From the NCBI GenBank assembly GCA_021816865.1, contig JAKAWX010000002.1, positions 228,039-292,038 of the forward strand: a stretch of DNA of 64,000 nt, read 5' to 3'. Position 1 is the first letter of the stretch. The number at the start of each line of letters is the position of its first letter. Source of the DNA: Thermoplasmata archaeon. GTDB taxonomy: Archaea; Thermoplasmatota; Thermoplasmata; Lutacidiplasmatales; UBA184. Shown here piece after piece: positions 1 through 64,000 of the stretch. Both the position numbers and the translations under genes were made by a program. The notes under the pieces were generated by a model, which made no database searches, was not told where the DNA came from, and saw nothing but the letters and a program-made list of their open reading frames with translations.

Positions 1-267
1 GCTCGACCCGGCTCTCGCGGGCAGACCGTTCAGGCTCTCGACGTCGAAGTCGGTGGCGACGACCTCTCCGCCGAGCTCGGTGAGGGCGCTGAGGAGCCGC
101 CCGAAGCCCGTGCCCAGCTCGAGGATCCGTCGTCGGTCCGCCGAGCCCAGCTGGCGCGAGACGATCGCCCGCTCCACTTCGGTGACCCTTTCCCGACCCC
201 GCCACAGCGCCGCGAAGTCGAACCGCGCGTAATCGCTGACGGACTCGTGCGCGTCGCCGTTCGTCAT
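1..267 (-). CDS. SAM-dependent methyltransferase, N-terminal part (truncated by window edge)
   Basis: Reverse-strand reading from ATG at 267 gives MTNGDAHESVSDYARFDFAALWRGRERVTEVERAIVSRQLGSADRRRILELGTGFGRLLSALTELGGEVVATDFDVESL. Contains the class I MTase SAM motif (LELGTGFGRLL) and an acidic residue after strand 2. Start overlaps the upstream gene stop by ATGA. Confidence 0.75.
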   Translation of the reverse strand, partial: MTNGDAHESVSDYARFDFAALWRGRERVTEVERAIVSRQLGSADRRRILELGTGFGRLLSALTELGGEVVATDFDVESLNGLPARAGSS

Positions 268-2300
268 CGGGCGGACGGGAGGGCCGACGGATACGTTACT
301 CCCGTCGATGCCTCCGACGGCTCGTGCCCTTCCACGTACTGGGAACGGAGAGCCTCGAATCGACGGGAAACGAAGGCGACTCGTCCGAATCGCGTCACCG
401 TCCGGAAGGCCCCGGTCTCGTTGGAACGATTCCGCGCGTTCCTCCAGAGACCGGCCAATTGAAGGTACGTCGCGAGGAGAGGGTAGGCGACCGCGTCCGC
501 GACCCGGAGCGCGATCGGCGCGGGGAGGGAATCGGGGTCGTCGGAAGGTCGAGCGCGGACCGCATACAATCGCGGGATCTCGGTGGCCATCCACGGGCAG
601 CGGGCGAGGAGTCCCTGATAGTAGGCCGCTCCCAGGATAGGCTTCGCCGAGAGCGCGTCGCGGGCCGTCAGGAAGTCTCGGCGTTCGGTCAGGGCCTCGG
701 CGGCCGTCGAGTCCTCGATCGTGTAATTGAAGCACGCGACCGGCCCGAACCCGCGGCCCCGACGCCACCGCTCGATCCGCAGGGCGAGGTACGTGTAGCC
801 CAGGAACCACCAAAGCGCCCCCTTTCGAACGACCACGAACAGGTCCAGGTCGTCCTCCGGCTGCGGTTCGCCGTAGGCGACCGAGCCGGTGACGGAGACG
901 CAGCGAACCCAATTTCGGGTCGGTCGAAGCGGTCCGTTGAACAGCTCGAGCGCGTGGCGAAGGGATGCCTCTCCTCGGGTCCGCCGCTCGTCCTGCCCGA
1001 CCGTGGTCGCGCGTGGGGCAAGGACCAGGTCACCGTCCACTCGCGCGAGGCTGGGATGCCCTTCCAGCCAGCCCCGAGTGTCCCCCGGCGTAAAGGGCCC
1101 GTCGGGAGGGAGGAGGGAGATGAGGTCCGGCAGCGCTATGCCCGTCCCGAATCGCGCCGCCACGTCCACTAAGGTCGCTACCCGCAGCTCGAGAGGCGGG
1201 GCGGTCAGTCCCCTCGCGTTGTGCGAGAGTCGAGCGCGCGAGAGCGAGTGAGGGGCGGTTCGCCGAGCCGGGGGTCGAATCCGCTGCCACCGGACGTGGT
1301 CCTTCGGTGGGGGCAGTCGGTCCCAGATGGAGAGGGTGGCCGCCGCGAGCTCGAGGGCCGTCAGCGCCACGAACCGTCGCCAGCCCCGGGTCTGACGGCG
1401 CGCCGATCGCTGGACCACCTTCGCCACCGCACCCGGTGTAGACCGCGCGTGTCCCACGAGGGTACTCGGCCGTCGACCGAGGGCCGCGGTGACCTGGGAG
1501 TTTCCGACGTGGATCCGTCGGCGCTGGTGGAGATGGTCCGTGAGTCGCGTCGGGATCGCGATCTGTACGCGGGCCCCGGGCGCGTAGAGTCGTCGCCCTC
1601 CGTGCTGCGCCAGCCAGACCCCGAAGTACGAGCCGTCGTTGACGATCCCCTCCGGAAGCGGGGGGTGAGGGTCGAGGCTGATGAGGAGAAGCTCGTCGGA
1701 GAGGTGGGCTCCTCCGCCTTCCGACGCGAGGTGGAGATGGAACTCGTGATGCAGGTCCCACATCAGTCGCAGCAGCGGGGCCATGCGACCCGGGGCGTCG
1801 GGGGGCACGACGGGGCGGGCCATGACGGCGTAGGGAGGGGAGTGCCCTCGTGCGCGCCGAAGGAGTTCGGCGACGGCTCCCGGCGCCGCCTCGGCGTCCG
1901 AGTTCAGGAGCACCACCGCGTCGCCCCGGGCGCGGTGGAAGATCTCGCGAAGGGCCCGCGCCTTTCCGGTCCGCTCCGGCTCCACGACGACCATGACCCT
2001 CGGGTCGCGGGCGGCCACGCTCCGGGCGATGTCGACCGTTCGGTCCGTGCAGCCGCTCGCGACGACCCAGATCTGCCCCCAGCGGACCCCGTCCGGAAGG
2101 TCTTGGGCCAGGAGCGACTCCAGGGCCCGCTGGATGTGGGTCTCTTCGTTGTGAGCTACGACGCCCCCCGCGAGCTCGAGACGAGCCTCCGTACGCCCAT
2201 CGCCCGCCCGCCGGGTCGCGCCTCCCACGTCGACGACTCCTGGGCCCTCGCTCAATCTATCCCTCCCGTGCCACACGACTCCCGAAGACCCATGGCCCAT
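264..2300 (-). CDS. Glycosyltransferase family 2 domain fused to a C-terminal Pol-beta-type nucleotidyltransferase-like domain
   Basis: N-term VVAHNEETHIQRALESLLAQ..VWVVASGCTDRTVDIA..RTGKARAL..VVLLNSDAEAAPGA is GT2-like. C-term SVTGSVAYGEPQPEDDLDLFVVV matches the GS-x(n)-D-x-D nucleotidyltransferase motif. True start may be internal. Confidence 0.75.
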   Translation of the reverse strand: MGHGSSGVVWHGRDRLSEGPGVVDVGGATRRAGDGRTEARLELAGGVVAHNEETHIQRALESLLAQDLPDGVRWGQIWVVASGCTDRTVDIARSVAARDPRVMVVVEPERTGKARALREIFHRARGDAVVLLNSDAEAAPGAVAELLRRARGHSPPYAVMARPVVPPDAPGRMAPLLRLMWDLHHEFHLHLASEGGGAHLSDELLLISLDPHPPLPEGIVNDGSYFGVWLAQHGGRRLYAPGARVQIAIPTRLTDHLHQRRRIHVGNSQVTAALGRRPSTLVGHARSTPGAVAKVVQRSARRQTRGWRRFVALTALELAAATLSIWDRLPPPKDHVRWQRIRPPARRTAPHSLSRARLSHNARGLTAPPLELRVATLVDVAARFGTGIALPDLISLLPPDGPFTPGDTRGWLEGHPSLARVDGDLVLAPRATTVGQDERRTRGEASLRHALELFNGPLRPTRNWVRCVSVTGSVAYGEPQPEDDLDLFVVVRKGALWWFLGYTYLALRIERWRRGRGFGPVACFNYTIEDSTAAEALTERRDFLTARDALSAKPILGAAYYQGLLARCPWMATEIPRLYAVRARPSDDPDSLPAPIALRVADAVAYPLLATYLQLAGLWRNARNRSNETGAFRTVTRFGRVAFVSRRFEALRSQYVEGHEPSEASTGVTYPSALPSAR

Positions 2301-2306
2301 CGGGCC

Positions 2307-2945
2307 TCACTTGGGCGAGCGCCGCGAACGTCGCCAGATAGCGAGGCCAGAACCGACTCCGACCACGACCACCACGGCGCCGAGGACGATGAGCACGGTC
2401 GGTGTAAGGAGAGTCGATGATCCGCCCGACGGAGCGGCGACCGACGAGACCAGAGTCCCGTGCATCCCGGACTGGAAATGCCCGGGGATCTCGCAGACGA
2501 ACTCATACGTTCCGACGGACGGCGCCGTGAAGTTCGCGTACGCTCGGGCCCCCGGGGTTCCCGGCAAGCTGAGGTTCACGAGGGGCGGGTGGGCATCAAA
2601 GAACGCGAAGAGCTGGGCGGGCGTGTCGTTCGCGGGGATCGTGAAGTTCGCGACGGGCGACAGGACGAACGTGTGGGGGATTGACGCCTCCTGGATCACG
2701 ACGAGTTGAACGAGGGCACCCGGGACGACATCCAGCACGTCAGGCACGAATGCGAGCGACGAGGTCGCCTGCACGCTGATGTCGCTCGTGGTCGCCGGCG
2801 CAAGCTCCTGGGGACCACTCGGGGTCGTGGGAGCCAATCCCGAGGCAAGCGCGAGTGCGACCAAGCCAACGATTACCCCGACGATCAGCGGGGTCCGTAG
2901 GAGTCCCGCCGATCCCGGGCCGATCCGACCGCTCGAGTCGGTCAC
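2307..2945 (-). CDS. Membrane-anchored cupredoxin (plastocyanin-like blue copper protein)
   Basis: N-terminal hydrophobic segment. SIPHTFVLS ... YEFVCEIPGHFQSGMHG gives the His-Cys-His-Met type I copper ligand pattern. C-terminal TM plus RRSRRS tail. Confidence 0.85.
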   Translation of the reverse strand: MTDSSGRIGPGSAGLLRTPLIVGVIVGLVALALASGLAPTTPSGPQELAPATTSDISVQATSSLAFVPDVLDVVPGALVQLVVIQEASIPHTFVLSPVANFTIPANDTPAQLFAFFDAHPPLVNLSLPGTPGARAYANFTAPSVGTYEFVCEIPGHFQSGMHGTLVSSVAAPSGGSSTLLTPTVLIVLGAVVVVVGVGSGLAIWRRSRRSPK

Positions 2946-3165
2946 GGGACCTCCCTTGGGGCCGAGTCCGTCACCGGGCCGCGTCGCGGTCGGAGGCCGC
3001 CGCGCAAGGTGTCGAAGGCCCTCCGAAGGATGATCGTCTCGTGGGGGCGGGAAGCGTGGGCGGGAGGAGGCCCGGAGGGTGAACCCGAACGGGATCTCCG
3101 CTCTCGCTCGTCCACGGCAATCGCACGATCGTCGGCCTGCCTCTTCTCCCTCGTTCCCCCGTCGT

Positions 3166-4158
3166 TCACGGTTGCTCCTCCACGAAGGTGAGGTCGGAGG
3201 GTCTCCGGCGCACTCGGCGCGCCGTCAGAGCGAGCGCGGCCACTGCGACCGATCCCGCTCCGCCCACGGCCGCGTAGTCGTAGGGCGGAAGTCCCGCGAG
3301 GGTCTTGGGCACGGGAAGTGAGATGACCGACAGGTACGAGAGCGACCGGAACTCTCCGGCGACGGCGCTGACCCACACGCCGACCGAGGCGTAGGCGCCC
3401 TGCCCCGCGATCTGGACCTCGGGGGTAACGGGAACCAGCGCGGTCCCGTTTCCGGGGAGGCTGACGTTGGCCGACCGACCGAGGTCCACGAACTCCCGCG
3501 GTTCCCCAGTTTGGACCTCGACGCTCGTCACCGAAAAGCTCGTGGGCGAAGGGGCGGTGAGACGTTCCAGCGCGGTGAACGTTGGCCAAAGGGAGACACC
3601 AAGGGCGAGTCGGTCGCCGGCTCCCTGCCACGTCCAGTCCGTGATGGTGACCTCCTGAGTGACGGTACCGAGGTCGACGCCAGGGGAATCCGCGTAGGCG
3701 GGAAGGAGGTAGTCCACTCGCAGACCGACCGAGCCGAGGACCCGAGCGGGATGGACGGGGGAGACGATCGCCACGTAAGCGGCGTAGGCCATGTCGAACC
3801 GATCCGGGCTGCTGAGGTTCGTCGAGTTCCATGTCGCCGAAGAGAGGGCCGCCACCGCGGTGAGGTTGCCAGACGCGGTGACCTCGTCGAGAGACGTGAG
3901 GGTCGTCGAGAGACCCGCGCCGGCGAGGCTCATCGCCGACACGGCGACCGTCGGGGCACCGGGGACGAAGATGCACTGGGTCACTCCGTTGCTCCAGGCG
4001 AGCGTGGTCGAGGACCAGTCCGCCCCCAGCGAGGATCCCGACCCGAACGGCGCGAGCGTGACCGCGAGGACAAGCGCGGTCGCGGCGATCCCGAAGAACG
4101 CCCGGAAGTCCCACCGACCTCTGCGGGGACTTCCGTAGGGCGATCGTCGGTCGGCCAC
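3166..4158 (-). CDS. Exported C-terminally anchored protein, cassette A (paralogue of 10698..11687)
   Basis: ORF 3166..4299 with start moved to GTG 4158, because the upstream part reads through a conserved promoter-like element. Signal-like hydrophobic N-terminus, Asn/Thr/Ser-rich ectodomain, C-terminal TM + RRVRRR. Shares ITDWTWQGAGDRLALGVSL / VTGWPWQSASDSLGVEVL and FRSLSYLSVISLPVP / YRSLGYDPWLTLAVGSP with the B copy. Confidence 0.65.
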   Translation of the reverse strand: MADRRSPYGSPRRGRWDFRAFFGIAATALVLAVTLAPFGSGSSLGADWSSTTLAWSNGVTQCIFVPGAPTVAVSAMSLAGAGLSTTLTSLDEVTASGNLTAVAALSSATWNSTNLSSPDRFDMAYAAYVAIVSPVHPARVLGSVGLRVDYLLPAYADSPGVDLGTVTQEVTITDWTWQGAGDRLALGVSLWPTFTALERLTAPSPTSFSVTSVEVQTGEPREFVDLGRSANVSLPGNGTALVPVTPEVQIAGQGAYASVGVWVSAVAGEFRSLSYLSVISLPVPKTLAGLPPYDYAAVGGAGSVAVAALALTARRVRRRPSDLTFVEEQP

Positions 4159-4190
4159 CGGAAGAGAGCAGGGCGTTCCCCTTGTACCTT

Positions 4191-4227
4191 CTTTTGGTCC
4201 AAGACCGTAAGCGGTTGGTCCGAACCC
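4191..4227 (-). promoter_or_regulatory. Conserved direct-repeat promoter/operator-like element, copy A
   Basis: CTTTTGGTCCAAGACCGTAAGCGGTTGGTCCGAACCC on + strand. TTGG at 4194 and 4215 (21 bp apart). AAAA end lies 33 nt from GTG 4158. Confidence 0.7.
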
Positions 4228-4234
4228 GACGGCG

Positions 4235-4762
4235 CTACGGACGAAAGAGCTCCGACCACGTCTCGAGGGTACGCTCGATCCACTCGTCGGCGAACCCACG
4301 ACGGAAGGCGACGAGCGTCCGGAGGACTCGTTCGCGGTCGGTGAGCTCGAAGGTGCGCAGCCGGCCGGCGCGTCCCGTCCGCACGACCCCTATCTCCGCT
4401 AGGCGACGGAGATGGACGGAGAGGCGGCCCTCGCTCAGTCCGGTACGCGTCTCGAGGTCCGGGACGGTCGACCCCGGCGCTTCGAGCAGGGCGATCAGAA
4501 GTCGGCGCGCGGAACGGGAGCGGGTGAGCTTGAGCAGGCTTCGGTCCGCGAGAGGAACCGTCGCGACGAAGTAATGGTCCTGATATCCCGAACGTTCTCG
4601 ATGGAGCAGTCCGGACGTCGTCAGACGATCGAGGTGGTACACCGTTTCGCCCCAACCGGTCCCGGCACGACGCTGGGCTTCGCGGGCCCCGGTGCCCGGG
4701 GCCGTCCGCACCGCCTCATAGAGCCGACGCCGCGTTTCGAGAGCGAGGGGGTCTTCCTCCAT
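4235..4762 (-). CDS. Tandem winged-helix (ArsR-like) transcriptional regulator, cassette A
   Basis: Two HTH segments: AREAQRRAGTGWGETVYHLDRLTTSGLLHRE and TVPDLETRTGLSEGRLSVHLRRLAEIGVV. Clear homologue of 11779..12303. Confidence 0.8.
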   Translation of the reverse strand: MEEDPLALETRRRLYEAVRTAPGTGAREAQRRAGTGWGETVYHLDRLTTSGLLHRERSGYQDHYFVATVPLADRSLLKLTRSRSARRLLIALLEAPGSTVPDLETRTGLSEGRLSVHLRRLAEIGVVRTGRAGRLRTFELTDRERVLRTLVAFRRGFADEWIERTLETWSELFRP

Positions 4763-4765
4763 CGC

Positions 4766-5044
4766 TCAGACGTGACGGGGCCAGAGGGTGGCCGCCAGGC
4801 CGAGGAAGACCGCGACCAATACGATCGACAGGACGGGCAGCTGGACTTCGGTGTACGGAGGAGGGTTCCCCGGAAGCTGACCCCACGTCCAGAGGCCTCC
4901 CAGGGTCGCGAGAGCGAGGTTCCCTCCCGCCACGAGGGCGAAACGGCCGTCCCGCGAGCGGGCCCACGCGGCGAGCGGTACCGCCGCGTTCAGGAGTGCC
5001 ACCCCGGTCAGCAGGACCGCCACGAAGAGCTCGAGGAGGCTCAC
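4766..5044 (-). CDS. Small three-TM membrane protein, cassette A
   Basis: ORF 4766..5158 with start moved to GTG 5044 (VSLLELFVAVLLTG...). TTTAA box at about 5067-5071 on the upstream side. Three hydrophobic segments. Paralogue of 12305..12595. Confidence 0.6.
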   Translation of the reverse strand: MSLLELFVAVLLTGVALLNAAVPLAAWARSRDGRFALVAGGNLALATLGGLWTWGQLPGNPPPYTEVQLPVLSIVLVAVFLGLAATLWPRHV

Positions 5045-5451
5045 GGGCCTCGGGAAGGCCCCACGGTTTAAGGAGTTGATTCGCGGCCGAACTCGCCGGC
5101 CGGGCGACCCGGTACGCTCGTGAGGGGCCGAACCCATTTGGCGCCCCGTGCTCCGCATCGCGGGCTAGGAAGCCTCTCCTGACCGAGTCCGGGGGTCGAA
5201 GGCAGAATGTCAAGGTCGGATCCCGAGGACCCTGGGAGTGCGACCTACGCCTTGGGAGACCGGCGGGTCCTCGAGCGACCCGGCTCCGCCGTCCGTGAGG
5301 CGTACCACCGGGGGTCGAGGGCGGGCGGTGTTCGGTCGCCTCTCGGTTCCGAGGGTCGCCGATCCGTGGCCACTCTCCGCGGCGGCACTGGACCGGCGTT
5401 TCCTGAGCCGCACCAAGGTTTGTATAGTCGAACAAGCCACGAAAGACCGAC

Positions 5452-8400
5452 ATGGCCGCGTTGCCGTCCGTACGAAAAGCAGTCTATGCGTTGCCGATCG
5501 TTGTCGTAATCGCCGCGTTGATGGTGCTCCCCGCCGGAGCGTTCGCCGGCGCCACGTCCGTCACGGGGACATCCCTGACGAGCGCGAGCGGGTCGGGCGC
5601 TCACGCGGCGGCCCTAGGCTCGACCCCCTGGGGCGGGAACTTCGCCGCTTTGAAGGGTTCGTTCCCCACCGTGCCGACCTCGACTCCTTTCTCCCCGGGA
5701 CATTATTCTCCTGCCTCTCCCAGCGTATCTCCCCCGTCGACCGCGGGGTTCTCGGCGAGCTCGACCGTCGCCAGCGTCCTGGGTTCGATCTCCTCGGGCC
5801 GAGTGCCGTCCTACGCGGCGTACCTTCCGAACTACAACCTCCTCGCCCACCCGGCGTCGAACGCTGGCCAGCTCATCAGTCCGTTCTACACGGCCTCTCC
5901 CGCCCCGATGGGTGTGGGGGACCTCGGAATCGGTTCGAGCGGACCCTACCAGTACTGGACTCCGTCCTTTGACGGCCAATTCACGCTCAACAGCTACAAC
6001 GCGACCGCCGGTCAGCTCTACGAAGACACCGGTGGGTACTACTGGAACGGCCTCCCCGCCAACCAAGCCTCGAGCCCGTACCAGTCCGGCGTCCAGCTCA
6101 ACACCGTGACGACCAACGTCTCGATTCCCGGCTCGACCACGGCGGCGTTCTGGACCCAGAACGTCATCGACTTCTCGGGCAACCAGCTCCAGTTCATCGA
6201 CAACGTCTGGAACTTCTCCGGGGCCTCGCTGAACCCGGGGACCCTCTACTCCTTCAACGGAACGTTCGTCCCGGGCCAGTTCTACTACGACCTCGGGCCC
6301 ACGATGCCCCTCGCGTTCCCGGTCACGATCGCGCTCTACAACAACGTCTCGAACAACCCGAACGGCCGCAGCCAGGTGACGTTCGGCTACCGGGTCACGG
6401 AACCGGGCCACGTCTTCGCGGGCATCTACGACACGGTGGTCTTCAATTCCATCGCTCCCCCGCTGCCCGCGGACTTCCTGGTGAACGGCAACACGGCGAC
6501 GCCGATCGGCGCGCTCTACGACTCCGAGCTCGTCTTTACCGGACCGGGCGCGGGCTCGAACGCCGTCATCAACTCGGTGAACGGCAGCCTGAGCCTGATG
6601 CGCCAGGTCGGCCCGGCCTACTCGGGAGTCCCGGCCGCATTCGACTATGGCGGCGACACCGGCGAGACGGCGGTCGGAGTGGCCAGCACGTGGTTCGGTA
6701 CGACCGAGAACGTCACGACCGGTCCCTCGCTGCTCTACGGGCTCTGGAACACCCTTCAGACCGGCAGCGGGAGCATCCACTTCACGGCGCACGTGACGCC
6801 GAGTTACGGTTTCGTGTTCGTCGGGCCTGCGCTCGCCCAGTCGTACAATTTCAGCTGGGCGCCGACAGACCTCTCGGGGACCGTTAGCATTTACCTCCCG
6901 CCCGTGCTCTTCGGCTACAACTTCACCGTGTTCGCCGACGGCTACCATCAGTTCGCCGGCACGCCGTTCTCCGCATCGACCACCGATACGGTCGCGATGA
7001 CCGCCGCTCCGGCGGTCCTCGACGCACCCCTCTACATGGGGTCGGCGGCCCAGGCGTCCGCGTTGGCCGCCGCGGTCGGCGGCAGCGCGAGCGCCCCGTA
7101 CACCTTCAAGAATCTCGAGGTGCGGGTGAACCTCACGTTCAATCGGTTGAACGACTGGGGTTTCCCGACCTTCAGCCTCGTGCAGGCGACCGGGTTCTCG
7201 GCCGCGGTCGACGTCAACAACGTCTACGTCGGACCCAACTGGTACGGGATCACCCAGTGGTTCCAGTCGCCGTTCGGGTACACCGGCAACATCCCGTATC
7301 TGGGTCAGCAGTACGTGGTCTACGACGGGACGAATGACGTCTTCTCGAACCTCGACCTCTTCGGCGTCCAGATTCCGGCCGGGGTGATGCAGGGCGGGGC
7401 GATCTCGCTCTGGAACGATGTCGGTGCGAGCGTCACCGACGTCAGCTCCGGCTACGGCTCCTTCGGCGTCTGGGCTGCCGCATCGCCGGGCACGACCGTG
7501 ACGAACTCGATCTCGGGCCTCGGCGCGGCGGTGTTCAGCGTGATCGCGTCCTCGGGTGCGGTGGGGACCAACCTGAGCGCCGAGTTCGGCGCGGCGGACG
7601 TCTTTGACGAGGGCGGCTCCGGGGGGACGTTTACCACCCTGGACGCCTCCTCTGGCTCGGTCGGCTTCCAGAGCTTCTGGGCGAACGCCACCACGCTGGA
7701 CGGGGTCTCGGCCGTTGCCGGTTCTGAGGCGGTCTACGCGACCGGCGGGATCGGTCTCACGGTGACGACGGTCAGCGCGAGCGGCGCCGCAGGAGTCGTC
7801 GGGTACGGCGTCACGACGAGCTTGGTGAGCGGCGTGACCGCCACGAACGCGAGCCCCGTCGCCGTCGGCTTCCTCGGGGGCTCAGGCGCGTCGGTCTCGA
7901 ACGTGCGGGTGAACGGCAGCACGGGCGTCATTTTCGAGAGCTTCCTGTCGGGTACGCTCACGGGCCTCACCGCCGAGAACTCAAGCTCCGGTGTGGCGAT
8001 GCTCGGTTCCGAATGGGTCAACGTCTCGAGCGTCAACGCGACCACGGGCAGTCAAGCGGCGCTCGTCGACACCTCCTCGTTCGTCTCCCTTTCGGGAATC
8101 TCGGCCGGCCCCGCGAGCGGTGGCTCGACCATCGTGGCGTCGACGAGCGTGAACGTTACGGGGGTCACGGTCTCGGGCGAAGACGTCGGAACCGCCATCC
8201 AGAGCTCCCAAGAGGTTACCGTGCGCGGGACTTCGGCCTCGGACAGCTCGGTCGGGGTCTTCGCCCTCGGTTCGTCCTGGGTCACCGTCGACCAGACCAC
8301 GGTCTCGGGCCAGTCGCTCGCGGTCGGACTCAACCAGGACACCGACGCGAGCGTGAACGGGGTCACGGCGACCAACGCGACCCTCTCCGGGCCCTGGGCG

Positions 8401-9696
8401 CCGGGATTCGTGTTCACGACTTTCGGCGCGCCGGCCCTCGCCGCGGTCGTGACGACCCTTGACAGCCTGACGACCGTGTCGAACGTCACCGCGACCACCT
8501 ACCCTTCCGCGGTCTACGACGGCGGGTCGGGTGCCGCGCTCACGGGCAGCGTCACCTTCTCGAACGTCAACGCCACCGGCGGCGAGTTCGCGGTCCTCCT
8601 CAACGGAACCGAGTTCGCCACGCTGTCGAACATCGGGGCGTTCCGGGACGTGGTCGGCGTCGAAATGAACGACAACGCCCAGTCCAACCTGATCACGGGA
8701 AGCTCGTTCGTCGGCGACTCGAGCTTCGGCGTCTACATCGTCTACGGGCAAGGGAACCTGGTCTACAACAACAACTTCGTGGGCGACAACGGCGCCACCG
8801 CCACCTACGACCCGACTCACGTCCAGGCGTGGAGCTACGTCTACAACTCGTTCGAGCTCAACGGCGTGGGCAACTACTGGGCAGACTGGCACACGTACAC
8901 CTCGTACGGCGTCCTCGCCCCGTACTACGTGTCGAGCGGCGTGTGGGACTACTATCCGATCGGCCCGGACGAGTACCAGATGTTCGCGGTCACGTTCAAC
9001 GAGACCGGCCTCGTGGCCGGGACGAGCTGGACCGTGAACTTCGACGGCATCGCCGAGACCTCCTCGGCGGCGTCGATCGCCTTCTCGGTGCCGATGGGCA
9101 GCTACCCCTACGCGGTCGGGCCGGTGCCGGGCTATTCGGCGTCCCCGTCGACCGGCACGGTCGCCGCGGGTCCGGGCGCCTACCTGGTCGGAGTAACCTT
9201 CTCGCGGTTGACCTACGCGGTCACCGTCAGCGAGGGAGGGCTCCCGAGCGGGACCAGCTGGAACGCGACCGTCAACGGCGTGACCCAGTCGACCTCGGGA
9301 ACGACGCTCGTCTTCTACGAGCCGAACGGAACGTACACATACGCGCTCGGTTCGGTCGGAGGCTTCAACGTGAAGGGCGGGAACGGCAGCGTGACCGTGG
9401 CCGGCCAGCCGACCAGCATCTCGGGGATGTACTCGCCGTCGAACCCGGCGCCGCTCGCGACGAAGTCGGACCTCAACAACTACTTCGCGCTCGCGCTCCT
9501 GGTCGCGGTGATCGCGCTGGTAGTCGGGTTGATCGCGCTCTTCCTCCGCCGCGGAGGAGGCAAGTCGTCCCCTCCGTCGTCGCCCCCCGAGGCCTGGACG
9601 CCTCCGGCCGGCGCGAGCGGCCCCGGCTCGCCCGCGAGCGGGAGCTCGAGTTCGAACACCTGGAGCGAGGGCCCGGAGAAGCCCCCGTCGTCGTAG
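5452..9696 (+). CDS. Large surface protein: thermopsin-family (peptidase A5-like) N-terminal domain, right-handed beta-helix/NosD-like region, two GLP-GTSW repeats, C-terminal TM
   Basis: Signal peptide. PAPMGVGDLGIG..YQYWT..FWTQNVIDFSGNQLQFIDNVWNFS is thermopsin-like. Many short VSNV/VSGV beta-helix repeats. FNETGLVAGTSWTVNFDG and VSEGGLPSGTSWNATVNG repeats. ALALLVAVIALVVGLIALFLRR anchor. AT box TTTGTATAG at 5419-5427. Confidence 0.8.
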   Translation: MAALPSVRKAVYALPIVVVIAALMVLPAGAFAGATSVTGTSLTSASGSGAHAAALGSTPWGGNFAALKGSFPTVPTSTPFSPGHYSPASPSVSPPSTAGFSASSTVASVLGSISSGRVPSYAAYLPNYNLLAHPASNAGQLISPFYTASPAPMGVGDLGIGSSGPYQYWTPSFDGQFTLNSYNATAGQLYEDTGGYYWNGLPANQASSPYQSGVQLNTVTTNVSIPGSTTAAFWTQNVIDFSGNQLQFIDNVWNFSGASLNPGTLYSFNGTFVPGQFYYDLGPTMPLAFPVTIALYNNVSNNPNGRSQVTFGYRVTEPGHVFAGIYDTVVFNSIAPPLPADFLVNGNTATPIGALYDSELVFTGPGAGSNAVINSVNGSLSLMRQVGPAYSGVPAAFDYGGDTGETAVGVASTWFGTTENVTTGPSLLYGLWNTLQTGSGSIHFTAHVTPSYGFVFVGPALAQSYNFSWAPTDLSGTVSIYLPPVLFGYNFTVFADGYHQFAGTPFSASTTDTVAMTAAPAVLDAPLYMGSAAQASALAAAVGGSASAPYTFKNLEVRVNLTFNRLNDWGFPTFSLVQATGFSAAVDVNNVYVGPNWYGITQWFQSPFGYTGNIPYLGQQYVVYDGTNDVFSNLDLFGVQIPAGVMQGGAISLWNDVGASVTDVSSGYGSFGVWAAASPGTTVTNSISGLGAAVFSVIASSGAVGTNLSAEFGAADVFDEGGSGGTFTTLDASSGSVGFQSFWANATTLDGVSAVAGSEAVYATGGIGLTVTTVSASGAAGVVGYGVTTSLVSGVTATNASPVAVGFLGGSGASVSNVRVNGSTGVIFESFLSGTLTGLTAENSSSGVAMLGSEWVNVSSVNATTGSQAALVDTSSFVSLSGISAGPASGGSTIVASTSVNVTGVTVSGEDVGTAIQSSQEVTVRGTSASDSSVGVFALGSSWVTVDQTTVSGQSLAVGLNQDTDASVNGVTATNATLSGPWAPGFVFTTFGAPALAAVVTTLDSLTTVSNVTATTYPSAVYDGGSGAALTGSVTFSNVNATGGEFAVLLNGTEFATLSNIGAFRDVVGVEMNDNAQSNLITGSSFVGDSSFGVYIVYGQGNLVYNNNFVGDNGATATYDPTHVQAWSYVYNSFELNGVGNYWADWHTYTSYGVLAPYYVSSGVWDYYPIGPDEYQMFAVTFNETGLVAGTSWTVNFDGIAETSSAASIAFSVPMGSYPYAVGPVPGYSASPSTGTVAAGPGAYLVGVTFSRLTYAVTVSEGGLPSGTSWNATVNGVTQSTSGTTLVFYEPNGTYTYALGSVGGFNVKGGNGSVTVAGQPTSISGMYSPSNPAPLATKSDLNNYFALALLVAVIALVVGLIALFLRRGGGKSSPPSSPPEAWTPPAGASGPGSPASGSSSSNTWSEGPEKPPSS

Positions 9697-9882
9697 AGGC
9701 ACCTCGTTCGGCCGACGGTCGGCGGCACCAACCCCTTCGTCCCACCCCGGGCCCGCGAGGACCCGGGGGAGGTTCTTCGAGCTCCGTTCGGAGGTGAGGA
9801 TCCGGGCGCGGTTCCGGGTCCGGTCCGGGACGATCGGACCGCCCGCTCAAGAGGGTTCGTCGGCTGGGGAATCCGGGAACGG

Positions 9883-10332
9883 ATGCTCGACCGGATCCTT
9901 GTCGGCTTCGACGGGTCGCGCGAGGCCCGACGCGCCTGCCTCGTTGCGAGCGAACTCGCGGCCCGCTTCCGCTCCTCGCTCACTCTCGTCGTGGTGCGGC
10001 CGGCCCGACGGCCGTCCGCCGACCCCTATCTCGAGGGGCTCGTCCCGCTCGACGACGACGGGCGCGCCATGGCGACGATCCTCGACGAGGTCCGGGAGAA
10101 GGCCATCGCCCGGGGCGCCGCCAAGGTCGAGACCGTCTTCCTCTGGGGCGACGTGCTCCGGGCGCTCCTCGAGTGGCTCGACCGACACCCCCAGGACCTC
10201 GTCGTGGTGGGCTCGCGGGGGCTCTCCCGCGGGTCCCGCCTCCTCCTCGGAAGTGTCTCCTCCGGGCTCGTCAACGAGGCGCCTTGCCCGGTGCTCGTCG
10301 TTCGGGGCGGGCGGGACCACCGTGCCCGCTAG
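9883..10332 (+). CDS. Universal stress protein (UspA family)
   Basis: MLDRILVGFDGSREARRA ... DLVVVGSRGLSRGSRLLLGSVSSGLVNEAPCPVLVVR; G-2x-G-9x-G(S) ATP-binding pattern. Confidence 0.92.
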   Translation: MLDRILVGFDGSREARRACLVASELAARFRSSLTLVVVRPARRPSADPYLEGLVPLDDDGRAMATILDEVREKAIARGAAKVETVFLWGDVLRALLEWLDRHPQDLVVVGSRGLSRGSRLLLGSVSSGLVNEAPCPVLVVRGGRDHRAR

Positions 10333-10697
10333 AGGGAGAGCGTATCTCTCGCATCGTCGGCGCGAGCGAGGTTTTCGAGCCGTGGGCCGCTTCCTCCGTC
10401 CCGGAGGGGCTTACGGCGCGGACGATGCGAGAGGGGCCGCAGGCGGATCGGGACGGCCCCCTACGGGCTCGGGCCCGCCCTCGAGAGGGGCGACCTGGAG
10501 ACCGTGGTCGCCTTGCGGACCGGGGTCAGAGGCCCGCGGCCTCCGCCGGACTCCTACTTTCGGGTTGCCCACCTCGGGAGCCGTACCCGGCGCCGGGCCC
10601 TGGGCGAAATCCTGGCCTTCCAGAGTCCCGCGATGCAGGGGCCAACGAGGGCCACCCGTCGGAGGCCTACGAGCCGCGCGAGGCGCGACATCCGCGC

Positions 10698-11687
10698 CTA
10701 GAGTTCGCTCTCGGGCGCCCGGCGCCGCCGGAGCGCGACCGCCGCCAGGGCGATCGAGAACGCCGTCCCGGCGCCGATCGTGACGAGCGCGTCCGGGCCC
10801 AGAAGCCAGGCGGGCACGAGACGGGAGAGGGGGCTGCCGACCGCGAGGGTGAGCCAGGGGTCGTAGCCGAGCGAGCGGTACCCCCCGGACACGGTGCCGA
10901 AGTCGAGTCGGACGAGCGAGCTCTGCCCGTTCGTCGAGACGTTGTGGTACGCGCCGACGGAACTGTTCGACTCCTGACCGCTCGCGTACGTCGCGGTCGC
11001 CGATGTCCCCCAGGCGTACGTCGCGACGGTGCCGCCGGTCGCGCTCGACCGTTCGGTGATCGAGTTGGCTCCGTTCGCCTGCCAGTACCCCGAGGGCCCG
11101 CTCGTGTTCGTGAGGACCTCGACCCCGAGAGAATCCGATGCGGATTGCCACGGCCATCCCGTGACGTTGAGCAGGTACCCGACGGTCGAGGGCGAGGGGC
11201 CCGAGGAGCTGTTCAGCGTGAACGTCAGGGAGACGTTCACCGATCCGAGGGAGGCGTTGCCGCCTTCCTGTGCATCGTCCCCCGACTCCCACTCGCCGCT
11301 CGCGAGACGCGCCGGCACGGCCGCCGCGAGCCGCATCCAGGTCGATGCGGAGGAACCCCCCGTCGACCCGCTCCAGGCGACCCCCTGACCGCCGAAGAGA
11401 GCGAAGGCGACGATCTGGCCGGTGCCGTTGACCTCGGCGAGCCCACCGAGGGACTGCGAGAGCCCGAGCGAACCGTTCGCGACCGACACGAGCGTGAACG
11501 ACGGCGCTGCCGTCGGAAAGTCCGCGCGAACGAGACCGTTCGTCAGCGTGAACGCGGCCGCCCCCCCGCGGATCGAAGCCGCGGGGAGGCCGTGACCGAC
11601 GGCCGGCCCAACGACCCCGACGAGGGACGCCGTGAGTGCGACGGCGAGCGCTATCGCCGTCAGAAGGGGTTTCCCGGTACCCGGCAT
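10698..11687 (-). CDS. Exported C-terminally anchored protein, cassette B (paralogue of 3166..4158)
   Basis: ORF 10698..11825 with start moved to ATG 11687 (MPGTGKPLLTAIALAVALTASLVG, signal-like). C-terminal TM + RRRR tail. Extended ORF would translate the conserved promoter element. Confidence 0.65.
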   Translation of the reverse strand: MPGTGKPLLTAIALAVALTASLVGVVGPAVGHGLPAASIRGGAAAFTLTNGLVRADFPTAAPSFTLVSVANGSLGLSQSLGGLAEVNGTGQIVAFALFGGQGVAWSGSTGGSSASTWMRLAAAVPARLASGEWESGDDAQEGGNASLGSVNVSLTFTLNSSSGPSPSTVGYLLNVTGWPWQSASDSLGVEVLTNTSGPSGYWQANGANSITERSSATGGTVATYAWGTSATATYASGQESNSSVGAYHNVSTNGQSSLVRLDFGTVSGGYRSLGYDPWLTLAVGSPLSRLVPAWLLGPDALVTIGAGTAFSIALAAVALRRRRAPESEL

Positions 11688-11721
11688 CGGATTCGACCAC
11701 GGGCGTCGTCGAGATACCTCC

Positions 11722-11759
11722 CTTTTGGCGCAAGACCCGTAACCGTTGGTGCGAAGCCC
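11722..11759 (-). promoter_or_regulatory. Conserved direct-repeat promoter/operator-like element, copy B
   Basis: CTTTTGGCGCAAGACCCGTAACCGTTGGTGCGAAGCCC on + strand. TTGG at 11725 and 11746 (21 bp apart). 35 nt from ATG 11687. Confidence 0.75.
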
Positions 11760-11778
11760 AGAGCAACGCTTCATCGGC

Positions 11779-12303
11779 TCACCCTCCGAGGAGGCCGCTC
11801 CAGGCCTCCACGAACCGGTCGACAAGCCGGTCCTCGAACGACTCGCGGTAGCGCGTCACGAGGGCGGCGACCCGTTCCGGGCGCGTCGGTCGGTAGCGGC
11901 GAAGGTGCCCGTCCCGAAACCCCTCGACCGCACTCTGCGCGAGCAGGTGGCGCAGGTGAAAGGAGGTCGTGGAGAGGCTCAGCCCCGTCGCCTCCTTGAG
12001 CTCGGCGAGCGTGCGGCCGGGCTTTGCGCTCAGCTCGAGCAAGAGCCGTCGCTCGGTCCCGCTGCGGAGGACCTGGAACAGCCGTCGGTCCTCCCACGTC
12101 ATCGTCGACGGGAAGTAGTAGTCGCGTCGGCCGCCGCGCTCGCGGCGCAGCGCCCCGGCTCGCGTCAGCTGGTCGAGGTGGTACGCGGTCTCCCCCCAGC
12201 CGAGGGCGGCCCGCCGCTGCACTTCGCGGGCGCTCGACCCCGGATGCTCGGTGACGACGTCGACGATCTTCCGGCGGGTGGGCTGCGCGACCAGTCCCTC
12301 CAT
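11779..12303 (-). CDS. Tandem winged-helix (ArsR-like) transcriptional regulator, cassette B
   Basis: AREVQRRAALGWGETAYHLDQLTRAGALRRE and TLAELKEATGLSLSTTSFHLRHLLAQSAV. Collinear homologue of 4235..4762. Confidence 0.82.
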   Translation of the reverse strand: MEGLVAQPTRRKIVDVVTEHPGSSAREVQRRAALGWGETAYHLDQLTRAGALRRERGGRRDYYFPSTMTWEDRRLFQVLRSGTERRLLLELSAKPGRTLAELKEATGLSLSTTSFHLRHLLAQSAVEGFRDGHLRRYRPTRPERVAALVTRYRESFEDRLVDRFVEAWSGLLGG

Positions 12304-12304
12304 G

Positions 12305-12595
12305 CTACGGGGATCGGCTCCGTGCGGCGCCCCGGACGAGCGCGACGTAGAGGAGGGCGACCGCGAGGACCGTCAGCCCGAGCGGCACCGGCGCGACCTC
12401 GAACGGTTCGCCGTAGCGCGGCGACACCTGGTTCAAGACGTCGAGGCCGCCGACAACGGCAAGGACCGCGAGGCCGGCCGAGACGAGCCCGAGCCTCGGG
12501 TCGCGGTAGCGGGACGCCGCCGCGGCGCCGATTCCGGCGAGAGTGGCCGACAACCCGGCGAGGACGACCGCGAGGAAGACCGTAAGAAGGTCCAT
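12305..12595 (-). CDS. Small three-TM membrane protein, cassette B
   Basis: ORF 12305..12655 with start at ATG 12595 (MDLLTVFLAVVLAGLSATLAG...). Same size, topology and position as 4766..5044. Confidence 0.6.
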   Translation of the reverse strand: MDLLTVFLAVVLAGLSATLAGIGAAAASRYRDPRLGLVSAGLAVLAVVGGLDVLNQVSPRYGEPFEVAPVPLGLTVLAVALLYVALVRGAARSRSP

Positions 12596-12647
12596 GCGGC
12601 CCCCACGCGTCCGAGAAGGTAAGTGACTTTCCCTCGAATACGGGGCC

Positions 12648-12679
12648 CGCACCAACCGTTACGGACCTTGCGCCAAAAT
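12648..12679 (+). promoter_or_regulatory. Conserved direct-repeat promoter/operator-like element, copy C
   Basis: CGCACCAACCGTTACGGACCTTGCGCCAAAAT on + strand. Reverse complement matches copy B almost throughout, 21-bp half-site spacing. AAAA end is 33 nt from ATG 12712. Confidence 0.75.
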
Positions 12680-12711
12680 CGAGGTAGAGCCGTCGGCCCC
12701 ATGCGAGCCCG

Positions 12712-14460
12712 ATGTCCGCGGCGCGTCGATTGCTCTCGGGTCCCCTCGCGCGTCGGTCACCGACCGACCGAACCGACGACGCCGTGCCGGTCGCCTACGA
12801 GAGCGCACCCCCGAACCTTCCCGGGGTCCGCCGTCTCTTCTATGGGCTGTTCGCAGGGATCTACGCGACCCTCGTCGCGGGCATGGCACTGTTCGTCATC
12901 CGGTGGAGCCATCCCGCGTCGATCGCGCTCTTCGGGGTCCTTGCCATCCTGTTCGTGGGGGCCGCGTACGGGCTCGCTCGTCAGGTCGTCGCGCTCGCGA
13001 GCCGCCACGGGGATCTCCCCGCGCTCGCGGAGCTCGCGACCCGACCGAAGGTCGCGGTCCTCTACGCCACGATGAACGACGTCGTGCCGGAGTGCCTGCG
13101 CGCGATCCACCAAGACTACCCGGTGGACGTCTACGTGCTGGACGACTCGAACGCGCCGACGGCCCGGGAGGTCGTCGATCGGATCGCGCAGGAACGCGGG
13201 TATACGGTGCTCCGCCGCGCGGGGCGCCGCGGCTTCAAAGCCGGGGCGATCAACGATTGGTACGCCCGACACGGCGCCGCGTACGATTACTTCGTCCTGC
13301 TCGACTCGGACTCGTTCCTGCCGACCGACTGGGTCCGCGAAGCGCTGAAGTACGCCGAGCACCCCGCCCAGGCCCGGGTCGGCATCTTCCAGGGCCTCGT
13401 CAACATCTGGAACTTCGACACCCGGTTCGTCCAGACGCTCGCCCCGATGTCCCGGGTCGGACAGTTCGTGTGGGAGAGCCGGCTCGCGAACGCGCTCGAT
13501 ACGATCTTCTGCTACGGCCACAATTGCCTGGTGCGGCGCGCGGCGGTCGATACCATCGGCGGCTTCGTCGAGGGGTACGTCTCCGAAGACTTCGCGACGG
13601 CCGTCGCCCTCGCCGACCGGGGGTGGCACTCCCGCTTCGTCCCGTTGCACACCTACGAAGCGATGCCCGAAAACGTCCGTGGGTTCATCAAGCGCCAGAA
13701 CAAGTGGACCCGCGGCGCGATGGAGTTCATCGAGTTCTCGCGCCGCTCGAACGTGAGCCGCTCGCGCAAGTTCCATCTCTGGCAGACCCCGTTGGGTCAC
13801 TTCACCAACCTCATCCTGCCGCTAGGGATGCTCCTCACGGTCTACGGGTTCGCGTCGACCCCGGCCGCCGCGCTCGCCTTCCTCGGCCAATTCGCGGCCC
13901 ACCCCGTCAGCACGTTCTGGTCGATCCCGCTGTTCCGGTTCCTGCTCGTGGTCGGACTGCTTTCGACGATCCCGACGGTGCTCGTCTACCGGCAGTGCGG
14001 CATCGGGTGGGGCACCTACTGGCGCCACCGCTGGCTGAGCGCCGCGGTGAGCGCGGTCTCGCTCCCCTACGAGGCGATCAGCATGGTCGCCCTCCTGCGG
14101 CGACGCCTCGGCCAGGTGCCCGTCACGCCGAAGAGCGAGGCGGCGCTCGGCCTCGGCGAAGTGCTCTCGATCTCGCGCTACGCCCTGGTGCTGGACGGAG
14201 CCCTGCTCGTGGGCATGGTCCTGTTCAACCCGCTCGCCACGGTCTTCAACGGGGTCTGGCTCGTCCCGATGATCTTCGCCCCGCTCGTCATCCTGCGCTT
14301 CTCGGGGCACCCGGTCCCCGAGGAGGGGCCCCGGTCGGTGCCCGTGGGTGCCGCCGAGGAGGTGGTCGCCCGCGAGGCCCGGGAAGGCGTCGTGCACGCC
14401 TCACTCGCCGAGATCCGCTCGACCGGACGGCTGCCCGGGGCCTGGTCGGGAGCCGTCTGA
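12712..14460 (+). CDS. Membrane glycosyltransferase family 2 (cellulose-synthase-like)
   Basis: VAVLYATMNDVVPECLRAIHQDYPVDVYVLDDSNA ... YFVLLDSDSF ... GYVSEDFATAVALADRGWHS ... KRQNKWTRGAMEF, plus several TM helices at the C-terminus. Confidence 0.9.
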   Translation: MSAARRLLSGPLARRSPTDRTDDAVPVAYESAPPNLPGVRRLFYGLFAGIYATLVAGMALFVIRWSHPASIALFGVLAILFVGAAYGLARQVVALASRHGDLPALAELATRPKVAVLYATMNDVVPECLRAIHQDYPVDVYVLDDSNAPTAREVVDRIAQERGYTVLRRAGRRGFKAGAINDWYARHGAAYDYFVLLDSDSFLPTDWVREALKYAEHPAQARVGIFQGLVNIWNFDTRFVQTLAPMSRVGQFVWESRLANALDTIFCYGHNCLVRRAAVDTIGGFVEGYVSEDFATAVALADRGWHSRFVPLHTYEAMPENVRGFIKRQNKWTRGAMEFIEFSRRSNVSRSRKFHLWQTPLGHFTNLILPLGMLLTVYGFASTPAAALAFLGQFAAHPVSTFWSIPLFRFLLVVGLLSTIPTVLVYRQCGIGWGTYWRHRWLSAAVSAVSLPYEAISMVALLRRRLGQVPVTPKSEAALGLGEVLSISRYALVLDGALLVGMVLFNPLATVFNGVWLVPMIFAPLVILRFSGHPVPEEGPRSVPVGAAEEVVAREAREGVVHASLAEIRSTGRLPGAWSGAV

Positions 14461-14483
14461 GGGCGGGTCGCGAGCCGGCCCCG

Positions 14484-16421
14484 TCAACCGTCGTAGTCGT
14501 CCGGACCGTCCGGGTCGTCCGGCCCGTCCGGCCGGCGGGGCCCCGGCGTGTCGGTCCGAGCGCGAGCCGTAGCGGTCGGTCGGGCGGGCGGCGGCGGAAC
14601 GACCCGCCGGTTCCAGAGCATCACGGGAAGGACCCCGGCGAGGATGACGGCGCCCGCGACGGCCCCGGCGATCACGTACCCTTCGACCGGCGAGAACGAG
14701 GACGCGTTCGCCGGGGGGGTCGGGGCGGTGACCGTGATCGTGATCCAGGCCGCGGTCGACTCGTGCGTGACGTCCTCCACGATCACCTCGATCGCGAACG
14801 TTCCCGTGACGCCGGGCAGGCAGCTGAAGGTCGAGGTGTTCCGTTCCGGGCATCCCGGCGGGAGGCCGACGTAGGCGTACGTGTACGGTCCCGTGCCGCC
14901 CGAGATGTTCGTGACCAGGTTCAGGGTCTCGCCGAGCGTGAACGCGGACGGAAGCGCCTGGAAAAGCAGGATCGCGGGGGTCGGATGGATGACGACCGTC
15001 GCCGTCGAGTCGCCCGAGACCCCGGAGCTTCCCACCGCCGAACAGGTCGCAGTGTACGTCCCCGGCATGGCGTAGGAGTGAGGGGCGAGCGCCCCTCCGC
15101 CGAAGGCGCCGTCCCCGAACGACCAGGTGTAGTTGAACGGCGCGCCGGCGCCGGCGGCGCGGCATGAGAACGTCACGGGATGCCCCACATCGGTCCCGAG
15201 GGGGGAGGTGGCGACGGCGACGCCGATCGGCGAAGACCCCTCGTTCGAGACGAGCGGCATCGGGTCGGGGACGCTGCGCGCGCGCACCCACGAGACGTTC
15301 CATGTCGAGCAGTTCTGACCGCAATACTCGCCGACCCCGACCTCGGCCATGGACGCGCCCGTCGCGTTCGTCTGGACAACGAACGGAATCCCGTTCACGC
15401 TCCCGGTCTCGGTCGCGTTCGTCCCGTTCCAGCTTAGGCCGATGACGTGCAGGGCCTGGGCGAAGTCGGCCGGCGCGGGGGTAGGCCCGGTCGTCGAGCG
15501 GGGCGCCGCCGTCGAGTTGCTCGAACGGAGGACGGCGTTCGACGTCCCGTTCGCGCCGACGTCCAGGGCGTAGGCCGAGGGGAAGAACTGGTATTGGCCG
15601 CTGAACCCGGGCGCCCCCGCGACGAAGAGGCAGAGGGGGCTCGTGGTGCCGTTCATCCGCGCGTACGTTTCGACCGTCACCGCCCGCGACGCGAAGGCAC
15701 CGAGCGGCGCTTCGATCGCGCCCATGCTGTAGACGGCCGACACGGTGAGCCCGTTGCGGACAGTTCCCGCCCAGCTACCGAGGGCGGTCCAGCGGGCGGG
15801 GAGGATCGTGCCCGAGAAGTTCTCGTAGGCGTCGAACACGCGCCAGCCGTTGTCCCACTCGGCGTACTGGGGGCTGAGGCCGGGACTCTCCCCGAGGTAG
15901 CCGTCCTCCGAGAGGTTGAACGCGGTCTTCGGCCAGAAATAGAAGGAGACGTTCGTCCTCGCCCGCGGGCCGATCGAGTCGAGTCGGAGCCACACGAGCG
16001 AGCCGGTCGAGGCGTTCGATGCCCCCGACTGGATCCACGCGTAGATGGGTGTTCCGTTCGACGTGTATACCGCGAGACCGTTGCTCCAGTTCGAGTTGAT
16101 CAGCGAGGCGTACCGAGAGCTGTTGATCGCGACCGGCTGGGCGTACGTCCCCGTTGCGTTCGATCCGGGGTTGTACACGGTGAGGTTGAGGCTTCCGACC
16201 GCGCCCGGCGGGATCGACGGCAGGCCCGCGGTCGGGGCACGAGGGGACGGCGGGGCGGTGGGGCCCGTTCCTCCGAGCGCCGCGGCGCCGGGGTCGACGG
16301 GGCTCACACCGCGCGAGCCCGACGGAACCGCCCACAGTGAGGCGAGCACGAGGACGCCGACGGTCGCCGCGAGGACCCACGGGGCCGCCCGGACCGGGCC
16401 CGGTCCCCTCCCTCCGACCAT
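14484..16421 (-). CDS. Exported DUF2341-like/lectin-like protein with PKD domain and C-terminal TM
   Basis: Signal peptide. WDNGWRVFDAYENFSGTILPARWTALGSW (DUF2341/ConA-like). YTWSFGDGAFGGGALAPHSYAMPGTYTATC (PKD). TM + acidic DGPDDPDGPDDYDG tail. Confidence 0.75.
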   Translation of the reverse strand: MVGGRGPGPVRAAPWVLAATVGVLVLASLWAVPSGSRGVSPVDPGAAALGGTGPTAPPSPRAPTAGLPSIPPGAVGSLNLTVYNPGSNATGTYAQPVAINSSRYASLINSNWSNGLAVYTSNGTPIYAWIQSGASNASTGSLVWLRLDSIGPRARTNVSFYFWPKTAFNLSEDGYLGESPGLSPQYAEWDNGWRVFDAYENFSGTILPARWTALGSWAGTVRNGLTVSAVYSMGAIEAPLGAFASRAVTVETYARMNGTTSPLCLFVAGAPGFSGQYQFFPSAYALDVGANGTSNAVLRSSNSTAAPRSTTGPTPAPADFAQALHVIGLSWNGTNATETGSVNGIPFVVQTNATGASMAEVGVGEYCGQNCSTWNVSWVRARSVPDPMPLVSNEGSSPIGVAVATSPLGTDVGHPVTFSCRAAGAGAPFNYTWSFGDGAFGGGALAPHSYAMPGTYTATCSAVGSSGVSGDSTATVVIHPTPAILLFQALPSAFTLGETLNLVTNISGGTGPYTYAYVGLPPGCPERNTSTFSCLPGVTGTFAIEVIVEDVTHESTAAWITITVTAPTPPANASSFSPVEGYVIAGAVAGAVILAGVLPVMLWNRRVVPPPPARPTATARARTDTPGPRRPDGPDDPDGPDDYDG

Positions 16422-16526
16422 CGACCTTCCTCCACGCCCGAGAGAACAACCGGACGGCCGACTTATACTCCACTCCCCCGCCCCGCGACCAAGCCACGTC
16501 GTGCGAGGGAGCGCGTCCTCCCGGGG

Positions 16527-16907
16527 TCAGCGGTCCGGCTCCGGTGGGGAGAAGACCTGCCATTCGGCGATCCGGGCGTCTCGCACGACGACGCGCCAAG
16601 CCGTCGGAACGACCCAGTGCTGTCGTGGGAGGCCGCCACCGCCGAGCCGGGTCCCGCTCGCGGTCCCAAAGAGGGCGATCACGGAGCCCTGGCAGAGGTG
16701 GTCGTGGATCGCGAGGCGCAGGTCGGGGGTCCGGCGGAACTCCTTCGCCCACGCCGCGCATCCCCGGTCCCGGCCGAGGGTCTCCTGGCCGGACGGGTCG
16801 ACCCAACGAAAGTCGGGCGCCATTAGACCTTCGAGCGCCTCGAGGTCGTGCCGATTGATCTCGTTCACGAAGCGTAGCGCGATACGTCCCGGGTCGATCT
16901 CCGCCAT
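16527..16907 (-). CDS. SnoaL-like / NTF2-fold protein
   Basis: MAEIDPGRIALRFVNEINRHDLEALEGLMAPDFRWVDPSGQETLGRDRGCAAWAKEFRRTPDLRLAIHDHLCQG..VALFGTASG. Start moved to ATG 16907. Confidence 0.75.
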   Translation of the reverse strand: MAEIDPGRIALRFVNEINRHDLEALEGLMAPDFRWVDPSGQETLGRDRGCAAWAKEFRRTPDLRLAIHDHLCQGSVIALFGTASGTRLGGGGLPRQHWVVPTAWRVVVRDARIAEWQVFSPPEPDR

Positions 16908-17051
16908 CGTGCGGTGTCCCGGTCCCCGACGCCGGAGGCCTCGCACTCCCCGTAGGGGGACCCGGGATAAGGCACTCGCGGCGCCGGCCGGGAGCCGTTC
17001 GCCGCCCCCGGCCCGGTCCCGGACCCTTCCCCGGGCGTTCCGCCCCGTCGC

Positions 17052-18497
17052 TCAGTCGGAGTGCCAGGTCGGGCCACCGTAGCCGTCCGGGAGCGGCGCT
17101 CGGGCTCCCCGTCCGAAAGGGTCCGGCCGGGGGGTCGGAGGCCGTCCGCCCTTCGCGCTGAGGTAGGCGTCGATCGCCTCCGCGACGCGCGAGCCGGCGG
17201 ACATGGCGTAGACCACGGAGACGCCCCCCGTCGCGAAGACCCCGTCGACGTCGGTCCGTCCGTCCGGGCCGCGGCCTTCGGGAAACCCGTGGGGCGAGAC
17301 CTTGAGGTCGAGCTCCCCCGGTAGGCCGGCGAGGTCGCTGGTCTCTCCGACCGCCACGATCACGGTGTCGCAGGCGATCGTCTCGTCCGAACCGGCTACC
17401 AGCTCGAGCGTCGGGCGGCCCGAAGCGTCGGCCGGTCCCGCTCGCGTAGCCCGTACGACGATCCCCGAGACCTGGCCCGAGCCGAGGATGCGCACCGGGG
17501 CGCGCCCGAAGAGAAAGCGAATCCCCTCGGTCTCGGCTCCCGTTACCTCCTCCTCGCCCGCGGGCAGGTCGGCCCTTGCCTTTCGGTAGACCAGCGTCAC
17601 GTCGCCCGGTCCCGAGAGCCGCAGGCTCGAGCGGGCGGCGTCGAACGCCACGTCCCCTCCGCCGATCACCACGACCTTGCGTCCCTTGCGGCCGAACGAG
17701 CCCTCGGGCCCCCGGTTCACCGCGAGCAGGAACGGCAGGGCGGAGAAAACCCCCGGGAGCTCCTCGCCCGGTACCCCGAGCGTCCGGGGACGGGAGGCCC
17801 CGACCGCAAGGAGGACCGCCACATACCCCCGAGCGAGGAGGCTCGCCGGGGTAAAATCGACGCCCGCCTTCTGGTCGACCACGAACCGGACGTCGAGGTC
17901 CCGGAACCGGGCGAGGTCCCGGTCGAGCTCGGTCCCGTCCAGGTGGTACTGGGGGATGGTGTCGACCTGGCCGCCGAGGAACGGCTCCGATTCGAAGACC
18001 GTCACCGAGTAGCCTCGAAGGGCGAGCTCCCACGCGGCCATCAGTCCGGTCGGCCCGCCTCCGACGACCGCGATCGGCTGGTGCTTGGACGGCCCCGGAA
18101 CGTACCGCGCGTCCGAACGACCGAGCTCGAGCGCGGCGCGTTTGAGGTGACGGATGGCGATGGGCACGCCGCGGCCGCCCATCACGCAATCCTCCTCGCA
18201 GTAGTGGTAGCACGTCTTGCACAGCACGGTCGCGAGCGGGTTGTCGATGAGCGTGAGCTCTGCGGCGTCGTCGAATCGCCTCTGGGCGATGAGCGAGATG
18301 TACCCCCGGCAGTCCTGGGTGATCGGGCACGCCTGGACGCAGAACGGCATGGCGCACTGCAGGCACCGCTGCGCCTCGAGCACCGCCTCGTCCGAGGAGT
18401 ACGGCTCGAGGATCTCGCCGAACGTCCGAGTCCTCTGCGGGATCGACTCTTCGGGGATCGGTGTCCGCTCGTAACGCGAGTTCTCGTTGGTTGGCAT
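17052..18497 (-). CDS. GltD/NfnB-like FAD- and NAD(P)-binding oxidoreductase with N-terminal Fe-S domain
   Basis: CLQCAMPFCVQACPITQDCRGYI..CKTCYHYCEEDCVM (Fer4_20), VVGGGPTGLMAAWELALRGYSVTVFE, VVIGGGDVAFDAAR. Start at ATG 18497. Confidence 0.88.
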   Translation of the reverse strand: MPTNENSRYERTPIPEESIPQRTRTFGEILEPYSSDEAVLEAQRCLQCAMPFCVQACPITQDCRGYISLIAQRRFDDAAELTLIDNPLATVLCKTCYHYCEEDCVMGGRGVPIAIRHLKRAALELGRSDARYVPGPSKHQPIAVVGGGPTGLMAAWELALRGYSVTVFESEPFLGGQVDTIPQYHLDGTELDRDLARFRDLDVRFVVDQKAGVDFTPASLLARGYVAVLLAVGASRPRTLGVPGEELPGVFSALPFLLAVNRGPEGSFGRKGRKVVVIGGGDVAFDAARSSLRLSGPGDVTLVYRKARADLPAGEEEVTGAETEGIRFLFGRAPVRILGSGQVSGIVVRATRAGPADASGRPTLELVAGSDETIACDTVIVAVGETSDLAGLPGELDLKVSPHGFPEGRGPDGRTDVDGVFATGGVSVVYAMSAGSRVAEAIDAYLSAKGGRPPTPRPDPFGRGARAPLPDGYGGPTWHSD

Positions 18498-18791
18498 ATC
18501 GTGTCCCGCGGCCGTCGGGCGGCGGCGAGCGATGCGCACCTCGCGTGGAGGGGACGCGGTCGCGCGTCGGTCGGCGCCGCTCGAGCGGTGGACTCCCGGG
18601 CGGGACCCTCAATCCCGCGGGGGATAAAGTGACGCCGAGTGGCGTGCGCCGCCTCTCGGGCGGCGACGTGCGGCGGGCCGACGCCGCGGCCGGCGCGGGA
18701 ACCCTTCCCGGGCGCGTCAATCCCCCCTGACCTACGGCCTATGTACTCTCCGGCGAGACTCTCACCCCGAGGGCCGCCGAGCGAGGACCCC

Positions 18792-19259
18792 ATGGTGAGG
18801 GCGATCGTCATCTACGATTCTTGGTACGGCTGCACGAAGGGGATCGCCGACGAGGTGGCCCGGGGACTCTCCGCCGACGGGCGGGTCCCGACGATCGTGG
18901 CGAAGGTCCGTTCGACGTCGCTCGAGCATATCGTCGACCACGACATCATCGTGGTCGGATCGCCGAACCACTTCGGGGCCCCCACCGCCCACATCAAGCA
19001 GTTGCTCGCGGAGCTGCGGAAGTCCGACCTGAGGGGAAAGCGACTCGCGTTCTTCGATACTTGTTTCGCTCGGGATCGGGGGAAGGCGGTCGGTAAGATG
19101 GAGGCGGCCCTGCGGGAGAAGAACCCGCTCATCTCCCCGCCGTTCCTGGGGCTCTCGGTCGTCGTCGAAGGCGTGCAGGGCCCGGTCGCCCCGGGGGCGC
19201 TCTCGGAGAGCCGGGAGTTCGGCCGGTCGGTGCGAGCGAGCACGGCCCTCCTCGCCTAG
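18792..19259 (+). CDS. Flavodoxin-domain protein
   Basis: MVRAIVIYDSWYGCTKGIADEVARGL ... DIIVVGSPNHFGAPTAHIKQLLAEL ... RLAFFDTCFARDRGKAVGKM. Confidence 0.82.
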   Translation: MVRAIVIYDSWYGCTKGIADEVARGLSADGRVPTIVAKVRSTSLEHIVDHDIIVVGSPNHFGAPTAHIKQLLAELRKSDLRGKRLAFFDTCFARDRGKAVGKMEAALREKNPLISPPFLGLSVVVEGVQGPVAPGALSESREFGRSVRASTALLA

Positions 19260-20038
19260 CCGTCGGAACGGACGGAGCCGAGCCCGTCCTCCCGAGGCGG
19301 ATCGGCGGGCGTCGGCGAGCGACGCCCCAAGGCGCGCGCCCGCCGCGTCGAGCGCGGTGGACGCGCGACGCGCCGGGCGGCAAGGAACCGCCGGGTGGCG
19401 GCCTCGTCCCGCTTGAGTATCCGGCCGATCTCGGCGACCGGTTGCGGGTGCTGGTCGACCCGCAGGTCGACCCAGCGGTCGCTCCAGGCGCGGTCGAACC
19501 ACGGCTCACGGTGGACAACGAGCATCGCCGACGATTCCATCCCCCGACGGTCCCCCCCGGCCTCGGCGCCGGCGACGAGACCCGCGTACAGGCGTCGCGG
19601 GAGGCTCCCCCGCGCGCGCTCGAACGCGGCCGCCATCGCTGGCACGACGGTCTCGTCACGGAGGATATTCCCCTGGCAAGTGTACCCCTCTCCCGTGACG
19701 TGGCCCGCCCAACGGAGACACTTCGACCCCGTCCACGCGGCCGACCTCCCCCGCGCGTCGACCACGCCTAGCTGACGATGTTCGCGTTCGGGGTCGGCCC
19801 TAGTCAGCCGACGTACGACCTCCTCGGCCCCGAATCCCCGGCGCAACAGCTCGAGGCCGCGAGGACCGTACGCGTAGTTCGACTGGGCCTGGGTCGCGAT
19901 CGCGCCCCGCCGCCATTCGGCCCAGGGAACGACCGCACCGACGCTCATCGGTTTCGTCGCCACCACGACTCCCCAGTATCCCCGCTCGCGGTCGCACGCG
20001 ACCAGCGAGAAGGTTCCGTGCTCGTCCCGGCCGTACAT
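19256..20038 (-). CDS. DUF1028 family protein (Ntn-hydrolase-like)
   Basis: GTFSLVACDRERGYWGVVVATKPMSVGAVVPWAEWRRGAIATQAQSNYAYGPRGLELL..TGSKCLRWAGHVTGEGYTCQGNIL is typical of DUF1028. Confidence 0.88.
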   Translation of the reverse strand: MYGRDEHGTFSLVACDRERGYWGVVVATKPMSVGAVVPWAEWRRGAIATQAQSNYAYGPRGLELLRRGFGAEEVVRRLTRADPEREHRQLGVVDARGRSAAWTGSKCLRWAGHVTGEGYTCQGNILRDETVVPAMAAAFERARGSLPRRLYAGLVAGAEAGGDRRGMESSAMLVVHREPWFDRAWSDRWVDLRVDQHPQPVAEIGRILKRDEAATRRFLAARRVARPPRSTRRARALGRRSPTPADPPREDGLGSVRSDG

Positions 20039-20116
20039 GGCCCGGCGCCCAGCGTCCGGGGCCTTATCACGCCTGAGACAAGAGCGCTCGGTGACGCGCG
20101 AGCGGTCGGTCGAGCG

Positions 20117-20497
20117 TCAGGCTCGGGGCGTAAAGACGAGCGAGATGGAGTTGACGCAGTGCCGGCGGTTCGTCGCCGTGAACCCTTCGCCCTCGAACAC
20201 GTGCCCGAGGTGCGCGCCGCACCGGACGCACTGGATCTCGGTGCGCGAGCCGTCGGGGTCCGGCAGGCGCCGGACGGCGCCCGGAATCTCGCGGTCGAAG
20301 CTCGGCCACCCGCACCGTGCGTCGAACTTGTCGTCCGAGCGGTAGAGGGCGCTCCCGCACCGTTTGCACGAGTAGGTCCCCGGGGCAAACGCGCGCTCGT
20401 ACTCCCCCGAGAACGGGGCTTCCGTTCCCTTGCGGACGATGACCGCTTCCTCGCGGGCGGTGAGCTTGCGCCACGGAGGGGCCGAGGACGAGGCCAT
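20117..20497 (-). CDS. msrB: Peptide-methionine (R)-S-oxide reductase
   Basis: TYSCKRCGSALYRSDDKFDARCGWPSFDREI ... IQCVRCGAHLGHVFEGEGFTATNRRHCVNSISL. Zn CxxC pairs and catalytic Cys. Start at ATG 20497. Confidence 0.93.
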   Translation of the reverse strand: MASSSAPPWRKLTAREEAVIVRKGTEAPFSGEYERAFAPGTYSCKRCGSALYRSDDKFDARCGWPSFDREIPGAVRRLPDPDGSRTEIQCVRCGAHLGHVFEGEGFTATNRRHCVNSISLVFTPRA

Positions 20498-20585
20498 GGC
20501 GGAGCATCGGCGCGGCCGTACATAAGCACCGGGTCCCCGTCCCGGTGTGACGGGTTCTCCCCGCGGCGCCGTCAACCCGCGGCGG

Positions 20586-22247
20586 TCAGAGGAGCTCGGG
20601 AAGGTGCTCGGAGACGTAGCGGGAGACCTTGCGCCGGCCGGCCACGATCGCCTGGCGCAGGTCGTACTGCCGGGGTTCGTGCAGCACGACGTCGAACGAC
20701 CGCTCGGATTCCGCGACGAACGTGACGCCTTTCGACTCCGCGAGCGCGCGGTAGCCGGCCGCGCGCACTCGATCGAGGCTTTCGAGGCTGCGACGGCTGA
20801 CGACGACCGGGCCGGACGCGGCCAGCGAAAGGATCTGGTCGTGGTGCTGGAAGATGTTCGAGTCGACCGACGTCGGACGCACGTCGAGGAGGTCCGGGTA
20901 CTCGACTTCGGGAGTGCAGACGATCCCCGCGCCGGTATAGCGCGTGCCGGTCACGAGCTCGACCTTCCGACCGACGAGGGCACGCTCGTAGAAGCGGACC
21001 AACGGGAGGAACTCTCGGCGCTTCGCCTCGTCCAGTATTGCGAGCAGTTGACCTCCGACGCTTTCGGCCCGCTCGTACAGCGTGACGCGCAGACCCCGGG
21101 ACGACGCCGCGAGCGCGGCCTCGAGGCCCTGGACGCCTCCCCCGACGACCACGACGTCGCCGCGGAGGGGCCGCGCGGGTCGGGAGAGGCCCTCGTAGCC
21201 GACGTCCGGGTTCACCGTGCACCGCACCTCGCCCCACGCGAGGTCGCGGCACGCCTGGTTGCAGCGGATGCACGGGCGTAGCTCCCGCCGTCTCCCGAGC
21301 ACGGCCGCCGCGAACGAAGGGTCGGCCAGCATGCCGCGCGCGACCGAGACGAAGTCCGCGAGCGCGAGCGCCTCCTCGACGTCCCGGGCGTCGACGACCG
21401 ACCCGACGACCATCGTCGTCAGGGTCAGCCGCCGGGGCAGGCGGTGCGCCACGTGAAGACGCGGCGAATAGAACGCCGCGGAACTTCCCGGGGGCGCGAA
21501 CCGGCCGGCCGAGAAGTGCACGTAGTCGAGGCCCTCGACGGCTTCGGCGACCGAGACGCCGTAGTCGGGCCCGTAGCCGTCGGGCTCGTCCTCGTAGAGG
21601 CTCAGGCGCAGTCCGACCGGGAGCCCGACCTCGCCCCGGACCGCCCGCACGACCTCCCGGACGAAGGCGAGCCGCCCGTCAAACGAGCCGCCGTAGCGGT
21701 CCTGCCGATGGTTTAGCGCCGGAGCGATCGTCTGGTGGATGAGGTAGCCGTGGGCCCCGTGGATCTCGAGGCCGTCGAATCGGGCCCGCTCCCCGAGCCG
21801 GGCCGCGCGAACGAAGTCGTCGACGACGGATTCGAAATCGCCCGGGGTCATTTCGTGGGGCGTGGTTCCGGGGTAGTCGAGGAGCGACGGGGCGATCGGG
21901 CCCTCCGGGTTCGTCTCGAGCCCTGCGCGTCCTCCGCAGTGGACCAGCTGCAGGAAGATCCGGCTCCCCTCGTCGTGGACGCGTTCGGTGAGGCGCCGGA
22001 GCTTCGGGACGAAGTCGGGGTTGTACGCCCCGAGCTCGTTGCGGGAGCCGCGGGCGTTGCGGCCGTTGACGAACGCATACTCCGTGATGAGCAGGCCGGC
22101 TCCCCCTCGCGCGCGCGCCGCGAGGTAGGCGATGTGGGTCTCGTTGGTCGAGCCGTCCGGGTTGGCGAGGTTGGAGATCATCGGCGCCATCACGATGCGG
22201 TTCGGAACGGTGAGGGACCCGATCCGGCCCGTCTGGTCGGCGCGCAT
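20586..22247 (-). CDS. NADH:flavin oxidoreductase / 2,4-dienoyl-CoA reductase-like (OYE TIM barrel + 4Fe-4S + FAD domain)
   Basis: IGSLTVPNRIVMAPM ... FLQLVHCGGRA ... CIRCNQACRDLAWGEVRCTVNP ... DVVVVGGGVQGLEAALAASSRGLRVTLYE. Confidence 0.9.
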   Translation of the reverse strand: MRADQTGRIGSLTVPNRIVMAPMISNLANPDGSTNETHIAYLAARARGGAGLLITEYAFVNGRNARGSRNELGAYNPDFVPKLRRLTERVHDEGSRIFLQLVHCGGRAGLETNPEGPIAPSLLDYPGTTPHEMTPGDFESVVDDFVRAARLGERARFDGLEIHGAHGYLIHQTIAPALNHRQDRYGGSFDGRLAFVREVVRAVRGEVGLPVGLRLSLYEDEPDGYGPDYGVSVAEAVEGLDYVHFSAGRFAPPGSSAAFYSPRLHVAHRLPRRLTLTTMVVGSVVDARDVEEALALADFVSVARGMLADPSFAAAVLGRRRELRPCIRCNQACRDLAWGEVRCTVNPDVGYEGLSRPARPLRGDVVVVGGGVQGLEAALAASSRGLRVTLYERAESVGGQLLAILDEAKRREFLPLVRFYERALVGRKVELVTGTRYTGAGIVCTPEVEYPDLLDVRPTSVDSNIFQHHDQILSLAASGPVVVSRRSLESLDRVRAAGYRALAESKGVTFVAESERSFDVVLHEPRQYDLRQAIVAGRRKVSRYVSEHLPELL

Positions 22248-22313
22248 CCGCCGGGTCGCTGGCGCCGGCGGTTATAATCTATCCTCGCGCGGCGGCCGGG
22301 TCCGACCCACCGG

Positions 22314-23864
22314 CTATTGCGAGATCCGCTCGAGCCGTCGGCCGGTCGCGCGCGGTCCGAAAATGGCGATCGCCCCGGCGGCGAGGCCCGTAACGCCGAC
22401 CGTCGTGAACCCCGCGAAGAACGACGTCGCCGCGATCAGCGCCGGCAGCCCGAGCGCGCCGACCGCACCGCCCAGATGGCCGAGCCCGTCGCTCCATGCG
22501 AACCCCGAGGTCCGCGCCCTCGTCGGGAAGCTCTCGGCCGTGTAGGTGTAGGCGACCTGAAGGTACATGCCGAGCGAGAGGGAGGCCAGGAACGAACCGG
22601 CCGTAAGCACGAGGCCGCTGGCCAACGTCCCGATGAGGAGCATGCCGAGGAACCAGATGGCGGTGGCGACGACGATGAGACGGTACCGCTCGACCCGGTC
22701 GGCGGCCGCGAGCATGAGGAGAGCTCCGACAGGATAGCCCACCGCGCCGACCGCGAGGTAGAGGATCGAGCTCCCGATCGCGATCCCCTGCGCCGCGTAG
22801 AGCGTGGCCGCGTCCCCGAGAAAGGCGTAGTTGCCGACGTACCACAGGAACCACATCGCGACAAACACCGCGAGGCGCGAGGCGTACGGTCGACGGAACA
22901 GGTAGCGTGTGGGAAACCGGCCGTGCTCGAGACTGACCTCGCTCGGCCGCGGCTCTGCGAGCGCTTCGCCCCGGCCACGGGCCGTCGACTCCATCCGCCG
23001 GACGATCGCGTCGGCCTCGTCGGACCGACCGCGCATCACGAGCCAGCGGGGCGATTCGGGGAGCCGGCTCTGGAGCGCGAGTCCGACGACCGCCACGGCC
23101 CCTCCGATGACGAAGAGCAGCCGCCAGCCGACCTCGAACGTCGGCACGAGCGCGAGCGCGACGAACGGTGTGACCGCCTGGCCCAGGATGCCGATGAGGA
23201 ACGTGAGGACCGAGATCCGACCCCGTCGGGCGGCCGGCGAGAGCTCCCCCACGTACGTCGAGACGAGGTTGAGGCCGGCCCCGACCCCCACTCCGGTCAC
23301 GAATCGCCAAAGCGAGAGCGTAAAGAGGTCGGTCGCGACCGCGTCCCCGAACGAGCCGAGAGCGACGAGCGCGAACGTCACCAAAAGCATCCTCAGTCGG
23401 CCGTGCCGGTCCGAGAACGTCCCGATGACGAACGAGCCGAGGATGTAGCCCAGCAGGCCCACGGCGAGCGCGACGAAGAGTCCCTCGTCGCCCGTGAGGT
23501 GCATCTGGACCGCGATCGCGGGGAGTCCGAACCCGATGTCGGTGATGTCGTAAAAGACGAAGAAGTATCCCAGCCCTACGATCGCGAGGTAGGAGTACGG
23601 CAGCGACCACTCGGGGATCCGGTCGAGGCGGGCCAGAACCTCCGCTCCCCGGCGAGCACCTTCCGCCGACACGGTGGCGGCGGAAGGTGCGGCGGAAGAG
23701 ACGCCCCTCGGTGTGTCCGGCGTGGCGCGGGACCCGGAAGGAGGCACGGCCGGACGAACGACGGCGGGGGCATGAAGGTCGCCCCTCCGCCTAGGGTCCT
23801 GTGGGGAAACCCTCCGGTCGACCCCGGGCCGCCGGGCCGTGGAACTCTCGGGTCGGTGTGCCAA
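22314..23864 (-). CDS. Major facilitator superfamily transporter (metabolite:H+ symporter-like)
   Basis: 12-TM pattern; GTFSDRHGRLRMLLVTF motif; RLPESPRWLVMRGRSDEADAIVRRM (SP family-type loop). N-terminal ~60 aa low complexity; start uncertain (TTG 23864 or internal GTG near 23677). Confidence 0.88.
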   Translation of the reverse strand: MAHRPESSTARRPGVDRRVSPQDPRRRGDLHAPAVVRPAVPPSGSRATPDTPRGVSSAAPSAATVSAEGARRGAEVLARLDRIPEWSLPYSYLAIVGLGYFFVFYDITDIGFGLPAIAVQMHLTGDEGLFVALAVGLLGYILGSFVIGTFSDRHGRLRMLLVTFALVALGSFGDAVATDLFTLSLWRFVTGVGVGAGLNLVSTYVGELSPAARRGRISVLTFLIGILGQAVTPFVALALVPTFEVGWRLLFVIGGAVAVVGLALQSRLPESPRWLVMRGRSDEADAIVRRMESTARGRGEALAEPRPSEVSLEHGRFPTRYLFRRPYASRLAVFVAMWFLWYVGNYAFLGDAATLYAAQGIAIGSSILYLAVGAVGYPVGALLMLAAADRVERYRLIVVATAIWFLGMLLIGTLASGLVLTAGSFLASLSLGMYLQVAYTYTAESFPTRARTSGFAWSDGLGHLGGAVGALGLPALIAATSFFAGFTTVGVTGLAAGAIAIFGPRATGRRLERISQ

Positions 23865-23942
23865 ACGGTCGCACGGTTCCGCGGAGTTTAAGGGGTGGAG
23901 GGGAATGGTTTAGGCGACCGCGGAGGGTTCCGCGGACGGACG

Positions 23943-25376
23943 ATGACCGCGGCCGACTCACGGTACCTTAGGATCGAGGTCCCCGAGGAACGCCCCGAGG
24001 ACCGCGTCGTGGACTTCCGGGAGGTCCTTCACTCCTACACCCGGGAAGAGGCGATGCTCGAGGCCCAGCGGTGCCTGCAGTGCGCGCTGCCGTTCTGCGT
24101 CGAGGCGTGTCCGATCACCCAGGACTGCCGGGGCTACATCGGCCTCGTCGCGAACGGCCAGTTCGACGAGGCGGCCCGCCTCACGCTCCGCGAGAACCCG
24201 CTCGCGTCGACCCTCTGCAAGGTCTGCTACCACTACTGCGAGGACGCGTGCGTCATGAAGGGCCGGGGCGTCCCGATCGCGATCCGGCACCTCAAACGGG
24301 CGGCGCTCGAGTTCGGCAACTCGAACCTCGAGTACGTCCCGAGCGCACCGCGCCACCAGCGCGTCGCGGTCGTCGGAGCGGGCCCTGCGGGGCTGATGGC
24401 CGCGTGGGAGCTCGGGCTGCGCGGTTACGCGGTCACGCTCTTCGAGCGGCAGCGGGCGGTCGGCGGACAGGCCGGGGCGATCCCGCATTACCGCATGCCG
24501 AACCACGAACTTCTGGTCGACCTCCAGCGGTTCCGCAACTTCGACCTCACCTTCGTGGAAGGGAAAAGCGCCGGCGCGGAATTGACCCCCGAGAGCCTTC
24601 TCGCCGAAGGGTACGCGGCGGTCTTCCTCGCGATCGGGGCATCGAAGGCGGGGACGCCCGGGATTCCCGGCGAGACACTCCCCGGCGTGCTCCACGCGCT
24701 CGACTTCCTGTACGACGTGAACCAGGGACGCCCCGTGATCCTCGGCAAGAAGGTGGTCGTGGTCGGCGGCGGTGACGTCGCGGTGGACGCTGTCCGCTCC
24801 TCGTTGCGCCTCTCCCCCGGCGCCGAGATCACGATGGCGTACCGGAGAACCCGACAGGAGTCCCCCGCCGGCGAGGAGGAGATTCGCGAGACCGAGCCCG
24901 AGGGGATCCGGTTCCGCTGGCTGCTCTCCCCGTCGAGGGTGCTCGGTACCGCCCACGTCGAGGGGATCGAGTTTCAGAAGATGGAGGTCACCGCGCCCGA
25001 CGCATCGGGCCGCCGGGCCGTCCGTCCGATCCCTGGGGCGACCGAGGTGATAGAGTGTGACACGGTCATCCTGGCCGTCGGCGAGAAGGCCGACCTGACG
25101 GGCCTCTCCCCCACGCTCGGACTCAAGATCGGTACGAAGGGCTGGCCCGAAGGGGGTCACCCCGACTACATGACGGATCTCCCCGGCGTCTTTGCCGCGG
25201 GCGGGCGATCGGTGGTTCACGCGATGGCGGCCGGTACCAAGGCCGCGATCGCTATCGACGCGTACCTCTGCCAGAAGGCGGGCCATTCACCGGGATCCCG
25301 ACCCGACCCTTTCGGAGAGGGCCACCCGCCTCCTCCGCACCCCGAGGGGTACTCCGGGCCTGTCTGGAAGCCGTAG
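23943..25376 (+). CDS. GltD/NfnB-like FAD- and NAD(P)-binding oxidoreductase (second paralogue)
   Basis: CLQCALPFCVEACPITQDCRGYIGL..CKVCYHYCEDACVMKGRGVPIAIRHLKRAALE..VVGAGPAGLMAAWELGLRGYAVTLFE. Collinear with 17052..18497. GGTTTAGG box about 30 nt upstream of ATG. Confidence 0.9.
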   Translation: MTAADSRYLRIEVPEERPEDRVVDFREVLHSYTREEAMLEAQRCLQCALPFCVEACPITQDCRGYIGLVANGQFDEAARLTLRENPLASTLCKVCYHYCEDACVMKGRGVPIAIRHLKRAALEFGNSNLEYVPSAPRHQRVAVVGAGPAGLMAAWELGLRGYAVTLFERQRAVGGQAGAIPHYRMPNHELLVDLQRFRNFDLTFVEGKSAGAELTPESLLAEGYAAVFLAIGASKAGTPGIPGETLPGVLHALDFLYDVNQGRPVILGKKVVVVGGGDVAVDAVRSSLRLSPGAEITMAYRRTRQESPAGEEEIRETEPEGIRFRWLLSPSRVLGTAHVEGIEFQKMEVTAPDASGRRAVRPIPGATEVIECDTVILAVGEKADLTGLSPTLGLKIGTKGWPEGGHPDYMTDLPGVFAAGGRSVVHAMAAGTKAAIAIDAYLCQKAGHSPGSRPDPFGEGHPPPPHPEGYSGPVWKP

Positions 25377-25496
25377 CGGCCCCGTCCGCGCCGGGCCCGG
25401 GGGGCGCTCCCGCGAGCTCCCCCCCGTGCCTCGAGCAGCGGTAAGGAGGCCATCGGCCTCCGGTCCGTCGGCGCGCAGGTCCGGCCGGCGCTACCA

Positions 25497-26432
25497 TCAA
25501 AGGCTCGCTTCCGTCCGTTCGGCCGGATCCGCCGGTAGCTTCTCGAGACTCTCCGAGAGGGCGCGTTGGTAGCGCTTCCGAGCGGACCGTCCCCGGGTCT
25601 CGACGGCGAGGAGGAGACCGTGAAGCGGCACGACCCGACGGTAGAAGTCAACCCGACGTTCGAACGTTCGATCGCCCGACCCCTTCCTTCGGAGGCAGAG
25701 CGCGGCGAATGTCTCGGGAACGAGCGGGGCGAGAGCGGTGAGGTCGAACGCCGGATCGCCCACGCAGACGTCCTCCCAATCGATCACCCCCGTGGGCCGG
25801 GCGAGCTCCTCCGACCAGAGGAGGTGGTCCGCCGAAAGGTCCCCGTGGGTCGCCACGGGTCGAAACCGTGCGTCGCGCAGGTCGGCGTAGTAGGCGTCGA
25901 ACCTCTCCATCAGCCGGGCGTGGAGGCGTGCCGGCGTCGTTCGCTCCGCGGAACGGGCGTACCGCCGCTCGAGATCGTGGACCGACCGGGCCCACGCCCT
26001 CGCACCGTTCGGCCATACGTCGAGGCGTCTCAGCGAGGGCGTGGCGAGCCCCGAGAGCTCATCGAGGAGGCACGAAAGGAATCGTCCCAATGTCGCGCGA
26101 TCCCGCGTCCGCAGCGGGCCGAGGTCGGAGAGGGGTCGCCCGGGCAGCTTCCGATAGACCATCATCGGCCCGTGTCGCGTGCGCATTCGGAGCGCCACGG
26201 GCTCGGGGACCGGGGCGGAGAGGCGGGGGGCCAGGAACCGAAGGACCCGGGCCTCGCGCTCGAGCGCCGCGCCGCGTCGGCCCTCGCGGGGGAATCGGAA
26301 GACCCATCGGTCGTTCGCGACCAGGACACGGTTCGTCCAACCTTCCTCCCGCCACCTCATCCGCTCGAAGGGTTCGTGGGGCATCGCTGCCCGGGCGGCT
26401 CGTTCGAGGTCGGCGCGGGACGGTGCGCGCAT
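25497..26432 (-). CDS. Aminoglycoside phosphotransferase-like (APH family) kinase
   Basis: RWVFRFPREGRRGAALEREARVLRFLAPRLSAPVPEPV ... ATHGDLSADHLLW..TGVIDWEDVCVGDPAFDL (HGDLxxxHLL, IDWE). Confidence 0.88.
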   Translation of the reverse strand: MRAPSRADLERAARAAMPHEPFERMRWREEGWTNRVLVANDRWVFRFPREGRRGAALEREARVLRFLAPRLSAPVPEPVALRMRTRHGPMMVYRKLPGRPLSDLGPLRTRDRATLGRFLSCLLDELSGLATPSLRRLDVWPNGARAWARSVHDLERRYARSAERTTPARLHARLMERFDAYYADLRDARFRPVATHGDLSADHLLWSEELARPTGVIDWEDVCVGDPAFDLTALAPLVPETFAALCLRRKGSGDRTFERRVDFYRRVVPLHGLLLAVETRGRSARKRYQRALSESLEKLPADPAERTEASL

Positions 26433-26544
26433 GCGCGGAGCGCTCCTACCGCCGGGGCACGGGTCCAGAGGCTAAGGAATGCCGGTCGGTGCGTCGAGTC
26501 GGGTTGACGGAGCGGGTAAGCGTCCGTCGGAACCTGCCTCAGTC

Positions 26545-26805
26545 ATGACGCACGCGCCGGGGAGTCCTGAGTTCGGACCCGAATTCTTTGCCCACCGTCT
26601 CGACCGGGGCTTCCGCTGGGGGGTCTTGGTCTCGATCATCGGTCCCATCGCCTGGCTCAGCTTCACGCTGCTGTACGTGGGGTTCTGGGCTCAGGGATTC
26701 AGCCTGTTCCAGAGCATCGTGCTGATCATCGTTTCGCTCCTCATCCTCGCCGGCGTGATGGGGAGCGTCTGGACCGCTTGGGGGATGCGACGCCACACGC
26801 CGTAG
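26545..26805 (+). CDS. Small two-TM membrane protein, unknown function
   Basis: MTHAPGSPEFGPEFFAHRLDRGFRWGVLVSIIGPIAWLSFTLLYVGFWAQGFSLFQSIVLIIVSLLILAGVMGSVWTAWGMRRHTP. Confidence 0.6.
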   Translation: MTHAPGSPEFGPEFFAHRLDRGFRWGVLVSIIGPIAWLSFTLLYVGFWAQGFSLFQSIVLIIVSLLILAGVMGSVWTAWGMRRHTP

Positions 26806-27026
26806 GAGCCCCCACGGCGCGGCGACCCTCCCCCGGGGGAGCCGGGACCGAAAGCCACCGCCGAACCGGCGACATCGAGCGAGGCCCGCCTCCGTCGGTT
26901 CGTGGAACGGAAGGGTTCCGGGCCCGAATCAGTGACCCGGTCGGTGGGGGTCGGAGCGGGCCGTCGAACGCCGTCGGGTCGGATTCTTCGACAAGGACCA
27001 AGGCCGTCCGCGCGGGGCCGTCGGGC

Positions 27027-27596
27027 TCAGGCCGGGCGGGCCGACCCGGTGAGAAGGTCGGTTCGGGTCACGATCCCGACAAGCTTACCGTTTCGCACGA
27101 CGGGCAGTCGGTTGAACCCTCGCTCGATCATGAGCCGGATCGCTTCGTCGATCCGCGCGGTCGGGGTAAGGGTCACCGGAGAGCGGCTCATCGCGTCACC
27201 GACCGTCGTCGCCTTGAGAGTCGCGAGGCACTTTGCCGGCAGGTCGGCCCGGCCGGCCCGACCGACGTCGAGGACGAGGTCGAAGACCCCTCCCGGCAGC
27301 GAGAGTCCGTGCCGGTCGTGCAGGAGCCGGACGATGTCCTTCTGGCTGAGCACGCCGACAACACGACGCTGGCCGTCGACCACGGGAACGCCCGACACCC
27401 GGCGGCGGCTCATCACGGACGCGGTGGCCTCGAGGGAGTCGGTGACGCGGGCGACGGCGACCTTCCGGGTCATGACGTCGCTCAGACGGAACGTGTAGAA
27501 TCCGAGGTCGCGTTCGGGGAGGGCCCCGTGCCGCCGGCGCGTCGCCTTCGCTCGCGGAGGGGGGGATGCGCTTCGGGCTCGACGGGACCGCGGCAT
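27027..27596 (-). CDS. Tandem CBS-domain protein
   Basis: VMTRKVAVARVTDSLEATASVMSRRRVSGVPVVDGQRRVVGVLSQKDIVR ... AMSRSPVTLTPTARIDEAIRLMIERGFNRLPVVRNGKLVGIVTRTDLL. Confidence 0.92.
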   Translation of the reverse strand: MPRSRRARSASPPPRAKATRRRHGALPERDLGFYTFRLSDVMTRKVAVARVTDSLEATASVMSRRRVSGVPVVDGQRRVVGVLSQKDIVRLLHDRHGLSLPGGVFDLVLDVGRAGRADLPAKCLATLKATTVGDAMSRSPVTLTPTARIDEAIRLMIERGFNRLPVVRNGKLVGIVTRTDLLTGSARPA

Positions 27597-27727
27597 GTTT
27601 CTCCTGCTCGGGAGCCCCGAAGACCCCGTACCGGGGCCTGGGTCCCCCAGGTGTCAGGGTGCGGCGCGTCCTTTAGGTTTTGGTCAAAACGCGTGTCGAC
27701 CCAACAACCGATTCGGGGCCGAGGGCG

Positions 27728-27997
27728 CTACGGACGACCGTGCATGGCGTCCCGCGCCGAGTCGAGCGCGCCGCGCAGCTCTCGCCACGCCGACGTCGCA
27801 TCGTGGGCCGGTGGCAGCTTCTCGCCGGCGCGCTCCCGCAGCCGCCGGTCCACGTACTCCTTCGCCCAGCGGCACACCTCGCAGTGTTGACACTCGTCCG
27901 CGATCGGCGTGTGACCGAGGCTCACGAGGGAGTCGTCCGCCTGCGGTCCGCTGCACAGGGCGGCGTCGTGCCACCCCCGCGCCTCGGCGTTCCCCAT
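27728..27997 (-). CDS. Small Cys-containing hypothetical protein
   Basis: MGNAEARGWHDAALCSGPQADDSLVSLGHTPIADECQHCEVCRWAKEYVDRRLRERAGEKL. CxxCxxC suggests metal binding; start inferred. Confidence 0.4.
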   Translation of the reverse strand: MGNAEARGWHDAALCSGPQADDSLVSLGHTPIADECQHCEVCRWAKEYVDRRLRERAGEKLPPAHDATSAWRELRGALDSARDAMHGRP

Positions 27998-28166
27998 CGA
28001 CCGCGACAACGCTCCAAAGGAGAAAAAGGGGTGGCCCCCGGACCCGGAATCGCCGGGCGGTGCCGGCCGCGTCGCGTGCGGCTCCCGGTGGGCGGGTCGG
28101 TTCCGTTGCCCCGCCCGCTCGGCCACGGGGCTCTAATCCCGGAAGGTATTCGCCCGGGACGAGGAT

Positions 28167-28782
28167 GGTAAAGCCCGTGTCGCCCTCCCGACCCCCAGCG
28201 CTCCCCGCACCCGACTCCGCACGGACCGGCGGATCCAGCCCCGCCGGCCGACGGTTCTGCCGGCTCTCCCTCGAAGCAGCGCCCGCGAACGGAACGTGGC
28301 CCGTTCCGCCGGACGGCCTCTGCCTTTCGTCGTTCCTCCTTCTCTCGCCCGCGGGTCGGCCGAAGGAGGTCTTGGTGGGGAAGCTCGACCCCCGCGCGCC
28401 CTGGGCCGAGATCGGCGCGCTCGACCCACGACGAGTGGCGCTGAACACCTCGGGCTGGATGCTCCCGTCGTGCCACCTTCTGTATTTCGAGTCCCCCGAG
28501 ACGGCCGCGCGTCGCGTGGCCAACGAGCAGCTCGGTATCGCTCGCGTGGAGCTCGAAGCTCCCCGCATCTTTTCCGAAGCGTACCCGCCGGTCCGGCATC
28601 CGGAGCGAGGCGAACACTGGGACCTCGAGTTTCTTTTCCGGGGCGTCGTGCCGGCGGGTTGGCGACCGCACCACCCGGCCTGGACCGAGCTCAAGTTCCT
28701 CGACCCGTCGGCGACCCCGCGGGTCGAGTTCACTCGGTCCCACGATCAGGTCCTCGAGCTCGCGGGATTCGCTATCGGGTAG
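28167..28782 (+). CDS. Degenerate Nudix-like hydrolase
   Basis: In-frame MVKPVSPS...; CHLLYFESPETAARRVANEQLGI partially matches the Nudix box (RExxEExGI). ORF 27595..28782. Confidence 0.5.
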
Positions 28783-28827
28783 GCCCCGGTACTTCGGCGC
28801 CACCGGCCGGGAGGGGCCGACCGCCCC

Positions 28828-29670
28828 CTACCGGGCTACCGTCGGCACGACCGCGCGCGACCCCCGAGGGTCGAGCGTGACAGCCGACTCGAGAAGATAG
28901 GAGCTTCCGACCAGACCGTCGTAGATGATCTCCTGGAACATCACCTCGCCCACCTCACGCGCCGACGCGGGGACTCCGGAGAACCGGACGGGGCCGGCCA
29001 CACGGGCGAAGTGCCGGGTGAACGCGTGGTGGGTCTCGTCGACACCCTCGACGGTTCGCACCCCCGGGGCACCGGGGCGCACCCCCAGTTCGGGCATGTA
29101 CCTCGAGTGGAGGATCAACGCGCCCGAGCCGGTGTCGACCTCGACGGTCGCTCGGGATCCGCTCGGCAGGTCGAGGTCCACGAACAGGTCGACGGCGGGG
29201 CCGGTGCGGTCGACGCGCAGGGGGATCGAAGTGCCGTTACGGAGACGATCGGTGATCGATCGGTCGTCCTCGAGAACGATGGAGCGGTTCGGTCCGTCGA
29301 GCGTGAACGGGCGACCGTCGAGGAGCCCCGACGAAACGATCCCCTCCACCTCCGCGAACTCCGCGGATCGCGACGCGCGCGGAGGCAGGAAGTCGAGGAT
29401 CCCGACCGGGACGTCCGACGCCCGGTATGGGCCGAGCTCGAGCGACCCGAGACGGGAGAGCGGCACCACGACCTTCTGGCCGGACATCCGACGCCCGGTG
29501 AAGGCCTCGCCGGTGGGCCGACACCCCACGGCGGCGGCGAGCGCGGTCGAGAGGACCGAGATCCCGATGCCGGTGTCGAAGAGGAGCCGGACATCGGTCG
29601 ACCCGCCGACTCGTGCGGGAACGGAAAGGAAATGACCGCCGACGAGCTCGAACGGGACGACGTCCGCCAC
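28828..29670 (-). CDS. Tandem retropepsin-like aspartyl protease-fold protein
   Basis: Two aspartyl-protease-type motifs, VRLLFDTGIGISVLS and ATVEVDTGSGALILHS, each starting a beta-rich half. Confidence 0.7.
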   Translation of the reverse strand: MADVVPFELVGGHFLSVPARVGGSTDVRLLFDTGIGISVLSTALAAAVGCRPTGEAFTGRRMSGQKVVVPLSRLGSLELGPYRASDVPVGILDFLPPRASRSAEFAEVEGIVSSGLLDGRPFTLDGPNRSIVLEDDRSITDRLRNGTSIPLRVDRTGPAVDLFVDLDLPSGSRATVEVDTGSGALILHSRYMPELGVRPGAPGVRTVEGVDETHHAFTRHFARVAGPVRFSGVPASAREVGEVMFQEIIYDGLVGSSYLLESAVTLDPRGSRAVVPTVAR

Positions 29671-29738
29671 GCCGTGTTCACCCGGGCCGCCGATTTGAAC
29701 GTTTCAGACCGCACGGGATCGCCGGCACGGCGGGGAGG

Positions 29739-31358
29739 CTAGCCCATGAACGGTCGTCGCCACTCGTCCGGCAGCAGCGCGGTCTCCTTGATGTTGCGCG
29801 GCGTGAGCCAGCGCAGGAGGTTCAGCATCGAGCCCGCCTTGTCGTTCGTCCCCGACCGCCGGGCCCCCCCGAACGGTTGGCGAGCGACGATCGCCCCGGT
29901 CGGCTTGTCGTTGATGTAGAAGTTGCCGGCGCTCCAGCGAAGCCTCGCCTCGGCCGTCGCCACCGCATGCGCGTCCTTCGCGAAGATCGATCCCGTGAGC
30001 GCGTAGGGCGACGTGCGGTCGCACAGCGCGAGGGTCGGCTCGAACTCCGCGTCCGGATAGACGTACACCGTCAGCACCGGCCCGAAGATCTCCTCGGACA
30101 TGAGCTTCCCGCCGGGGTCGCTCGTGCGCAGGACGGTCGGGCGGACGAACCATCCGCGGGACGGGTCGGCGCCGCCGTCGACGACGAACTCGTACTCCCT
30201 CGGATGCTGGCGAGCGTAGTCGAGGTAGCGCACGATGTTCCGGAACGCCGCTTCGTCGATGACCGCGCCAAGGAGGTTCCCGAGGTCGTCGACCGGCCCG
30301 ACGGGCACTTTCGCGACTTCCTGCTTCAGGATCCGCTCGACCTCGGGCCAGCGGGTCTCGGGAATGTACGCCCGCGAGCAGGCGGAGCATTTCTGGCCCT
30401 GGTACTCGAACGCTCCGCGGACGAGGTTCATCGCGGTGCCCCGGACGTCGGCGCTGGGGTGCATGAAGATGAAATCCTTCCCGCCGGTCTCGCCGACGAT
30501 GCGGGGGAAGTTCCGGTACGTCTCGATGTTGGCCGCGACGCGCTTCCAGACACGGACGAGGGTGTCGTAACTGCCGGTGAAGTGGACCCCCGCGAGCGCC
30601 GGGTGGTCGAGGAGCGCGTTCGCGTGCTGGCTCGCAAACGGTACGAAGTTGATGACGCCGGGCGGCAGCCCCGCCTCGACTAGGACCCGGTAGATCTCGT
30701 AGTTCGCCAGGATCACAGAGCGCGCCGGCTTCCAGACGACGACGTTGCCGACCATCGCGGGGGCGGTCGGAAGGTTGCCCGCGATCGAGTAGAAGTTGAA
30801 CGGGGGGATCGCGAGGACGAACCCCTCGAGCGGGCGCCAGTCGAACCGGTTGGTCTCGCCCGGGTACTGGTTCGGCTGCATCTCGAGGATCTGACGGGCG
30901 TAGTAGACGTTGAAGTTCCAGAAATCGACGAGCTCCGCGAGATCGATCTCGGCCTCGTAGGGGTTCTTCGACTGGTTGAGCATGATCGAGGCGATATTGC
31001 GTGTCCGGCGGGGTCCGGCGAGCAACGTCGCGGCCTTCTGGAAGACCGCGAGCCGGTGGTACCCGTCGAGGCGCGCCCAGTCGGCTTGCGCCGAGATCGC
31101 GCTCTCGGCGGCGTCCCGAAGCTCCTCGGGGCCGGCGAGGTGGGCCCGGGCGAGGACCACGCGCGTGTCGTGGGGGCAGACCACATCGACCACCCCAGCC
31201 GTGCGAAGCTCGCGGCCCCCGATGACGAGCGGGACCTCGACCGTAGACTCCCGCTGGCGCTTCAGCTCCTCCTCAAGCCGCAGACGGTCAACCGACTTCG
31301 GCGCGTACGACCGGATGGTGTTGACGTCGTTGACCGGGCGCTCGACGTTGTAGTTCAT
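29739..31358 (-). CDS. L-glutamate gamma-semialdehyde (1-pyrroline-5-carboxylate) dehydrogenase
   Basis: ALDH4A1-type sequence: MNYNVERPVNDVNTIRSYAPKS.., NPYEAEIDLAELVDFWNFNVYYA, PPFNFYSIAGNLPTAPAMVGNVVVWKPA, VGETGGKDFIFMHPSAD, EYQGQKCSACSRAYIP. Start at ATG 31358. Confidence 0.92.
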   Translation of the reverse strand: MNYNVERPVNDVNTIRSYAPKSVDRLRLEEELKRQRESTVEVPLVIGGRELRTAGVVDVVCPHDTRVVLARAHLAGPEELRDAAESAISAQADWARLDGYHRLAVFQKAATLLAGPRRTRNIASIMLNQSKNPYEAEIDLAELVDFWNFNVYYARQILEMQPNQYPGETNRFDWRPLEGFVLAIPPFNFYSIAGNLPTAPAMVGNVVVWKPARSVILANYEIYRVLVEAGLPPGVINFVPFASQHANALLDHPALAGVHFTGSYDTLVRVWKRVAANIETYRNFPRIVGETGGKDFIFMHPSADVRGTAMNLVRGAFEYQGQKCSACSRAYIPETRWPEVERILKQEVAKVPVGPVDDLGNLLGAVIDEAAFRNIVRYLDYARQHPREYEFVVDGGADPSRGWFVRPTVLRTSDPGGKLMSEEIFGPVLTVYVYPDAEFEPTLALCDRTSPYALTGSIFAKDAHAVATAEARLRWSAGNFYINDKPTGAIVARQPFGGARRSGTNDKAGSMLNLLRWLTPRNIKETALLPDEWRRPFMG

Positions 31359-31458
31359 AGCGCCCGAGAACCTCCGGAGGGTGCTAACGGTTTCGTGAAC
31401 TCTCCTTGAGTGGTCCTTAATGACCGCTCCCGACCCTCGATCTCCTCGGAGGCGCTCG

Positions 31459-33549
31459 ATGGAGTCCTCGCGGATCATACGTCATCCCGTCCTCGACGTC
31501 CCGAGCGTCCCCGCCAGCGTGGAATTCTCCTTCGACGGTCGGCCGCTCACGGCGCGCCCGTCCGAGACCTACGCGGCCGCATTGATCGCGAACGGGGTCA
31601 GTGTCTTCGGTCACCATGCCCGCGACGGGGCTCCCCAGGGGATCTTCTGCGCCAACGGCCAGTGCGCCCAGTGCCTGGTCGTCGAGGACGGCCGCCCGGT
31701 CAAAGCGTGCGTCACTCGGGTGCGGCCGGGGGGCCGCGTTCGGTCCCTCGACGGCGCCCCCGAGCTGGAGCCCGACGACGTCCCGCTCCGCGCGGTCCCG
31801 TTCCTTCGGACCGTCGACACCGACGTGCTGGTCGTCGGGGGCGGACCCGCCGGCCTCTCCGCCGCCGCGGAGCTCGCCGTGCGCGGGCTCCGCGTCATTC
31901 TCTGCGACGACAAGTCGGAGCTCGGCGGGAAGCTCACGCTGCAGACGCACAACTTCTTCGGCTCGGTGGCGGACTGCTACGCCGGGCAGCGGGGAAACGA
32001 CATCGGCCATCGCCTCGAAGCCGAGGTACGCGCGCTGCCGAACGTCGACGTCTGGACCGACTCGCCTGCGGTCGGCGTGTTCGACGGCGGCGGGGTCGGC
32101 GTCGTGCGACAAGGACGGTTCGTCGAGGTCCGGCCGAAGCGTCTGCTCGTGGCGACGGGAGCGAGGGAGAGGGCGCTCGCGTTCCCCGGTGCCGACCTCC
32201 CCGGGGTCTTCGGCGGGGGCGCGTTCCAGACCCTCGTGAACCGGGACCTCGTCCGACCGTCGAAGCGGCTGCTCGTGGTCGGCGGTGGGAATGTCGGGCT
32301 GATCGTCGCCTACCAAGCGCTCCAGGCCGGGATCGACGTTGTCGCGTTGGTCGAGGCGATGCCCGAATGCGGGGGGTACAAAGTCCACCGGGACAAGATC
32401 GCCCGGCTCGGGGTGCCGGTCTACACCTCGCATACGGTCGTTCGAGCCGAGGGGAAGGGCCGTGTCGAGCGCGTGGTCGTCGCCCAAGTCGGGGCGGGCT
32501 TTGTCCCGATCCCCGGAACCGAGATCTCCTTCGCGGTCGATACCGTCCTCATCGCCGTGGGGCTCTCACCCGTGGACGAACTCTACGGGGAAGCCCGGCG
32601 GCTCGGCCTACCGGTCTTCTCGGCCGGGGACGCGCACGAGATCGCCGAGGCGTCGGCCGCGATGTTCTCCGGCCGGATCGTCGCCCGGAAGATCCTCGCC
32701 GACCTTGGGATGCCGGCCGAGGTACCGCCCGAATGGCTCGAGCGCAGCCGCGAACTCTCCGCTCGCCCGGGTCCGGTGCTCGGCCCGTATCCGGTTCCGG
32801 AGGACGTCCGGGTCTACCCCGTGATCCGCTGCGCGCAGGAGATCCCGTGCAATCCGTGCACGGAGGTCTGCCCGAAGGAGAGCATCACGATCCCCGAAAG
32901 GACCCTCCTGGGTCGACCGAAGCTCGTCGGGGAGTGCGTCGGGTGCCTGAAATGCCTCGCCGTCTGCCCGGGCCTCGCGATCACGCTCGTGGACCGGCGT
33001 ATCGACCCCTCCGGCCGGTCGGCGAAGGTCACGGTCCCCTGGGAGATGCCGGACGGCCTGGTCGAGGCGGGAACGACCGTTGCCACCACCGGGGCGGAGG
33101 GAGGGCCGGTCGGGACGGCCCGCGTGATCCGCGTCCTATCGGGCAAGGCGCTCAACCGTCGAAAGATGGTCGTCCTCGATGTACCGGCCGACGAGGCCGA
33201 CCGCGTCGCCGGGATCCGGGTTCGCGAGACCGAGCGCCCGAAACGGCCGGCGAACGTCCTCCCGGTCCGCGATGCGGAGGTCGTCCTGTGCCGATGCGAG
33301 CGGGTCACGAAGGCGATGGTCGAGGACTACGTGCGGGCGACCGGCACGCGGGACATGAACGCGCTCAAGGCCGCGCTGCGTACGGGCATGGGGCCGTGCG
33401 GCGGGAAGACGTGCGGGGAGCTCGTCCTGCGCGTCTTCCGCGAGCTCGGCATCGAGGGGGCCGCGGTGACGACGGCGACACGTCGTCCGTTCCTCCAGGA
33501 GGTCCCGATCCGGGCGTTCTTGACGGAGGAGCCACATGACGCATCCTGA
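31459..33549 (+). CDS. Amino-acid (proline/sarcosine/opine-type) dehydrogenase alpha subunit: Fer2 + FAD/NAD oxidoreductase + 4Fe-4S + BFD-like domains
   Basis: GIFCANGQCAQCLVVEDGRPVKACVTRV; DVLVVGGGPAGLSAAAELAVRG; CAQEIPCNPCTEVCPKESITI / CVGCLKCLAVCPGLAI; VVLCRCERVTKAMVEDYV..RTGMGPCGGKTC. Start either 31420 or ATG 31459. Confidence 0.85.
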   Translation: MESSRIIRHPVLDVPSVPASVEFSFDGRPLTARPSETYAAALIANGVSVFGHHARDGAPQGIFCANGQCAQCLVVEDGRPVKACVTRVRPGGRVRSLDGAPELEPDDVPLRAVPFLRTVDTDVLVVGGGPAGLSAAAELAVRGLRVILCDDKSELGGKLTLQTHNFFGSVADCYAGQRGNDIGHRLEAEVRALPNVDVWTDSPAVGVFDGGGVGVVRQGRFVEVRPKRLLVATGARERALAFPGADLPGVFGGGAFQTLVNRDLVRPSKRLLVVGGGNVGLIVAYQALQAGIDVVALVEAMPECGGYKVHRDKIARLGVPVYTSHTVVRAEGKGRVERVVVAQVGAGFVPIPGTEISFAVDTVLIAVGLSPVDELYGEARRLGLPVFSAGDAHEIAEASAAMFSGRIVARKILADLGMPAEVPPEWLERSRELSARPGPVLGPYPVPEDVRVYPVIRCAQEIPCNPCTEVCPKESITIPERTLLGRPKLVGECVGCLKCLAVCPGLAITLVDRRIDPSGRSAKVTVPWEMPDGLVEAGTTVATTGAEGGPVGTARVIRVLSGKALNRRKMVVLDVPADEADRVAGIRVRETERPKRPANVLPVRDAEVVLCRCERVTKAMVEDYVRATGTRDMNALKAALRTGMGPCGGKTCGELVLRVFRELGIEGAAVTTATRRPFLQEVPIRAFLTEEPHDAS

Positions 33550-34705
33550 GTTCGACGCGATCGTGATCGGCGCGGGGTCGGTGGGCAATCCCACGGCCTA
33601 CTTCCTCGCCCGCGAGGGATTGCGGGTCCTCGTCCTCGACGAGCTCCCCTCGTCCGGCCAGGGTCAGAACAAGGCCGCCATCGGCGGGGTACGCGCGACC
33701 CACTCCGACCCGGCCAAGATACGGCTCGGCCAGCAAAGCCTCGAGATCTTCTCCACGTGGGCGACGACGACGGGCACCGACATCGGATGGAAGAAGGGGG
33801 GATACCTCTTTCCCGCGTACGACGAGGCCGTGGAGGGAGAGCTCGAGCAGCTCCTGCCGACCCAGAAGCGGTTCGGGCTGACCATCGACTGGTGCGACGC
33901 GGAGACCGTCCGCCGCCTCGTCCCCGGAATCACCCGCATCGGCCTACGGGGGGGAACGTACTCCCCCGACGACGGGCAGGTGAGCCCGCTCCGGGCTTCG
34001 GAGGCGTTCACGAACGCAGCGGTCCGTCACGGCGCGGTCTACCGGTACCGCGAGTCGGTGACGTCGCTGCGGATGGACGACCACGCCGTGACCGGCGTGG
34101 GAACCGACCGGGACGTCTATCGTGCCCCGGTCGTCATCGACGCGGCCGGTGCCCACGGTTCCCGCATCGCGCGAATGGCCGGTCTCGATGTCCCGGTGCT
34201 ACCCGAGAGCCACGAGGCCGGGATCTCGGCGCCGGTCCGGCCCTTTCTCGACCCGCTCGTGGTCGACCTGCGGCCCGGGCCCGAGGGGACGACCTCGAAC
34301 TTCTACTTCGGACAGGACGCCGACGGCCAGATCATCTTCTGCTACACTCCGAAGCAACCATTCCCCGGCGAGAACCGGACCTCGACGTTCGAGTTCATGC
34401 CGACGGTGGCCGCCCGGCTTGTGGAGCTCGTGCCCCGGCTCAAGAATCTCACGATCCGTCGGGTCTGGCGGGGCCTCTACCCGATGACCCCGGACGGACG
34501 CCCGATCGTCGGTCCGGCCCCGGGCGTGAAGGGGCTTCTTCTCGGGCTCGGGATGTGCGGCCAGGGACTCATGCTGGGGCCGGGCGTGGGGCGCAATCTC
34601 GCGTCCCTCGTCCTGCGAGGTCGACCATCAATCGACCCGGACGTTTTCGCGCTCCTGAGTCCCTCGCGCGACCTTCGCACCGACCGGAAGGAGTCGCTGA
34701 AGTGA
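33536..34705 (+). CDS. FAD-dependent amino-acid dehydrogenase beta subunit (DAO / sarcosine oxidase beta-like)
   Basis: MTHPEFDAIVIGAGSVGNPTAYFLAREGLRVLVLDE ... RRVWRGLYPMTPDGRPIVGPAPGVKGLLLGLGMCGQGLMLGPGVGRNLA. Overlaps the alpha-subunit stop. Confidence 0.9.
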   Translation: MTHPEFDAIVIGAGSVGNPTAYFLAREGLRVLVLDELPSSGQGQNKAAIGGVRATHSDPAKIRLGQQSLEIFSTWATTTGTDIGWKKGGYLFPAYDEAVEGELEQLLPTQKRFGLTIDWCDAETVRRLVPGITRIGLRGGTYSPDDGQVSPLRASEAFTNAAVRHGAVYRYRESVTSLRMDDHAVTGVGTDRDVYRAPVVIDAAGAHGSRIARMAGLDVPVLPESHEAGISAPVRPFLDPLVVDLRPGPEGTTSNFYFGQDADGQIIFCYTPKQPFPGENRTSTFEFMPTVAARLVELVPRLKNLTIRRVWRGLYPMTPDGRPIVGPAPGVKGLLLGLGMCGQGLMLGPGVGRNLASLVLRGRPSIDPDVFALLSPSRDLRTDRKESLK

Positions 34706-34722
34706 GGGGGGCGCCTTTGGCC

Positions 34723-35358
34723 CTACCGGTCGTCCCGGACGGGGGGAGGAACGTACGGGTGCTGAGAGAAGGGGATTGGTGGCTGGCGTCGTCGTCGACG
34801 ACGAGCGAAGAGAAGGATGAGAAGCGTGCTCGCGACGGCCGCCCCGATGCCGACGAGCCCGGCAAAAAGGTAAGTGGGGCCCGAGACCACGGCACCCGAG
34901 CCGGGGTTCTGGGTCGAGTTCACGAACAGCGTGGTCGCGTTGGCCCGGCTCTGTCCGGTGCTGTCCGTGACCGTAACGCCGGGCCTATAGGCCCCGACGG
35001 TCGTGGGCGTGCAGTCGAGGCTCGAGAGGTTCTGGGTCGCGCAACCCGGGGGGAGCGGCGCCCAGACGAAGCTGTACCACGGCGTCCCGTCCGCAAGGAG
35101 CGCGGTCAGGACCGTGGTGTTGCCGAGCGTAAGGGTCGACGGACTCGCCACGACCTCGACCCGAAGGGGAGCCACGGTGGGGGCGGACGCCGCGGGCTCG
35201 ACACCGGCGCCCGCGGGGGGGACCGACGCCCGTAAGCCGCCGGTGAGCAGCGTCGCCAGGATCGTCAACGACACCCCGAGGACCGTGGCGGGGAGCAGGG
35301 CGCGTCGTCGCGTCGCCCGTGATCGGAGACGAGGCGGGGAGGAAACCCTGGCCGTCAA
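34723..35358 (-). CDS. Exported protein with single PKD/Ig-like domain and C-terminal TM
   Basis: Signal segment; VVASPSTLTLGNTTVLTALLADGTPWYSFVWAPLPPGC..SLDCTPTTVGAYRPGVTVTDSTGQS; TM + RRRRRR. AT box (TTCATATACGG) about 33 nt upstream of TTG 35358. Confidence 0.65.
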   Translation of the reverse strand: MTARVSSPPRLRSRATRRRALLPATVLGVSLTILATLLTGGLRASVPPAGAGVEPAASAPTVAPLRVEVVASPSTLTLGNTTVLTALLADGTPWYSFVWAPLPPGCATQNLSSLDCTPTTVGAYRPGVTVTDSTGQSRANATTLFVNSTQNPGSGAVVSGPTYLFAGLVGIGAAVASTLLILLFARRRRRRQPPIPFSQHPYVPPPVRDDR

Positions 35359-35700
35359 TCGGGGGCCTCAATGGAGAGAACGCTGCCTCACCGTATATGA
35401 ATCTGACGCGGGCGGTCCTCCTTCCCTCGGGACGAGCGACCCGCCGAGGATGCGGGCGCGCCCGGTTCCGGTGCGCGGCCCTCGCGGGTCCGGCTCCACC
35501 TCCTCCTCGCGTCCGCGGGGCGAGGATCGCGGGGGTGGTGGCGCGCGTGCTCGCGCCCGTCCGCCGGCCCGTTCGAAGCCCGGCCACTGGAGCCGGCCCA
35601 ACGTCCCGATCCTCGATCCCCGTTCCGCGGTCGGCTCCGCGGGTCCATCGGCTCGGGGCCCTTCAGCATATCTACGTCCGGAGCGAATAGGATTCGCGAC

Positions 35701-36555
35701 ATGCCGGTTCAGGTCGAGAGGGCCGAGAGGTTTCGCGCGCTCCACGGTCGCCGTCGACTGTTCGTCCTGCCGAACGCCTGGGACGTACCGAGCGCCCGGA
35801 CGTTCGAGGACGCGGGGTTCCCCGCGGTCGCGACCTCGAGCGCGGGGCTGATGGTGTCGTTTGGATACCCCGACGGACAGACGATGCCCCGGCGGGAGCT
35901 GGTCGCCGCCGTACGACGGATCGCGGACCGCCTTTCCGTCCCGCTCAGCGCGGACGTCGTCGCCGGGTTCGGAAGGAGCCCCGGCGAGGTCGCCCGCACG
36001 GTCCGCTCCGTCCTCGGCGCCGGAGCCGTCGGCGTCAATCTCGAGGATCTCGAACCTTCGCGCGGTCGGCTGTTCCGCGTCGGGGCACAGGTCGAGAAGA
36101 TCCGCGCGGTCCGGAGGACAGCCGAGGCGGTCGGCATCCCTCTGGTGATCAACGCCCGCACGGACGCGCTGCGCCACCATCCCGGCACCCCGACGGCTCG
36201 ATTCGAGGAGGCGGTTCGTCGCGCGTGCGCCTACCGGGATGCGGGGGCCGATTGCGTCTACCCGATGGGGCTCACCGACGCGGGGTCGATCTCCGCGTTC
36301 GTCCGTGCGGTCGACACGCCGGTGAACGTGATGGTCCGCGCCGGTCTTCCGCCCGTCACGGAGCTGGAACGGCTCGGAGTCCGCCGTCTCAGCTTCGGCC
36401 CCTCGGCTTCCTACGCGGCGATGGGACTCCTTCGGCGGGCGAGCCGCGAGATCCTGACGTACGGTACCTTCGCTTCGCTCGTCGACGGGGCGATCACGTT
36501 CGACGAGCTGAACCTTCTCGCGATGCCGAAGCCCTCGGGACGCTCCCGCGGCTAG
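35701..36555 (+). CDS. Isocitrate lyase / PEP mutase superfamily protein
   Basis: LFVLPNAWDVPSARTFEDAGFPAVATSSAGLMVSFGYPDGQ ... LSADVVAGFG..GAVGVNLED ... LVINARTDAL ... ADCVYPMGL. Confidence 0.92.
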   Translation: MPVQVERAERFRALHGRRRLFVLPNAWDVPSARTFEDAGFPAVATSSAGLMVSFGYPDGQTMPRRELVAAVRRIADRLSVPLSADVVAGFGRSPGEVARTVRSVLGAGAVGVNLEDLEPSRGRLFRVGAQVEKIRAVRRTAEAVGIPLVINARTDALRHHPGTPTARFEEAVRRACAYRDAGADCVYPMGLTDAGSISAFVRAVDTPVNVMVRAGLPPVTELERLGVRRLSFGPSASYAAMGLLRRASREILTYGTFASLVDGAITFDELNLLAMPKPSGRSRG

Positions 36556-36669
36556 ATCGCGCTCCTTCCGGACCCCGAACGCGCCCTCGACCGTGGATTC
36601 GGTTTCACGGACCGACCAAATAGCCCGGTTCGGGTGGACCGCGTGTTCCCCTCGGAGGGGAGCCAAAGG

Positions 36670-37266
36670 ATGAGCGCGAACCAGGTCGTTGGGAAGAATT
36701 GGTGGGTCCGCCACGTCGGCGCGTTGAAGACCACGTTCCGGGTGTTGCTCGGCGTGGTCTGGCTGGTCAATGGGGTGCTCAAGTTCACGTCCGGGTACGT
36801 CAACAGCTTCCTCGGGGACGTCCAGAACTCCCAGGCCAGCGCCCCGAGCTGGCTCTCGGGGTGGTACTCGTTCTGGGCCACCCAGGCCGGCAGCAACGCC
36901 TCGCTCATTGTCTATACGGTCGGGGCGTTCGAAGTGATGCTCGGCCTCGCGCTCGTCTTTGGATTCGCGCGAAAGATCGCCTACTCGGGCGGCGCCCTGC
37001 TGAGCCTCTTGATCTGGGCGATCCCGGAGGGGTTCGGAGGACCCTACCAGGCGGGAGCCGGAGGGACCGATGTCGGGACCGGCCTCGTCTACGCCATCGC
37101 TCTGTTCGGGCTGATCGTCATCAATGCGACCTACGGACCCAGTCGCTACAGCCTCGACAGCGTGATCGAACGGGTCTATCCCGGCTGGGCACGCCTCGCC
37201 GAGTTCGGCCCACGAGAAGCACGGGCGACGCCCGACCGTCCCCGCAAGGAGCTCCCCGCGGCCTGA
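36670..37266 (+). CDS. DoxX/DoxD-like (TQO small-subunit-like) membrane protein
   Basis: RVLLGVVWLVNGVLKFTSGYVNSFL ... WLSGWYSFW ... VGAFEVMLGLALVFGFARKIAYSGGALLSLLIWAIPEGFGGPYQAGAGGTDVGTGLVYAIALFGLIVIN. Confidence 0.85.
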   Translation: MSANQVVGKNWWVRHVGALKTTFRVLLGVVWLVNGVLKFTSGYVNSFLGDVQNSQASAPSWLSGWYSFWATQAGSNASLIVYTVGAFEVMLGLALVFGFARKIAYSGGALLSLLIWAIPEGFGGPYQAGAGGTDVGTGLVYAIALFGLIVINATYGPSRYSLDSVIERVYPGWARLAEFGPREARATPDRPRKELPAA

Positions 37267-37392
37267 CGAAACCGACGGCCGGACGCGGGGGAAACCGAGC
37301 GCCGACCTCCCGGGGCGGGGGAGCGAGACCCGCCCCGGGCCCGGAGAGACGGCCCCGTGCCTAACGGCCGGCGTTCGGGGTCGATGGCTCGC

Positions 37393-38229
37393 TCAGTCGC
37401 GCCGTCGCCGGGGTCGATCCTCGGACTCCTCGTCGTCGTTCCGCGGAGGACCGCGCCGACGGTACGAGCTCGGTCGGTCGCGCCCGCCCGGGGGACTCCA
37501 ACCGCCGCGGGACCGCGGACGGGAACCCGCGCCGGGAGGACCCCGGCCGAAGCCGCCTCCGCGGCGGGGGGCGAAGCCGCCCCGGCGGTTGTCTTCGCGC
37601 CGCGGGGGAAGCGTGAACCGGTTCCCGCACGAGGAGCATTCGCCCATGACGAGGCCGTCGTCCCCGGTGGTGAATCGGAGGGGACCCCCGCACTCGCGGC
37701 ACGGGCGCGACGCCGGTCGTGCGCCCCCCTCGAACGGCTTGCGGAACGGCCGTTCAGGGCGGTCGGGTCCGGCGGAGGGCCGCGAAACTACGTAGCTGAT
37801 CGTCGTCGCGCAACCCCGGCAGGACGCCTCGAGGCCGCTTTCCCCCACGCTGCGGATCGTGAGCGGTCCCCCGCACTCGACACACGCCGGGGCGCTTGCA
37901 TCGGCCGCCGGGCCGACGACCGCGGCCGCCGCGACTCCCTCGGGCGCACCCGCCGGCGCCCGGGTGCCCGGTTCGACACCCTCGAGTACCATGGAGGCCT
38001 TCCCGCAATCGGGACACGTCCCGCTCAATAGGCGGGCACTTTGGCTCTGGAATTCCATCTCGGCGCCACAGTCGGGGCAAGAACTCGGCAAGGTTTCCTC
38101 TACGGACCGAGTCCACCTGACCTCTTTACATCGAGCCTGCCGCGAGCCGGCCGTTAGCTCCCCTCTTCCCGCCCGGGGGCGGGGTCCGACGTACGCGTCG
38201 GGCCCTCGGTCGAGGATACTGCTATCCAC
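37393..38229 (-). CDS. Multi-zinc-ribbon protein with Arg/Gly-rich (RGG-like) C-terminal tail
   Basis: CPDCGAEMEFQ..GTCPDCGK; CVECGGPLT..ASCRGC; CRECGGPLRF..GECSSCGN; tail RRGGFAPRRGGGFGRGPPGAGSRPRSRGG. Start uncertain. Confidence 0.75.
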   Translation of the reverse strand: MDSSILDRGPDAYVGPRPRAGRGELTAGSRQARCKEVRWTRSVEETLPSSCPDCGAEMEFQSQSARLLSGTCPDCGKASMVLEGVEPGTRAPAGAPEGVAAAAVVGPAADASAPACVECGGPLTIRSVGESGLEASCRGCATTISYVVSRPSAGPDRPERPFRKPFEGGARPASRPCRECGGPLRFTTGDDGLVMGECSSCGNRFTLPPRREDNRRGGFAPRRGGGFGRGPPGAGSRPRSRGGWSPPGGRDRPSSYRRRGPPRNDDEESEDRPRRRRD

Positions 38230-38249
38230 GGACCACCGATCCGGGCGCC

Positions 38250-38831
38250 GTGGTAACGTACGTCGCTCTCCTTCGAGCGGTCAACGTCGGAGGCATCCGG
38301 ATCACCATGGACGACCTCCGGGCGCTTGCCGAGAGCCTGGGGTACGGGAACGTGCGGTCGCTCTTACAGACCGGGAATCTCGTGTTCGACGGCGAGCGGG
38401 GACGGCCGGCCGCGCTGGAACGTCGGCTCGCGACAGTCACCGGACGCCGTCTGGGGATCGAGACGGAATTCTTCGTCCGGACGTCGTCGGAGTGGGCCAC
38501 CGCGATCGAAGCGAATCCGCTCACCGATGCGGCCGTCCGGGATCCGAGCCACCTGGTGGTCGTCTTCCTCCAGGAGAGTCCTTCCGGCGAGGCGGTGAGA
38601 GCGCTGCGATCGGCGATTGCCGGACCCGAGATTGCCGAGGTCATCGGCCGGCAGGCCTACATCTCCTACCCGGAAGGCATCGGCAAATCCGGGCTCACGC
38701 TCTCGCGGATCGAACGCGCGCTCGGCACTCCGGGAACCGGCCGGAACTGGAACACGGTACGGCGCATCGGGGCCGTCGCAACGGGACGGGCGAACTCCTC
38801 CTCAAGGCCGACTCGTCCGGCCCGGAGCTAG
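38250..38831 (+). CDS. DUF1697 family protein
   Basis: YVALLRAVNVGGIRITMDDLRALAESLGYGNVRSLLQTGNLVF is diagnostic of DUF1697. Confidence 0.9.
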   Translation: MVTYVALLRAVNVGGIRITMDDLRALAESLGYGNVRSLLQTGNLVFDGERGRPAALERRLATVTGRRLGIETEFFVRTSSEWATAIEANPLTDAAVRDPSHLVVVFLQESPSGEAVRALRSAIAGPEIAEVIGRQAYISYPEGIGKSGLTLSRIERALGTPGTGRNWNTVRRIGAVATGRANSSSRPTRPARS

Positions 38832-38892
38832 GCCCGGGGTCGGTGGAGGGGGCCGCGAAAGAGTTTTTGGGCCGGTTCGGCCTGGCGGCGTT

Positions 38893-39006
38893 GTGTCCGG
38901 ACCAGCCGTGGCGTGCGCCTGCTGTGACTGCGGCTCATGCTGCAAGTGTTGCGCGTGCTGCTCGGTCGACGAAGCCTGCTGCACGAGCTGCCCGGCTCCG
39001 GCCTAG
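38893..39006 (+). CDS. Metallothionein-like Cys-rich micro-protein (37 aa, 13 Cys)
   Basis: GTG 38893: (M)SGPAVACACCDCGSCCKCCACCSVDEACCTSCPAPA, stop TAG 39004-39006. AT-rich GAGTTTTTGG about 26 nt upstream (38861-38870). Confidence 0.6.
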   Translation: MSGPAVACACCDCGSCCKCCACCSVDEACCTSCPAPA

Positions 39007-39118
39007 CTCCCCGAGGGTCGGCCGGGCCGTGGGATGCCCCACACCGGGCCCCGCGTCGAATTCGATGTGAAGCCGGCCCGACGGATGTATGAGAAGGGCG
39101 CTCGCCGTCCGGGTTCTC

Positions 39119-39676
39119 ATGTCCGTCGCGTACCCGACCCCCGGGGGAGCCTACCCAGCCGTCCGGAATCGACCGCCCTCAGCCGGCACGGCCGAATCGC
39201 TCGTGCTAGTGGCACTCGTCCTCCAGGTGATCGGCGCCGCGGTGCTGATCATCGGCCTGTCGATCGCGCTCGGCGTATCGGTGGTCACTCCGTTCAACTA
39301 CTCCTGGGTGGTCGCGATCGTCGCTGTCGTCATCGGCGGTATCGCCCTCCTGTTCCTGTACCTCGCCTACGAGTACTCCTACAGCCGCATCAAGGCCGGG
39401 GAGTACGAGGCCGCCCAGACGGCGACCTTGCTGATCGGCATCCTGTCGCTCTTCGTCGGGATCGTCCCGGGGATACTCTACATCGTGGGCTACGTGAAGC
39501 TCGGCGACGCCGTGCGGGAGCAGCGGTCTATGCTCGCTCCTTCCCCGGCCGGGTCCACGGCCGGGACCCTTGCGTCGGGCGCCGGGACACAGGTCGCGTG
39601 CCGCGGATGCGGCCGGGTCTACCTCGTCGGGCAGTTCCCGTTCTGCCCCAATTGCGGCCAGAAGATCGGCGCTTGA
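39119..39676 (+). CDS. Multi-TM membrane protein with C-terminal zinc ribbon
   Basis: Three to four hydrophobic helices then VACRGCGRVYLVGQFPFCPNCGQKIGA. Confidence 0.7.
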   Translation: MSVAYPTPGGAYPAVRNRPPSAGTAESLVLVALVLQVIGAAVLIIGLSIALGVSVVTPFNYSWVVAIVAVVIGGIALLFLYLAYEYSYSRIKAGEYEAAQTATLLIGILSLFVGIVPGILYIVGYVKLGDAVREQRSMLAPSPAGSTAGTLASGAGTQVACRGCGRVYLVGQFPFCPNCGQKIGA

Positions 39677-40061
39677 ACTATCCGAGCGTGAACGTCGGTC
39701 GCTGGGCTGCCCCGCCGGACTTCGGGGCCGTCCGGAACCGGCGGGAGCGATCGTGCTTGTTGGCTCGAAGTCGGCCGAGGGACGGTACTCGACCCGTCGG
39801 TTCGGGGATCGTTCCCTGCAGCCACCCGGGCCGCGCGGTGGGAACGAGGCCCCGAGCGCGCGCGCCCCGCGTGTCGGGCCGGGACGACGAGCCGTCCCTC
39901 GCCGGGACGCGCTGGCGCCCGCGGCGCACGACCGGGCGTTCCCGTCCGGCCGTTCGTCGCGGGGTCCTTAGGGGTAGCACCCCTCCGAGGCGCGCCCGCC
40001 GGGGGACGCCCTTCCGTCGGGGTTCTATAGAGGGGGCGCTCTCGTACCGCCGACTCGACCG

Positions 40062-41033
40062 ATGATCCGTATCCAAGAGTGGAGCGAGCTCAGTGCCTGG
40101 GCCCGGGATCGGGTCTCGCTCCTGGACGTTTCCGACGGCGATCCCGCGTCGTATTCGGAGCGCCAGCACAGCTACCGCGTCGACGGGGGCCCTTACCGGG
40201 GGTACCACGCCCTCTTTGCGGTTCGGGACGGTGACGTCCTCTCCCGGGCGGTCGGGCTGGACCTTACCCTGACCACTCGTTCGTGCGACGAGCCCCTCCT
40301 CGGCATCGCGGATGTGGTGACGCGACCGGATTCCCTCGGACGTGGGCTTGCCCCCCTCCTGATCGAGGAGTTGCACCGCCGGGCCAGGGCCCGAGGAATT
40401 CGTTGGGCGGCGCTTTGGACCCATCGGACCTGGAGCGCGCACCGGGGGTACGAGCGACTCGGGTACCGCGACGCGTACTCGCCCGCGTTCCTCCTGAAAC
40501 GGATTCGGGCAATCCCGTCCGCCGATCCGCCCGAGGGCTACACCCTGCGACCGTGTCGCCTCCGCGACGCGGCGCTCCTCGACGCCCTCTTCGATCGGGC
40601 CAGCGCCGAGCGCGTCGGATTCGTCCGTCGGCCCCCCCGGGCCTTCGAGGCCCGGTTCCGTCTCGGAGGACGACGGTCGAACACCGTGCAGCTCCTCCTC
40701 CACCAGGGGAAACCCACCGGGTACGCCGTCCTCGACGCGGACCAACACCAAGTGGTCTGCCACGAAGCGCTCGCGGTCCGGCGGGCAGACCGGATCGCCC
40801 TCCTGCGGCTGCTCGAGCGGCGGAGCGTCGGTCGCTGGCTCGTCTTCCGGCGCACGACCTTCGTGGGCGAGCTCGGCGTGCGGGCCGCCCGGAGGGGGTA
40901 TTCGGCCCTGCCGCTCGAGCACTCGACGCTGATGGTGAAGCCGCTCGGACGACTCCCCCCGGCCGATCGGGCGGCGCTGGCGCGCACGTTCGGGGACCCC
41001 CGGTTCTCCTGCCATACCGGCGACATGTTCTAG
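40062..41033 (+). CDS. GNAT family N-acetyltransferase
   Basis: GIADVVTRPDSLGRGLAPLLIEELHRRARARGIRWAALWTHRTWSAHRGYERLGYRDAY. Confidence 0.78.
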   Translation: MIRIQEWSELSAWARDRVSLLDVSDGDPASYSERQHSYRVDGGPYRGYHALFAVRDGDVLSRAVGLDLTLTTRSCDEPLLGIADVVTRPDSLGRGLAPLLIEELHRRARARGIRWAALWTHRTWSAHRGYERLGYRDAYSPAFLLKRIRAIPSADPPEGYTLRPCRLRDAALLDALFDRASAERVGFVRRPPRAFEARFRLGGRRSNTVQLLLHQGKPTGYAVLDADQHQVVCHEALAVRRADRIALLRLLERRSVGRWLVFRRTTFVGELGVRAARRGYSALPLEHSTLMVKPLGRLPPADRAALARTFGDPRFSCHTGDMF

Positions 41034-41087
41034 CCGGGAATCCGGACCGAAGTCCGCGTCCGGCGGTGTCGGCTCCGAGACGATTCC

Positions 41088-41399
41088 TCAGAGCTTCCGT
41101 AGAAGCCGGTCGAGCTCTTCGGCGGCGCGGTCGAGTTCCTTCGCCGCGCGCCGGGCCGCTTTCTTCGCGGAGCCCGAAGGATCCTTGGCCGCGACCTCCG
41201 CCTTCGAGAGCAGGCGCTTCGAGAGGCGCGCCGTCGCCGTAGCGAGGTCTTTGGCCGCGTGCTTCGCGTCCGCGACGAGCTGGTCGACGGGATCGGAACG
41301 AACCGGTCCGGTGTTCGACCCGGTCGTGCCCGGGCCAGAGCAGTGCGGGCAGGATTCGGCACCGGGCGGCAGGGGGGTGCCGCACCACTGACAGTACAT
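41088..41399 (-). CDS. Zinc-ribbon protein with Ala/Lys/Arg-rich helical C-terminus
   Basis: MYCQWCGTPLPPGAESCPHCSGPG ... AAKDPSGSAKKAARRAAKELDRAAEELDRLLRKL. Start at ATG 41399. Confidence 0.65.
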   Translation of the reverse strand: MYCQWCGTPLPPGAESCPHCSGPGTTGSNTGPVRSDPVDQLVADAKHAAKDLATATARLSKRLLSKAEVAAKDPSGSAKKAARRAAKELDRAAEELDRLLRKL

Positions 41400-41632
41400 C
41401 GTCTTTGGTAACGCGCCGCTCCCCCAAAGCGCTTGCTCTGCCAGAGGTTCGAACACCCGCCTCCGACCCGAATCCGATCTCAACGGCGTGAATCTGGACA
41501 TGGGGTCCGGAGGCGGTTGCGATTCAAGCCTCCGCCCGCGGCGGGCGAGGCCGTGGAGCCGAACTTCGGGCGAGTGAGTTAAGGCCTCGGAGCGGTCGGC
41601 CCTAATGCGGGGCACGGGCGGGAGACCGACGG

Positions 41633-42415
41633 ATGCGGAACCCCGCCGGGTCGCCCACGGGGGTGCAAGCGACGACAGCGGGAGCTCCGGGACCTTCGGA
41701 ATCGCTCGAGAGTCTCTTCGCCCGGCACGCGCCCCACGACGGCGTCAGCCAACTATCGCCGGAGGCCCTCGAGCTCCTTCGGGCGACCGGTTCGACCGAG
41801 GTCACGGTCACGGTGGTGGTCGGCGACCTGCGGCTCTCGGGGTTTGTGCTCAAGGAAGCGATCTACCCCGCCTTGTTCGCCCGGTTCATCATCGGGTTCA
41901 CGGAAGCGGTTCGCGGACTCACGCACGCGAACGACGGGTGGTTCGACAAGTTCACCGGGGACGGCTTCATCTCCTTCTGGATCCATCAGGCCGCGTACGG
42001 ACGGGAGGTCGCCCGGATACCGGGGTTCTGCCAGGCGGTGCTGCCGGCGTCCGAGACGCTGGTCGCAAACCTCCGGGCCAACTCGAGGAACTTCCCCCTC
42101 GGGGTGGGGCTCTCGCTCGGCGCGGACTCGGGGACGTGCGAGCTCGCGAGGGTCGGCGAGGCGCTGACGTTGATCGGGGGTCCGATCGTCGGCGCGACCC
42201 GCATGGTCGCCGGCGCGTCGGCGAACCGGCTCGTGGCGAACGTTCTCCTCGGTCGGGCACTCGAACAGGAGCGCACGGCCCTCGAGGAACGCGGGATCCG
42301 GATCCGGCGGACGAACGTTCGGACGAAGGAGTATCCGAGCGGTCAGGAGGCGTTCGAGCTCGCGTTCCCGGTTCGGTCTCGGGACGCCGCGAGTCCTCCG
42401 CGAGCTCGCCGATAG
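41633..42415 (+). CDS. Class III nucleotidyl cyclase-like protein
   Basis: TVTVVVGDLRLSGFVLKE ... WFDKFTGDGFISFWIHQAA ... GVGLSLGADSGTCELARVGEALTLIGGPIVGATRMV follows the class III cyclase layout with both metal-Asp positions. Confidence 0.65.
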   Translation: MRNPAGSPTGVQATTAGAPGPSESLESLFARHAPHDGVSQLSPEALELLRATGSTEVTVTVVVGDLRLSGFVLKEAIYPALFARFIIGFTEAVRGLTHANDGWFDKFTGDGFISFWIHQAAYGREVARIPGFCQAVLPASETLVANLRANSRNFPLGVGLSLGADSGTCELARVGEALTLIGGPIVGATRMVAGASANRLVANVLLGRALEQERTALEERGIRIRRTNVRTKEYPSGQEAFELAFPVRSRDAASPPRARR

Positions 42416-42619
42416 CGGCTCGCCTCCTCTCGGATAGGGACCCCGACCTTCGAGTCCCCGCCCGACGCCGCCTCCGACGAGAATGGGCATAGTATCGAAA
42501 GTTGTTCCATGTCATGGAGTTGTAGCGCCCGCCCTCGCGGGCTACGGGCATGGCGGAGGGCCCGGCGGAGACGCGACCAAGGTTCCTTCAAGTAGTAAGG
42601 TCGCTTACCCTCACTCCGT

Positions 42620-42664
42620 ATGCCCAAGAAGGGTGCCAAGAAGAAGGCGAAGAAGAAGCGCTAA
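42620..42664 (+). CDS. 14-aa Lys/Arg-rich micro-protein
   Basis: ATG 42620: MPKKGAKKKAKKKR*. TTCAAGTAGTAAGG AT-rich box about 20-34 nt upstream; perfect 8-bp-stem hairpin 8 nt downstream. Confidence 0.45.
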   Translation: MPKKGAKKKAKKKR

Positions 42665-42671
42665 ACCTCTT

Positions 42672-42689
42672 TCCGACGGGGCCGTCGGA
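42672..42689 (+). terminator. Terminator-like hairpin after micro-ORF
   Basis: TCCGACGG-GG-CCGTCGGA, perfect 8-bp arms. Confidence 0.4.
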
Positions 42690-42828
42690 TTCGCGGAGGG
42701 CGCGACCCGCACGTCGGGATCGCGTGGACGCTGCGGGGAGAGTTCTCCCTGCGCTATCGTCCTTTCTGCGCCGGCGGCTCAGGGCCGGCGTGGGCCGGCC
42801 CACCCCGTCTTAGGAGCGACTGCTCGTC

Positions 42829-44187
42829 CTACCAGCGACGGTCCCGACGGCGTGCGCCCTCGGCCGGGGACGACCCTCGGGACTCTCCGTATCGCGACCT
42901 TCCGGACGGCGGGCGCGAGCGCCCCCGGTCCTCACGAGGTCGGTAGCGACCCCCTCCGCCGCCGCGGTCCGGGCCTCGGGTCCGGGAGGCTCCTCCTTCG
43001 AGGCGCGGCGGAGCGGGCGCGCCGTAATCGAAATCCGGGATCTTGGCCCGGGGGATCTCGAAACCGAGGAGCCGCTCGATCCGGTCCAGGTCCGCGCTCT
43101 CCTCGGGGCTCACGAGCGTGAAGGCATCGCCGCGCCGCTGCGCCCGGGCCGTCCGCCCGACCCGGTGGACGTAGACCTCGGGTTCGTGCGGGACGTCGAA
43201 GTTGACCACGTGACTGACCCCCTCTACGTCGATCCCGCGCGCGGCGATGTCGGTCGCCACGAGGACCCGGTGCTGGCCCCCCCGGAACCCTTCGAGGGCC
43301 CGGATGCGCTGGCTCTGGCTGCGGTTTCCGTGGATCACACCGGCGGAGATCCCCCATTGCGAGAGCTGCCGGGCGACGCGGTCGGCACGGTGCTTCGTCC
43401 GCGCGAAGACGAGGACGCTCGACATCGTCTCGTCCTGCAGGAGGTCGCGCAGTAGCAGGGGCTTCAGGTGCGCCGAGACAGGGAGCGCGAGGTGCGAAAC
43501 CCCGACCGCCGCGACGGTCGTCGGGTCGACATGGACCATGCGAGGGTCGCGGAGGAACTCCCGCGAGAGCGCCACGATCTCGGGGGGCATCGTGGCGGAG
43601 AAGAGCATCGTCTGGCGATCGCGGGGAACGGCGGAAAGGATCTTGCGCACGTCGGGCAGGAACCCCATGTCCAGCATCCGGTCCGCTTCGTCCAGAACGA
43701 GGATCTTCACGGAGCTCAAGTCGACGTGGCCCTGCCGCATGTGGTCGAGGAACCGCCCGGGGGTCGCTACGATGATCTCCGCGCCCCCGCGGAGCGCCCG
43801 CGTCTGAGGATCCATGCCGACCCCGCCGTAGACCGCCGCTCCGCGCCGGGGCGTGTAGTGGCCGAGCTTGTGAAGGAACCCCTCGGCCTGCAGGGCGAGC
43901 TCGCGAGTGGGCGTCAGGACCAGGGCATAGATGCGGCCCGGCGGCAGGTCGAGGGTCCGCTCGAGGATCGGGAGGAGGAACGCCGCCGTCTTGCCCGTAC
44001 CGGTCTGGGCGGTCGCGACCACGTCGCGACCGAGCACCGCCTCGGGGATCGCCCGGCTCTGGATCGGGGTCGCGGCCTGGTAGCCCATCTCCTTGATCCC
44101 TCGTCGCAGGCTGGGGTGCAGCGGAAGCTCTTCGAATCGGATGTGGGTCGACGGCGACGGACGTGTCGGACGCTCGGTATCGGCCAT
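42829..44187 (-). CDS. DEAD-box ATP-dependent RNA helicase with RGG-like tail
   Basis: ATAQTGTGKTAAFLLPILE, PTRELALQ, VATPGRFLDHM, VLDEADRMLDMGF, LFSATMP, VATDIAARGIDVEGV, HRVGRTAR; tail RGPDRGGGGGRYRPREDRGRSR. Confidence 0.97.
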   Translation of the reverse strand: MADTERPTRPSPSTHIRFEELPLHPSLRRGIKEMGYQAATPIQSRAIPEAVLGRDVVATAQTGTGKTAAFLLPILERTLDLPPGRIYALVLTPTRELALQAEGFLHKLGHYTPRRGAAVYGGVGMDPQTRALRGGAEIIVATPGRFLDHMRQGHVDLSSVKILVLDEADRMLDMGFLPDVRKILSAVPRDRQTMLFSATMPPEIVALSREFLRDPRMVHVDPTTVAAVGVSHLALPVSAHLKPLLLRDLLQDETMSSVLVFARTKHRADRVARQLSQWGISAGVIHGNRSQSQRIRALEGFRGGQHRVLVATDIAARGIDVEGVSHVVNFDVPHEPEVYVHRVGRTARAQRRGDAFTLVSPEESADLDRIERLLGFEIPRAKIPDFDYGAPAPPRLEGGASRTRGPDRGGGGGRYRPREDRGRSRPPSGRSRYGESRGSSPAEGARRRDRRW

Positions 44188-44380
44188 TGGGTCGGAGGTC
44201 GGACTCCGTGCGAGGTTAAGAGCCGGCGGGAGGACCCTCGCGGACGGGCGAGCCGCTTCGGCGAGCCGCGCGGCGCCGGAGGAGAGGCGGTCGGCGCGAA
44301 TGCTCGGGTCCGTTCGGACGAGGTCGTCCCGAGCGCGGCTCGCGCGGTTCCCCCCGCGTCGCGGGTCGTAACGGCTCGGG

Positions 44381-45721
44381 TCACGCCGGGCGAGGCCCGG
44401 GCTTCGCCGTGTCGTGCCGCTCGGGCAGCCCGACGTAGAGCTGGCGCGGGCGCGCGATCTTCTGTTCCTCGTCGACGATCATCTCTCGCCACTGGGCGAG
44501 CCAGCCGCTCATCCGCGGGATCGCGAACAGGACCGGGAACATGTCGGTGGGGAAGCCCATCGCCTGGTAGGTGATGCCCGAGTAGAAATCGACGTTCGGA
44601 TAGAGGTGGCGTTTGATGAAGTAATCATCGGAGAGCGCGACCTTCTCGAGCTCGAGCGCGATGTCGATGAGCGGGTTGCGTCCCATCTCGGAAAAGACCG
44701 ACTCGGCGACCTTCTGCACGATCCGCGCGCGCGGGTCGTAGCTTTTGTAGACCCGGTGGCCGAACCCCATCAGCCGGCGTTTGCCGGCCTTGACCTGCCG
44801 GATCAGTTTCGGGACGTTCTCCTTCGACCCGATCTCCTGGAGCATCCGCACGACCTGCTCGTTCGCCCCGCCGTGGAGCGGCCCGTAGAGCGCGGCGGCC
44901 GCGGCGGAGGCGCAGACGTATGGGTCGGCGTAGGAGCTCCCGACCGTCCGCATCGCGCTCGTGCTGCAGTTCTGCTCGTGGTCCGCGTGCAGCACGAAGA
45001 GGGTGTCGAGCGCCTTCGCGAGCACCGGGCTCGGGTCGTACCCCGTCGTCCAGGACGGCCGGTACATCATCGACAGGAAGTTCGCCGCGTAGCCGAGGTC
45101 GTTGCTCGGGTAGATGTACGCCATACCGATCGAGTGCCGGTAGGCGAACGCGGCGATCGTGGGGATCTTGGCGACGAGCCGGTGGATCTGCCGTTCGCGG
45201 AGGACGGAGTCGTGAATCTGCTTCGCCTCGGGGTAGAACGTCGACAGGGCCGCGAGCGTGCTGACCATCATCCCCATCGGGTGGGCGTCGTGATGGAATC
45301 CGTCCATGAACTTCTTGACGTTCTCGTGGACCATCGTGTGGTGCGTGATATGGTGCAGCCAGTCGTCGAGCTCGGTCCGCGTGGGAAAGTCGCCGTGGAT
45401 CAGCAGGTACGACACCTCGAGGTATGTCCGGCGCCCGGCGATCTCCTCGATCGGGTACCCCCGGTAGCGCAGGATCCCCGCGTCGCCGTCGATGAACGTG
45501 ATCGCGCTGCGGCACGATGCGGTGTTCTGGAACGCCGGGTCGTAGCTCAGGAGGCCGAAGTCGTCCGGCGAGGTCCGGATCTGGCGCAAGTCGGTGGCAC
45601 GCACCGCTCCGTCCTCGATCGGGAGGACGTACTGTCGCTGGGTCCGCTGATCGGTCACGGTGAGGGAACGTTTCGGGTCGGGAGACGGGACCGGGGCATC
45701 GGCCGGCGCTCGAACGGGCAT
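44381..45721 (-). CDS. gltA: Citrate synthase
   Basis: SAITFIDGDAGILRYRGYPIEEIA ... HADHEQNCSTSAMRTVGSSYADPYVCASAAAAALYGPLHGGANE ... MGFGHRVYKSYDPRA ... NVDFYSGITYQAMGFPTDMFPVLFAIPRMSGWLAQW. Confidence 0.96.
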   Translation of the reverse strand: MPVRAPADAPVPSPDPKRSLTVTDQRTQRQYVLPIEDGAVRATDLRQIRTSPDDFGLLSYDPAFQNTASCRSAITFIDGDAGILRYRGYPIEEIAGRRTYLEVSYLLIHGDFPTRTELDDWLHHITHHTMVHENVKKFMDGFHHDAHPMGMMVSTLAALSTFYPEAKQIHDSVLRERQIHRLVAKIPTIAAFAYRHSIGMAYIYPSNDLGYAANFLSMMYRPSWTTGYDPSPVLAKALDTLFVLHADHEQNCSTSAMRTVGSSYADPYVCASAAAAALYGPLHGGANEQVVRMLQEIGSKENVPKLIRQVKAGKRRLMGFGHRVYKSYDPRARIVQKVAESVFSEMGRNPLIDIALELEKVALSDDYFIKRHLYPNVDFYSGITYQAMGFPTDMFPVLFAIPRMSGWLAQWREMIVDEEQKIARPRQLYVGLPERHDTAKPGPRPA

Positions 45722-45844
45722 GCGGACCCGTAGGGGGCGCCGGGTATAGGCGCTTTGTCCGAGCGGATGCTTTCCGACACCCTCCTCTGGGTAGGCGCCG
45801 CTCACCGAAGCACCCGGGGGCCTACGGCGCGACCGACCACGGCT

Positions 45845-46812
45845 TCAGTTCGTTCCGTCCGCCCGGGCGAGGACCCGCAGGGCGCGGAGCGTGATCATCT
45901 TGCTCGGGCGACCCGCCGTCTCGAGGGCGAGCGGGGTCGGTCGGGCCCCGGGATGGTCCCGGTAGAAGCGAGCGATCGGTCCGACGACGTCGGGGTGAAC
46001 GGCGTCGAGGTTCCAGCGGCCGTCCGGTCGGCGCCTCCGACGGAGATGGTCGAGGGCGAACCCGAGCCGTCGGTCGTCGGAGTGCCCGAGGCTCGTCAGG
46101 AGGTCGAGCCCCACGAGGAGGTCGTAGTAGTAGTGGACCGGGTAGTGAAACCGAAACCAGGGCGCGTAGCGGGCTCCCTGGCGATGAAGTTCCCGTTCCA
46201 GGAAGAACTCCGCCGCAGCGTCGACGCATCGGCCCATGGCGGCGGTCCACTTCGAGCGAGGGTACGCGGCGAAGGCTGCGAGGCCTTCCCAGGAGTCGAG
46301 CCCACGACCGCCACCGAAGCACGACCAGCCGCCGCGCGGGTTCGCGGTCTCGATTAGCCACTCGAGACTGCGATGGATGCGGCTGTCGTCTACGTAGCCC
46401 ATTCGGACGAGCGCCGCGGTCATGTTTCCGACGACGCAGTGGTGACCCGTCCCCTTGGTATTCCCCCCAACGCCTCCGCCTCGGAGGGCAAACCGGGTCA
46501 TCCAGAGTTCGCACGACCGGCGGACCGCAGGCGTCGCGCGCGTGACGCCGAGGTCGGCGAGCACGAGGAGATTCCAGTGGGTGGAGATGTACTTCGGAGT
46601 GTACAGGCTCTTCTCCGCGTGCCACCAGCCGCTCGGGGCCCGCCGGGCGAGCAGGTCCGCCGCCCAACCCTCGCGCGGGATCGCCCGCTTCGCCTCGCGG
46701 ACGGCCGGGTCGGACTCGGGCCGTCCGAGGACGTCGCGAAGGGTCCGGTAGCGAACGGACGGCTGGTCCGTCTCGAGCAACCAGTCCACAACGGTCGGAG
46801 CGGAGGGCACGA
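45845..46812 (-). CDS. Alpha/alpha-toroid (prenyltransferase/squalene-cyclase-repeat-like) protein
   Basis: Repeats such as PSGWWHAEKSLYTPKYISTHWNLLVLADLG, NPRGGWSCFGGGRGLDSWEGLAAFAAYP, RPDGRWNLDAVHPD. ORF 45845..46978; start approximate. Confidence 0.6.
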
Positions 46813-46865
46813 GGCGACAAGAAAACGTCGCGGGATTAAGCGCGCGCCCCGGACGGGGCGGGGCC

Positions 46866-47447
46866 GTGGGAACCGAGACCCGCCCCGCAGCCCCGAGACC
46901 GCATATGCGCACCGACCGTGCCCCCGGCGTTCCGGTGAAGGAGGACGGGATGGAGCGGAGCGCCGCACGGCGTATCATCGATCTCGACGGCGCCGCCCGC
47001 GAGCGCGCGCTCCCGACACTGAACGAAGGGTTTGTCGGGATCTATCGCTGGCACGCGAAGCGGATGCTGGGGCGGGTTCCGAACGTACGCGCCGCCGAGC
47101 TCGGCGGAGAGATCGTGGGGGTCGCCCTGCTGGACCGACCTGCGCCCGACGTCGGTTACGTCTACTACCTCTCGGTCGGCGGTCGCCACCGGCGCGAGGG
47201 CATCGGAGGCGCTCTCCTGGACGACGCGCTGGAGCGGTTCCGGCACGACGGGACCAAGGTCGTCTACGCGGCGGTGGAAGGGGACAACCGGGCCTCGCTC
47301 GCCCTGTTTCGGTCCCGAGGTTTCCGGGTGGTGGAGCGTGACGAGAGGAGCTACCGTGACGGGGGCCTCGGACCGAAAGGCCTCCGAAGCCGCATGTGGG
47401 TCGTGTCGGGCGAGCAGGTGCTGGGGATCCGCTTCGGCCCACCCTAG
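46866..47447 (+). CDS. GNAT family N-acetyltransferase
   Basis: VGYVYYLSVGGRHRREGIGGALLDDALERFRHDGTKVVYAAVEGDNRASLALFRSRGFRVVE. Confidence 0.9.
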   Translation: MGTETRPAAPRPHMRTDRAPGVPVKEDGMERSAARRIIDLDGAARERALPTLNEGFVGIYRWHAKRMLGRVPNVRAAELGGEIVGVALLDRPAPDVGYVYYLSVGGRHRREGIGGALLDDALERFRHDGTKVVYAAVEGDNRASLALFRSRGFRVVERDERSYRDGGLGPKGLRSRMWVVSGEQVLGIRFGPP

Positions 47448-47501
47448 CACGTCACGGGGCGCGCGCCCGCCCCGGTCGACTCCCCGGAACGGTCCGTCCG
47501 C

Positions 47502-48161
47502 CTACGGCGGGTTCTGAAGATGGCCCCACGCCGTCGAGAAGCCGTAGAGCACCGCGGCGATCCCCGCGAGCACGACGACGATGAGGAACAGACCCAGCAG
47601 GGCGGCCCATACACGGGGGTACGACGGCGTGGGCGAGCCGCTCGGCAGGGGGTCGACCCCGGGGACCTTTGGCCCGGTGACGAACCAATCGACGTAGAGC
47701 GTCGCCGGGTAGGAGAGGATCGCGACGCCGCCGAAGGCGAGGTACATGAGGAACGTCTCGAGCGGGTCCTTGGTGAGGCCCAGGATGTAGGCCCGCGCGC
47801 CGTAGTAGATCACACCCGAACCGACCACGACCCCGAGCATGCCGACAAAGTGCGTCGGGAGACGGAACCACGTCGCCGCCCAGAACGAGAGCAGCAGCAG
47901 GCTGAGCATGAGGAGCGGGTCGAAGAAGAACAGGTTGTAGGACCCGGGAAGCGGCCACGTCAGCTCTCCCCAGAGGGCGATGATCCCCACGAGGCCGCCG
48001 AGCACCCCGAGGAGGAATCCCCCTTCGCGCAGGTGGGTCAGGGCGCGATCGGGGTCCTTTCGACGGGAATGGAGCCAGACGAAAAACGCCGTATAGAACA
48101 CCGCGGCCGCGATCAGTACGAGGAGGTCCAGCACCAAGGTCAGATCGTCGACGAACGCCAT
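47502..48161 (-). CDS. DUF981-like multi-TM membrane protein (copy 1)
   Basis: MAFVDDLTLVLDLLVLIAAAVFYTAFFVW..WGELTWPLPGSYNLFFFDPLLMLSLLLL..LGLTKDPLETFLMYLAFGGVAILSYPATLYVDWF. Start moved to the internal ATG near 48161. Confidence 0.7.
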   Translation of the reverse strand: MAFVDDLTLVLDLLVLIAAAVFYTAFFVWLHSRRKDPDRALTHLREGGFLLGVLGGLVGIIALWGELTWPLPGSYNLFFFDPLLMLSLLLLSFWAATWFRLPTHFVGMLGVVVGSGVIYYGARAYILGLTKDPLETFLMYLAFGGVAILSYPATLYVDWFVTGPKVPGVDPLPSGSPTPSYPRVWAALLGLFLIVVVLAGIAAVLYGFSTAWGHLQNPP

Positions 48162-48365
48162 CTCTCCTGTTCCCCTCCCCGAGCACCGGTTCCGGCCCTC
48201 CGGTCGGACGGTGGCCATCCGGTGGAGGTGGGTTATATCCGTCCCGTCAATCGTCGTTTACTCAAGTGCGATGGCGACGGTCGGTCCCGATGCGACCCCT
48301 CGGGCCCTCCGCCCGACGATCGCTTCCCGGGGATCGGCGGACCGCCCGGCGGCCCCCGGTACGAG

Positions 48366-48875
48366 ATGAAAGGACGACACCCCGCCCCAGGCATCCGCTC
48401 CGAGCCGACGGACCGCATCGAGCGAGCCCTCGACCCCGGCTCGGTCGGTGAGGTCCGCGCGTTGTTCCGGGAGTACGCGTCTCAACTCGGGTTCTCCCTC
48501 GAGTTCCAGGGGTTCGACCGCGAGCTCGTTCTACTGCCGGGCGAGTACGCGCCGCCTTCGGGAGCGCTTTACCTGGCCCGGGTCGGCCGCGACCCGGCCG
48601 GGTGCGTGGCCGTTCGCGACTTGGGCGACCGCACGTGCGAGATGAAGCGCCTGTACGTCCGACCCGGGTACCGCGGGCATGGTCTCGGACGGCGCCTCGC
48701 GGAACGGGCCATCGCCGAGGCCCGACGACTCCGCTACGCGCGGATGCGACTCGACACGGTCGCCGGGATGACCGAGGCGCTCGCCCTCTATCGTGACCTC
48801 GGGTTCCGAGCGATAGCCGCTTATCGGTTCAATCCCCGGACCGACGCGGCCTATTTCGAGCTCGAACTGAAGTAG
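48366..48875 (+). CDS. GNAT family N-acetyltransferase
   Basis: CEMKRLYVRPGYRGHGLGRRLAERAIAEARRLRYARMRLDTVAGMTEALALYRDLGFRAIAAYRFNP. Confidence 0.9.
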   Translation: MKGRHPAPGIRSEPTDRIERALDPGSVGEVRALFREYASQLGFSLEFQGFDRELVLLPGEYAPPSGALYLARVGRDPAGCVAVRDLGDRTCEMKRLYVRPGYRGHGLGRRLAERAIAEARRLRYARMRLDTVAGMTEALALYRDLGFRAIAAYRFNPRTDAAYFELELK

Positions 48876-48991
48876 TCCGAGAGCGGACGGGGGGGGCACC
48901 CTGTCGTCCCGTTCGAGCCTTGCGGACAACGCCCGAGTCCTTCCGCGACGAGCGAGAGGCTCCGCTCCTGTTTCATGGAGAGGCGGACGCG

Positions 48992-49402
48992 CTACGCCTT
49001 CGCGACCGGGCTGTGGGGTCTGCGCACGCGCTCTCGTGCCGACCGGACCGCGCGGGCCACTTCGGCCGAATCGACCCCGCGAACGAGCCGAAACCGGTGC
49101 GCCCCGATCTCGATGCCGGGGAGCTCTACGCGGTCGCCGTAGCCGATCCGCAGCCAGAATCGGTGGGGCACGACCGTCTCGATGGAACCGAGCGATTGGG
49201 AGAAGGTCGGCGTCGGTTCGAGCCGGCGTCCGCCCAAGACGCCCGCCCGACGATAGAACAGGCACCGACGGTCGGTCAGCACGAGGCAGCCCGTGCGCTC
49301 GCGGGCCCCCTCCTCCTCGGCAGCCTGCGCGGTCCAAGTACCGAGCACGGACTCGCCCGGTTCAAGCCCGGGCGCGGATTCGACCGGCGCATCGCGACTC
49401 AT
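48992..49402 (-). CDS. PH/GRAM-like domain protein, unknown function
   Basis: MSRDAPVESAPGLEPGESVLGTWTAQAAEEEGARERTGCLVLTDRRCLFYRRAGVL..SLGSIETVVPHRFWLRIGYGDRVELPGIEIGAHRFRLVRG. Confidence 0.6.
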   Translation of the reverse strand: MSRDAPVESAPGLEPGESVLGTWTAQAAEEEGARERTGCLVLTDRRCLFYRRAGVLGGRRLEPTPTFSQSLGSIETVVPHRFWLRIGYGDRVELPGIEIGAHRFRLVRGVDSAEVARAVRSARERVRRPHSPVAKA

Positions 49403-49634
49403 GCGTGGCCCGGATCCCCACGGCACCGCCCGATTTAACCCGCGCCGTGATGCTCCTCCGAGAACGAGGGCGCGAGGAGTGTCGGTGCCACGCGATCGGC
49501 CCCAGCCCACGGGCCGCTCGCGCGTGCGAGCCCGCAGACCGCTCTTCGACCGCGGCCGAGCCCACGTCGGGAGCCTCCGGGCCCACCCTACGAGTTTTTC
49601 TCCCGTGGCGAGATATCGGGGAAGCCCCCGAACG

Positions 49635-49859
49635 ATGCCGTACGTCGAGTACGACGAGGTCGAAGCGGTTTGTTCCGATTGCGGACGAGCGTTCCGTTCG
49701 GAGGAAGCGCTCGCGGAGCACCGGGCGCAGGCGCACGCGGGTACGGGGCCGACGCCCCCGAAGGCGGTGCCCGTCACGGTCGCGTGCTCGGTATGCCACC
49801 AGAAGTTCCCGTCCACGGCGGCCCTGGTGCGTCACAACGCGAGAGCGCACACCGGTTGA
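49635..49859 (+). CDS. Two-finger C2H2 zinc-finger protein
   Basis: VCSDCGRAFRSEEALAEHRAQAH and ACSVCHQKFPSTAALVRHNARAH: two canonical CX2C-X12-HX3-4H fingers. Confidence 0.82.
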   Translation: MPYVEYDEVEAVCSDCGRAFRSEEALAEHRAQAHAGTGPTPPKAVPVTVACSVCHQKFPSTAALVRHNARAHTG

Positions 49860-49932
49860 ACCGCTCGCTCGGGGCGGCCGTCGGGGACCGGGTTATGTAG
49901 GCCGTTCCCCTTTCACGGCCCAGAGTGGACCC

Positions 49933-50481
49933 ATGCCCGCCCGAAAGCGCGCCCGAAATCGTCGGCCCCGTCCTCGAGCAGTACCCCCGATCCCTCGAGG
50001 GTACCCGACGATCGTCCCCTACCTCGCCGTGCGGGACGGGGTGGCCGCCCTCGAGTTCTACCGGACGGCGTTCGGGGCCAAGGAGCTCGCCCGGCGCACG
50101 ACGCCCGACGGGAAGCTCATCCACGGGCGGATCAAGATCGGCAACTCCGTCGTAATGCTCTCGGACGTCTTCCCGGGAGCGAACGTGGCCGCCCCCTCGA
50201 TGGTCGGAACCACAACCGTCACGCTCCACCTCTACTCGAAGAACGTGGACGCCCTCTGGGACCGAGCGGTGGCGGCCGGGGCAAAGGTCACAATGCCGCT
50301 CGAGAACCAGTACTGGGGGGAGCGGTACGGTCACCTCGAGGATCCGTTCGGCCACCACTGGTCGCTCTCGATGCGGGTGACGATGAGCCGCTCCGAGCAG
50401 GCCGCGAAGCGGGCCGACGCCGAGGCCGCGTTCGCGCGGGGCGAGCACCCTCAGCGCGAGCCGCCGTTCGGCGACGCGTAG
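49933..50481 (+). CDS. VOC/glyoxalase-fold protein (PhnB-like)
   Basis: IVPYLAVRDGVAALEFYRTAFGAKELARRTTPDGKLIHGRIKIGNSVVMLSDVFPG ... YWGERYGHLEDPFGHHWSLS. Confidence 0.92.
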   Translation: MPARKRARNRRPRPRAVPPIPRGYPTIVPYLAVRDGVAALEFYRTAFGAKELARRTTPDGKLIHGRIKIGNSVVMLSDVFPGANVAAPSMVGTTTVTLHLYSKNVDALWDRAVAAGAKVTMPLENQYWGERYGHLEDPFGHHWSLSMRVTMSRSEQAAKRADAEAAFARGEHPQREPPFGDA

Positions 50482-50613
50482 TCCGGCGCGCCCGCCGGGA
50501 ACCGCGAATCTCCCGGCGGGCCGGCCGAGCGGGCGCGCTCCCCGGCCCGAGGGTGAACCCTTGTTGACCATTGGATTATGCGGTTCGACGCCGAACCCAC
50601 CGGGAGGGGAACG

Positions 50614-52248
50614 ATGCTCGCGGGAACGCCGGTGATCCTGCTGCGCGAGGGTACGGAACGCGCTCAGGGAGTGGACGCTCAGAAGGAGATCATTCGTGCG
50701 GCCCGGGCGGTCGCCGATTCGATCCGGTCGACGCTCGGCCCGCGCGGGAGCGACAAGATGCTCGTCGACTCCCTCGGCGACGTCGTGATCACGAACGACG
50801 GGGCGACGATCCTCCAGAAGATGGAGGTCCAGCATCCCGCGGCCAAGATGCTCGTCGAGGTCGCGAAGGCGCAGGACCAGGAGTGCGGAGACGGGACGAA
50901 AACGTCGGTGATACTGGTGGGAGAGTTGTTGCGTCGCGCCGAGGAGCTGATGGAGGAGAAGGTCCACCCGACGATCATCACGCGCGGCTACCAGATGGCT
51001 GCCGAGAAGGCGCTCGAGGTCCTGCAGTCGATCGGCCGCCCCGTCGGGCTCACCGACACCGAGCTGCTGCGCCGCATCGCGATGACGTCGATGATCTCGA
51101 AGGGGGTCAGCGGATACCGCGCCGACCTCGCGAGCCTCGCCGTGCGCGCGGTGACGGAGGTCATCGACGCGCACGACGGCGGCCTCCGGTTCGATCGCAA
51201 GAACATCCAGATCGTCAAACGCCAGGGTGGCGACATCCCGGACTCCGAGGTCGTCGAGGGTCACATCGTCGAGCAGGCGGCCGTCCACTCCGATATGCCG
51301 AAGCTCGTGACGAACGCCCGAATCGCGCTCGTTGAGGCCCCCATCGAAGTGAAGAAGACCGAGTTCACCTCCGAAATCCGCATCACCGAGGTGCGGCAGG
51401 TTCAAGGGTTCCTGGACGAGGAAGCCCGGATGGTCCAGACGATGGTCGATGCGATCGTCCGCTCGGGAGCGAACGTCATCTTCTCCGAGAAGGGGATCGA
51501 CGACGTCGCGGCCGAGCACCTCGCGAGGGCCGGGGTCTACGCGGTCCGGCGTGCGAAGCGGACCGACCTCGAACTGCTCGCCCGCGCCACCGGCGCGCGG
51601 CTCGTCGCTCGACCCGTTGACCTCGGTTCGGACGACCTCGGCCGATCCGGTCGGGTCGAGGAACGGAAGATCGGGGACGACCGCCTGACCTTGGTCACGG
51701 ATTGTCCGCACGCCCGGGCGGTCACGCTGCTCGTCCGCGGGGGGAGTCAGCACGTCGTGGACGAGGTCGAGCGCTCGCTCGAGGATGCGATCCGGACGGT
51801 GGGCATCGCGCTCGAGGACGGTCGGATCGTCACCGGCGCCGGCGCCGCGGCGGTCGAGCTCGCATCGGGACTGCGCGAATTCGCCGTAACGGTCGGGGGC
51901 CGGGAGCAGATGGCGGTCGAGGCGTTCGCGAACGCGCTCGAGGTCATCCCGCTGACCCTCGCCGAGAACGCCGGCATGGACACGATCGATGCGCTCATCG
52001 AGCTCCGCCGGCTGCACAAGGCCGGCGACGTCCACGTGGGGGTGAACGTCCCCGAGGGGCGGATCTCCCGGATGGACGACGTCGCCGTCGAGCCGTTGCG
52101 GGTCGACCGCCAGGCGATCCTCAGCGCGACCGATGCGAGCGTCATGCTCCTGCGGATCGACGACGTCGTTTCCTCGCGGCGCGCCGCGGCCGGCGCACCG
52201 GCTCCCCCGCACCCCGCCCCGTCCATGCCCGGCGAGGCGTACGCCTAA
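50614..52248 (+). CDS. Thermosome subunit (group II chaperonin)
   Basis: [73 protein letters not shown] is the chaperonin signature. Confidence 0.97.
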
Positions 52249-52284
52249 GGGAGGGAGCCTCCGCTCCGGGGACCCGGAGGTACC

Positions 52285-53028
52285 GTGCTTCGGGTATGGC
52301 CGGGGGCTCGCCGAACGGCCGCGGCGCCGGGGGACGACGCCTCCGACGTTCTCGACCCGCTCGGCGAGCTCGTGACGTTCCTCGTCCCCGGAGGAGAAGT
52401 CTGGGGCGACCTCGCCCTGCCGACGAACTCCCTCGGGACCGTCGTCTTCGCCCACGGGAGCGGAAGCGGGCGGACGAGCCCGCGCAATCGGTGGGTCGCG
52501 ACCGAGCTCGCGGACGCCGGGATCGCCACGCTGCTCCTCGATCTATTGACCCCGACCGAGGCGGAGGTCGACCGGTCGACCCGCCGGTTTCGGTTCGACA
52601 TCCCCCGGCTCTCCGAGCGCCTGATCGCCGTGGCGGACGCGCTGGCCAGGCGAACGGGAACGGGAGGAAAGCCGATCGGCCTGTACGGAGCGAGCACGGG
52701 CGGCGCGGCGGCGCTCATGGCGGCGGCGGCGCGGCCCTCGACGATCCGGGCGCTCGTCTTGCGTGGGGCGAGGAGCGACCTCGCCGGACCGGCGGTGCAT
52801 CGGGTCACCGCGCCGACCCTCTTCCTCGTCGGCGAGCTTGACCCCGCGATCCAGGAGGTCAACCGGTCGACCTTCGACGCGATGCGCTCGGAGAAGCGTC
52901 TCGAAGTGGTCCGGGGCGCGAGTCACCTCTTCGAGGAGCCCGGCACGCTCGAGGAGGTCGCCCGTCACACCCGGGAGTGGTTCCAGAAATACTTCCTTTC
53001 CCCTTCGGGCCGGAGAGGGGGGACCTGA
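52285..53028 (+). CDS. Alpha/beta hydrolase (dienelactone-hydrolase-like)
   Basis: GTVVFAHGSGSGRTSPRN ... GLYGASTGGAAALMAAA ... PTLFLVGELDPAIQ ... VRGASHLFEEPG. Confidence 0.85.
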   Translation: MLRVWPGARRTAAAPGDDASDVLDPLGELVTFLVPGGEVWGDLALPTNSLGTVVFAHGSGSGRTSPRNRWVATELADAGIATLLLDLLTPTEAEVDRSTRRFRFDIPRLSERLIAVADALARRTGTGGKPIGLYGASTGGAAALMAAAARPSTIRALVLRGARSDLAGPAVHRVTAPTLFLVGELDPAIQEVNRSTFDAMRSEKRLEVVRGASHLFEEPGTLEEVARHTREWFQKYFLSPSGRRGGT

Positions 53029-53768
53029 CGCCGCAGCGTCGCCTCGACCCGGAACTCGAGCCGGTCTCGCACGGGGAGTGCACCCTCGAGATCGACGCGC
53101 TGCTCGAGGGGACGACCCACGTCTCGGGGATCGGTTGGCGGCTCACAACCCCGGAGGGGTCGGGAAAGGTGCACCGCGAGACGCGGCGCTACGGTCGAAC
53201 GCTCATCTTCTCCGAGCTGGCCGCGCTTCGCGGGGGGCTCGAGGAGGCCCGACGAGCGAACTGCCGAGGACTGCGCGTCGTGAGTCCGAACCCGCTCCTC
53301 GAGCGGCTCCTCCTCGGTCCGTCCCCGCCTCGACTTCGGCGTGCGGGGCGCGCCGCCGAACGGCTCGCGCCGATCGTCTCGGCGTTCGATCGCGTGGCGT
53401 TCGAGGTCTCCCCCCTGCCCGAGGCGGAGCTGCGGCACGCCGTCGGTGAGGCGCTCGACGTCGGTCTCCATGCCGCCGCCGAACGAACCGAGCACCGGAT
53501 CGCCGTCATGGAGGGCATCGTCGCCCGTTCGCGGGAAGTCCTTCTCGAGCGGCGGGACGGGGGGTGGGTCGCGAACGGACGCTACCGCGTGCGGCTCGAC
53601 CCTCTGAGCTGCGAGTGTCCCGCGTGGACGGCGCGATGGTCGAGGGCCCCGGTCGCCGGCCGGAGGGCGGGACGGCTTCCGTGCAAGCACCTGGTTGCCC
53701 TCGCCGTCCACGAAGGGATCACCGTCCCGGCGGATCTCGCGCAACTGGGCCGGCGGGCGTCGAGCTAG
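52977..53768 (+). CDS. SWIM zinc-finger protein with N-terminal RNase H-like region
   Basis: CECPAWT..(17 aa)..LPCKHLVALAVHEG (CxCxnCxH). N-term CTLEIDALLEG..SGIGWRLTTPEG..FSELAALRGGLEEARRANCRGLRVVS resembles the RNase HI fold. Start uncertain. Confidence 0.65.
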   Translation: MVPEILPFPFGPERGDLTPQRRLDPELEPVSHGECTLEIDALLEGTTHVSGIGWRLTTPEGSGKVHRETRRYGRTLIFSELAALRGGLEEARRANCRGLRVVSPNPLLERLLLGPSPPRLRRAGRAAERLAPIVSAFDRVAFEVSPLPEAELRHAVGEALDVGLHAAAERTEHRIAVMEGIVARSREVLLERRDGGWVANGRYRVRLDPLSCECPAWTARWSRAPVAGRRAGRLPCKHLVALAVHEGITVPADLAQLGRRASS

Positions 53769-53802
53769 GGCCGGTCCCCTAGGATGGGGTATCCGGGCGG
53801 AG

Positions 53803-54936
53803 TCACTCGAGCACGAAGATCTGCTTCTTCGCGCCGATCTCTTTGAGGATCTTGGGCCAGACGGTCACGCTCACCTCGCCGATGTGCGCCTTGTGCAAGA
53901 GGAGCATCTGGGTCCGCGCCTGGCCGATCCCGCCGCCGATGCTGAGCGGGATCTCCCCGCGAAGGATCGCCTGGTGGTACGGGTACCGAAGGAAGTCGAG
54001 CTGGCCCGAGATCTCGAGCTGTTGACGGAGCGTGGTGGGCGTCACTCGGATGCCCCCCGACATGAGCTCGTGGCGGCGCCGAGTCACCGGATTCCAGACG
54101 AGGATGTCGCCGTTGAGCCCGTGCCGGACCTCACCGCCCTCGCTCCGCGTTTCGGTCGCCCAGTCGTCGTAGTCGGCGGCCCGCATCTCGTGCGGGTAGC
54201 CGTCCCGGAGCGGCCATCCGATCCCGATGATGAAGACCGCGGGATACCGCTGGACCAAAAGCGTCTCCCGCTGCTTGCGCGGGAGGTCCGGATAGAGGTC
54301 GAGGACCTCTTCCGCGTGGAGGAACCGGATCTCCTCGGGCAGCGCGGGATACCGGGAATCCCGGAGCGGGGGGAAGAGCGAACGCACGTGGCGCTGGGCG
54401 CCGGTGAGGACCTTCCAGATCGAGCGCACCGTCCCCTTGAGGTAGTCGAGCGTACGCTCCGTCTCGGTGATCGCCTTCTCCCAGTCCCACTGGTCGACGT
54501 AGGCGCTGTGGTCGTGGTCCAGGAAGTAATCCTTGCGGACCGCGCGCATGTCGGTGAGCAGGCCCTCGCCGGGCGCGAAGCCGAACTGGCGCAGGGCCAT
54601 GCGCTTCCACTTGGTGGCGGCCTGGACGACCTGGGCCTCGACCGGATGCACGTTGCGGTCGTTCGATATGTGGAACTGGATGGGCGTGCGCGACCCGTCC
54701 CGGTCCAGGAGGTCGTTGACGCCGCTCTCGGCCTCCACGATCAGCGGGACCTGGACCATCGTGAGCCCGAGCTGGCGCGCGAGGTTCTCCTCGATGTACG
54801 CCTTCACCGCAAAGACCGCTCGCTGCGTGTCGCGAGGACTCAGCAGCGAACGATAGTCGTCCGGCAGCGCCTTCTCAACGTCCGCGTAATTTCCGATCCC
54901 CGGGCCGGCGAGGTCGGCTTTCTTCTCGGCGTACAT
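53803..54936 (-). CDS. asnA: Aspartate-ammonia ligase
   Basis: AVFAVKAYIEENLARQLGLTMVQVPLIVEAESGVNDLLDRDGSRTPIQFHI..EAQVVQAATKWKRMAL..LTDMRAVRKD..DHDHSAYVDQWDWEKAI..SGGIRVTPTTLRQQ..LSIGGGIGQARTQMLLLHKAHIGEV. Confidence 0.94.
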   Translation of the reverse strand: MYAEKKADLAGPGIGNYADVEKALPDDYRSLLSPRDTQRAVFAVKAYIEENLARQLGLTMVQVPLIVEAESGVNDLLDRDGSRTPIQFHISNDRNVHPVEAQVVQAATKWKRMALRQFGFAPGEGLLTDMRAVRKDYFLDHDHSAYVDQWDWEKAITETERTLDYLKGTVRSIWKVLTGAQRHVRSLFPPLRDSRYPALPEEIRFLHAEEVLDLYPDLPRKQRETLLVQRYPAVFIIGIGWPLRDGYPHEMRAADYDDWATETRSEGGEVRHGLNGDILVWNPVTRRRHELMSGGIRVTPTTLRQQLEISGQLDFLRYPYHQAILRGEIPLSIGGGIGQARTQMLLLHKAHIGEVSVTVWPKILKEIGAKKQIFVLE

Positions 54937-55058
54937 GGACCCGCCCTGGTCGTCGGGTCCCGCCGGTGGGAGGATAAAGGCCCCGTCAATCAACGTCCAC
55001 ACCGCGCCCGCCGGTCGGGGGCGCCTCCCGCCGACGCTCGCGAGATCGGGACGATCGC

Positions 55059-55799
55059 TCAGAGCGTCGCGAGCGCTTCGTTGGCGACGTGGATCGCCGT
55101 CTCCTCTCCGCGCGGGAGAGGGGTACCGTCCCGCCGTTCGCCGAAAACGGCGCAGACAGCACCCGCGCGCAACCCGTAGACGCCGGCGATCGTGAGCAGC
55201 GTCGCCGTCTCCATCTCGACGTTCAGGAATCCCAGCCGGCGCAGACGCTCGCGGGCGTCGCGGAGGTCCGGGGGAAGGTACCCCCCAAACCCGGGCCGTC
55301 CCTGTTCGAGGTAGAACGTGTCGACCGACGCGGTGGCACCGACGTGGAACCGGGCCCGGTGCCGGGTCGCGGCACTCTCGAGCGCTCGCACGATCTCGGG
55401 GCTCGCGACCGCCGGATACCCCGGGGGAGCGTACGCCCGACTCGCCCCGTCGAACCGACCGCTCGCGGACGTGATCACGAGGTCGCCCGCGCGGACGGAC
55501 GGGGCGACCGCCCCCGAGCTTCCCACGCGAAGGAGGGTCGTCGCCCCGAGGCGGGCGAGCTCCTCGACGGCGATCGCCATCGCGGGGCCACCGATGCCGG
55601 TGCTGACGACGCCGAGCGGCACCCCTCGGAACCTACCGGCGTAGCTCGAGAATTCCCGGTGCCCCGCGAGCGCGGCGGGCGAGCTCCAGGACTCCGCGAC
55701 CCTTCGCGCCCGGGCGGGGTCGCCCGTGAGCAGGACCCGTTCCGGCATCATGCCCGGCCGGATGCCCAAGTGGTAGGTCGCCCGCCCGGGAGGAGACAT
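55059..55799 (-). CDS. Nucleoside phosphorylase (uridine/purine type)
   Basis: HLGIRPGMMPERVLLTGDPARARRVAE ... GVVSTGIGGPAMAIAVEELARLGATTLLRVGSSGAV ... FLNVEMETATLLTIAGVYGLRAGAVCAV. Start moved to the internal ATG near 55799. Confidence 0.92.
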   Translation of the reverse strand: MSPPGRATYHLGIRPGMMPERVLLTGDPARARRVAESWSSPAALAGHREFSSYAGRFRGVPLGVVSTGIGGPAMAIAVEELARLGATTLLRVGSSGAVAPSVRAGDLVITSASGRFDGASRAYAPPGYPAVASPEIVRALESAATRHRARFHVGATASVDTFYLEQGRPGFGGYLPPDLRDARERLRRLGFLNVEMETATLLTIAGVYGLRAGAVCAVFGERRDGTPLPRGEETAIHVANEALATL

Positions 55800-56233
55800 G
55801 CCCGGGCTCCGCGGACGGGCCACGGAGGTGCGAGGTCTTCCGGCAACTTACGGGTTGTGTCTACCCCGATCGACCGGGGCCGGCGGGGCGAGTGCCGCCC
55901 GGCCCCTTCTCCGGGGGAGCGACCGGCCTTCGGAGGTGCCGACACGTGCCTCCAGGGTCAAGGGAGGAGCGCAGGGCCCCATCGCCTCGCAGGGCGTGTC
56001 GCGGATCGGACCACTCGCGCCCGCGAGGCAAAACCGTCCCGTGGTCGCCCGAGAAGCGGCCGGACCGGCAGCCGTCGACTCGGGCCAGAGCGCCGGGCGG
56101 GTGACCTCAAGCGGACGCGATTCGGGCCCCCCTCGCGACCGTCGGGACCGCCACGGTCCCCCCCGCTCCGACCCAAAGCTTCTCCTCGTCCGGCGGTTCC
56201 TCCCGCTCCAGGTTTCGGGGTCGAGGGACGGTC

Positions 56234-56773
56234 ATGGTCGACTGGTTCAACATCACACTCTGGTCCGTCGGGGGAACGTGGGCGCTCGTGGTCGGCACCC
56301 TGGCCGTGATGTACTGGCAGACCCGGGAGGCGCAGCGACTCAACTCGGCGAACGCCGTGATGGCGCTCAGGGAACGGTTCGACGGACAACGGATGCGGGC
56401 GGCCCGCCGGCATCTCGCGGACCGACTCCTGCGGCAAGCGCACGACGACATCGCTAACGTCGAGGTTGTCTCGTTCTTCGAGCTCGTGGGCGCGCTCACC
56501 CACCGGAAGGTCCTCGACCAAGACCTTGTCTGGGAGGCGTTCGGTACGTGGGTCGAAGGGTACTACACCGCTTTGCGCAAGCCGGTCGATATGATCGCGC
56601 AGTTGCGGACCACGTTGCACGACCCGCTCGTCTTTCACGAGTTCGAGTGGCTCTACGACCACCTCGTAGCCATCGACCGAAAGCGGCTCGGCCCGGAGGT
56701 GTTCGCGCAGACCGAGACCGCGGACACGGTCACCGGGCTCCTGCGACGCGAGGTCGCCCTCGAAGCGATTTAG
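56234..56773 (+). CDS. N-terminally anchored DUF4760-like protein
   Basis: MVDWFNITLWSVGGTWALVVGTLAVMYWQTREAQRLNSANAVMALRERFDGQRMRAARRHLADRLL ... single TM plus helical domain. Confidence 0.55.
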   Translation: MVDWFNITLWSVGGTWALVVGTLAVMYWQTREAQRLNSANAVMALRERFDGQRMRAARRHLADRLLRQAHDDIANVEVVSFFELVGALTHRKVLDQDLVWEAFGTWVEGYYTALRKPVDMIAQLRTTLHDPLVFHEFEWLYDHLVAIDRKRLGPEVFAQTETADTVTGLLRREVALEAI

Positions 56774-56919
56774 GCGCGATCGGGGCCGCCGGTGGACCCC
56801 CGGCGGCGATCGGTCGAAGCCGCCCGCCAAAGTCGCTCCCCGGAGCGCCGCGCCCGTCAAGTCGGTTCGACACCGAGATTAACGGTCCTGACCTGCATGG
56901 GATCTGCGGTCGATTCCGT

Positions 56920-57600
56920 ATGGCGACCGGTCGCTCCGGCTCGGAGATGCTGCAAGACCGCCAAGAGGCGGGGGAGCGCCTTGCGGCCCGGCTCCTCGGG
57001 TACCGGGACCAGCGTCCCGTGGTGCTGGCCCTCCCCCGGGGAGGTGTGCCGGTCGCGGACGAGATTGCGCGCCGACTCGGGGTTCCGCTCGACGTGCTGA
57101 TCGTCCGCAAGGTCGGGGCGCCGTCGAATCCCGAATACGGTCTCGGCGCCCTGGTCGAGGACGGTACGCGCTACCTCGACGAGGACCGCGTGCGCGCGGC
57201 GGGCTACACACTTCGCGACCTCGAGCCGACGATCGCCGAGGAGCTTGAGGAGATCCGACGCCGGGCCCGGGCCTACCGGGGAGAACGTCCGCGACCCGAC
57301 CTTCGGGACCGGGTCGTGATCCTCGTGGACGACGGTGTCGCGACCGGTGGCACGTTGCGCGCGGCGATCCGGTCGGTCCGGTCCCAACATCCCCGCCGCG
57401 TAGTGGTCGCCCTCGGCGTCAGCCCCCGGGACACCCTGCGTCAGCTCGAGCGCGAGGCGGACGAGGTCGTGGCGGTCCTTGTCCCGGACCTCTTCTTCGC
57501 GGTCGGGCAGTGGTACCGCCGGTTCGACCAGGTGAGCGACGAGGAGGTTGAGCGCCGACTCGCCCGCGCGCCCGAGATGCCCTCGACCTCCGCCGCGTGA
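56920..57600 (+). CDS. Phosphoribosyltransferase-domain protein
   Basis: PVVLALPRGGVPVADEIARRLGVPLDVLIVRKVGAPSNPEYGLGAL ... RVVILVDDGVATGGTLRAAIRSVR (PRPP-binding loop). Confidence 0.92.
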   Translation: MATGRSGSEMLQDRQEAGERLAARLLGYRDQRPVVLALPRGGVPVADEIARRLGVPLDVLIVRKVGAPSNPEYGLGALVEDGTRYLDEDRVRAAGYTLRDLEPTIAEELEEIRRRARAYRGERPRPDLRDRVVILVDDGVATGGTLRAAIRSVRSQHPRRVVVALGVSPRDTLRQLEREADEVVAVLVPDLFFAVGQWYRRFDQVSDEEVERRLARAPEMPSTSAA

Positions 57601-57652
57601 GGTCGGGTCGGCTCGCGCTCAAGGGCGCTGGCGGAGATGTGAGGGGGGGACG

Positions 57653-57790
57653 TTGACCACACGCGGACACCACCGGGTCCGGTCGAAGCGGAAGAAGAAG
57701 GGCGCGCACAAGACCCGCTGGGCGCTTGAGTTGCTCGAACGACGGGAGACCGACGAAGCGAAGACCGGGACGACCCCCTCTCCCGACTGA
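57653..57790 (+). CDS. Small basic protein (45 aa), unknown function
   Basis: TTG 57653 after GAGGGGGGA: (M)TTRGHHRVRSKRKKKGAHKTRWALELLERRETDEAKTGTTPSPD. Confidence 0.4.
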   Translation: MTTRGHHRVRSKRKKKGAHKTRWALELLERRETDEAKTGTTPSPD

Positions 57791-58167
57791 GAGATCGCAC
57801 CGGTCCTTGAGGGGGGAGCGGCCTCCCCACCGGGACGGTCGTCGGACGTCGACGCGTGAGGAGTCGAGTCGATCGGGATGACCAGGAGAGTCTTCGAGCG
57901 GCCGAAGACCGTGTCCCTCGCGTTGGGGGTACGGTGAGGTCGGCTCCCAAGCCCTCGAGCCCTTCCGCAATCTGGATCGCGTGCGGGAACCGAGGCGGTC
58001 GGATGGGCGTGGGGACGGAGGTCGCTCGACCGGAGTCGCGGGCCGCGCGCTGGCCCGCCCGAGGGATCACGAGGGGCCGGCCCGGCCCGCCGGTCGATGG
58101 GGGTCGAAGGAGCGGGAGGGGGTTTCCCCCCCCCGGGAACGGGTTCGTCCGCGGCGCAGCGAGTCGG

Positions 58168-58914
58168 CTACGGCGCACTCTGGAGGTGGGACGGTACGGT
58201 GCTGCCGAGGAAGACGGCCGCCGCTATCCCCGCGAGGAACATGAACACCGGGAACGCGAGCGCCATCGCGCTCACGTACCGCGGCAACGCGAACCTCGCC
58301 GAAGTGGCCGGGCCGTCACCCGCCCCGACGGGAGCGAGACGCTGAACCGCACGGCTCCCGAGCCCCCGGGAGCGCTCGGCGGGCGCGCTTGCGGCGCCCG
58401 TCCAGAAGGTCGAGCGGGCCGTCGGGTGGTGCAGGAACCGGTCGACCGCGATCGTGGCCGGGAGGGCCGCTATCGCTGCGAGTCCGAACCCGCTGTAGAG
58501 GAGCAACATCTCGAGCGGCTCCTTCGTGAGGTTGAGGTGGTAGCCCGAGTAGCCGTAGACGACCGTGACCGCACCCGCCCCCAACGCGAAGAGGCCGGCA
58601 TATTGCAGCCGGAGCCCATGGTAGGCGACGAACGCGAGCGCGACGAGGACCAGCCCGAAAAGTAGGTAGACGTCGCTGAAGAGGATGTTGTAGCTTCCGG
58701 GGAGGGGCCAGACGACCTCGCCCCAGAACCCGAGGAACACGGCGACGAAGCCGAGCCCACCGATCGGGACGGCCGCGCTCTTGAGCGAGTGCAAAAGACC
58801 TTCCGGGTCGTTGCGCCGCATCGCAAAGTAGCCGATGAGCGAGACGTAGGTCAGGGTCACCGCGACCAGCAGGAGGGTCGCGATCTCGAACGCGAGAACA
58901 TCGGTGAACGCCAT
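58168..58914 (-). CDS. DUF981-like multi-TM membrane protein (copy 2)
   Basis: MAFTDVLAFEIATLLLVAVTLTYVSLIGYFAMRR..WGEVVWPLPGSYNILFSDVYLLFGLVLV..LNLTKEPLEMLLLYSGFGLAAIAALPATIAVDRF. Shares W-PLPGSYN and LTK-PLE-LL motifs with 47502..48161. Confidence 0.7.
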   Translation of the reverse strand: MAFTDVLAFEIATLLLVAVTLTYVSLIGYFAMRRNDPEGLLHSLKSAAVPIGGLGFVAVFLGFWGEVVWPLPGSYNILFSDVYLLFGLVLVALAFVAYHGLRLQYAGLFALGAGAVTVVYGYSGYHLNLTKEPLEMLLLYSGFGLAAIAALPATIAVDRFLHHPTARSTFWTGAASAPAERSRGLGSRAVQRLAPVGAGDGPATSARFALPRYVSAMALAFPVFMFLAGIAAAVFLGSTVPSHLQSAP

Positions 58915-59370
58915 GGGTCCCTTCCTCTCCGCCCTCCGCTCAGTCGGGCCCTCGACCCGAGACCACTCCCGTTCCGCGACCGCTCGCTCGCCCCCGGCGC
59001 TCCGACGTCCGAAGCATGCGGCACCTGGGCCAGCCACTGAGGCGTTGGCTACTTCAATCGGGTCTCAACTGCGGTTAACTCAAACCGGATTGACCTCTCG
59101 GAGAACGGTTCCAGCGACCGCTCGGGCCCGGGGGAGTGGGCGGCGAGGTCGAGTGGGAACGGATCTTCACCGACCCGCCATTCCGCGCGGGAGGTGGTCC
59201 TGCCCCCGCGGGTCCCTCGAACCGCGCCGAACGTCGGGGCGTGCATCGGGGAGCGGCCGGGCGCTCGGGATCGACCGTCAGGGCTCTCGGGGAACGGACC
59301 GCCCGGGCCCGACCGTCCCCGGTTCCCGGGTCGGGACCCCGTCCACGAAGGTCGCGCCGGAACGGGCGAC

Positions 59371-59793
59371 CTAGGGGCCGATGGCAGAGGGAACCACGAT
59401 GGGGGTGACCTCGACGGGGATGTGGGCCTGCTCGAAGATCACACCGACCGGGCAGGTCTTCAGCGTGAGGCGAAGGGCCGTTTCCACCTCGTTCACGTCG
59501 GCCTTCGTATGCACCCGCAGGGTTCCTCGCACCCGGGTAAGGGTCGGGGCCTTCGCGGGGCGTTCGGCCTCGAGGGCGATGCTCATTCCCTGGAACCCCA
59601 AGTGGCGCTTGCGGGCGACGAGGGCGAAGATCGTGGTGATACACCCCGCGAGGGAGAGCAGCGCGAGGTCGAGAGCGGAGGGCCCGGCGCTCCGGCCGCC
59701 TTCGTCGATGGGCAGGTCCACAACGACCGTGTGCGCCCGGTCGTCCTCGAGCACCGTCTCGAAGCCGCCCTTCCATGTTCCGATCGCCTGCAT
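59371..59793 (-). CDS. OsmC family protein
   Basis: GPSALDLALLSLAGCITTIFALVARKRHLGFQGMSIALEAERP ... LRLTLKTCPVGVIFEQAHIPVEV. Confidence 0.88.
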   Translation of the reverse strand: MQAIGTWKGGFETVLEDDRAHTVVVDLPIDEGGRSAGPSALDLALLSLAGCITTIFALVARKRHLGFQGMSIALEAERPAKAPTLTRVRGTLRVHTKADVNEVETALRLTLKTCPVGVIFEQAHIPVEVTPIVVPSAIGP

Positions 59794-59853
59794 CGTCGAC
59801 CCTCTGGGACGGTGAGAGTGCCGGACGCTAAAAACGAGCGGGACCCCGGGCGG

Positions 59854-60234
59854 TCACGCCCGTCCCGCGCGGCCCTTGGCCGAGGTCTCCCGACGGAGGC
59901 GGGGGAAGTTCGCGGGCCAGTCCCGCGGCGGGGTCACTCCCGCCTCGAGCATCTCCTCGAGGAGCCGTCGGACCATCGGCACCGTCCAGGCGCCCCAGAC
60001 GTCTTCGGAGGTGACGAGCCCGGCATCGGTACGGGCGGCCGTCCGGACCGGTTCGCTCGGGGGGGTCCAGAGGTAGGCGACGCCGGGAATCTCGCCTTCG
60101 CCCCGGATCCTCACCCCGGAGCTCCGCGGTCGGATGCAGACGTGGGCGCCCGGGTGCCCGTCGACGAACACGCACCGGGCGGCTTCGTCACGGAACTGGC
60201 ATTGGCTCTGACGGTCGGGGCGCTGGCGCGGCAC
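59854..60234 (-). CDS. Hypothetical protein
   Basis: GTG 60234: VPRQRPDRQSQCQFRDEAARCVFVDGHPGAHVCIRPRSSGVRIRGEGEIPGVAYLWTPP... within ORF 59854..61218. Confidence 0.4.
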   Translation of the reverse strand: MPRQRPDRQSQCQFRDEAARCVFVDGHPGAHVCIRPRSSGVRIRGEGEIPGVAYLWTPPSEPVRTAARTDAGLVTSEDVWGAWTVPMVRRLLEEMLEAGVTPPRDWPANFPRLRRETSAKGRAGRA

Positions 60235-60314
60235 GCAGTACCTCGAGGAAGGTAGGGGCTCCGGACCGCATAGAGGTTGCACGTCCGTCCACGGGAATCC
60301 GGCCCCGGGCCGGA

Positions 60315-61004
60315 CTACGGGTGGGACGCCGCGAACTCGCCGAGGGAGACCGGCTGGTCGCGGGCAAAGCGCGAGCCTTCCGGGACCTGCTCGGGGATCA
60401 CCCGGCACTCGCTCCAGGGACGCTCGGCCGTGCCTTCGACCCGGAACACGGCATCGAAGAACGGGCGGTATTCGTCGAGCGGCACCGAGGCGACGGTCGC
60501 GATGAGGGCGATCCGCGCCCTCCGTAAAACGTGCAGGAGGCGGAGCGCATCGCCCGGCCCGTGGACGAACCGCGGTACGAGGCGCTCGACGTGGGAGAGC
60601 ACAACGGCCGAGAAGGCCGAACGGCCGCGCCGTCGTTCGGCGAAGTCTCGGAGCGGTGTGGGCAACCACAGGAGGTCCATGAGTTCGGCCGACGCCTCGA
60701 TCGTTCGCTCGTCCCGGCCCGCGAGGAAGACCCCGAGGCTGGCCGCGGCCGAATCGGGAACGAGCTCGTCGGCCCGCTCGACGGCGAGGAACCGACCCGA
60801 CCCGAGCTCGGCCCGGAGCCACTCCTCGTCGAGGTCCGGTGCCCCGGCGGGGTCTCGGACCTCGACCCAGGCATACTCGGGATCGATCGAGGTGGCGATC
60901 GCCATCGCGAAGCGGTCGGCCGCGTGGCGCGGCTGACCCCAGCACATCGCAAGTTCGGGCGGGCGGCGCGGCGAGAAGAGCGGCGGATCGATTCCCCCGA
61001 CCAC
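60315..61004 (-). CDS. Hypothetical protein
   Basis: 229 aa ORF with protein-like composition: AIATSIDPEYAWVEVRDP..RFLAVERADELVPDSAAASLGVFL..; no family recognised. Confidence 0.5.
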   Translation of the reverse strand: MVGGIDPPLFSPRRPPELAMCWGQPRHAADRFAMAIATSIDPEYAWVEVRDPAGAPDLDEEWLRAELGSGRFLAVERADELVPDSAAASLGVFLAGRDERTIEASAELMDLLWLPTPLRDFAERRRGRSAFSAVVLSHVERLVPRFVHGPGDALRLLHVLRRARIALIATVASVPLDEYRPFFDAVFRVEGTAERPWSECRVIPEQVPEGSRFARDQPVSLGEFAASHP

Positions 61005-61096
61005 GCGCTCCCCTTCGCCGAAGAGGACCGCGGACTCGGCTTAACCGTGTCGTTCGAACGGGGGCGCCCTCCGTTCCGGGGGCGGTCACGTCGAGC

Positions 61097-61561
61097 TCAG
61101 GCCCGGACCATGAGCTGGACGAACTGCCCCCCCAACCACCCGCCGCTCCACTCGACGGCCCAGAGGTCGTCCGGGGAGAGGTAGAGGGCCGGACGGGACC
61201 CGTTCGAGAGGATCCCAAGGGTGAACGAGGAGGCAGAGCCGTTCGCCTCGGTCCCCGTCCCGTGGACGAGGCCGCCCGAGATCGAGTACCAGTCGGTAAG
61301 CCACAGGGTGAAGGTGACGTCCCGGAAGCTCACGTTCCACGGCGCCGACGTGTTGGTCAGGAACGGCGCCTTGAGGAGGGTCGATTGCAGGTAGTAGAGG
61401 TGGCCGTCGAGCATCGTCACGTTCGGGGCGGCGTAGTTCGGCTTGAGCCCGGGGAGGAGGCCGCCGAAGAGGGCCACCCCCAGCACCCCCATGACGACCA
61501 GGCCCACGATGAGGACGAAGGCCGCTCGCCGGCCGATCGGGTAGTCGCGGTCCATCGTCAT
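61097..61561 (-). CDS. N-terminally anchored exported protein, unknown function
   Basis: MTMDRDYPIGRRAAFVLIVGLVVMGVLGVALFGGLLPGLKPNYAAPNVTMLDGHLYYLQSTLLKAPFLTNTSAPWNVSFRDVTFTLW. CCTAATAGG box about 33 nt upstream. Confidence 0.6.
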   Translation of the reverse strand: MTMDRDYPIGRRAAFVLIVGLVVMGVLGVALFGGLLPGLKPNYAAPNVTMLDGHLYYLQSTLLKAPFLTNTSAPWNVSFRDVTFTLWLTDWYSISGGLVHGTGTEANGSASSFTLGILSNGSRPALYLSPDDLWAVEWSGGWLGGQFVQLMVRA

Positions 61562-61667
61562 GGCGGTCGACGTCCCTCCAGTTCGAGGGGCCCTATTAGG
61601 CCGCTCGCCGGTCGGGCGGCACGGGGCCGGGCGCCGTCTTAGATACCGATACCGCGTTCGGACTTCC

Positions 61668-62609
61668 GTGAGAGCGGTGGCGGTCGACCGATTCGGCGGC
61701 GAGCCCCGCGTCGTCGAACTTCCCGTACCGGTCGCCGGGCCGGGCGAGGTCCTGGTCCGGGTCGCCGCCGCCGGGATCAACCCGTATGACGCTAAGGTCG
61801 GAGACGGGATCCTCGAGGGACGACCGCACGTGTTCCCGCTGGTCCTGGGGGTTGACGGTGCCGGCACGGTGGAGGCGTGCGGACCCGGCGTCACCCGCTT
61901 CGTCCGCGGCGACCCGATCTTCGGTCAGTTCCTGCACGACCCGGTGGGGGTCGGCACATACGCCGAGTACACTCTCGTGCCGGAACGTATCGGAGTCACC
62001 AAGGTCCCGCGGGAGCTTTCGTCCGTGCAAGCCGCCGCGTTGCCGACCTCCGGCATGACCGCGCTCGCGGCGCTCGACACGTTCGCCCTCCGGCCGGGCG
62101 ACTCCCTGGCGATCGTGGGGGCCTCGGGGGGGATCGGCTCGATCGCGATCCCGCTGGCAGCGGGACGGCGGGCCTCGATCGTCGCCTTGGCCCGACCGGC
62201 GTCCGCGGCGCGGCTGCGCGCCTTGGGCGCCGCCGAGACGATCGACTCTGCGCCCGACGGCCTCCCCGAGCGATTGCGTCGGCGCTTTCCCGGGGGGGTC
62301 GACGCGCTCCTCGACCTCATGAGCGCTGCTCCTCGGTTCGCCGAGCTCGCGTCGTCCGTGCGGCCGGGCGGCACCGCCGTCTCGACCGTCTACGCCGCCG
62401 ACCCTTCGCGAGCGGGCCCGAGCGGGGCCCGCCAGATCAACCTCTCGCTCGAACCGAGTGCCGCCCTGCTCGACCGCCTGGTGGACGAGGTCGTGTCGCG
62501 TCGCATCCCGGTCCCCGTCGAGCGGACGGTGTCGCTCGACGGGGCGATCGGGGCGCTCCGTGAGGTGAAGGCAGGACGCGGTGCCGGAAAGACGGTGATC
62601 GTGATCTAA
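61668..62609 (+). CDS. Quinone oxidoreductase / MDR-type alcohol dehydrogenase
   Basis: VAVDRFGGEPRVVELPVPVAGPGEVLVRVAAAGINPYDAKVGDG ... SLAIVGASGGIGSIAIPLAAGRRASIVAL. Confidence 0.92.
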   Translation: MRAVAVDRFGGEPRVVELPVPVAGPGEVLVRVAAAGINPYDAKVGDGILEGRPHVFPLVLGVDGAGTVEACGPGVTRFVRGDPIFGQFLHDPVGVGTYAEYTLVPERIGVTKVPRELSSVQAAALPTSGMTALAALDTFALRPGDSLAIVGASGGIGSIAIPLAAGRRASIVALARPASAARLRALGAAETIDSAPDGLPERLRRRFPGGVDALLDLMSAAPRFAELASSVRPGGTAVSTVYAADPSRAGPSGARQINLSLEPSAALLDRLVDEVVSRRIPVPVERTVSLDGAIGALREVKAGRGAGKTVIVI

Positions 62610-62752
62610 GCCCTGCAGCCGCCACCTCGCCCGGTGGGCCCCCCGCGTCGCTCGTCTGAAAGCCCCGGCCCCTCCGCGGGTGCCTGCCTAGCCGTCGCGG
62701 GCACGCCGGCCCGAACGCGACCGTCCGGGGGATGGTCCGGGGCCGTTACGAT

Positions 62753-62929
62753 CTATTCTAGGACAGTTAACCGACCGCCGGGCGCCTTGAAGCCGACCTT
62801 CGCATGCGTCCCGTCGCACAACGGCTTGTGGCTCGAGTGGCCGCACCGGCACAGCGCCATCGCAACCTTCCCGTCGACCATCACCAGATTCGGACCGTTC
62901 TCGTTCGACACGATTTCGACCTTCGGCAT
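62753..62929 (-). CDS. CDGSH iron-sulfur domain protein (58 aa; absent from the supplied ORF track)
   Basis: Reverse-strand translation MPKVEIVSNENGPNLVMVDGKVAMALCRCGHSSHKPLCDGTHAKVGFKAPGGRLTVLE* contains C-X-C-X2-S-X3-P-X-C-D-G-T-H. Confidence 0.92.
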   Translation of the reverse strand: MPKVEIVSNENGPNLVMVDGKVAMALCRCGHSSHKPLCDGTHAKVGFKAPGGRLTVLE

Positions 62930-63018
62930 GATGGTCGTTCACCGTATCCGGCCCCATAAGCCCACCGTGACGCTCGAGCCGCGTGGTGACGCAAAGGCCA
63001 CCACGCCCTCCCTGGCCT

Positions 63019-63627
63019 TCACCGCCCGACCGCGACGGTTCGACACCGAGAAAGAGGCGCGAGCGGATCTTCCCCTTCGCCGATCGACAAAATGACCTCG
63101 ACGGCGTGAGGCCCGGACCACTCGGTCACGGGGAACCCGCTCTGGCGGAAGACGCCGAGCATCCGGGTGTTCTCCCCCCGGACGGTCGCGTGAAATCTCT
63201 TGATTCCTTCGGTCCGCGCCGCCCGTGCGAGCCGGTGGAGGAGGAGCGTCGCGCACCCTCGGCCCTGGTAAGCGTCGGCGACCAGGAACGCAACCTCGGC
63301 CCCCGGCGCCTGGACCCCGTCCCGCAGGTACTCCCCCTGGGCGATGATCACCTCGCGCCCCCCGGTCACGGTTCCGAGAACGAGGGCGAGCCGATCGGAC
63401 GACGAAGCCCCCCGAACGAGCTCGGCGAACGCCGTGCTCCGAGAGACCGGCGAGAAGAATCGGTCCGCGAGCGACGCGTCCGAGAGTCCCGCGAGCCACT
63501 CCTCGATCCGGGGTCGCTCGATGGCGCTCAGGCACCGGACTGCGACCGCCAGCCCGTCGCGGAGGACCGCCGGCCCTTCCGCCTCGAACGACGACGGTGG
63601 TCTTTCCAACCGTGGGCGCTCGAGCAT
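63019..63627 (-). CDS. GNAT family N-acetyltransferase
   Basis: AEVAFLVADAYQGRGCATLLLHRLARAARTEGIKRFHATVRGENTRMLGVFRQSGFPVTE. Confidence 0.85.
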   Translation of the reverse strand: MLERPRLERPPSSFEAEGPAVLRDGLAVAVRCLSAIERPRIEEWLAGLSDASLADRFFSPVSRSTAFAELVRGASSSDRLALVLGTVTGGREVIIAQGEYLRDGVQAPGAEVAFLVADAYQGRGCATLLLHRLARAARTEGIKRFHATVRGENTRMLGVFRQSGFPVTEWSGPHAVEVILSIGEGEDPLAPLSRCRTVAVGR

Positions 63628-63832
63628 CCTCTGCCCTCGACTCCCGAGACGCGTTGCCGATTCGAGGTCCGGGGGATGAAGCCCGCGTCAACGGCCGTTG
63701 ACGGGAGGCCCGGGGGCACGGGCGGCCGCTCCAGAGCGATGGGCCCCGGGGGAGTCGATCGGCCAGTTCACCGGACGCGAACGAGAGGTCGATGGCAGGA
63801 CGATTGCCGGACTCGGTGCGTCCGAACATCGA

Positions 63833-64000
63833 TCAGGCGAAGAGATCCTCGAGCGGGTTTCCGAGTTCCTTCGCTTCCCTCACTCGGACGCCCTTCTCGC
63901 CCAACTCCTTCAACAACCCCGATACTTCCTCGGGCCCGGAGAGTTCGAACACATAGTACTCGCCCTTGAGTCGCTCGGGAGGAAGCGCGCGCTCCCCTCC
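63833..64000 (-). CDS. C-terminal fragment, possibly ABC transporter ATPase (truncated by window edge)
   Basis: Reverse-strand reading ...GGERALPPERLKGEYYVFELSGPEEVSGLLKELGEKGVRVREAKELGNPLEDLFA*. NPLEDLF resembles the C-terminal PSLEDVF motif of ABC-2-type ATPases. Confidence 0.4.
   Translation of the reverse strand, partial: GGERALPPERLKGEYYVFELSGPEEVSGLLKELGEKGVRVREAKELGNPLEDLFA

Follow-up and report, generated by a model that had tools for sequence, protein, structure and literature searches.

The 64-kb stretch of DNA analysed here (the window) carries a gene for a 37-aa protein with 13 cysteines which, judged from its conservation among relatives, is real and under purifying selection. 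We consider its product, with a probability of roughly three in four, to be a single-gene, lineage-specific archaeal metallothionein (MT)-like protein that lies outside the described MT families.

The 13-Cys gene and its reading frame

The coding sequence occupies 38893..39006 of the forward strand, begins with GTG and ends with TAG, and is supported by its translation, conserved homologues and purifying selection. It is translated as VSGPAVACACCDCGSCCKCCACCSVDEACCTSCPAPA*, in which 35% of the residues are Cys, while His and aromatic residues are entirely missing; the earlier note, which had described a microprotein of 37 aa with 13 Cys and no aromatics, was correct in this respect. A short leader is followed by a core of 26–27 residues containing the 13 conserved Cys, which corresponds in the window to CACCDCGSCCKCCACCSVDEACCTSC at 38914..38991 (+ strand, delimited by the alignment A1). 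The GTG at 38893 is present in the closest relative, G066, where the alternative GTG at 38908 is absent. The earlier note had also placed the gene inside a longer ORF, 38617..39006. This frame does exist; however, it is an artefact, since it overlaps the end of the DUF1697 gene (38250..38831) in a different frame and is interrupted in several relatives by a stop codon shortly before the start of the 13-Cys gene.

The Cys density of 38893..39006 is far outside chance. The pattern CCxCCxCC matched only once in the window, at this gene, and was found in none of 100 dinucleotide-shuffled windows. The next Cys-richest stop-free 37-codon stretch in the window contains 6 Cys, and the maximum for such stretches in 24 Markov-simulated windows (order 1, 2, and 5) was 7.

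Conservation and selection

The spacing C-x-CC-x-C-x(2,3)-CC-x-CC-x-CC-x5-CC-x2-C is kept in the core, and all 13 Cys were retained in 54 of the 56 loci. No substitution of any of the 13 Cys or of the Ala in CCACC occurs in A1, built from 21 homologues recovered by plain protein search. A larger set of 51 sequences was picked by a Cys regex, so the invariance of the 13 Cys in that set is partly circular, and 21/21 and 54/56 are the less biased figures. TGC and TGT codons occur side by side in each of the Cys columns (519:144 in the 51 sequences), and pS was 0.53 versus a pN of 0.12 in 25 independent pairs. Thus, the Cys codons proved to be preserved among relatives, a point on which the earlier note had staked its reading. 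Comparison of the window with G066 revealed six synonymous and two nonsynonymous differences in the core, and the intergenic DNA flanking the gene has diverged between the two. Between the Cys residues, positions are free to vary, the exceptions being the near-fixed Ala of CCACC and the site separating the second CC from the third, where the residue is mostly basic; the leader is variable as well, in contrast to the core. Such conservation of Cys along with variation of the intervening residues would be predicted for a protein whose function resides in its Cys side chains. Degraded copies were also encountered: L413 (G069:C65), the sole copy in its genome, has kept 10 of the 13 Cys and has no nearby ATG or GTG start, while L325 (G070:C46) has lost at least three Cys in a genome that also carries an intact copy.

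These data bear directly on the reading that the 13-Cys frame arose by chance in low-complexity sequence. Such an origin might be suspected from the very short ORF lying within a longer spurious frame and from its negative codon-usage score, although a low score follows from the general rarity of Cys codons. The conservation of Cys, the synonymous drift among relatives and the outcome of the shuffling and Markov simulations refute this reading, which we consider practically excluded.

Distribution of the homologues

When 60 related genomes were searched at the protein level, 20 genomes of the host genus besides that of the window were found to carry homologues; a weak match in G040 (L022) does not have the Cys pattern and was discarded as a chance hit. 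A profile search extended this to 36 of the 78 genomes from the host genus and 54 of the 103 from the host family, representing five of its seven genera, while no homologue was detected outside the family in samples of 400 genomes of the class and 390 of the phylum. Since the gene is present in only 18 of the 36 near-complete genomes of the family, it is non-essential. Scanning of genome contigs for related loci with A1 yielded 590 pattern stretches, none of which was confirmed by tblastn, probably because a Cys-rich query of only 37 aa offers too little length and complexity. With a looser DNA pattern applied to genome and viral contigs, almost all of the matches listed were simple repeats, and the true members that a regex identified among the matches listed were two named loci in the Thermoplasmata MAGs JOPF201 and JOPF065. 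These MAGs belong to a tropical-peat set containing 56 genomes of the order UBA184 (PMC10250450), which has been described as Lutacidiplasmatales (PMC9287336). The host family, an uncultured group of soil archaea, probably belongs to this order too. Genes of this kind can escape annotation because they are tiny and resemble low-complexity sequence.

Promoter and gene neighbourhood

The AT content of the regions upstream of the homologues (n = 52) peaks at −35..−26, where it reaches 0.42–0.46 versus about 0.30, and control genes from the same genomes (n = 188) have a peak of 0.36–0.41 at the same position. Because the peak matches that of ordinary genes, it is plausible, as far as sequence can tell, that the 13-Cys gene has its own promoter and a near-leaderless mRNA. 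The AT-box that the earlier note had assigned to a leaderless transcript, GAGTTTTTGG at 38861..38870 (+ strand), stood up in part: its placement about 26 nt before the GTG agrees with the AT peak of the group, but the box itself is only a weak TATA-like candidate, consisting of a T5 run without a TATA step (TTTTTG also occurs in G066). Neither a conserved motif beyond the AT peak nor a shared operator or metal regulator was found upstream of the 13-Cys homologues.

The gene is flanked in the window by the DUF1697 gene and a gene for a membrane protein (39089..39676) with a C-terminal zinc ribbon recognized by inspection, which had no match in Pfam and has homologues in 32 of the 78 genomes of the host genus. 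This neighbourhood is common to G066 only. As DUF1697 and the zinc-ribbon gene are likewise not adjacent in other species, relocation of the 13-Cys gene cannot be claimed from synteny. In the genera g28 (L311, L313, L314, and L316) and g29 (L312 and L321), GTP cyclohydrolase II is directly 5′ of the 13-Cys gene, which is followed in g28 by MsrB on the same strand. Several g1 species have an OB-fold gene 5′ of it, and thermosome or DnaK genes adjoin other homologues (all three assigned by inspection). At L306 and L045 (in G077 and G065), the adjoining gene is convergent and was judged by inspection to be IscA-like; its product has a CCGGGGG insert and, in addition, a Cys-rich tail (GGCGSCGSSSEKGGGCGCG). 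Metal genes, be they for regulators, transporters or other products, do not recur beside the 13-Cys gene and the neighbours differ between species; consequently, the gene is most likely monocistronic and the metal that its product would bind cannot be read from its context.

A second class of Cys-rich microproteins

Genomes of the host genus that lack the 13-Cys gene yielded other Cys-rich ORFs, which are the first genes of arsenic operons (L386–L409, e.g., L388, L389, L394, and L403). Their products are hypervariable, 23–42 aa long, and contain runs of up to nine Cys. The promoter of these operons is conserved (...CTTATGA-n-CACTTCA-N4-TTGAAGTG) and located about 12 nt before the ATG of the microprotein. 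Of the 78 genomes of the genus, 20 contain the operator palindrome ACTTCA-N4-TTGAAGTG, with 24 matches at 22 sites altogether, while the reversed pattern used as a control gave none. By hand count, a Cys-rich ORF of 23–42 aa lies 3′ of the operator at 15 of the 22 sites, and an ArsM-like gene at three. Further downstream, the operons encode a low-molecular-weight phosphatase/arsenate-reductase-like protein (PF01451), which scores under the NCBIfam ArsC cut-offs, and a major intrinsic protein channel. The one methyltransferase tested passed the NCBIfam cut-off for arsenite methyltransferase (311.8 vs. 263). Beside the operator, 5′ of the operon, there is a divergent gene for an HxlR-family regulator with an N-terminal (CC..)CPCPP motif (L388, L394, L395, and others), which could possibly be an arsenic sensor of a non-ArsR family. 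A 2025 paper states that the ars operon had yielded no gene for sequestration inside the cell (PMC12093948), and these microproteins are candidates for such a role.

Like the 13-Cys protein, the ars-operon microproteins are Cys-rich, with Cys runs and CC pairs, similarly short (23–42 aa) and found in the same organisms. They are, however, hypervariable, have long Cys runs and are bound to a fixed operon and operator, whereas the 13-Cys family is conserved in spacing, stands alone and lacks that operator; the genome of the window, G000, contains no ACTTCA-N4-TTGAAGTG site at all. Their position at the head of ars operons supports a metal(loid)-binding role of the 13-Cys protein by analogy only.

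Comparison with known systems and possible functions

The 13-Cys protein has the traits of the metallothionein class, namely, a length of 37 aa, about one third Cys arranged as CC and CxC, conserved spacing and no aromatics, and the MT-like composition pointed out earlier holds with the further absence of His. That it shares no obvious family was also borne out, as no relatives of the family were found in Pfam, NCBIfam, PHROGs or PDB. Bacterial MTs (SmtA/BmtA, Metallothio_Pro PF02069), which bind Zn/Cd in thiolate clusters, are likewise small, Cys-rich and prokaryotic. However, they have spaced Cys and His and a zinc-finger fold, whereas the 13-Cys protein concentrates its 13 Cys in a 26-residue core, contains no His in the window and gave no confident fold in a low-information model; none of the 21 members matched Pfam, PF02069 included, even at E 10. 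The alpha domain of vertebrate MTs shares the CC-x-CC and CxC spacings, the lack of aromatics and the single small chain, but the vertebrate signature, K-x(1,2)-CC-x-CC-P-x(2)-C, is absent from the window protein, which reads K-CC-A-CC-S-V. A PDB profile search with the family gave no match, vertebrate MT included, and the likeness is presumably convergent. Archaeal CPxCG zinc-finger microproteins are tiny Cys proteins as well, but these have a CPxCG pair and four Cys, while the 13-Cys protein has 13 Cys and no such pair.

The retention of Cys number and spacing while other residues vary, along with the lack of His and aromatics, suggests that the protein binds metal in metal-thiolate clusters and plays an MT-like role. 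In the reducing cytosol, its flexible chain would wrap soft metals, such as Cu(I), Zn(II), Cd(II) and possibly As(III), and, if known MTs with a comparable number of Cys are a guide, one chain might hold in the order of four divalent ions or more Cu(I). In this way the protein may buffer or detoxify soft metals. AlphaFold2 did not predict a stable fold for the apo protein (mean pLDDT 54.5, pTM 0.20, from a three-row alignment of low information), which is compatible with metal-dependent folding, although as weak evidence. The MT-like reading has to be reconciled with the inconsistent neighbourhood devoid of metal genes, the absence of an upstream motif, the lack of the gene in half of the near-complete genomes and the degraded copy in G069.

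An alternative function as a thiol/redox or Fe–S/zinc donor, where the Cys would act as a store of sulfhydryl groups or metal for repair and cofactor assembly rather than for detoxification, is suggested by the homologues adjoining MsrB and GTP cyclohydrolase II (g28), the IscA-like gene (G077 and G065), DnaK or thermosome. None of these associations extends beyond a single genus or a handful of species, which fits inherited gene order, and the neighbours in the window are of another kind (DUF1697 and the zinc-ribbon membrane protein), thus we regard this function as improbable. Even less credit can be given to a RiPP precursor or secreted disulfide-rich peptide. Despite the small size, the Cys-dense core and the variable N-terminal leader, no signal peptide was apparent by inspection, and no adjacent modification enzyme, be it a maturase or radical SAM, nor an export gene recurs in the about 50 loci surveyed, radical SAM being found near one homologue only. 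Moreover, conservation of the core but not of the leader is the opposite of what is usual for RiPP precursors.

The MT-like reading also has a narrower form, in which the protein is specialized for a single metal, for example as a Cu(I) thionein or an As(III) binder. The former would serve the haem-copper oxidases that Lutacidiplasmatales possess with blue copper proteins (PMC9287336), and the latter is brought to mind by the second class of microproteins, which head ars operons in the host genus. Nevertheless, there is no copper gene neighbourhood around the 13-Cys gene and the ars operator is missing from the genome of the window, which is 83% complete; such specialization therefore seems rather doubtful, at perhaps one chance in four.

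Metallothioneins have been described from bacteria and eukaryotes, and the term "archaeal metallothionein" was not found in the literature searched. For Haloferax mediterranei, a copper survey reports that no metallothionein was found (PMC9240420). The 13-Cys gene thus encodes a real, undescribed, family-restricted archaeal microprotein, which is most likely metallothionein-like and should not be assigned to any known MT family. The family is well delimited, is under measurable selection and is small enough to be synthesized. We give even odds to the broader view that this lineage owns unrelated Cys-rich microproteins, a stand-alone 13-Cys metallothionein and hypervariable poly-Cys arsenite sequesterers heading ars operons under HxlR-type regulation. 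If this is true, it would mean that archaea have metallothioneins and that a sequestration gene exists inside an ars operon.
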